Shown one piece after another: positions 1-37,470 of a stretch of DNA of 37,470 nt. Source of the stretch: Candidatus Colivicinus equi (GTDB taxonomy: Bacteria > Bacillota_I > Bacilli_A > Erysipelotrichales > Erysipelotrichaceae); the NCBI GenBank assembly GCA_018064825.1, contig JAGHUL010000042.1, positions 1-37,470 on the forward strand, read 5' to 3'. The first letter of the stretch is position 1. The number at the start of each line of letters is the position of its first letter. The position numbers and the translations under genes were made by a program. A model generated the notes under the pieces. It saw only the letters and a program-made list of their open reading frames with translations, ran no database searches and was not told the origin of the DNA.

Positions 1-95
1 ACCAATGACACCCTTGATATTGGCTAATGGTTCGTTAAGGCACTAACGCCCATAAGAGACTTTCACTCTCGAGATATATGCCATGCCTGGCACAC
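1..95 (-). mobile_element. 5' end (domain I start) of a group II intron, truncated by the left window edge
   Basis: Minus strand reads GTGTGCCAGGCATGGCATATATCTCGAGAGTGAAAGTCTCTTATGGGCGTTAGTGCCTTAACG...CAAGGGTGTCATTGGT: GUGYG-type 5' end, short GCCA-GGCA-TGGC hairpin, GAGA-GUGAAAG-UCUC element and AAGGGTGTC, the same layout I recall for bacterial group II introns (GTGTGCCCAGCATGGGTGC...GGGTGAGAGTCCC...CAAGGGTGTC). Starts about 4 nt after a terminator hairpin. Confidence 0.8.
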
Positions 96-99
96 AAAT

Positions 100-128
100 A
101 ATATAGCTAAGCAATGCTTAGCTATATT
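100..128 (-). terminator. terminator hairpin of the nitroreductase gene; also the apparent intron insertion site
   Basis: Inverted repeat AATATAGCTAAGCA / TGCTTAGCTATATT overlapping the TAG stop, followed on the minus strand by ATTT then GTGTG. Confidence 0.75.
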
Positions 129-853
129 TCATATTTCTTAAGATATTTCTTCATTGATTTTGACATCTCCTTACAAAAATCTGAATTATATTTTCGTTTA
201 TAGAAAGCATTCATCCAAGATTCGTACAATCCTTCAGGAGCTTTGTTTTGGAACATGTCTTTAGTTTCTTCTTTTGATAATTTTCGATATTCATTTTCAA
301 AAACAGTATATTTCAAATCAACACGTTTAGGTTTATTCCTTAACAGTTGTTGTTTAGTTGGGTATCCAAATACAACCATACACGCTGGAACAGCATAACT
401 AGACAAATTAAGTATTTTACAAACATCATCATGTCTTTCTATGATGTCGCCAATATAACAAGAGCCGATTCCTAGAGACCATGCGGCTACTACAGCATTT
501 TGTGCTGCAATTACTGCATCAACAGTAGATAATTGAAAATCTCCATATGAAGGATGACGAGGTTTGCAACCACATTGTTTAAAACCTTCATACCATTTTT
601 GATAATCAGCCAAAAAAACCAAAACCATTTTGGCATCTTTAATAAATGGCTGATTATCACAATATATGCTTAGTTTTACCTTAACATCCTCATCAGTCAC
701 ATCAATTATTGAATATAATTGCATATTACCTGCTGTAGGTGCATTGATAGCCGCCTCAAAGATAGCTTGTTTATCTTTTTTACTTATTTGCTTTTTAGTA
801 AATACGCGTACAGATTTTCTTTCCAATAGACCTTCAATTGTTTTGTTTGACAT
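122..853 (-). CDS. nitroreductase family protein
   Basis: ERKSVRVFTKKQISKKDKQAIFEAAINAPTAGNMQ start and central AAWSLGIGSCYIGDI motif typical of FMN-dependent nitroreductases. Confidence 0.9.
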   Translation of the reverse strand: MSNKTIEGLLERKSVRVFTKKQISKKDKQAIFEAAINAPTAGNMQLYSIIDVTDEDVKVKLSIYCDNQPFIKDAKMVLVFLADYQKWYEGFKQCGCKPRHPSYGDFQLSTVDAVIAAQNAVVAAWSLGIGSCYIGDIIERHDDVCKILNLSSYAVPACMVVFGYPTKQQLLRNKPKRVDLKYTVFENEYRKLSKEETKDMFQNKAPEGLYESWMNAFYKRKYNSDFCKEMSKSMKKYLKKYEI

Positions 854-887
854 GTTAACACCTCTAACTAGATTATATCAACATAAA

Positions 888-904
888 AGCTCCTATTAGG
901 AGCT
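888..904 (-). terminator. rho-independent terminator after prmC
   Basis: AGCTCCTA-A-TAGGAGCT then TTTATG on the minus strand. Confidence 0.65.
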
Positions 905-1012
905 CTTACGTAAAACTTTTTAATGGAAGATATTAATGAAAAAATTATTACATTATTTTTATATCATATGAATGTGATAGCATTGTGAAAACGCATACAT
1001 TTTCGATAAATT

Positions 1013-1858
1013 CTACAATTTTATCATCAACATACGATCTTTTTTATTAATATCTTTAAATACTTCAACTATCGCATTAGGGAAGTATTCTTTTGCTAAA
1101 TTGGTAAGATTCTCTTTTTGGTCATATCCCATTTCAAAAAACATCAAACCATTGTCTTTAACAACCTTTAAGGCATTTTCAAAGATAATGCGATAAAATT
1201 TAAGACCATCATCGCCACCAAATAGTGCTAAATGTGGTTCATAATCTTTAACCGAATTTTCTAATGTTTCATCGTTTTTAATATAAGGAGGATTTGATAC
1301 TAAAACATCAACTTTAATACCGTTTTCTATATATGGTTCCAACATCGAGCCAACCATAAAATTAACTTCAGCATCATTTAACTTAGCATTTTCTTTAGCT
1401 ACTGCTACTGCTTCACTAGAAATATCAGAAGCATAAACATTTAATCTATCTTCTTCTTTCTTTAATGCAATCGCGATAGCACCAGAACCTGTTCCTACAT
1501 CGCAAATATCTATATTCATCTTTGGATAATATTCATCATATTTGCTTAATATTAGTCCAACAAGTTCTTCTGTTTCATATCTTGGAATTAAAACGTCATT
1601 ATTAACCAACATTTTGTAGCCATAAAAATATGAATAACCTAATACATAGTTCATTGGTTCGTTATTTAATAATCGTTTTACCCCTTCTTCATATTTTTCT
1701 TCAATGACAGGCAGACATTCATTATCCATTTCTAAATAAAGATTGACGTTGTTGTCATTGCATAACTCAAAAATAAAAGCTTTCAGCATATTTGCCGATA
1801 AGCCTTTATCATTGAACGTTTTTGTATATTTATGTATTAGTTGATTATATGTTGCCAT
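1013..1858 (-). CDS. prmC: peptide chain release factor N5-glutamine methyltransferase
   Basis: NPPY motif (VSNPPYIKND), DVGTGSGAIAIAL, adjacent to prfA. Confidence 0.95.
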   Translation of the reverse strand: MATYNQLIHKYTKTFNDKGLSANMLKAFIFELCNDNNVNLYLEMDNECLPVIEEKYEEGVKRLLNNEPMNYVLGYSYFYGYKMLVNNDVLIPRYETEELVGLILSKYDEYYPKMNIDICDVGTGSGAIAIALKKEEDRLNVYASDISSEAVAVAKENAKLNDAEVNFMVGSMLEPYIENGIKVDVLVSNPPYIKNDETLENSVKDYEPHLALFGGDDGLKFYRIIFENALKVVKDNGLMFFEMGYDQKENLTNLAKEYFPNAIVEVFKDINKKDRMLMIKL

Positions 1859-2921
1859 TTAATAGTTTTTCTTTATCATCATTCGCAAGCAATGCATCAA
1901 TTATTTCATCAAGCTTGCCTTCAACAATTCTATCAAGTTTATTTAATGTTAAACCAATACGATGATCAGTAACTCTATTTTGAGGATAATTATAAGTTCT
2001 TATCTTTTCAGACCTATCACCTGTTCCAATCTTAGAACGTCTAATAGCGCCTTCTTCTTCCTCTTTCTTTTGTTTATAGTATTCGTATACTCTGGCCTTG
2101 ATGATACGCATAGCTGTCTCTTTATTAGCTATTTGGTTACGACCATCTTGGCAGTTAACAGTGATGCCTGTTGGAACATGCACAATTCTGACAGCACTAT
2201 CGGTCTTGTTGATATGTTGACCACCAGCGCCAGAAGATCTATGTGTCTCGATTGTTAAATCTGAATCAGGAATTTCGATGTCTTCATCTTCAACATCAGG
2301 GAACACAATTACTGTAGCAGTTGAAGTTTGTACTCTACCTTGAGTTTCGGTCTTAGGAACTCTTTGAACACGATGTGCACCTGACTCAAATTTAAAGTGT
2401 CTATATGCATCATTTCCCTTAACTGCAAAACTGATTAACGTATAGCCGCCAGCTTCACCTTCGCTAGATTCCATAACGTCAATCTTGTATCCTAATGATT
2501 CTGCGTAATATGAATACATTCTAAACAAATCACCAGCAAAGATGTTTCCTTCATCGCCACCTGCAGCACCTCTAATTTCTACTAAACAGTCATAAGAATC
2601 TTCAGGGTCTCTAGGAAGTAATAGTTGTTCAATACGTTTATCAAGCTCATCAAGTTTTGCTTTTGCGTCATCAATTTCCATTTGAGCCATTTCTTTAATT
2701 TCAGGATCATCTTCCTTCAACATTTCTTGGCCATCTTCGATGATTTGTGTGTATTTTTTGAAGTCTTGATAAGCATCATAAGACCCCTTCAATTTAGCCT
2801 GTTCTTTAGAAAGCTTAGTATACATTTTGACATTAGAAACATTCTCATCTTGTAACATGAGATTTCCAATTTCTAAATAGCGATCTTCAATTTCTTGTAA
2901 TTTAATAATTCTAGCGTCCAT
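1845..2921 (-). CDS. prfA: peptide chain release factor 1 (likely start MDARII at 2921; ORF open to 2969)
   Basis: GGQ motif (SSGAGGQHINKTDSAVRIVHVPTGI); start overlaps the tdk stop. Confidence 0.96.
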   Translation of the reverse strand: MDARIIKLQEIEDRYLEIGNLMLQDENVSNVKMYTKLSKEQAKLKGSYDAYQDFKKYTQIIEDGQEMLKEDDPEIKEMAQMEIDDAKAKLDELDKRIEQLLLPRDPEDSYDCLVEIRGAAGGDEGNIFAGDLFRMYSYYAESLGYKIDVMESSEGEAGGYTLISFAVKGNDAYRHFKFESGAHRVQRVPKTETQGRVQTSTATVIVFPDVEDEDIEIPDSDLTIETHRSSGAGGQHINKTDSAVRIVHVPTGITVNCQDGRNQIANKETAMRIIKARVYEYYKQKKEEEEGAIRRSKIGTGDRSEKIRTYNYPQNRVTDHRIGLTLNKLDRIVEGKLDEIIDALLANDDKEKLLNGNI

Positions 2922-2923
2922 AA

Positions 2924-3523
2924 TCATTTCCCTAATTTTGCATTTGGTTTGCCCATAACTTGATGGCAATGTCTACATCTAGCCTCATATGATTCAGCAG
3001 CACCAACTAATACGATTGGATCGTTATAGTGGGCAGGTTTGCCGTTAATAATTCTTTGTGTTCTTGTTGCAGGAGCACCACATTTATTACATACAGCAGA
3101 TAGCTTTGTACAGAATTCTGCTTGAGTCATAAGCTTTGGCATTGGCCCAAATGGTTCTCCTCTAAAGTCAGTATCTAGCCCAGCGCACATAACTCTAATG
3201 CCCCTAGCAGCCAATTCATTAGCAACATCACAAATTGACTCATCGAAGAATTGAACTTCATCGATAGCAACAACTTCAGTATCATCTTTGACATGTTTTA
3301 GTATCTCAATAGGTTTTTCGATAACAATAGATTCAACCGATGATCCAGCGTGCGAAACAACTTTTGAATCAGAATATCTATTATCAATTTCTGGTTTAAA
3401 AACAATTATATGTTTCTTTGCATATTCCAAAACTTTGATTCTTCTTATCAACTCTTCTGTTTTGCCTGCAAACATGCAACCACTGATTGTTTCAACCCAA
3501 CCATCTCTATATCTTTGATACAT
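2924..3523 (-). CDS. tdk: thymidine kinase
   Basis: [16 protein letters not shown]-loop, AIDEVQFF, Cys zinc motifs ([13 protein letters not shown]...CRHCHQ). Confidence 0.95.
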
Positions 3524-3551
3524 AACAATGCCTTATAAGATTATTATACCG

Positions 3552-3581
3552 AAAAAAACAAGGTAATTATTTACCTTGTTT
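3552..3581 (-). terminator. rho-independent terminator after rpmE
   Basis: AAACAAGGTAA-ATAA-TTACCTTGTTTTTTTC on the minus strand. Confidence 0.8.
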
Positions 3582-3788
3582 GTTTTCTAGACCATACTTC
3601 TTATTGAATTTCTCAATTCTACCAGCAGCTGCTGCGAATCTTTGTCTTCCTGTAAAGAATGGATGACAATTTGAGCAAGTATCAACCTTGATACCTTCCT
3701 TGCTAGTTGAACCAGTCTCGAATGTTGCACCGCAACCTGTACAAGTTACTGTAACCTTGTAATAACCTGGATGTATATCTTTTTTCAT
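3567..3788 (-). CDS. rpmE: 50S ribosomal protein L31, zinc-ribbon form
   Basis: [13 protein letters not shown]...[14 protein letters not shown]. Confidence 0.96.
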
Positions 3789-3886
3789 GTTTTCTTTCTC
3801 CCTTCCGCCTTGAGTATCTTATCAACCCAAAGTAAGTTTACATGCCTAATAATAATAACATATATATACAACAGAAACAATAGATA

Positions 3887-5131
3887 TTACTCAATATCTG
3901 CTCCTAAAGCTCTTAATTTTTCAATAATTGAATCATATCCACGATATATATGATAAGCATCATGAATGATTGTTTCCCCATCAGCAATCAAACCAGCAAT
4001 TACTAATGCTGCTCCACAGCGTAAATCTCTTGCCGTAATATCGCTGCCTGTTAATGGTGTTCCACCATGAATAGTGCTTGAACCTTTATGGTATTTAATA
4101 CTAGCACCCATCTTATTTAATTCATCACAATGTTTGAAACGTTCAGGATAAATCGTATCTTCAATATGGCTGTCACCTTTTGCCAAACACATTAAAGCCG
4201 TAAGAGGTTGTTGCAAATCTGTAGCAAAACCTGGGAATGGTTGCGTTTTTACATCTGTAGCCAAAAGATCATTACAGCCTACTACTTTTACATAGTCGGA
4301 ACCAATTTGCATAATAACACCCATCTCTTCAAGTTTTGATGTAAGTGCTTCAATATGTTGAGGAATAACGTTATTAACCTTAACATTGTTTCCAACAGCG
4401 GCAGCAGCAATTATATATGTACCAGCTTCAATACGATCAGGAATAATATCATGAATGCAGCCTTTTAATCTATTGATACCATCAATAGTAATCTCCGAAG
4501 TACCTGCACCTCTGATACGTGCGCCCATCTTATTTAGCATTGAAGATAAATCAATTATTTCTGGTTCTTTTGCAGCATTATTAATGGTTGTTCTACCTTT
4601 CGCAAAACAAGCCGCAAGCATGATGTTGATAGTAGCGCCAACAGATGCAAAATCTAAGTATATTTCGTCACCAATAAGCTCATCAGCATCAATTTCAATC
4701 ACGTCTCCATGTTGGCTAATTTTAGCACCAAGCGCTTCAAAACCTTTAAGATGCAAATCAATAGGTCTAGGACCTAAATTGCATCCACCTGGAGAATACA
4801 TTTTTACATGTTTAAATCTACCTAACAAAGCACCCATAAAATAATATGATGCTCTTAATTTCTTAACATCGTCATCTAATAAATCAATGTTTTTAACATT
4901 AGTGGAATCAAAAGTGATGCAATCACCTTTTTTAGAAGCTTCAACACCCAACAATTCTAAAAGTTTAATTAATACTTTAATATCTTCAATGTCAGGAACA
5001 TCATAAAGTTTGACTACTTCACTAGCCAAAACAACCGCAGGCAAAATAGCTACCGCTGAATTCTTGCATGAAGAAACAGTAACTTCACCACTAAGTTTAT
5101 GATTACCTCTAATTTTGATTACATCTTTCAT
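3887..5131 (-). CDS. murA: UDP-N-acetylglucosamine 1-carboxyvinyltransferase
   Basis: KLSGEVTVSSCKNSAVAILPA N-terminus, GCNLGPRPIDLHLKGFEALGA loop, FPGFATDLQQPL. Confidence 0.96.
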   Translation of the reverse strand: MKDVIKIRGNHKLSGEVTVSSCKNSAVAILPAVVLASEVVKLYDVPDIEDIKVLIKLLELLGVEASKKGDCITFDSTNVKNIDLLDDDVKKLRASYYFMGALLGRFKHVKMYSPGGCNLGPRPIDLHLKGFEALGAKISQHGDVIEIDADELIGDEIYLDFASVGATINIMLAACFAKGRTTINNAAKEPEIIDLSSMLNKMGARIRGAGTSEITIDGINRLKGCIHDIIPDRIEAGTYIIAAAAVGNNVKVNNVIPQHIEALTSKLEEMGVIMQIGSDYVKVVGCNDLLATDVKTQPFPGFATDLQQPLTALMCLAKGDSHIEDTIYPERFKHCDELNKMGASIKYHKGSSTIHGGTPLTGSDITARDLRCGAALVIAGLIADGETIIHDAYHIYRGYDSIIEKLRALGADIE

Positions 5132-5143
5132 ATCATCTTAAAA

Positions 5144-5166
5144 AAGTAAGAGTTGAACTCTTACTT
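5144..5166 (-). terminator. hairpin/terminator between the SH3b gene and murA
   Basis: AAGTAAGAGTT-C-AACTCTTACTT followed by TTTT on the minus strand. Confidence 0.6.
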
Positions 5167-5832
5167 AGCTTTTATAAATGTTTGACCTTGGTATTTCATA
5201 CAAGCATAAGAGCCTTCGTTAGTTTTGATCCAAATGTTTCCATCTTCGTCTTCGATTGGATCGCCAACACCTTCAAATGCTCCTTCGCCAATTGAGCCAA
5301 CAACTTCGCCATCCATACTTGGCTCATCACGTAGATTGACACCACCATCAACAACAATTACATAATTACCGTCGCCAGTAACTTCTTTATCGTCTTTCTT
5401 GTCGTCTTTATCGTCTTTCTTATCATCTTTCTTGTCGTCTTTTTTGCCTGATTCAAGTTCAGCAACTTTAGCATTTAAAGTAGAAATCTCGTCTTCATAT
5501 GCTTTATTTTTCTTCTTCAATGTTTCAACTTGAGTAGTTAATTCTTCAACTTGCTTGTCAGCACTAGACTTTTTAATGATTGATACGATTGAAACTATTA
5601 ATAGAACCGCAACTAGTACACCTAAGATAATAACAGGAACGTTTAACTTTAATGGCTTTCTAGGTTCCAATTCATCTGTGTAATCATCTTCATCATCATA
5701 TTGATCATCGTCATCATAATTATCGTTCATCTTGAAGATTGACATATCAACACTTGATGAATTAGTTTTGTCTTCTACAAAATCTGGAATATCAACTGTG
5801 TCTTGATTTTCATAAGGATTCTTGTTTGTCAT
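5161..5832 (-). CDS. single-pass membrane protein with coiled coil, KDD-rich linker and C-terminal bacterial SH3 domain
   Basis: Acidic N-terminus, TM PVIILGVLVAVLLIVSIVSII, coiled coil, KKDDKKDDKKDDKDDKKDDK, then GGVNLRDEPSMDGEVVGSIGEG (SH3b). Confidence 0.8.
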   Translation of the reverse strand: MTNKNPYENQDTVDIPDFVEDKTNSSSVDMSIFKMNDNYDDDDQYDDEDDYTDELEPRKPLKLNVPVIILGVLVAVLLIVSIVSIIKKSSADKQVEELTTQVETLKKKNKAYEDEISTLNAKVAELESGKKDDKKDDKKDDKDDKKDDKEVTGDGNYVIVVDGGVNLRDEPSMDGEVVGSIGEGAFEGVGDPIEDEDGNIWIKTNEGSYACMKYQGQTFIKAK

Positions 5833-5863
5833 ATTATCACCTCACACTATTATTCTATTACTT

Positions 5864-7909
5864 TTATACTTCATCAACAATTACACGGTAGCCTTCATAA
5901 ACACCGTTCAAAGCAGCAGCCTGATTAGCGATATCAAATATTAATGCAATAATCTTTCCACGACTGTTAGTCAACTGTTTAATACAGTCTACTATCATTT
6001 GTTTTTCATCAACATTTATTTGATAGCCATGGTTCATTACCACTTCCGCAAATTGTCTTAATTCTTCAACATTTTTGAATATGATACGGCTTAATAAGAT
6101 CACTTTCATGCCTTCAGCATATTCATCATTTATACTGTTCTTTAAATCGTATACCGATTTAACAAATGCACTTGATAAATAAGGATAAGACTTATGAATC
6201 TCTTCGTAAATAGCTTGCCTTTGTTCATCTTCTTGAACTTTAGCTTTTTCTTCCTCAAGCATTTGTTTCTTTAAATCATCTATTAAGGAACTTACATATG
6301 TTTGAGCAGTGCTTTCAGTGCTAGGCTGTACCGTTATTTCGGGTTCTATCTCTTCTTTTATTTCATTCACTAAAGAATCTAATGTTTCAGGAACATAATT
6401 TGTAATAGTTCTTAGTTCTTGTTCTGTATCAACCTTAGCATCAACATATTCTTCTTCAACAGGTATTTCATCTTCAAGAGCATCAGTTAATACTATCCCT
6501 TCAACATCTATCGTCGGCTCAATAATAGGCTCTTCAATAGGCTGCTCTATAACTTCTGGAATATCTTCAACTACTGGTTCAGTTATTTCTTCTTCTTTTT
6601 CAAGAACTTCAGTTTCTTCTACGACGGTCTCATCTTGAACTTCTTCTGGGATTGTTATTTCTTCAACTGCAACTTCCTCTTGAACTTCTTCTGGAATAAC
6701 AATTTCTTCAGCAGGTTGAATCTCAACTTTTTCTTCTTCGAAAACAGTATCTTCTTCAATTACTGGCTCTTCATCTTTTGGAATTACTATTTCTTCGGTT
6801 GGCTCGATTTCTTCATTATTTGAAAAAGTCTCTTCTGCTAATCTTTCTTCAACGTTGTTTTCGTGATCAATTATTTCAGAGAAAATAGAATCTATTTCAT
6901 CATTGTTACTTGATTCATATAATTCATCAAATTCAGCATTGTTAATATCTTTGTTCTCATCAGCAGCTTTAACAATCTGTTTTAAGAATTCGTCTTCTAT
7001 ATCATCAATAGCATTATTATCTTCAATGATAATGTCTTCGTTGTCTACTTCGGAATTATCTATAAGATCTTCTAAAACGCCATCAGAATTGCTTTCAACA
7101 GTATCTTCTTCAATAATGATTTGTTCAGCATTTTCTAACAATTCATCAGTTGCAACTTCAATATTCTCTTCTATTTGATAGTCTTCAATTGATGTATCGA
7201 CATCGCCATCTTCAACTTCGTTGGTATTTTCGATTTCTACATCTTCGTTTTCAACATCATTAGTTTCTACATCTTCATTTTCGATATTATCAATTTCAAC
7301 ATCTTCTTTATGATCATCGATTTCTTTAATATCATCTACTTTTATCTCATTTGAATTAGCTGCATCAACTAACGCTTTTAATAATGGATTATTAGTTAAG
7401 ATCTTATCAAGGATTTTTGTCGTTACTTCTTCAATATCTTTTTCTTTATTTTCTTTATCGTCTTCACCAATTATCTGTTCAAAAGACTCTTCTTCAGCAT
7501 TGTCTTGAGGCAGTTCTTCAACAAAGTCTTCTTGAATAATCTCGTCATCAACGTCTAAATTATAGAAAGAAAGTAAATCTTCTAATTCTTGTTTTTCATC
7601 ACGTTTAGTATCAAGCGCACCATTATCAAAAATAGTACTTAGATCACCAAGCAAATTAACTTTCTCTGCATGAGCATCTAAGAAATCTTCAAAAGCTTCA
7701 TTACCAGCTTTTAATAATGAAGTCATTGTAGATTGATATGTGCCCAAAGAAAATTCTAAGTTCTTACTTAGCTCTTCTTCTAGAGATACAAGATCAATAT
7801 TTTTTAGTTTGTTAAGCTTGTAATCGCTTTTATCGTCATCTATATGCTTGTCAAGATATTCAACTGCTTTGTTTACAAAACCCAACAGAACTATGTTCTT
7901 AGGTTGCAA
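5864..7909 (-). CDS. large acidic low-complexity protein of unknown function
   Basis: 681-aa ORF with ordered-looking N- and C-terminal segments around a long Glu/Asp/Val/Ile-rich repetitive middle; start overlaps the upstream methyltransferase end. Confidence 0.8.
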   Translation of the reverse strand: MQPKNIVLLGFVNKAVEYLDKHIDDDKSDYKLNKLKNIDLVSLEEELSKNLEFSLGTYQSTMTSLLKAGNEAFEDFLDAHAEKVNLLGDLSTIFDNGALDTKRDEKQELEDLLSFYNLDVDDEIIQEDFVEELPQDNAEEESFEQIIGEDDKENKEKDIEEVTTKILDKILTNNPLLKALVDAANSNEIKVDDIKEIDDHKEDVEIDNIENEDVETNDVENEDVEIENTNEVEDGDVDTSIEDYQIEENIEVATDELLENAEQIIIEEDTVESNSDGVLEDLIDNSEVDNEDIIIEDNNAIDDIEDEFLKQIVKAADENKDINNAEFDELYESSNNDEIDSIFSEIIDHENNVEERLAEETFSNNEEIEPTEEIVIPKDEEPVIEEDTVFEEEKVEIQPAEEIVIPEEVQEEVAVEEITIPEEVQDETVVEETEVLEKEEEITEPVVEDIPEVIEQPIEEPIIEPTIDVEGIVLTDALEDEIPVEEEYVDAKVDTEQELRTITNYVPETLDSLVNEIKEEIEPEITVQPSTESTAQTYVSSLIDDLKKQMLEEEKAKVQEDEQRQAIYEEIHKSYPYLSSAFVKSVYDLKNSINDEYAEGMKVILLSRIIFKNVEELRQFAEVVMNHGYQINVDEKQMIVDCIKQLTNSRGKIIALIFDIANQAAALNGVYEGYRVIVDEV

Positions 7910-8487
7910 CCTTTCCTCCTACTTAACACTAGTATTCCATCGCCAATGTTGTCATTCATAATTATATCAAAACGATTATCATTCTGCACAAATTCTCTAA
8001 ATTTAATTATTTTCTTTACGAGTGATTTTAAATTCTTTGATTTAATATCATCAACTTCGTAGATTAAGCCATGAAAAATCATATTATCAAACAGCATTGC
8101 GCCATCTTCACAAAGGTTATCAATGAACTGTTCAAGATATTTCTGATACTGTGCTTTTGCAGCATCTACAAAAATAAAATCATATTTTTTATCTGTTTTA
8201 TATTCTTCAATAGGCATATAATGAACGGTTATTTGATCTTCATATCCATTATCAGCAATGTTTTTAATTGCCTGATTATACATATCTTCGTTTCTTTCGA
8301 TAGTATCGATATGAATATCTTCGCTCAAACTTGCCATATGCATACTAGAATAGCCAACCGCTGTTCCAAGCTCCAATATATTTTTATAGCCTTTTTCTTT
8401 AACGAGATTTAAAAGAAAGGATAACCCTTCATCTTTAATGATAGGCACCCTTTCTTCTAATGCTTTTTCCTTTATTTTTTCAATCAT
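7891..8487 (-). CDS. SAM-dependent O-methyltransferase (YrrM/TrmR-like)
   Basis: ILELGTAVGYSSMHMA, YDFIFVDAAKAQYQKYLE, LFDNMIFHG. Confidence 0.88.
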   Translation of the reverse strand: MIEKIKEKALEERVPIIKDEGLSFLLNLVKEKGYKNILELGTAVGYSSMHMASLSEDIHIDTIERNEDMYNQAIKNIADNGYEDQITVHYMPIEEYKTDKKYDFIFVDAAKAQYQKYLEQFIDNLCEDGAMLFDNMIFHGLIYEVDDIKSKNLKSLVKKIIKFREFVQNDNRFDIIMNDNIGDGILVLSRRKGCNLRT

Positions 8488-10163
8488 TATTCCATCATTG
8501 ATTTAACATAAGCAATAAAACCATCACATTTTGCTTTAGCTAAATCCATACTCTTATCCTTTACTGAAAGATAACATTTACATTTAGGTTCAGTACCTGA
8601 AGGTCTGATTGCGATAAATGAGCCATCTTCCAAATAATATTTTAACACATCAGAAACATCATGTTTCTTGAAATCTTCAACATTGCCATTCTCGTATACT
8701 TTTTGTAGTTTATAGTCTTCTATCTTTAAAGTTTTATATCCTGGCACTTGTAGAGGATTATTTCTTATCTTGTTCATAATTTCTTGAAGCTTAGCGGCAC
8801 CATCAGCACCTGGAAGCATAATGGAGAATTGTGTGTCATAATAATAGCCAACTTTATCATAAGCTTCATTCATTACATCAATTAATGTCTTTCCTTGTTT
8901 CAAATAATATGCACATGCTTCAGCTAATAACAAACAAGCTTGTGTAGCGTCTTTATCTCTAACAAATGGAGATATTAATGAACCGTATGATTCCTCATAT
9001 CCAAAGACATAATTCTTTTCATGAGTTTTTTCATACTGTCTAACTTTGTTGCCAATGTATTTGAAACCAGTTAGTGTTCTTTCATTATCACAATGATGAT
9101 ATCTAGCAATGGCTTCACCGATATCACTTGTAACTATCGTATTGAACATGCAAGGATTTTCAACTTTAATTCCTAAATCCTCATAAGAACTTAGAACATA
9201 TTCAAGTAATAAGGCACCTGTTTGGTTACCATTTAATACGATATATTCACCATTGTGTTTAATACCAACTCCCATTCTATCGCCATCAGGGTCAGTTACT
9301 AATAATAGCTTAGCATCAATTTCTTTAGCTAATTTTAGAACTTCTTCATAAGCACCCTTTTCTTCTGGATTAGGGGTCTTGGTATTAGAGAATGCTGGAT
9401 CAGGATATGCTTGGCATTCAACTTCGTATACATCATAGCCAGCCTTCTTTAAAGTTGACATAACCGGGATGTTTGAAGTTCCGTGTTCAGGTGAGAAAGC
9501 AATCTTGAAATTCTTTTCGACATCTTTTCTAAGCTGAATTCCTAAAACATTTTCTTCATATGCTTTATCAACTTCATCGTTTATTTCAACAATTAAACTC
9601 TTATCGTAATCTTCATCTGGTTTAATTTCTAGAATATCGCCAAGCAAACTAATCTCATCGATAACATTTTGGGCCAATTCAGGAATTAATTGACAGCCTG
9701 TCTCATCGTATAATTTATAGCCGTTATATTCTTTAGGATTATGTGAAGCAGTAACCATAATACCACCATCGCATTTTAGATATCTAACTGCAAAAGACAA
9801 CTCTGGTGTAGGTCTTAATGAATCAAAAATATAAGCTTTGATTCCCTTTGAAGCTAACAATTTAGCACAGTCATAAGAAAATTCTTTTGAATTATAACGA
9901 TTATCATAACCGATAGCTACTGACTTTTTACTATTCTTGTTCAAGTAATTCGCAAAGCCTAATGTTGCTTTTCTAATAGTATGAATATTAAGCCTATTTG
10001 GGCCAACACCCATTAGTCCTCTCATACCAGCGGTACCGAATTGAACATCAGTATAGAATGAATCCAAGATTTCTTTTTCTGATAAATTCTCTAATTCGTT
10101 TTTTAAACTTGGGTCTAGATTTGGATGGTTTTTCCAATGTTCATACAATTCTTTTACTTCCAT
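8487..10163 (-). CDS. pgcA: phospho-sugar mutase (alpha-phosphoglucomutase type)
   Basis: TASHNPKEYNGYKLYDETG catalytic Ser loop, TDPDGDRMGVG metal loop, IRPSGTEPK. Confidence 0.93.
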   Translation of the reverse strand: MEVKELYEHWKNHPNLDPSLKNELENLSEKEILDSFYTDVQFGTAGMRGLMGVGPNRLNIHTIRKATLGFANYLNKNSKKSVAIGYDNRYNSKEFSYDCAKLLASKGIKAYIFDSLRPTPELSFAVRYLKCDGGIMVTASHNPKEYNGYKLYDETGCQLIPELAQNVIDEISLLGDILEIKPDEDYDKSLIVEINDEVDKAYEENVLGIQLRKDVEKNFKIAFSPEHGTSNIPVMSTLKKAGYDVYEVECQAYPDPAFSNTKTPNPEEKGAYEEVLKLAKEIDAKLLLVTDPDGDRMGVGIKHNGEYIVLNGNQTGALLLEYVLSSYEDLGIKVENPCMFNTIVTSDIGEAIARYHHCDNERTLTGFKYIGNKVRQYEKTHEKNYVFGYEESYGSLISPFVRDKDATQACLLLAEACAYYLKQGKTLIDVMNEAYDKVGYYYDTQFSIMLPGADGAAKLQEIMNKIRNNPLQVPGYKTLKIEDYKLQKVYENGNVEDFKKHDVSDVLKYYLEDGSFIAIRPSGTEPKCKCYLSVKDKSMDLAKAKCDGFIAYVKSMME

Positions 10164-10182
10164 ATATCCTCCTAAATTAAAT

Positions 10183-10204
10183 AAGGGAGAACTCTGTCTC
10201 CCTT
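10183..10204 (-). terminator. rho-independent terminator after ptsH
   Basis: AAGGGAGA-CAGAGT-TCTCCCTT then ATTTAATTT on the minus strand. Confidence 0.7.
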
Positions 10205-10227
10205 GTTTTGTAAAAGTAATCTAATAT

Positions 10228-10494
10228 CTATTTAATAACTTTTTGAGTTCTTAAAATCTCTTCGATTGTTGTGATGGCAGTATCTTCATCTTCACCTTCA
10301 CAAGAAATAACGATTTCAGATTGAGTAGGAATACCTAGTGACATAACACCCATAATTGATTTCATGTTTACAGATCTTTCCTTAAAAGATACTTTAACAT
10401 CACATTTGAACTTACTTGCAGCATTAACAGCTACTGTAGCTGGACGAGCATGTAGACCTACTGGATCGATAACAAGAACATTTATTTCCTTCAT
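10228..10494 (-). CDS. ptsH: phosphocarrier protein HPr
   Basis: GLHARPAT His-site and SIMGVMSLG Ser-site motif. Confidence 0.95.
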   Translation of the reverse strand: MKEINVLVIDPVGLHARPATVAVNAASKFKCDVKVSFKERSVNMKSIMGVMSLGIPTQSEIVISCEGEDEDTAITTIEEILRTQKVIK

Positions 10495-10585
10495 TATAAT
10501 TTTCTCCTTTACAATATACTATGTACTTTTTAATTTTAATATTGTAAGCGCTTTATTGCAATAGTTTGTGCACATTTTTGCCACA

Positions 10586-11044
10586 TTATTTATGATAAAT
10601 TTCATGATTTAATATCTTGAAACTACGATAAATTTGTTCTAGCAATATTAATCTTGTCATTTGATGTAGAAAAGTTAAATCAGATAGTTTAATAGCTTCG
10701 TTAGCTCTTTTTCTTAATCTATCGCTTAATCCTAAAGAACCACCAATTACAAAAGTTATTTTTGAATATGATACAAACAATTTATCTATTTTGTTACTAA
10801 GTGAAATAGAATCGATATTTTTGCCATGAAGATCTAACAAAATAACATATTCATCATTATTTATTTTCTCCAATACCCTATCAGCTTCTTTTTCTAACAC
10901 AGCTTTATCATCTTGGATAATTGGTTCATCTTTAACTTCGACTATCTCAAGTTTATGATATTTGTTTATTCTTTTTGAATAATCATTAATTAAATTACTA
11001 AGATTTTGGTCTTTGACCTTACCAACACAGACAATCTTAATCAT
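10586..11044 (-). CDS. rlmH: 23S rRNA (pseudouridine1915-N3)-methyltransferase
   Basis: FVIGGSLGLSDRLRKRANEAIKLSDLTFLHQMTRLILLEQIYRSFKI, characteristic of RlmH. Confidence 0.95.
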   Translation of the reverse strand: MIKIVCVGKVKDQNLSNLINDYSKRINKYHKLEIVEVKDEPIIQDDKAVLEKEADRVLEKINNDEYVILLDLHGKNIDSISLSNKIDKLFVSYSKITFVIGGSLGLSDRLRKRANEAIKLSDLTFLHQMTRLILLEQIYRSFKILNHEIYHK

Positions 11045-12083
11045 TTAAGTTACCAATTATTTCTATTGTTTCGTTATCTCTAACAATATTGAACGTAAAT
11101 GATGTTTCATCGCTATATAAAATATTTAGATATCCATTAATATCATTAACCTCAACGCCATTAATCGTTAATATAACATCACCTTGTTTGATGCCAACAT
11201 TACTAGCTAAACTGTTTTCATTAACTTTATTTACATATAAGCCATTTATTATTTCGACATTTAGATTTAAATAGCTCTTTTCGTAGTTTTGTAAATTCTT
11301 AATAAATGTACCTTTGACACCTAAATTCAATTTATTGACAGTATTTCCTTCAATCAATTTATCTGCTATTAATTTTGCTTCGTTAATTGTTAAAGCAAAA
11401 CTTGTGTCATCTTCTTCCTTCATCAAAGACATGCCGATTACTTCACCAGCCATATTGAATACAGGAGAGCCGCTATATCCTTGTTTTAAATTATTAGATA
11501 AAACCATTAAATTCATGTCATATACATAACGTTGTTCTTCGTATTCGATAGTGTTTTCAACGTTGACTATATCATTTGAAATCATGCCAAGTTCTACACT
11601 ATTACGATATTCAAGTGAATTTGGCGTACCAATGCTTATTACGAATTCACCAGCCTTTAATAGTGAAGCGTCACCAAATTTAGCGATTTGAATATCATAA
11701 GGAACAACTAATTCTATTACCGCAAGATCATTAAATGCATCAAAACCAATTATTTCTCCTTGGCAAGAATAAGCACTATCAAAAGTAACTGTAATATAAG
11801 TAGCATCACTCACACCATGATATGTAGTTATGACATATAATTTATCTTCTACTTGCTTATAAGCAAAACCAGAACTAATAGTATTATCTGCATTTACAGT
11901 TACGACTGATGATTTAACTTCATCAATAATCTTTGTAAAATCAGTAGAAAAACCTGATACATTATATTCATCAATGTTTTCGTTTTTAGCTGTCTCTTCT
12001 TTTTTGCTCATAGAAACAGTTAAGGCTGTTAACCATATCAATACAATAATAAGCAAAATAATAACAATCGAATTGTTTTTCAT
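11037..12083 (-). CDS. membrane-anchored trypsin-like serine protease with PDZ domain (HtrA/DegP-like)
   Basis: N-terminal TM; ITTYHGV (His), FNDLAVIEL (Asp), LKQGYSGSPVF (Ser); C-terminal PDZ LASNVGIKQGDVILTINGVEVND. Confidence 0.88.
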   Translation of the reverse strand: MKNNSIVIILLIIVLIWLTALTVSMSKKEETAKNENIDEYNVSGFSTDFTKIIDEVKSSVVTVNADNTISSGFAYKQVEDKLYVITTYHGVSDATYITVTFDSAYSCQGEIIGFDAFNDLAVIELVVPYDIQIAKFGDASLLKAGEFVISIGTPNSLEYRNSVELGMISNDIVNVENTIEYEEQRYVYDMNLMVLSNNLKQGYSGSPVFNMAGEVIGMSLMKEEDDTSFALTINEAKLIADKLIEGNTVNKLNLGVKGTFIKNLQNYEKSYLNLNVEIINGLYVNKVNENSLASNVGIKQGDVILTINGVEVNDINGYLNILYSDETSFTFNIVRDNETIEIIGNLND

Positions 12084-12086
12084 ATA

Positions 12087-13598
12087 TTACTCCACATTTA
12101 CCATTGAACAAGGTAAGAAATCACACGGATCATATCTTTCGCCTTCATATTCAATAGTGAAGTGAAGATGAACACCATACGATCTACCCGTATTTCCCAT
12201 TTGTGCAATTAGTTGGCCTCTGACAACACTTTGGCCTACTTCAACATATTGTTCATTTAAGTGCATATAGATAGTAGTGAATCCATTTTGATGATCTATA
12301 TATATGTAGTATCCCATATCTGATAAGTAACCAACTTCACTTACTACGCCACTATCTGCCGCATAAATATTACAGTATGTAACGTATTCATTAACAATAT
12401 CCATACCCGAGTGGTTTGCACGGCACATATATAAACACGTAATTGCTGGATTATCAACTGGCCATTGGAAATTACCAGTACCAGCAATACTAACATAGTG
12501 TGTACCTATGGCTATAACACCTTGCACAGGTTCTTTAACAACCGTTTCAGATTTTAAATTACCTTGTTCCAAGACACCGTTTACCCAGATTTCTTCATAC
12601 AAAGTATTCTTCAAACCAGTTTCTTCTTCAACCCTAGTTTTAGCGCTACCTGCATCAAGTTCCTCATCTTGTACATATAGTGGTGCTTCTGGATATGTTG
12701 TTTCTTGAGAAAGGTTCTCTTTAGTAACAACAACAGTTATTGGCGAAGTGTAATATGTAACATTTAAAGTCATACCTGGAGTAATAACTTGTTCAGGACT
12801 AGTTAAAACATTAGGATTTAACATAACAATTTGCTTTGGCGACATATCGCCGAAATAATAACCTACACCTTGTAAAGTATCACCTTCAACAGTTGTATAA
12901 TATTGTCTTTCCGTATTTCTGCCATAACATAAGAATTCGTAAATATCTTTTTTATTCGTATATATATTTTCAGGAGACACAATAGCTTCTTTTGTTGTGA
13001 TTGATTCTAGAATATTAACTCCTGTTTCAACAACACCATAATCTTCAGGATTAGAAATTGTCTCATTATTTCTTATTTTTGTTAATGAATCTTCGGAAAT
13101 GAAGTTCAATAGAAAATCATCAATAGCTTGATAAAAAACGTCTCTATTTTTAACATATATTATTTCATACACACCATTATCAGTAGAGAATTCTACAGCA
13201 GTTGTTTTAATTCCGAGTAAGCTATTATCAACAAGATAGTTAAATATCTCGTCATCAATATTTTCAAATTTTATATTTGATTTTTCTTTAACAACATAAG
13301 TATCTTCACCAAGACCTAATTCTGTATCAGGAAAATCATCTTTATAATCATTATATTTTTCTTTAATGCGATTCATTAAATAATCATAGTCAGTAACAAC
13401 GCCAATTAGTCTTCCGTCATTATATATCTTTGAATATGTTTCTTCTTCATCCAGATATTTTTCTATTTTTTGGTTTACCAAAGATACTTCATTGATGAAG
13501 TCTGCTTCAATGATCTTATTTTCAAATAACTCAGGCAAACCTAGAACAATGCCTAAAGCCATTAAAAGGCAGAAAATAACCGCAACAACCTTCTTCAA
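12087..13598 (-). CDS. M23 metallopeptidase with LysM and G5 domains
   Basis: LysM-like TTVEGDTLQGVGYYFGDMSPKQIVMLNPNV, G5-like segment, M23 NHSGMDIVN...YGVHLHFTIEYEG. Confidence 0.9.
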   Translation of the reverse strand: MKKVVAVIFCLLMALGIVLGLPELFENKIIEADFINEVSLVNQKIEKYLDEEETYSKIYNDGRLIGVVTDYDYLMNRIKEKYNDYKDDFPDTELGLGEDTYVVKEKSNIKFENIDDEIFNYLVDNSLLGIKTTAVEFSTDNGVYEIIYVKNRDVFYQAIDDFLLNFISEDSLTKIRNNETISNPEDYGVVETGVNILESITTKEAIVSPENIYTNKKDIYEFLCYGRNTERQYYTTVEGDTLQGVGYYFGDMSPKQIVMLNPNVLTSPEQVITPGMTLNVTYYTSPITVVVTKENLSQETTYPEAPLYVQDEELDAGSAKTRVEEETGLKNTLYEEIWVNGVLEQGNLKSETVVKEPVQGVIAIGTHYVSIAGTGNFQWPVDNPAITCLYMCRANHSGMDIVNEYVTYCNIYAADSGVVSEVGYLSDMGYYIYIDHQNGFTTIYMHLNEQYVEVGQSVVRGQLIAQMGNTGRSYGVHLHFTIEYEGERYDPCDFLPCSMVNVE

Positions 13599-13601
13599 CG
13601 A

Positions 13602-14939
13602 TTATCCCTCCATGTTATTTTTTATGCCATAGAAAGCATTAATATCCTTCTCAAAAGCAAGCTTAATATTACCAGTAGGACCATTACGATGTTTTGCTAA
13701 ACTTAAATCAACATCTTCCCTAGTTTGACTATCGTTTGCTTCACGATTATAGTAAGCATCACGATATAAGAACATAACGATATCGGCATCTTGTTCCAAA
13801 GCACCAGATTCACGCAAATCTGAAAGCATTGGATGTTTGTCTTGTCTAGATTCGACGCTACGAGAAAGTTGAGATAAAGCAATTACCGGTGTACTTAATT
13901 CTCTAGCCATCGCTTTTAATCTACGTGATATTTCTGAAACTTCTTGTTGTCTAGATTCCGATTTAGAATTAGCGCTAATCAATTGAATATAATCGACAAC
14001 AATTAAACTCAAGCCATGATCTTGCGACAGCTTTCTAGCCTTGGCAAACATATCCGATACTTTGATGCCTGGAGTATCATCGATATAGAATTTTTGTCTT
14101 CTTAATTCCTGTGATGCTTCATTTAATTTCGACCAATCAGCATCACTTAATTGTCCAGTTCTTATTTTTTGAATTTCAACTTTTGACTTACATGATAATA
14201 TTCTAGTCGCAACTTGTTCAGCAGGCATTTCCAAAGAGAAAATAGCTATAGCACCTTGCGAAACTGAAGCACTATTAACAGCAAAGTTTAATGCAAGAGC
14301 AGTTTTACCCATAGAAGGTCTAGCTGCTAAGATAATCAAATCACCCTTTTGGAAACCATTAGTATATCTATCTAAGTCTGCATATAAACTTCTTACACCA
14401 GTTGATTGGCCTAACTCTTGAATTTGTTCAACATGTTTCAATGTTTCTTCAAATAGTTGGTTTCCCGAAATAAAATCGTTATCCGTTCTAGAACGAGTAA
14501 CATTTAAAATCTTATCTTCAGCTGTTTGTAACATATCATCAACGTTAGTTTCGCTCTTCAAAGCATCATTACTGATTTCTTCGCCAACTTTGATAATCTG
14601 TCTAGCTAAAGATTTGTTCTTGATTATTTTGATATATTCCTTAGTGTTAGTAGCAGAAATGGTTGAATCAGCTAATCTCATCAAATATTCTAAACCACCA
14701 ACTTTATCATAAATGCCGTAATCTTTTAATTTTGTACTTAGAGAAATGGTATCGATTTTTTCTTTGTTTTCATACATCGAAGCCATAATATTATAAATAT
14801 TTTTGTGGTTATCCAAATAAAAATCATCCGCAACAATATTTGCATCTATCGCTTCTCTAATAGCTTGTTCATAAAGCATTATATTACCAAGTAATGATTC
14901 TTCTGCTTCAATAGAATATGGCATTGCCTTATTGCTCAT
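13602..14939 (-). CDS. dnaB: replicative DNA helicase
   Basis: AARPSMGKTALALNFA Walker A; LIVVDYIQLI; SQLSRSVESR...LSDLRESGALEQDADIVMFLYR. Confidence 0.96.
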   Translation of the reverse strand: MSNKAMPYSIEAEESLLGNIMLYEQAIREAIDANIVADDFYLDNHKNIYNIMASMYENKEKIDTISLSTKLKDYGIYDKVGGLEYLMRLADSTISATNTKEYIKIIKNKSLARQIIKVGEEISNDALKSETNVDDMLQTAEDKILNVTRSRTDNDFISGNQLFEETLKHVEQIQELGQSTGVRSLYADLDRYTNGFQKGDLIILAARPSMGKTALALNFAVNSASVSQGAIAIFSLEMPAEQVATRILSCKSKVEIQKIRTGQLSDADWSKLNEASQELRRQKFYIDDTPGIKVSDMFAKARKLSQDHGLSLIVVDYIQLISANSKSESRQQEVSEISRRLKAMARELSTPVIALSQLSRSVESRQDKHPMLSDLRESGALEQDADIVMFLYRDAYYNREANDSQTREDVDLSLAKHRNGPTGNIKLAFEKDINAFYGIKNNMEG

Positions 14940-14940
14940 T

Positions 14941-15381
14941 TTAGTTCTCCGTTAGCTTAACATTAATTATACCAATTACATCTTTGTATAATTCTATTTT
15001 TATCTTATATGAACCTAATTCATTAAGTGGTTCGTTATCTTTTATTTTACGTTTATCTATGATAATACCTTGTTTCTTTAGCTCATCTTCAATTTGTTTA
15101 GTTGAAACTGAGCCAGATACTCTTCCATCAGAAGCTTTTACTTTAAATTCTAAAGTTTTTTCTTCAAGGACTTTCTTTAATTCTAAAGCTTTCTGTCTAT
15201 TGTTTTCATCTTCAATAGCTTTTTGTTCGTTCTGTTTTTCTAATACCTTATTTGCAGTAGCACTAGCTTGAACAGCTAAGCCTCTAGCAATCAAAAAGTT
15301 TCTTCCATAACCATCCGCAACTGTCTTAACTTCACCCTTTTTGCCGACTTTAGTAACATCTTGTAACAAAATAACCTTCAT
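14941..15381 (-). CDS. rplI: 50S ribosomal protein L9
   Basis: [36 protein letters not shown]; followed by dnaB as in many Bacillota. Confidence 0.96.
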
Positions 15382-15382
15382 C

Positions 15383-17335
15383 TTAATCCTCCTTTTTGAA
15401 ATTATTAAGAACGCCTAATAATTCATCTTCAACTTTAGCAACTGTAGTATCAGTTCTTTGCAAACCAGCAGCTGTCATATGACCGCCACCATGCATCTTT
15501 TCCAAAATCGCTTGAACGTTGATACCGCCATTAGATCTAGCAGTAACAATAACTTCATTTTCGTCACTATTACAAATTACAAATGCAGCTTCAGCTTCCT
15601 TAGTTTTAACCATTGCATCAGCAGCTTGCGAAGCAATTGTACGAGAATATTTATCTTCGTACATAGCTGAAATAAATAAATTCTTATAAACTGCTTTACC
15701 AGCGTTAATTATTCTTGAACGTTTCAATATATTCTCATATGGTTCTTTTACTAAATCATCGCATTCTGCTGGATCAGCACCATAGTGTCTTAATAATTTT
15801 AATGAATCAAATGTTCTAACACCCGTTCTGACTCTAAATCTATCAGTGTCTATTAATATGCCTAGATACATAATGTTAGCCTCTTGAGAAGACAATTCAA
15901 AGTCCCTAGATAGATATGGTAAGAACTCTGCTGTAATTTCACATGTCGACGAAGCACTCGCCTCAACATAAACCATCAGCGGACTAATATCTAAGTCAGC
16001 TTTACGGCGATGGTGGTCAATTATTACGATTCGTTTTGCCTTCTCTAACAATTCTTGAGAATTGGATTGTAACTTACTATGATGATCGACCATAATAACT
16101 AAACAATCATCATCTAATAAATTAATAGCTTCTTCTTGGCTAATAAAATTATGCTTTGCATATAGTGTTTCACGATATTTGTTGATTACTTCATTGATTG
16201 TAGGCTCAATACCGCCAGTCTTTGATACAATATATGCCTTCTTACCAAAATCAGCTACGGTATTAGATACAGATAGTGCAGCGCCAACACAATCAGCATC
16301 CATATATTTGTGACCAACAATAATAACTTTACTAGATTTATTAACTAGATCTTTAATGCTATTAAAGATAACTCTTACTTTAACCTTGCTTTGTTTTTCT
16401 TTAGCTTCAGTTGAACCGCCATAGAATGTAGCATCTTCGCCAATCTTTCTAACTGCAACTTGGTCACCACCTCTAGATTGAGCTAGTTCGATTAATGCTT
16501 GAGCCTCATCGCTAAGTTCATCTAAATCATCAGAGCCTCTTGCGAACGACAGAGACAAAGTAATATCTAAATCTCCTTGTTTTGCTTGTCTTCTAACAAC
16601 ATTCAAAATAGAGAAATGGTCTTTTAATAGTTCTTCGTATTGTTTCTCATTCAAGATAAGAAGCATTTTAGAACTTCTAAGTGTTTTATAAACAATACCA
16701 AATTTCTTGAAGTATTCCATAACTGGAATCTTGATATTTGCATTGATGTATGAAATATCATCTTCTGTTTCATTTATTTCATCATAGTTATCGTAACTTA
16801 ATAATCCTAATACATATGCGCTGTCATTAATTTTTTTGCTTAAATCGCTTTCTTTGGTAATGTCCTTAAAAATTAACACTGAAGCGTCTGCATATTTATG
16901 AACAGAATACTTATTGTCGTTAATTGTGATCTTGTTACGATCGCTATTACCTTGAATGATATCCTGGATTTCAGGAAGCCAAGTCAATAACTTTTCACCC
17001 GTCTTATTAAGATCTCGTTCTTCAAAGAAATCTGACATCCAAGTTATCTCATAAAGTTCATCATAAACAAGGATGCCAACATTGCCCTGCTTTAAAGCGT
17101 CAGAAACCGATTTATCAATACTATCTTTTATTTCTTTACTTGATTCAGCTAATAATGAATCATATGAAAAATAGATGACAAAAGTTAATGCTAAGTAAAT
17201 AACAGCAATTACGCTTGACAAGATAATATTCATTTCAAAAACAAAATGAGCTATACCTATAGCAAGCACAGTAGCAATAGCTACCGCAATAATAAGTGCC
17301 TTTAATCCTTGTCTTTTACTCATGAAGCGCCTCAA
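15383..17335 (-). CDS. gdpP: c-di-AMP phosphodiesterase (DHH/DHHA1, degenerate GGDEF)
   Basis: Two N-terminal TMs, PAS-like segment, DHH motifs MDADCVGAA / VDHHSK / IDHHRR, DHHA1 GGGHMTAAG; synteny with yybS and rplI. Confidence 0.92.
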
Positions 17336-18266
17336 CTTGTTCTTCTAGTTTCTTTCTAAGTGGGCCTGCCCCATATAAGAAACCAACAATAATTACTGCC
17401 ACCAAAATAGCAGGAATGAATAAAGATAATATCACAACGATTGTCCCGATATTCTTCTTCATAATCAACTTTCCGTAAATTGTTAAGAACAAATAGCCAT
17501 AGAACAACAAAACTATAAGTCCTAAAATCGAGACTACTATTGAGACATATTTAACAGTCTCGTTAGTAAAATAACGGTTTAAGAACAAAGAAAATAAAGA
17601 AAGAAAACTAACATACGCCAAAATAGGATTTGGTTTAATGTTGTAAATATTTGTGTTTTCGACATCTTTTATCTTAAATCTCTTCAATAAGAAGATTGAC
17701 ATTAAGTGAATAATGACACCTTCCATAGCACCAGTTAATATAGTTGAGAAAATGAATACTATTGTCAATAGCACAGTGAAGTTAATACCCATTTGATTAA
17801 ATACAAGTTGATAATCCATGCCTCCAGCTTGTGACATTTGATTAAATACTTCTGATAATTCTTTTAGTTGAGTAGCTAAAGGCATACCCAATAATGGATA
17901 GATAACTAAACAAACCAAAACTTCACATGCGACATAAGCGATTATTGCAACAAATAGCAATAAAGACTTATTACAATTTTTATTCAAAAAATAACTATAT
18001 AAAACACCAGTGATTACACCAGCCGGTACAAATATCAAGTATGATGTATATAGATTTCCAAGAATAAAACTAAGAATCACAATGCCAACAGATAGCACAA
18101 TGCCATCTTTTGTGGAATACATTGCAGAATACATAATAACGATAATTGGCACTACTAAAACAACCAATTCCGTGAATAAAAAGGCCGTAACTCTATCAAT
18201 TAATACTAGGGCTCCAAAGATGGCAAGCATCATAGCACCCTGCGTCATTTTCTTTGTTTTATTCAT
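17316..18266 (-). CDS. YybS-family (DUF2232) membrane protein
   Basis: Multi-TM protein upstream of and overlapping gdpP; conserved neighbourhood. Confidence 0.75.
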   Translation of the reverse strand: MNKTKKMTQGAMMLAIFGALVLIDRVTAFLFTELVVLVVPIIVIMYSAMYSTKDGIVLSVGIVILSFILGNLYTSYLIFVPAGVITGVLYSYFLNKNCNKSLLLFVAIIAYVACEVLVCLVIYPLLGMPLATQLKELSEVFNQMSQAGGMDYQLVFNQMGINFTVLLTIVFIFSTILTGAMEGVIIHLMSIFLLKRFKIKDVENTNIYNIKPNPILAYVSFLSLFSLFLNRYFTNETVKYVSIVVSILGLIVLLFYGYLFLTIYGKLIMKKNIGTIVVILSLFIPAILVAVIIVGFLYGAGPLRKKLEEQVEALHE

Positions 18267-18289
18267 TCTTAAACTCCAAAATTAATAAA

Positions 18290-18317
18290 AATGCCTCCAT
18301 AAAAAGATGGAGGCATT
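18290..18317 (-). terminator. rho-independent terminator after rpsR
   Basis: AATGCCTCCAT-CTTTTT-ATGGAGGCATT then TTTATT on the minus strand. Confidence 0.85.
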
Positions 18318-18330
18318 ATTTAATAACTAA

Positions 18331-18561
18331 TTAATCAGCAATATAAGGAAGTAGAGCCATTTGACGAGCTCTCTTGATAGCAGTTGCTAACATTCTTTGG
18401 TATTTTGAGCTTGTTCCAGTAACTCTTCTAGGAGTAATCTTTCCGTTTGGAGAGATAAACTTCTTTAATAGTTCTACATCTTTATAATCAATATAATCGA
18501 TTTTGTTCTTAGTGAAGTAACAAACTTTCTTATATCCGACTCTTTGTTTTCTAAAAGCCAT
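18331..18561 (-). CDS. rpsR: 30S ribosomal protein S18
   Basis: [49 protein letters not shown]. Confidence 0.97.
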
Positions 18562-18579
18562 AACTTTTAATCCTTTCTA

Positions 18580-19044
18580 TCAATAAAATGGTAAATCATC
18601 GCTAGATATATCTAATGATGGTGTATTAGAGAAATCATCATCTAAACTATCATTTGTGTAACTAGCTTCATTGTTTGGTGTAAATGTTTGATTATTTGTA
18701 TAGCCTTCATTATTTGAAGAACCATTTCTATTTCCACCAATTAATTGTACAGAGTCACAAGTAACTTCTGTAACATAAACTTTTCCATTTTGGCCATCAT
18801 AACTTCTAGTAGATATTCTACCTTCAACACCAACGATAGCACCCTTACTAGCATATTTTGCTAAGAATTCTGCGGATTGCCTCCAAGCAATACAATTGAT
18901 AAAATCAGCAGTTTGTTGAGCGCCTTGTTGTGCGTATCTTCTGTTACAAGCCAACGTAAAGCTACAAACGGATGTATTTGAATTTGTCTTTCTTAATTCA
19001 ACATCCTTGGTCAAACGACCAACAAGGATAACACGATTGATCAT
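18580..19044 (-). CDS. ssb: single-stranded DNA-binding protein
   Basis: MINRVILVGRLTKDVELRKT..., acidic C-terminus ending DDLPFY, between rpsF and rpsR. Confidence 0.96.
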   Translation of the reverse strand: MINRVILVGRLTKDVELRKTNSNTSVCSFTLACNRRYAQQGAQQTADFINCIAWRQSAEFLAKYASKGAIVGVEGRISTRSYDGQNGKVYVTEVTCDSVQLIGGNRNGSSNNEGYTNNQTFTPNNEASYTNDSLDDDFSNTPSLDISSDDLPFY

Positions 19045-19047
19045 TTA

Positions 19048-19347
19048 TTATTTACCCTTTTTCTCATCAGTAGAGATTGTCATTAAACGAACTACATCGT
19101 TGTTTAATTTCATTAAACGAACGAATTCATTTAAACCATCTACATCTACTGTGTAAGTTACAACTACATAGTAACCTTTTGTCATATCATCGATTTCATA
19201 AGCAAAATCTCTCATGCCCCAATCATCAACGTTGTCAATAGTTCCACCATAGTTAGTAATAATGCCATGCATTTGTTCAACTAAAGCAGCTCTAGCAGCG
19301 TCATCAAGATTAGATTTGATGATATACATAGTTTCGTATTGTTTCAT
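19048..19347 (-). CDS. rpsF: 30S ribosomal protein S6
   Basis: MKQYETMYIIKSNLDDAARAALVEQMHGIITNYGGTIDNVDDWGMRDFAYEI. Confidence 0.96.
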   Translation of the reverse strand: MKQYETMYIIKSNLDDAARAALVEQMHGIITNYGGTIDNVDDWGMRDFAYEIDDMTKGYYVVVTYTVDVDGLNEFVRLMKLNNDVVRLMTISTDEKKGK

Positions 19348-19356
19348 CTTTTACCT

Positions 19357-19389
19357 CCTTCTGGACTAACGGTCTATTTCTAGACAAGG
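19357..19389 (-). promoter_or_regulatory. candidate S6:S18 ribosomal-protein leader motif
   Basis: Minus strand CCTTGTCTAGAAATAGACCGTTAGTCCAGAAGG just upstream of the rpsF RBS: CCTT/AAGG outer pairing, TCTA-GAAA-TAGA inner hairpin followed directly by CCG, matching my recollection of the S6:S18 binding motif. Confidence 0.55.
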
Positions 19390-19413
19390 AATAGTTTTTC
19401 TATTCGCTAAAAT

Positions 19414-19419
19414 ATTATA
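19414..19419 (-). promoter_or_regulatory. extended -10 element of the rpsF-ssb-rpsR operon
   Basis: Minus strand TGGTATAAT. Confidence 0.55.
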
Positions 19420-19428
19420 CCATATAAA

Positions 19429-19456
19429 AACGCTATTTACACAAGAAAATAGCGTT
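19429..19456 (-). terminator. rho-independent terminator after the P-loop/CYTH-like gene
   Basis: AACGCTATTT ... AAATAGCGTTTTTAT on the minus strand. Confidence 0.75.
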
Positions 19457-19481
19457 AATAATTGTATATATAATCGGTATA

Positions 19482-20582
19482 TTAGTATTTTTGAGACTTC
19501 GCAAGATAATAGTTCTTATAAGCGTTATTATCGGTTACTTCTTTGATTACTTTAATGTAACTTGGAATTTTGACGTTTTCAATACCTTCAGGTAATTGCA
19601 CTGATAACAAAGCTTTCGTGTCATCAAAATCGAAGATATCTAACTTATAGAATAGATTGTCATATATGAATGAATGTCTTATCTTATCAATTTTGTTCAA
19701 TGACTTGTCTATTTCTGAAACGTACTCGTTGTATTGTCTCTCTGACAAGATTCTATCTTTTTTAATTCTTTCGTTAGTTGAGATATATGATGCTTCAGAA
19801 TAATAATAAACTACACTGCCGTTTTTATCTCTCATTCTAATTCTTCTTTCATTTCCTGAAGTAGAGATTAAGTAATGTTGAATAATATGAACATTTGAGT
19901 AATCAACTTCTTTCTTGATATTCTCGACGATATCCTTATCGATTTCAACAAGATATTTCTTAAATACTTCGACTGGTTTTTCATCGCCTAAATATTCAAA
20001 TACAGTTTGAATAGCTTTTCTCATTTTTACTTCAAAATCAGTTTCGTTTCCAATGACAACTCTATTTGGATGTTCTTCCCATGCTTTTAAAGCCATATCA
20101 TCCATTTCTCTAGCTTGATCTATCGTTTCGTATCTTGCGCTGTTGCTTTCAAAACCGTATGCTTCTTCAGCACCTTTAGCACTAGTCACAAGATGAATAA
20201 CCATATCATAACGTTTATTAACATCTTCATAATTAATATCAAAACCCTTTAAGATCTTAGTGAAATCTTCTTTGCCAACATAAGATTCGTCATCTTTTAT
20301 ACCTCTATCGATAAATAGTAAAACTTTATCGCCTTGAATTTCTTGAGCAGCTTTATAGCATAATTCCTCTTTTGTCAGCTGCAAAGTGATAACGTATTTT
20401 TGGAATTCGTACATTCCCATAGTAGCTGGGGAAATACCACCAGAAATTAGGTCAGTTGCTGATTCGTTGTCGACAATAACACGATAACCTCTTTCACCAA
20501 AAATCTCTTCAGCTCTAGACATGAAAGTTGTTTTGCCACTACATGGGCCGCCTGTAAAAACGATTTTCTTAATTGTTTTCAT
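19482..20582 (-). CDS. P-loop ATPase with C-terminal CYTH-like domain (Ttd14-like)
   Basis: FTGGPCSGKTTFMSRAEE Walker A; VIVDNESATDLISGG; C-terminal part with NERRIRMRDKNGSVVYYYSE resembling CYTH/triphosphate-tunnel proteins. Confidence 0.7.
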   Translation of the reverse strand: MKTIKKIVFTGGPCSGKTTFMSRAEEIFGERGYRVIVDNESATDLISGGISPATMGMYEFQKYVITLQLTKEELCYKAAQEIQGDKVLLFIDRGIKDDESYVGKEDFTKILKGFDINYEDVNKRYDMVIHLVTSAKGAEEAYGFESNSARYETIDQAREMDDMALKAWEEHPNRVVIGNETDFEVKMRKAIQTVFEYLGDEKPVEVFKKYLVEIDKDIVENIKKEVDYSNVHIIQHYLISTSGNERRIRMRDKNGSVVYYYSEASYISTNERIKKDRILSERQYNEYVSEIDKSLNKIDKIRHSFIYDNLFYKLDIFDFDDTKALLSVQLPEGIENVKIPSYIKVIKEVTDNNAYKNYYLAKSQKY

Positions 20583-21141
20583 AATACTCCCTCATCTTTT
20601 TATTTAATTTGCTATAAACGTTATCTCTAAACCATTTTTCATTTGATGCCGCAACTGCTGAATCAAAATCAAACCATTTAACAGCACTGTTTTCATCTTC
20701 TTTAACCTTTAACATCTCACTATCATCTGCTTCTAATAGATAAGTGACATTTAGATGCAAGTGACAAGAAACATATTTTCCTTTTTTGTAATGACCATTT
20801 ACAGTCAATGCTTCAATAGAGAAAATATCTTCGCTAACTGGAACAACATTTTTAATGCCAGCTTCTTCTTTTACTTCTCTTATTGCAACTGCTAAACAAT
20901 CTTCTTCTCCATCGCAATGGCCACCTAGCCACGAAAATGAATCATAAATATTATGATATGCCAACAATATCTTGTCATGTTTCTTATTTGTGACCCAAGC
21001 ACTAGCAGTCATATGTGCAATATTATTGCTTCTATAAAAAATATCTGGAAAGATATCAAAACATCTAAGAATGGTTTTTTTGTCGGATTCTTCTAGTTCA
21101 TTATAGGGAACATAATCCATAATCTGTTTCTTGATGTCCAT
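20569..21141 (-). CDS. NUDIX hydrolase
   Basis: Nudix box GGHCDGEEDCLAVAIREVKEEAGI. Confidence 0.88.
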   Translation of the reverse strand: MDIKKQIMDYVPYNELEESDKKTILRCFDIFPDIFYRSNNIAHMTASAWVTNKKHDKILLAYHNIYDSFSWLGGHCDGEEDCLAVAIREVKEEAGIKNVVPVSEDIFSIEALTVNGHYKKGKYVSCHLHLNVTYLLEADDSEMLKVKEDENSAVKWFDFDSAVAASNEKWFRDNVYSKLNKKMREYYENN

Positions 21142-21176
21142 AGCATTATTTTACAACAACATGATAGAATTTAGTC

Positions 21177-22040
21177 ATGATATACTCACAAAACTTTAAG
21201 GATTATACGCTGCTAGATGCTGGAGATAGAGAAAAATTAGAAGATATCAAAGGCATCATTTTGAGACGTCCTGATCCTATGGCAATATGGCCAAAAGAAA
21301 AAGAAGAGTTATGGAATAATGTCGATGCTTTTTATCATAGATCTAATAAAGGTGGAGGTTCTTGGGAATACAAGCACAAATTGCCTGAATCTTGGACTGT
21401 AAACTATCGCGATTTAACTTTCAAAGTTGCTCCTACCGGCTTCAAACACACAGGTTTATTCCCTGAACAAGCCGCAAATTGGGATTTCATATACGAGAAA
21501 ATAAAAGGAAAGAAAAATATAAAGATTCTAAATCTTTTTGGTTACACTGGAGCCGCAAGCATGGTAGCAGCTAGCGCTGGAGCAAGCGAAGTAGTTCATC
21601 TAGATGCTTCAAAAGGCATTATTGAATGGGCAAAAGATAATATGCGTTTATCACACTTAGAAGACCACACAATAAGATTTATTTGTGATGACGCCTTAAA
21701 GTTCATCTTAAGAGAAGCAAGAAGAGGTAGAAAGTATGATGGTATCATCATGGATCCTCCTTCATATGGTAGAGGTCCTGATAATGAACTATTCAAATTC
21801 GAAGAAAAGATTAATCCACTAATCGAGAATTGTTTAAATATCTTATCAGATAATCCGCTATTCTTTATTATCAACACGTATACTACTGGTTATTCAAAAC
21901 AAGTAATGTATAACTTAATGGACACTCACACTAAACTTAAAGGTCTTCAAGGTACAATTGAAGCCGATGAAATTGGTATTAAAATTAAAGATTCTAATTA
22001 TTTCTTACCATGTGGTCAAACAACAAGGTGGTATAGATGA
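21177..22040 (+). CDS. class I SAM-dependent (rRNA) methyltransferase, RlmI/RlmK-like
   Basis: LNLFGYTGAASMVAASAGASEVVHLDASKG, IIMDPPSYGRG. Confidence 0.85.
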   Translation: MIYSQNFKDYTLLDAGDREKLEDIKGIILRRPDPMAIWPKEKEELWNNVDAFYHRSNKGGGSWEYKHKLPESWTVNYRDLTFKVAPTGFKHTGLFPEQAANWDFIYEKIKGKKNIKILNLFGYTGAASMVAASAGASEVVHLDASKGIIEWAKDNMRLSHLEDHTIRFICDDALKFILREARRGRKYDGIIMDPPSYGRGPDNELFKFEEKINPLIENCLNILSDNPLFFIINTYTTGYSKQVMYNLMDTHTKLKGLQGTIEADEIGIKIKDSNYFLPCGQTTRWYR

Positions 22041-22684
22041 TAGAAGTACTATACGAAGACAATCATCTTCTAGTAGTTAATAAGCCAATAAATATTCCTA
22101 TGCAAGAAGATAACTCCAAAGATGAAGATTTTTTAAGTATGTGTAAAGATTATCTAAAAGTAAAATATCAAAAACCAGGCAATGTGTATTTAGGTTTAGT
22201 TCATCGCTTAGATAGGCCTGTATCAGGCGTATGTGTATTTGCGAAAACTTCTAAAGCAGCATCTAGATTAAGCAAACAAGTTCAAGAACATACTTTCAAA
22301 AAAACATATTTGGCTGTTGTTACTGATAACAATATAAAAGATGTAGATCATTACGAAGATTACTTATTAAAAGATCAAAAAACTAATACAGTAAAAATAG
22401 ATAAACGAGGAAAACTAGCCATTCTAGATTATGAATTATTAAAAAGAAACGATAATTTAGCGCTAGTTAAAATTGCTCTAAAAACAGGTAGATCTCATCA
22501 AATAAGAGTACAGTTTTCTTCACGCAATCATGCTCTATGGGGTGACCAAAGATATAACAAGCAAGCAAAAGTTGGCCAACAAATAGCCCTTCATGCATAC
22601 AGTCTTGAATTATTGCATCCTATCACAAATGAAAAAATGGTTTTCACATCTAACGTTGATAGAAAACCATTTAATTGTTTTTAA
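22037..22684 (+). CDS. RluA-family pseudouridine synthase
   Basis: VHRLDRPVSGVCVFAKTSKAA, LKTGRSHQIRVQFSS; overlaps previous gene by 4 nt. Confidence 0.92.
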   Translation: MIEVLYEDNHLLVVNKPINIPMQEDNSKDEDFLSMCKDYLKVKYQKPGNVYLGLVHRLDRPVSGVCVFAKTSKAASRLSKQVQEHTFKKTYLAVVTDNNIKDVDHYEDYLLKDQKTNTVKIDKRGKLAILDYELLKRNDNLALVKIALKTGRSHQIRVQFSSRNHALWGDQRYNKQAKVGQQIALHAYSLELLHPITNEKMVFTSNVDRKPFNCF

Positions 22685-23918
22685 CATAAGCAACACTGTT
22701 ATCAGATAAGAATAAATCTAAAGCATAATTGAACGATTCAGTATCACTTATTTTTGAATACGCTCCTGTAAATGTGGACTTATCAATAAAAACGGCGCTA
22801 GGGAAAGCCACTATACCATAATTATAGAAATCAGCAGGCATCTTGCCTAATATTGAAACAATTGGTGCCCCTTCTATTTTTTTATTCATCTTCTTGTATA
22901 CAGTGGAACTAGATGATGTTGATTCTATAAAGACAACAATATATTCGTAATTGTTATTGCTGGCAATTAATTCATTTACTTTATCTATTCTATCAGTATC
23001 TTCAATCGATTCTAAGAAAGTATATAATAAGACAACTTGTTTATCTTTGTAGTAGTTATAATCATCTATCTCACTAATATATATGGCGTTGCCCTTTAAC
23101 AAATCATCATAGTCACACGTAGTACCCATCAATTTATAAGTCAATTCTTCAGTATATTTGTCTAGAGAAAGATTGGCAATCTTTTCTTGATTTTCTTTAC
23201 TTAATGATTTCTTAACGTCGTCAATTGACCTATCTAGTTCTAGATAAGATTCGCCATTTTCATTTATTAAATCCTTTTGTTCTATTGGATCTATAAATCC
23301 TAACTCAATAGCTTTTGAATACGCTCTTAAGTCTAACTCACCTACTACTGAAAATCTCAACACACCGTCTAAAAAGAAATTAATTGTAGGGTATGCTTTC
23401 ATACCTACTTCGTTATAAATGTAATCATGAAGTTTATCGTTTCTTTCGATGATAATAACATTGTCAAAAGGTGTAACGCCTAAATCTGAATAGAACTGTA
23501 AAATCTCTTCTTTATTACCTTCATCAAAATATTGAACAAATTGATACTCTGGGTACTTTTCTAGATAATCATTTAAATATTCACTTACTATTTTTTTGCA
23601 ATGAGAACATTCTGTTGAAATAACATCAAATATTAAATGATCATAATTCTTTAGATTGATAATATTGCCATATATATCTTCAACATCTTCGGTATATATA
23701 TCAGAGAACAGCATCTTAAACTGATAGTTCTGATACTCGTTATTATTGTTGGCATATCGGATCTTATTTTGAAGATCATGGCTAATCTCTTCATAAATAA
23801 AAACCTCTTTCATAGGTTCTATGTATTCAACTTTTTCTTCAATTATTTCTTGAGTACTATTACAACCAAACAGCATCAAAATCATTAATACTGTTAAAAG
23901 CTTATTTAAATAACGCAA
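22671..23918 (-). CDS. lipoprotein with two thioredoxin-like domains (ORF open to 23963; TTG start at 23918 preferred)
   Basis: Lipobox MLFGC, CSHCK redox motif followed by cis-Pro-like YPTINFF, second Trx-like half without CxxC. AAGGA 8 nt before the TTG that gives MRYLNKLLTVLMILMLFGC. Confidence 0.75.
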   Translation of the reverse strand: MRYLNKLLTVLMILMLFGCNSTQEIIEEKVEYIEPMKEVFIYEEISHDLQNKIRYANNNNEYQNYQFKMLFSDIYTEDVEDIYGNIINLKNYDHLIFDVISTECSHCKKIVSEYLNDYLEKYPEYQFVQYFDEGNKEEILQFYSDLGVTPFDNVIIIERNDKLHDYIYNEVGMKAYPTINFFLDGVLRFSVVGELDLRAYSKAIELGFIDPIEQKDLINENGESYLELDRSIDDVKKSLSKENQEKIANLSLDKYTEELTYKLMGTTCDYDDLLKGNAIYISEIDDYNYYKDKQVVLLYTFLESIEDTDRIDKVNELIASNNNYEYIVVFIESTSSSSTVYKKMNKKIEGAPIVSILGKMPADFYNYGIVAFPSAVFIDKSTFTGAYSKISDTESFNYALDLFLSDNSVAYVKNN

Positions 23919-24753
23919 AAATCTTTTCCTTTTGAGCTTCCATATCGTTATATCCAAGCTCATATAAATCTTCTAAATCTTCCCTACTACCATTTAATCT
24001 AGTGACATTAGTTTTTCTTGATGGGCAAATATACAAGCCATCTCCTCTATCGATAACATCTTTGATTCTGGATATTTGATCAATATAATTCTTATCTCTA
24101 ATACTGTAATCCTCAGATACACTCGGCCATTTTGGATAAACAAGTTTCATCAAATCGACAACAAATTTCTTAGATGGTTTTCTAACAAAATCTATAGGCT
24201 TAGTAGCAATTACTAAATGTTTCTTACAGCCATCTTTTAGTGCTTGTTTAATAGGAAGCATCTCGGTAATGCCACCATCCAAAATATGGCGATCTTTATT
24301 TATTTCCATAACTTTGCCAATAATTGGTAATGTTGTAGAAGCTTGCAATTCTTTTAAACAGATTTCTTGAATTGGATGATATTCGGTTCCGCCTTTTTCT
24401 AATTCATATAATCCAATATAACCATTAGCTTTAATATCCTTCAATCTTGAAAAAGGAAATTGAACAGTATCAATAAATAAAGTATTAAATAAGTAATCGT
24501 AATCAACGATTCTTCCACATCTTAAAACCGCACTAGCACCAATAGAACTTTTATCGTTTATATATTGTGTTGAAATAATACGCAAAAAATTCTTTGATTT
24601 TAAAAGATAACTGCATAAATGAATAGCACCTGTAGAAATACCGTATGCATTATCAAATTCCAAATTATTGTCTAATAACCACGAAAGACAGCCTGCTGTA
24701 TAAGCACCACGTAAACCACCGCCTTCAAGTACTAAAGAAGTTTTATAATCCAT
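23902..24753 (-). CDS. patatin-like phospholipase
   Basis: EGGGLRGAYTAG oxyanion motif, GISTGA nucleophile elbow, DGG (HILDGGITEM). Confidence 0.92.
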   Translation of the reverse strand: MDYKTSLVLEGGGLRGAYTAGCLSWLLDNNLEFDNAYGISTGAIHLCSYLLKSKNFLRIISTQYINDKSSIGASAVLRCGRIVDYDYLFNTLFIDTVQFPFSRLKDIKANGYIGLYELEKGGTEYHPIQEICLKELQASTTLPIIGKVMEINKDRHILDGGITEMLPIKQALKDGCKKHLVIATKPIDFVRKPSKKFVVDLMKLVYPKWPSVSEDYSIRDKNYIDQISRIKDVIDRGDGLYICPSRKTNVTRLNGSREDLEDLYELGYNDMEAQKEKIFALFK

Positions 24754-24775
24754 GTTTTAATTCTAAAAAAAAGAA

Positions 24776-25363
24776 ATGAATTATGCAATAATATTATTAA
24801 TGAAAAAGAAAAGCCTAAAAATATACTTTAATGCACCGATTACGCTTAGTTTTTGTGGCATTTGCCTTGTAACCTTGCTACTTTCTATGCTTACAAATGG
24901 TGAATCGACCTATCTATTATTCTCTACTTACCGTTCAAGTTTGCTAGATCCGTTAACATATATTAGATTAGTTGGTCATATTTTTGGTCACGCTAATTGG
25001 TCTCATTTAACATCAAATCTATTGTACATATTGTTATTAGGACCAATACTAGAAGAAAAATATCATGATCGATTAATAATCGTAATAGTTGTTACAGCTC
25101 TAGTAACAGGAATAATGCATTCAATAATAGATCCTGGTTCAATACTATTGGGAGCTTCTGGAGTTGTCTTTGCATTTATCTTATTGGCCTCTGTCACAGG
25201 AAGAAGCGACGGGATACCAATCACATTAATACTTGTAGCTATCTTGTGGCTAGGTAATGAGCTACTAGTTGATATGAATACAGTTGATACTATTTCTCAT
25301 ATAACACACATTATTGGTGGTATATCCGGCGCAGCTTTAGGATTGTTCTTTAAAAATAACTAA
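24776..25363 (+). CDS. rhomboid family intramembrane serine protease
   Basis: GHANWSHLTSNLLYILLLGPILEE, GASGVVFAFI, C-terminal HITHIIGGISGAALG. True start may be MKKKSLK at 24800. Confidence 0.9.
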   Translation: MNYAIILLMKKKSLKIYFNAPITLSFCGICLVTLLLSMLTNGESTYLLFSTYRSSLLDPLTYIRLVGHIFGHANWSHLTSNLLYILLLGPILEEKYHDRLIIVIVVTALVTGIMHSIIDPGSILLGASGVVFAFILLASVTGRSDGIPITLILVAILWLGNELLVDMNTVDTISHITHIIGGISGAALGLFFKNN

Positions 25364-26526
25364 TGAATAAAAAAATAAATATCTTGCACGGAAGTGCGCT
25401 ATTACTTTACGAAATGTATGCAGGACTAGCTTACTCTTTTGGTTCTTACATACTAATTGAAAAAGGCTTTTCATCAACAGTTGCTGGTATCATAATGTCG
25501 CTTGGCAACATTGTTGGTTTTATTTTGCAACCAATCATTTCAAATATAACTGATAATTCTAAAAAAATTACAATCATTCATGTATTAATAATTGAAACGG
25601 CTTTTTCTTTTGTGGCTTGTGTCTTAAATGTGTTTACGCAATCGCCAACTATAAGCGCTGCAATTTCTTTTGTTGTCATTCTTGCTGCAGCATCTTTATT
25701 AGAAGCACTATATAATTCAGTGCACTTTATATTAAACGATAATGGTTATAATGTTGATTTCCCTAAAGCAAGAGCTCTTGGATCAATTAGCTTTGGATTA
25801 TTCAGTTACCTTTTAGGCGTTTTATTTGAGAAACTACCATTTAACGTAACCTTGTCATTAGGCCCAATAGTTTGTGCTTTGACCATCGTAGTATTGCTCA
25901 TCTTAAACAAGGATACGAAAATAGATAAAAATAATGATGAAGAAGATAAAATAACATATTCTCAATTTTTAAAAGCTCATCCAAATTTTATAAAGATAAT
26001 CATATCATTTGTATTCATCTTCTTGGGATATACTATGGTAGATAATTTTTACATATTAAAATTAAACGCAATTGGAGCAGGCTCCGCTTCACTTGGCTTA
26101 ATTATATTAATAAAAACACTTATGGAATTCCCATCATTCTTTATGTTCAAAAGAATTGAAAAACTGTTTACCACAAAAAGATGTTTAATATTATCAGCAT
26201 TCATGTTTGGAGTTAAAAATATAGTTATATTCATAGCGCCTAATACGCAAATGATATGTGTAGCTCAAATATTTCAAGCACTCGCATTAGGTCTAATGTC
26301 TCCATCAATGATTTCATATATCAATCAAATAACCACAAAAAAAGAGACCGTCAGAGGACAGGCTCTATTTTCTATGGCAGTTGCTTGTGGAGCTATATTA
26401 TCTTCACTACTTGCCGGCTTAGTTTATGACAATTTAGGACTTAACGTTCTATACATTTCTTCAATAATTGTCATTATTATTGCAGCAATGTTCTTTACCC
26501 ACTTTGTATTAAAAGATGAACATTAA
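25363..26526 (+). CDS. MFS transporter
   Basis: 12-TM-like hydrophobic pattern; LYNSVHFILND...KARALGSISFGLFSYLLG typical of MFS (LacY-like) proteins. Confidence 0.82.
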   Translation: MNKKINILHGSALLLYEMYAGLAYSFGSYILIEKGFSSTVAGIIMSLGNIVGFILQPIISNITDNSKKITIIHVLIIETAFSFVACVLNVFTQSPTISAAISFVVILAAASLLEALYNSVHFILNDNGYNVDFPKARALGSISFGLFSYLLGVLFEKLPFNVTLSLGPIVCALTIVVLLILNKDTKIDKNNDEEDKITYSQFLKAHPNFIKIIISFVFIFLGYTMVDNFYILKLNAIGAGSASLGLIILIKTLMEFPSFFMFKRIEKLFTTKRCLILSAFMFGVKNIVIFIAPNTQMICVAQIFQALALGLMSPSMISYINQITTKKETVRGQALFSMAVACGAILSSLLAGLVYDNLGLNVLYISSIIVIIIAAMFFTHFVLKDEH

Positions 26527-27503
26527 CGTAGTTTAAAAGACAAAGAACCTTTTCCATCACTATATTTTACGTTACATATAGCACCATTAATTAAGGTCAT
26601 GCCCGGTTTAGTATGCCCAATATCCATCTCACAAATATGCGGGATGTTTTTTAACGCTAAATCAGCAGCTTTTATATAATCGAATTTGGCATCTTCTACT
26701 GTTGGAAATGCAACTCTACCAATTAATACTGCCTTGCAATGTTTAAAGAAACCAGCATATTTAAATTGAAGCAAAGTTAAATAGAAAGCATAGCTGGACA
26801 TATTGAAAACATCAAAGTACCAGATAATACCATCGTCCTTGTATTTTTCTAAAAATTGTTTCGTATAATCATATTCAGTACCAACTATTTTTTCAATTAC
26901 TTCTAAACAGCCACCAATTAATCTTCCTGTCTCGTTAACATCGTTTTTACTTATCCATTTAACTTTTTTATCAAATACTTTAACATCGTTACATGTGTCA
27001 ATAAAGTCTTGATATTTAGTATATGATTTCTGAATTTTGATACTACCATTTAAGTAATCTAAATTTTGTTTCTTACTTCTATTTAAATCAAGAGTATACC
27101 CACCACCATTGTGCCCGTACATAGTCGCAATATCTAATTTTGTAGTAACTGTATACAAAAGATTTGTAGGATCAGACATTCCTAATAACCACTTTGGATT
27201 ATCCTTGATGTGATCAAAATTGATGTAAGGAAGAACTTCTAACATATAATCTCCGCCAGTAACACAGCTAATAGCATTAACGTCTTTATCTAGTACTAAT
27301 TCATCAATTTCTTTAGCTCTATTTTTACTACCGGTACTTCTATTTCCAATATTTCTTACTGATTTTGTCTCTTTAACTTTATATCCGTACTTTTTTATAG
27401 CTTTTATTGATTCATCTAATGACTCAAGTTTGTTTCCCATGCCAGCACTAGGCGCACAAATACCTATTGTATCGTTCTTCTTTAGAAAATTTGGATAAAT
27501 CAT
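26523..27503 (-). CDS. S66 family peptidase (LD-carboxypeptidase / MccF-like)
   Basis: IGICAPSAG, WLLGMSDPTNLLYT nucleophile region, GRLIGGCLEVIEKIVGTEYD, GHTKPGMTLINGA. Confidence 0.88.
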   Translation of the reverse strand: MIYPNFLKKNDTIGICAPSAGMGNKLESLDESIKAIKKYGYKVKETKSVRNIGNRSTGSKNRAKEIDELVLDKDVNAISCVTGGDYMLEVLPYINFDHIKDNPKWLLGMSDPTNLLYTVTTKLDIATMYGHNGGGYTLDLNRSKKQNLDYLNGSIKIQKSYTKYQDFIDTCNDVKVFDKKVKWISKNDVNETGRLIGGCLEVIEKIVGTEYDYTKQFLEKYKDDGIIWYFDVFNMSSYAFYLTLLQFKYAGFFKHCKAVLIGRVAFPTVEDAKFDYIKAADLALKNIPHICEMDIGHTKPGMTLINGAICNVKYSDGKGSLSFKLR

Positions 27504-27620
27504 ATAAATACTCCTTCACAATTTTCTTAATTATAACTAAAAGGAGAAATATTTTGAACATAGTTCACAAAAAAATGATAAGATAAAAGTGCATATAGTT
27601 TTGCTAGATAAGGGGATACA

Positions 27621-27818
27621 ATGACAGGTAAAGTTAAGTGGTTCAATGCTTCTAAGGGCTATGGCTTTATCACTGGTGATGACGGCAAGGAAGTGTTTGT
27701 GCATTTCTCTGCAATCGTAGCAGATGGTTACAAAACTCTAGATGAGGGCGCAACTGTTGAATACGAAGTTAATGAAGGTGAAAAAGGTCCACAAGCAGTT
27801 AACGTGGTTAAAAAATAA
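27621..27818 (+). CDS. csp: cold-shock protein
   Basis: [31 protein letters not shown] (RNP1/RNP2). Confidence 0.96.
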
Positions 27819-27838
27819 ATTTAATAACGTAGACTAAA

Positions 27839-27865
27839 ATAAAAGATGCAATAAGCATCTTTTAT
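27839..27865. terminator. bidirectional terminator between csp and buk
   Basis: ATAAAAGATGC-AATAA-GCATCTTTTAT; overlaps the buk stop. Confidence 0.8.
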
Positions 27866-28956
27866 TTATCAAATCCAAATTTAGTAAATACAGGCTTTCG
27901 TTCATAAACGATAGCCTTATTTTTGTTTATCAAAACTTTATATGTTTCAAGTGCTAAAGTTTCTTGTTCCCTATCGTTAACTATACTAATAGGTGCGATG
28001 TAACCACAATAATCTTTTATTTCTTCAACTAAATCAGGGAATCTAATATATCCACCAGTAAGAATTATTTGCTTTACATCACCTTTTAAAACAGAAGCCA
28101 TAGCACCGATTTGTTTAGCGATATTGTATATCATAGCATGCCATACTGTTGTTGCTTTTTCATCTCCATTGTTCATCAATTCTCTAATTGTATCTGCTTT
28201 AGAAGTTCCAAAGAAAGATACAAAACCACCTGTCTTAGAAAGCATTGTTTCAACTTCTTGTAATGAATGCTCTTTTAAATATTTGATTAATGAACCAATA
28301 GGAACAGAACCTATACGCGTTGGAGAAAATGGACCATCGCCGCCAGAGCCAACATTGCAATCAATAATCTTGCCATGACAATGAGCACCAACGGTTATAC
28401 CACCATCTATGTGAGCGACAATCAAGTTCACATTTTCATAGTCTAGATTATTATGTTCACAATAGTATCTTGCGGCAGCCTTTTGATTTAGAGCGTGACT
28501 TGATGGATTTCGATAAACTCCTTCGATACCAGTTATTCTTGCAACATCAGCTAATTCATCCAAATTAGTTGGATTCATCGTAAACATAGGCTTATTGTAT
28601 TTTGAACCTAATTCATATGCTATCAGTACTCCAAGTTTAGCCGGATGTTCACTGCCACCTACGCCATTATATGTATCATCATATAAAGCTTTATCAATTA
28701 TGGTTACACCTTCTTTTTGGCTATAAGCGCTTCCGCCTCTACCGACATAAGCATCAATATCCTCTATCAGACAACCATTATCGTTTAGCATCTTTAATAT
28801 AAGATCTTTACGAAATGGAATTTGTTCGTTTATGTGACTGTATTGTTTTAATACATCAGCATCATGAAAAATACTATTAGTAAATAACTCTCTATCATTC
28901 TCGTAAACACTAATTTTTGTTGATGTTGAACCGGGATTAATAACCAATATTTTCAT
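27862..28956 (-). CDS. buk: butyrate kinase
   Basis: MKILVINPGSTSTKISVYE; VGRGG; HALNQKAAARYYCE; AHIDGGITVGAHCHGKIID. Confidence 0.93.
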   Translation of the reverse strand: MKILVINPGSTSTKISVYENDRELFTNSIFHDADVLKQYSHINEQIPFRKDLILKMLNDNGCLIEDIDAYVGRGGSAYSQKEGVTIIDKALYDDTYNGVGGSEHPAKLGVLIAYELGSKYNKPMFTMNPTNLDELADVARITGIEGVYRNPSSHALNQKAAARYYCEHNNLDYENVNLIVAHIDGGITVGAHCHGKIIDCNVGSGGDGPFSPTRIGSVPIGSLIKYLKEHSLQEVETMLSKTGGFVSFFGTSKADTIRELMNNGDEKATTVWHAMIYNIAKQIGAMASVLKGDVKQIILTGGYIRFPDLVEEIKDYCGYIAPISIVNDREQETLALETYKVLINKNKAIVYERKPVFTKFGFDK

Positions 28957-29002
28957 ACTATGAAATTATACAACAAATCATGAGCCTATTCTAAAGGCAA
29001 AG

Positions 29003-29034
29003 AAAATGCTAGATACAAATATATCTAGCATTTT
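29003..29034 (-). terminator. rho-independent terminator after clpB
   Basis: AAAATGCTAGATA-TATTTG-TATCTAGCATTTT on the minus strand. Confidence 0.8.
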
Positions 29035-29039
29035 ACTAA

Positions 29040-31595
29040 TTAAGCTAATTTATTGATTGTATAGTTTCCATCTTTATCGAGACCAACTTCTATTTTTTTA
29101 CTATCATAGTTTTCAAGTAAGAATTTCGCAATCAATGATTCTATAGCTCTTTGGATGTGACGTTTCATTGGCCTTGCGCCATATGTTTCATCAAAACCGC
29201 ATTCTACTATCTTATTTAGTGCTTCATCAGTTATCGATAATTCAACATCCGATTGAGCTAATCTATCTTTTAAAATAGTTAAGAATTTATTTGCGACTTT
29301 CTGAATTACTTCTTGGTCTAGTGGATTGAAAACAATAATCTCATCAATACGATTTATGAATTCAGGTTTGAAAGTAACTTTGACAATTTGTTCATATGCT
29401 TTTTGTTTCTTATCCTTATCTTTTTCAAAAGCATATTCACTTCCTAAATTAGAAGTCATGATAATGATTGTATTTTTGAAATCAACAGTTACACCCTTAG
29501 AATCTGTGATTCTACCATCATCTAATATTTGTAATAAGATATTGAATACATCAGGATGTGCTTTTTCAATCTCATCTAACAGAACTATTGAATAAGGCTT
29601 CCTTCTAACAGCTTCAGTTAATTGCCCGCCTTCTTCGTATCCAACATATCCTGGAGGAGCTCCTATTAATCTAGATACACTAAATTTCTCCATATATTCA
29701 GACATGTCGATTCTTACGATCTTTGATTCATCATCAAATAATTGTTGAGCTAAAGCTTTCGCAACTTCCGTTTTTCCTACGCCAGTTGGCCCTAAGAACA
29801 GGAATGAACCAATTGGTCTATTGATATCAGAAACTTGTGCCTTTGACCTTAAAATAGCGTCTGCAACTAAATCTAGAGCTTCATCTTGACCCATAACGCG
29901 ATTAGCTAAAGAATCCTTAAGTTTTAATAGCTTGCTTCTTTCACTAGACAATAATTTACTAACTTCGATATGTGTCCATTTAGAAACAACTTTTGCGATT
30001 GAGTTTTCATCTACAACTTCTGAAAGCATCCTATCTTCTTGTTTTGAAGATAACTCTTTTAATTTGCTTTCTAGATTTGGAATAGTTTCATATTGTAATT
30101 TTGATGCTTTTTCATAATCAGCATTATTCTGTGCATCAGACATCTCTAGTTTTGCGATTTCTAATTTTTCTTTTATGTCTTTACTAGAATTTAAATCATC
30201 TTTTTCTTTATTCCACTTTGCATCTAGTATATTCTTTTTCTCTTTTAATTCTGCTAGTTCTTTTTCTAGTTCTTCTAGATGCTTGCTAGTTTTTTCGTCA
30301 TCTTTTTCTTTCTTTAATGAAACTTTTTCAATTTCTAATGTATCTATTTTTCTAGATAACTCATCTAACTCTACTGGCTTAGAATCCATTTCAACTCTTG
30401 TAGAAGCGCATGCTTCATCTATCAAATCTATTGCTTTATCTGGTAAGAATCTATCAGTGATATATCTATTTGATAAACTAGCAGCTGCGATAATAGCATC
30501 GTCTTTTATCACAACACCATGATGAGCCTCAAAACGATCTTTTAATCCTCTAAGAATTGATATTGTATCTTCAACACTTGGCTCATCAACGCTTACCTTT
30601 TGGAATCTTCTTTCTAGAGCGGCATCTTTCTCAATATATTTACGATATTCATCAAAGGTTGTTGCGCCTATACATCTTAATTCACCACGTGCCAACATAG
30701 GCTTTAATAGATTAGCGGCATCCATAGCACCTTCAGTTTTGCCTGCGCCAACTAGATTATGGATTTCGTCAATAAACAAGATAATCTGTCCATTCTTTTC
30801 TTGAACTTCTTTTAATACAGCTTTTAATCTTTCCTCAAATTCACCACGATATTTAGCTCCAGCAATTAAAGAGCCCATATCAAGTTCAATCAAATCCTTA
30901 TCTTTCAATCCTAAAGGAACATCGTTATTAAATATACGCCAAGCTAGACCCTCAACAATCGCTGTTTTTCCTACACCTGGTTCACCAATTAGCACAGGGT
31001 TATTTTTCGTTTTACGTGAAAGAATTTCGATGACACGTCTAATTTCATCGTCTCTGCCAATAACAGGATCAATCTTGCCGTTTCTTACATCATCGACTAG
31101 ATTTCTTCCATATTTTTGCAATGGGTTTAAATTGTTTTCATCTTCTTGATTATTGATCACACTACCACCTCTATTCTTACTGTATAAGTTTTCTATATCT
31201 TCCTTTGTGAAACCACAATATTTTCTTAATTCTTCACAAACACTTGAATTATTAAACAATGTTGTAATAAACATATCGAATAATGAAACATACTTATCTT
31301 TTCTTTGCTTTGATTTATTTAGTGCTTCATTAAATGATTGAGCAACATATCTATTCAACGATGGTTCACTAGTAGAATTTGATGTTGATAATTTATTTAG
31401 ATATGAATCATTAATATTTATCAATTGATTAACATTTGTGTGGTAAGTTCCCAATAAATCAGTGATATCTCTATCTACCAAAAATGCTGCCATCATATGT
31501 TCTGAACATAATTCAGGATTATTATTTTGTTTACATATACTAACTGCTTTAATAAATATTTCTTGTAACTTTTCTGTCATTATTTCAGGATTCAT
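29040..31595 (-). CDS. clpB: ATP-dependent chaperone ClpB (ORF open to 31601; start MNPEIM at 31595 better spaced from GGAGG)
   Basis: Clp-N domain, two Walker A motifs ([26 protein letters not shown]), coiled-coil M domain between them. Confidence 0.95.
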
Positions 31596-31608
31596 TGTCA
31601 TACCTCCT

Positions 31609-31635
31609 TTAGCACTTAATTGATAAGAGTGCTAA
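31609..31635. promoter_or_regulatory. CIRCE element (HrcA operator) upstream of clpB
   Basis: TTAGCACTT-N9-GAGTGCTAA, 1 mismatch to TTAGCACTC-N9-GAGTGCTAA, abutting the clpB RBS. Confidence 0.9.
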
Positions 31636-31647
31636 TACGACTGCTTT

Positions 31648-31673
31648 TTTAAGTAGGATTTCTCCTACTTAAA
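31648..31673 (-). other. stable hairpin at the dnaJ 3' end, including the stop codon
   Basis: 11-bp perfect stem TTTAAGTAGGA-GAAA-TCCTACTTAAA on the minus strand; followed by A-rich sequence rather than a U-tract. Confidence 0.6.
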
Positions 31674-32801
31674 TGCTTTTTTGAATTTTTCAAATACTGA
31701 TTCTTTACTATCTTCCAAATGTAATTTTTCGTATAGTTCTTTTTCAGTTTTTGATAACTTTTTCGGAATAGTGATTTCTACCTCTACGTATTGATCACCG
31801 ACGGAAGAACCTCTAACATCTTTAACACCATATCCTTTTAGTCTTAGATGTTGGCCAGGTTGAGTACCAGCTGGAATATTTAATTCAACATCGCCATGGC
31901 AAGTAGGAACATCTACTTTAGTACCAAGCGTTGCATCTACAGAAGAGATTGGAATTTTGATGTAGATATCGTTTCCGTCTCTTACAAAATATTTATGTGG
32001 TTTAACTCTAACTTCGATATATAAATCACCATTAGGGCCACCGTTTTCGCCTCTTTCACCATAGCCAGATAGTCTTACTTGTTGACCAGAACTAATACCA
32101 GCTGGAATATTAACTTCAACTTGTTCTTTTACGCGGTTATATCCTTCGCCATTGCAATATGAGCATTTCTTCTTAATATGCTTTCCAGTTCCATGGCAAT
32201 CAGGGCAGACGCTTTGTTGTTGCATTACACCAAAGGCTGTACGAGTCTGTCTAGTAACTCTTCCGGTTCCCTTACATGTTGGACATGTTTCAATGTCGGC
32301 AGAACTTTGAGCACCAGTTCCATCACAATGACTACATTTCTTATCAACAGTTATATTGACGAGTTTCTCAACACCATGAATGGAATCAAGGAATTCAATG
32401 TCCATAGACATATAACGATTATCACCCTTAATTGGGCCACTTCTTGCACGTGATCCGCCGCCGAAATTAAATCCTGAGAATCCTCCCATGCCTCCCATGA
32501 AGCTAGAGAAGATATCGCCAAGATCATCCATATTCATGCCGCCGAAGCCACCACCAAAACCGCCGTAGTTCGCACCATCCATTCCCGCAAACCCAAATTG
32601 GTCATATGTCGATTTCTTTTGCGGATCAGATAGCACCTCATACGCTTCATTTATTTCTTTGAATTTGGCTTCAGCATCAGGCGCTTTATTTACGTCTGGA
32701 TGATATTGCTTAGCGAGTTTACGATAAGCTTTTTTAATTTCATCTTCGCTGGCGCTTTTAGATATACCTAAGACGTCGTAATAATCGCGTTTATCTGCCA
32801 T
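31665..32801 (-). CDS. dnaJ: chaperone DnaJ
   Basis: J domain with HPD, G/F-rich region, four CxxCxGxG-type zinc repeats. Confidence 0.97.
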
Positions 32802-32823
32802 AATACCATCCTTTCTTTATTAA

Positions 32824-35212
<2,389 letters not shown>

Positions 35213-35222
35213 ATTGTCCCTT

Positions 35223-36245
35223 CTAATTAAACATATCTTCAATTTCTTTACAGATAAAGTCTAATAAATTAACTACTCTTGAATATTCCATACGTCTTGG
35301 ACCAACTACCATCAATCTTGCGTTGTCCTCATTGCCTTTACCAATTTTTATTTCATTCGATATTATCGCAATATCATCTTTCCATACTAATTCGGTACCC
35401 ATTGGTGTTTTAGCAATGACATTGTTTTCTTGAAGTTCATGATCCACTAAACGTCTAAACATTTTCGAATCATCAAAGAATTTTGTCATCTCTTTCAATT
35501 TTTCAATGTCTGCATATTCTGGTTGATACATCATATTTGACGTTCCATCGAAATATAATGTCTCTGAAGCAAATTTCACAAATGCTCCCGCAAATGCATT
35601 AAACAACATCTCAAATCTTCTTACCGATTTATTCAGAACTGGTTTTAGTTGTTCTAATTTCTCTGATAAATCGCATATAGGCGTTCCTCTAAGACGATCA
35701 TTCAAGATATCAGTACAAGTTTGAATATCTTCTATCGATACTTCTTGAGGGAAATTGAAGGTCTTGTTTTCCGTATAGCCAGTATTTGTAATAAATACAC
35801 ATACAGCTGTTTTTGGATCAATTTGGAATACTCTAATATGTTCTAGACATTGTTTCTTAGCATCAGGTCCTAACATACCGGAAGCCAAATTAGTCATATC
35901 TGAGACAATTTTGCAGCATTCCTTGATGGCATCTTCTATATTCATGTTTCGATTATCGAAGATACTAGTTAAAGCAAGTTTAACTTCTTCATCCATATCC
36001 TTCTTTAATAAATGTTCACAATAATATTGATAACCTTTATTTGAAGGAATACGACCAGCGGAAGTATGTGGTTTCTCTAGATATCCCATAGTTTCTAGAA
36101 CTGCCATATCGTTTCTAATAGTTGCGCTAGAATATGGCAACTTATATTTATCTACTAATGTCTTTGAACCAACTGGTTCTGCAGTAGCGACAAACTCATC
36201 AACGATAGCTTTTAGGATGTCTATCATTCTAACAGTTAATGTCAT
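35223..36245 (-). CDS. hrcA: heat-inducible transcription repressor HrcA
   Basis: VGSKTLVDKYKLPYSSATIRNDMAVLETMGYLEKPHTSAGRIPSNKGYQYY. Confidence 0.97.
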   Translation of the reverse strand: MTLTVRMIDILKAIVDEFVATAEPVGSKTLVDKYKLPYSSATIRNDMAVLETMGYLEKPHTSAGRIPSNKGYQYYCEHLLKKDMDEEVKLALTSIFDNRNMNIEDAIKECCKIVSDMTNLASGMLGPDAKKQCLEHIRVFQIDPKTAVCVFITNTGYTENKTFNFPQEVSIEDIQTCTDILNDRLRGTPICDLSEKLEQLKPVLNKSVRRFEMLFNAFAGAFVKFASETLYFDGTSNMMYQPEYADIEKLKEMTKFFDDSKMFRRLVDHELQENNVIAKTPMGTELVWKDDIAIISNEIKIGKGNEDNARLMVVGPRRMEYSRVVNLLDFICKEIEDMFN

Positions 36246-36261
36246 ATCCTCGCCTCCTTTT

Positions 36262-36288
36262 TTAGCACTCTAAACTTCCTACTGCTAA
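36262..36288. promoter_or_regulatory. degenerate CIRCE-like element proximal to hrcA
   Basis: TTAGCACTC-N9-TACTGCTAA: left arm 9/9, right arm 7/9 of consensus. Confidence 0.7.
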
Positions 36289-36289
36289 T

Positions 36290-36318
36290 ATAGTACAACA
36301 ACTATTTAGCACTGTCAA
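36290..36318 (-). promoter_or_regulatory. hrcA operon promoter
   Basis: Minus strand TTGACA (36318-36313), 17-nt spacer, TACTAT (36295-36290). Confidence 0.75.
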
Positions 36319-36332
36319 CATATAAGTGCTAA
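36306..36332. promoter_or_regulatory. CIRCE element distal to hrcA
   Basis: TTAGCACTG-N9-AAGTGCTAA: only the innermost base of each arm differs from consensus; the -35 hexamer lies inside it. Confidence 0.85.
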
Positions 36333-36341
36333 ATCTAGGAT

Positions 36342-36360
36342 AAATTATGGCTGCTATATT
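36342..36360 (+). repeat. 19-bp direct repeat, copy 1
   Basis: AAATTATGGCTGCTATATT, identical to 36624-36642. Confidence 0.9.
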
Positions 36361-36375
36361 TTGTTTTTGTTCTAC

Positions 36376-36531
36376 CACAACTATATTTGAAACGCACAAA
36401 CTCAAAATGAAACGAGTGGTGTTTTTTTAAAAGAAAATAAGGATTTTTTCATCATTTCAACAAACTATATGTGAAACAGAAGTGTTAAAAATTTAATAAA
36501 ATTGCTAAAAAACACAAACTGTATTTGAAAC
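36376..36531 (+). repeat. cluster of ~19-nt imperfect direct repeats (ACAAACTnTATTTGAAAC)
   Basis: CACAACTATATTTGAAAC (36376-36393), CACAAACTCAAAATGAAAC (36395-36413), AACAAACTATATGTGAAAC (36459-36477), CACAAACTGTATTTGAAAC (36513-36531). Confidence 0.75.
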
Positions 36532-36534
36532 AAA

Positions 36535-36577
36535 ATCTTTGGGTCGGTTTCCGACCCAAAAGATATTTTATTTATTT
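36535..36577 (+). terminator. strong terminator-like hairpin with no recognised upstream gene
   Basis: ATCTTTGGGTCGG-TTT-CCGACCCAAAAGAT (one bulge) followed by ATTTTATTTATTTTTTT on the plus strand. Confidence 0.75.
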
Positions 36578-36623
36578 TTTTAAGAATTTCAACATTTTTT
36601 AAGAATAAATATATATAAGGAGG

Positions 36624-36642
36624 AAATTATGGCTGCTATATT
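36624..36642 (+). repeat. 19-bp direct repeat, copy 2
   Basis: AAATTATGGCTGCTATATT; here it includes a start codon preceded by AAGGAGG. Confidence 0.9.
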
Positions 36643-36772
36643 GGAAATTACGGAAAAGTTAAAAGTATACAAATATCTATTAAACTTTGAAAAAGAGTTC
36701 GATATATTCTCTATAATTATTATCCTTTTTTATAATACTTTCGTATATAAATATGAATGTTATAAAATATGA
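36629..36772 (+). CDS. possible 47-aa small ORF (not in supplied track)
   Basis: ATATAAGGAGGAAATTATG then MAAILEITEKLKVYKYLLNFEKEFDIFSIIIILFYNTFVYKYECYKI*; good RBS, no recognised family. Confidence 0.45.
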   Translation: MAAILEITEKLKVYKYLLNFEKEFDIFSIIIILFYNTFVYKYECYKI

Positions 36773-36787
36773 ATAGAGGAGAACATT

Positions 36788-37057
36788 ATGACACAAAAAC
36801 AATTAACAGATGAAGAATTAAATAAAGTATCCGGAGGAGCAAACGTATCAACACTCCAAGGCTTTAACAAAGGTGATAGCCATATTTATGATTATCCAGG
36901 TGGTAGCGCTCATATTAGACTTACTATAGAAGAAATCGATGATTCTAGATTTAATCCTTTCCATTTGAAATTAGAATATATGCGTTCAAATTATCAAGTT
37001 TATCTAACGGAAGATACTTGGATGACATTAGATGACTTGAAATATTTCTGGAGTTAA
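36788..37057 (+). CDS. double-glycine leader (bacteriocin/RiPP-like) precursor peptide, 89 aa
   Basis: MTQKQLTDEELNKVSGGA leader with GG motif; AGAGGAG RBS; remaining 71 aa Cys-free. Confidence 0.75.
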   Translation: MTQKQLTDEELNKVSGGANVSTLQGFNKGDSHIYDYPGGSAHIRLTIEEIDDSRFNPFHLKLEYMRSNYQVYLTEDTWMTLDDLKYFWS

Positions 37058-37115
37058 TAATAATCTTTAGTTTGATTCAGTAAATAATCTAATCAATAAA
37101 AGAATGTATAACATA

Positions 37116-37147
37116 AAAACTCAGTTCATCATCATGAACTGAGTTTT
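37116..37147. terminator. bidirectional terminator between the two small leader-peptide genes
   Basis: AAAACTCAGTTCAT-CATC-ATGAACTGAGTTTT, 14-bp perfect stem. Confidence 0.85.
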
Positions 37148-37183
37148 CTATTATAATTAATCTTTTAAAAACGGCTTATTCTT

Positions 37184-37327
37184 CTAATCCACTTCCACTT
37201 CACGTGGTTCTAACGCTGATCCACCAGAGACTAGCTCCAGTTCGTCATCTGTTAATTCTGCAATCTTATTATTTAATGTTTCGTATTCTTGTTTTAATTG
37301 ATTTAATTCTTCTTGTGTTTTTGCCAT
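37184..37327 (-). CDS. double-glycine leader small peptide, 47 aa (not in supplied track)
   Basis: Translates as MAKTQEELNQLKQEYETLNNKIAELTDDELELVSGGSALEPREVEVD*; ELTDDELELVSGG is a classic double-glycine leader; AAGGAAA upstream of ATG. Confidence 0.75.
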   Translation of the reverse strand: MAKTQEELNQLKQEYETLNNKIAELTDDELELVSGGSALEPREVEVD

Positions 37328-37353
37328 AAATATTTATTTTCCTTTTTTGTTTT

Positions 37354-37470
37354 TTACTCGTTATAAAAAACAAACTCATCATCATGACCAATTATTGTTA
37401 TAGTAACACCATTAGGGATAGTAGAAAAACGAATAGAATCATCTACATATTTAGCTCCTTGAGTGTATTT
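37354..37470 (-). CDS. 3' end of a small protein gene truncated by the right window edge
   Basis: Open minus-strand frame ...KYTQGAKYVDDSIRFSTIPNGVTITIIGHDDEFVFYNE*, stop 26 bp upstream of the 47-aa peptide start. Confidence 0.5.
   Translation of the reverse strand, partial: KYTQGAKYVDDSIRFSTIPNGVTITIIGHDDEFVFYNE

What the first reader, a model, noticed from the sequence alone, without database searches (positions are those of the whole stretch)
36781..37470. Uncharacterised double-glycine peptide locus at the right edge
Seen: two convergent small genes with leaders LTDEELNKVSGG (89 aa) and ELTDDELELVSGG (47 aa, missed by the ORF track), plus the tail of a third small CDS upstream of the second. 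Established: GG leaders of this kind are cleaved and exported by C39-peptidase ABC transporters (PCAT). Inference: this is the edge of a bacteriocin, RiPP or peptide-signalling cluster whose transporter or maturases lie to the right. The predicted mature parts lack Cys, arguing against lanthionine, sactipeptide or disulfide chemistry.
Basis: partly seen in the sequence, partly recalled or inferred. Interest (0 to 1): 0.75.

Follow-up and report, generated by a model that had tools for sequence, protein, structure and literature searches.

The report
Exported peptides mimicking conserved protein pieces
The two small genes at the contig edge belong to a genome-wide set of more than 30 short peptides carrying a cleavable export tag, and many of their tagged relatives, though not these two, appear to export pieces of common proteins such as SusC, Hsp70 and flagellin, a pattern I found in no paper I could search.

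Summary
Both ORFs exist, and both leaders fit the consensus for peptidase-ABC exporters (L-12, E-8, L-7, V-4, GG). The window is a whole contig, so nothing to its right can be read.

The genome has one C39 peptidase, but it lies on another contig beside rsmI, in an NHLM/NHLP-type exporter. No maturase was seen near the peptides or the exporter. The pair belongs to a dispersed repertoire of more than 30 GG-leader peptides.

The 36-aa leader of the 47-aa ORF recurs in 86 peptides from 11 gut genomes (horse, where the host is named). Cores differ almost totally. In the window's genus, about 15 of 39 carry in-frame fragments of conserved proteins: SusC plug (6), UgpC/ABC ATPase (3), GGGtGRT (2), Hsp70, decarboxylase beta, NlpC/P60, PMP. 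Other genomes add cold-shock protein, flagellin and LysM. The other five frames give none.

No full SusC gene was found in these genomes. Some cores derive from self-like genes, others look foreign. Neither window core shows such a match.

Export is well supported. Function is unknown: antagonists, signals and neutral gene-fragment capture all remain possible.

The parts
36788..36838 (+). Type B double-glycine leader of the 89-aa ORF, MTQKQLTDEELNKVSGG (17 aa)
   Evidence: TIGR01847 17.8 bits, cut-off 15.7; fits the PCAT consensus L-12, E-8, L-7, V-4, GG
36839..37057 (+). Predicted mature part of the 89-aa ORF (72 aa, no Cys) and stop codon
   Evidence: no Pfam match; AlphaFold2 single-sequence model with four strands and a C-terminal helix; no PDB fold match at E<=0.001; weak relatives among GG peptides of G026, E 0.11 and 0.25
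37116..37147 (.). Perfect 14-bp inverted repeat (4-nt loop) between the two convergent genes, possible bidirectional terminator
   Evidence: I4; it was not listed by the terminator scan, so the role is an inference
37184..37219 (-). Predicted 11-aa mature peptide SALEPREVEVD of the 47-aa ORF, and stop codon
   Evidence: too short to search
37220..37327 (-). Type A 36-aa double-glycine leader, MAKTQEELNQLKQEYETLNNKIAELTDDELELVSGG
   Evidence: About 24 paralogous places in the genome; 86 distinct type A peptides in 11 genomes; fits the PCAT consensus
37354..37470 (-). C-terminal tail of a small CDS cut off by the contig end, 26 bases upstream of the 47-aa gene; possibly one transcription unit with it
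   Evidence: no family match; no convincing match in G026

Best explanation
The two ORFs are substrates of a dispersed peptide-export system. A single NHLM/NHLP-type peptidase-ABC exporter, encoded elsewhere on the chromosome, recognises the GG leaders, cuts after GG and exports the rest: a 72-aa domain from the 89-aa ORF and an 11-aa peptide from the 47-aa ORF. The leader works as a reusable export tag: in this genus and in other gut Bacillota it has been duplicated and joined in frame to many different cores, some of them segments of conserved proteins, taken from self-like genes (GGGtGRT, UgpC) or foreign-looking ones (SusC plug, eukaryote-type Hsp70). Shown: the ORFs, the leaders, the paralogue family, the exporter genes, in-frame homology of many cores, and its absence in the other frames. 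Inferred: cleavage and export. Speculative: that exported cores act outside the cell on other microbes, by mimicking or interfering with their proteins, or as signals. The confidence given is for the export and tag part; for action on other cells by mimicry I would give about 0.3.
For: Leaders fit the PCAT consensus and TIGR01847. One C39 peptidase in the genome; the exporter in G026 passes TIGR03796 at 915.9 bits (cut-off 853.3) with HlyD-like and ABC2 partners in the same synteny. About 24 paralogous places in the genome; 86 type A peptides in 11 genomes whose cores are almost all unrelated. Cores match SusC/RagA up to 9.3e-20, GGGtGRT 8.9e-25, UgpC 4.5e-14, cold-shock domain 5.8e-14 and others. 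The five other frames give no match at E<=1e-3 in 114 pieces. SusC-like stretches in G000 and G026 lie only in GG-leader ORFs.
Against: No cleavage, expression or activity data exist. The exporter gene of the window's own genome is cut by a contig end. Only 3 of 36 genomes of the genus carry the type A leader although 14 have a C39 gene, so the tag is not essential to the exporter. No immunity gene was recognised beside the peptides. The window's two cores match no known protein.
Confidence: 0.7

Rival explanations
1. Neutral leader-and-fragment capture: the leader is a duplicating element that becomes fused to whatever coding DNA lies or lands next to it. The exported fragments have no selected function, and the recognisable cores are simply recent captures.
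For: GGGtGRT and UgpC cores are 80-90% identical in DNA to the same genome's own genes. Several type A copies are broken by stops. The G000 GGGtGRT core and two SusC cores have dN/dS near 0.65. Most cores match nothing.
Against: Blind capture should also leave out-of-frame and antisense homology; none was seen. dN/dS is 0.09 and 0.29 for two other core comparisons, though these were picked by protein similarity. A SusC-like core is kept at the same recG-side locus in two species.
Confidence: 0.3
2. The window pair is the edge of a conventional local bacteriocin or RiPP cluster, with its own transporter and maturases just beyond the contig end.
For: GG leaders match bacteriocin-type models. A further small CDS lies at the very edge. 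The right flank is missing.
Against: Paralogues are scattered singly or in small groups among housekeeping genes, with no maturase beside those examined. The only C39 gene found is elsewhere. All named bacteriocin and lanthipeptide families score below their cut-offs.
Confidence: 0.08
3. The short product (SALEPREVEVD) is a pheromone for peptide signalling, and the family is mainly a signalling repertoire.
For: Signal-sized mature peptide. Other genomes carry many short hydrophilic cores on the same leader. PCAT exporters are known to export pheromones.
Against: No receptor or two-component system was seen in the window beside it. The core is not conserved in any relative found. The diversity of cores is far greater than one signalling system needs.
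Confidence: 0.12
4. Artefact: chance ORFs, or chimeric contigs in a metagenome assembly.
For: The source genome is an assembly of 130 contigs with 5.4% estimated contamination.
Against: Leaders are paralogous at E down to 1.5e-13. The same recG-side peptide locus, with SusC-like cores, occurs in two separate genomes. Core third-position GC matches the host's low GC. No full-length SusC gene was found in these genomes.
Confidence: 0.03

Closest known systems
NHLM/NHLP bacteriocin export system (TIGR03794/TIGR03796/TIGR03797)
   Same: The exporter: ABC1 with C39 peptidase passes the curated cut-off in G026, with HlyD-like and ABC2 partners
   Different: HlyD partner is short (158 aa) and below its cut-off; the leaders do not reach the Nif11-like leader cut-off; no maturase was seen near the exporter
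Double-glycine PCAT substrates (class II bacteriocins, ComC-type pheromones; TIGR01847)
   Same: Leader consensus and predicted cleavage after GG
   Different: A dispersed repertoire of more than 30 genes, with cores unlike known bacteriocins, many matching conserved proteins
MAM, microbial anti-inflammatory molecule of Faecalibacterium (PMC12184118)
   Same: A gut Bacillota protein proposed to be exported by a PCAT through a GG leader and not filed as a bacteriocin
   Different: One conserved protein next to its PCAT with a MMMPAN leader motif; here many unrelated cores, no such motif
Prochlorosin-type precursor families (from my own knowledge)
   Same: One conserved leader carrying many unrelated cores, dispersed over the genome
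   Different: Prochlorosins are lanthipeptides modified by one LanM on a Nif11-type leader; no modification enzyme is shown here
Synthetic aggregation-inducing antibacterial peptides (PMC5830399)
   Same: Peptides carrying segments that recur in many bacterial proteins
   Different: Those are designed peptides; whether the natural cores here enter cells or aggregate anything is untested

Membership tests
PCAT (C39 ABC exporter) substrate | Leader with [ILV]-12, E-8, L-7, V-4 and GG at -2/-1 | tested here: met
   Both leaders fit at every position (consensus from PMC12184118)
PCAT (C39 ABC exporter) substrate | A C39-peptidase ABC exporter in the same genome | tested here: met
   One match, E 1.2e-36, at C56:165-551
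PCAT (C39 ABC exporter) substrate | Cleavage after GG and export | not testable with these tools
   Needs biochemistry or peptidomics
NHLM/NHLP export system | ABC1 peptidase/permease/ATPase over the TIGR03796 cut-off | tested here: met
   915.9 bits in G026, cut-off 853.3; the copy in the window's genome is cut at 197 aa and scores 256.8
NHLM/NHLP export system | HlyD-like partner over the TIGR03794 cut-off | tested here: not met
   35.0 and 33.5 bits against 156.2; only 158 aa long
NHLM/NHLP export system | Nif11-like or nitrile-hydratase-like leader | tested here: not met
   TIGR03798 13 bits against 32.3 for the 47-aa ORF; no listed match for the 89-aa ORF
Class II bacteriocin | Match to a named class II bacteriocin family over its cut-off | tested here: not met
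   Only the leader signature TIGR01847 reaches its cut-off; the named families are all below theirs
Modified RiPP (lanthipeptide, sactipeptide, YcaO) | Maturase gene beside the precursor or exporter | tested here: inconclusive
   None seen in the window or near the exporter, but no whole-genome search with maturase models was made and the right flank is missing
MAM family | MMMPANx(8,11)VxGG leader motif | tested here: not met
   Absent from both leaders (motif)

The most novel reading that the evidence does not exclude
Gut Bacillota, equine as far as the records say, run a mimic-export system: one GG-leader export tag carries a fast-changing set of segments copied from abundant conserved proteins of neighbours and self (SusC plug, UgpC, GGGtGRT, Hsp70, flagellin, cold-shock protein), and the exported cores act on other cells, or on the host's recognition of them, by mimicking those proteins.
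Probability: 0.3. Interest if true: 0.88.

Novelty: new variant of a known kind. Interest (0 to 1): 0.66.

Why it matters
Exporter and leader are of a known kind. A leader family whose cores are, in good part, in-frame pieces of conserved housekeeping and surface proteins is something I could not find described. If the cores are functional, it is a new way to build secreted effectors (tag and export a copied segment), directly testable with synthetic peptides. If they are not functional, it is still a visible case of new secreted genes arising by joining a duplicating export tag to existing coding sequence. Either way it explains why these genes look uncharacterised and unlike each other.

Tried and rejected
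Overlap of the window's right end with other contigs: no join found.

Viral contigs searched with the type A leader: no relative, so no phage link.

Fold search with the 89-aa model: no PDB match at E<=0.001.

Origin of the Hsp70 core from the genome's own dnaK (window 32824-34650): rejected. Nucleotide identity is 58% over 20 codons, with 6 synonymous and 10 non-synonymous codons; the nearest PDB sequences are mostly eukaryotic HSP70s.

Actin-like core in G026 (NDLYENIVISGGSTFYK): suggestive but not significant (Pfam 0.098; PDB 0.07). SecY-like plus Walker-B-like core (C110:6627): not significant on its own.

Placing the 89-aa core in an SH3-like family by eye: the alignment was too weak, so dropped.

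Literature searches for GG-leader peptides with SusC-like or housekeeping-protein cores: nothing found. The library holds open-licence PMC papers only, so this is weak evidence of novelty.

Full report
OBSERVATION. The two ORFs are present as described. The 89-aa ORF (36788-37057, +) has a 17-aa leader. The 47-aa ORF (37184-37327, -) has a 36-aa leader, leaving an 11-aa mature peptide. They converge on a perfect 14-bp inverted repeat at 37116-37147. A third frame on the minus strand (37354-37470) is cut by the contig end. The window is the whole of contig C83, 37470 bases, so the right flank cannot be read, and no other contig overlaps its end. TIGR01847 matches both leaders at or above its cut-off. 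Both fit the consensus for Gram-positive PCAT substrates given in PMC12184118.

EXPORTER. The genome holds one Peptidase_C39 match, E 1.2e-36, at C56:165-551. It sits beside a short HlyD-like gene and rsmI, and the contig end cuts it at 197 aa. The related genome G026 has the same synteny with an uncut gene: HlyD-like (158 aa), a 722-aa ABC1 that passes TIGR03796 (915.9 bits, cut-off 853.3), then an ABC2-type gene (604.6 bits against 709.4, on a stretch cut by the locus end). This is an NHLM/NHLP-type exporter with a reduced HlyD partner. Of 36 genomes of the genus, 14 have a C39 gene, but only three (G000, G026, G027) have the 36-aa leader. So having an exporter does not imply having this peptide family.

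A DISPERSED REPERTOIRE. The 47-aa ORF has about 24 paralogous places in the genome, and TIGR01847 rings at 32 places, about half of them over the cut-off. Reading these places gave 34 GG-leader peptides of two kinds: type A with the ~36-aa leader of the 47-aa ORF, and type B with a short leader like that of the 89-aa ORF. An evenly drawn set of 396 genomes of the phylum gave 11 with any match; apart from the window's own these were weak and mostly inside long ORFs. A scan of one genome per GTDB species found type A leaders only in metagenome assemblies of several clostridial and erysipelotrichial lineages. Where the record or a paper names the host it is the horse (PMC8957277); the 'S..M_St' records do not state a host, and the host of the window's own genome is not known to me. 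In all, 86 distinct type A peptides were extracted from 11 genomes. The cores are almost all unrelated to each other.

CORES THAT MATCH CONSERVED PROTEINS. In the window's genus about 15 of 39 cores match protein families at E<=1e-3; 38 are type A and one (C86:24603) has a shortened leader. SusC/RagA: six cores (9.3e-20 and 7.3e-17 and 7.4e-12; 5.5e-15, 1.1e-11 and 8.7e-11), all from the plug region, positions 96-216 of 981. UgpC-type ABC ATPase: three (best 4.5e-14), one of them also ABC_tran 1.2e-7. GGGtGRT: two (8.9e-25, 4.1e-16). Hsp70 N-terminus 2.3e-4 and decarboxylase beta 2.4e-4. NlpC/P60 1.6e-7, with FDASGLV where the active-site Cys is usual (the Cys position is from my own knowledge). 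A PMP repeat 5e-4. In the other genomes: cold-shock domain 5.8e-14 and flagellin C-terminus 3.1e-8 (flagellin also in PDB at 3.4e-5), and LysM 1.4e-17. The table does not name members, so cold-shock, flagellin and PMP were assigned to their cores by reading the sequences. Short-leader (type B) peptides also carry recognisable domains: 2[4Fe-4S] ferredoxin 1.1e-12, thioredoxin-like 2Fe-2S ferredoxin 7.7e-23, acyl carrier protein 3.5e-10, and a second Hsp70 segment 3.4e-8. The window's own two cores match nothing (the 11-aa core is too short to test).

CONTROLS. (1) A six-frame search of G000, G026 and G027 with the SusC model found only these GG-leader frames and no full-length SusC. (2) The five other reading frames of the type A cores of the three genomes gave 114 pieces of 22 aa or more; their best Pfam match was 0.0041, with four at E<=0.05 where about six are expected by chance. 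So the homology is at the protein level and in the export frame. (3) Third-position GC of the cores is close to that of the leaders and low. (4) The recG-side locus carries SusC-like cores in both G000 and G026, so it is not one assembly's artefact.

WHERE THE CORES COME FROM. GGGtGRT cores are about 80% (G000) and 90% (G026) identical in DNA to the same genome's own full gene, and UgpC cores up to 84% to own paralogues. These look like copies of self-like genes. SusC has no source gene in these genomes. The Hsp70 core is not from the own dnaK and is nearest to mostly eukaryotic HSP70s in PDB. dN/dS is 0.09 for the G026 GGGtGRT core against its own gene and 0.29 for the SusC cores at the shared locus, but 0.65 for the G000 GGGtGRT core and 0.64 for two SusC cores of G000. 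The segments are short and were picked by protein similarity, which biases the values down. I read this as suggestive of constraint in some cores, not as proof.

HOW IT MOST LIKELY WORKS. The leaders are read and cut by the NHLM-type exporter, and the cores leave the cell (inferred, well supported). The leader is duplicated and joined to new cores (shown as a pattern; the joining process is unknown). Whether the cores act on other cells as mimics or antagonists, act as signals, serve in the envelope (as proposed for MAM) or do nothing is open. Of these I favour action outside the cell on other microbes, at modest probability.

THE WINDOW PAIR. The 89-aa product probably folds: a single-sequence AlphaFold2 model (mean pLDDT 65) gives a low-confidence leader and four strands plus a helix, with block pLDDT about 60-81 over residues 21-89. 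It has no PDB fold match and only weak relatives among GG peptides of G026 (E 0.11 and 0.25). The 11-aa product is signal-sized.

VERDICT. Observation confirmed. Interpretation partly supported: export by a C39 transporter yes; edge of a local cluster, no evidence. The wider repertoire is the interesting finding.

Noticed in passing
window 36261-36332: Two CIRCE-like repeats (TTAGCACT...TGCTAA) upstream of hrcA, 44 nt apart, as expected for HrcA autoregulation of the hrcA-grpE-dnaK-dnaJ genes.
   Followed up: partly
window 36379-36531: Three copies of a 15-nt repeat, AACTATATTTGAAAC, spaced 84 and 54 nt, between hrcA and the 89-aa gene; possible regulator sites.
   Followed up: no
window 36342-36360 and 36624-36642: Exact 19-nt repeat AAATTATGGCTGCTATATT; the second copy includes the start codon of a 47-aa ORF (36629-36772) just upstream of the 89-aa gene, with no family match.
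   Followed up: no
window 36537-36561: Strong terminator-like hairpin readable on both strands, between hrcA and the GG-peptide genes.
   Followed up: no
L066:8316-8567 (-); L084 (- strand, start 2014); L220 (+ strand, start 844): Short-leader GG peptides whose cores look like complete small domains: 2[4Fe-4S] ferredoxin, thioredoxin-like 2Fe-2S ferredoxin, acyl carrier protein.
   Followed up: partly
L192:3210-3731 (-): GG peptide with an NlpC/P60 core that has Ala where the active-site Cys is usual (FDASGLV).
   Followed up: no
G000 C18:2-100 (-) and C91:2-109 (+): The same leader sequence lies at the ends of two contigs, so repeated leaders may have broken this assembly; no such overlap was found at the window's own right end.
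   Followed up: partly
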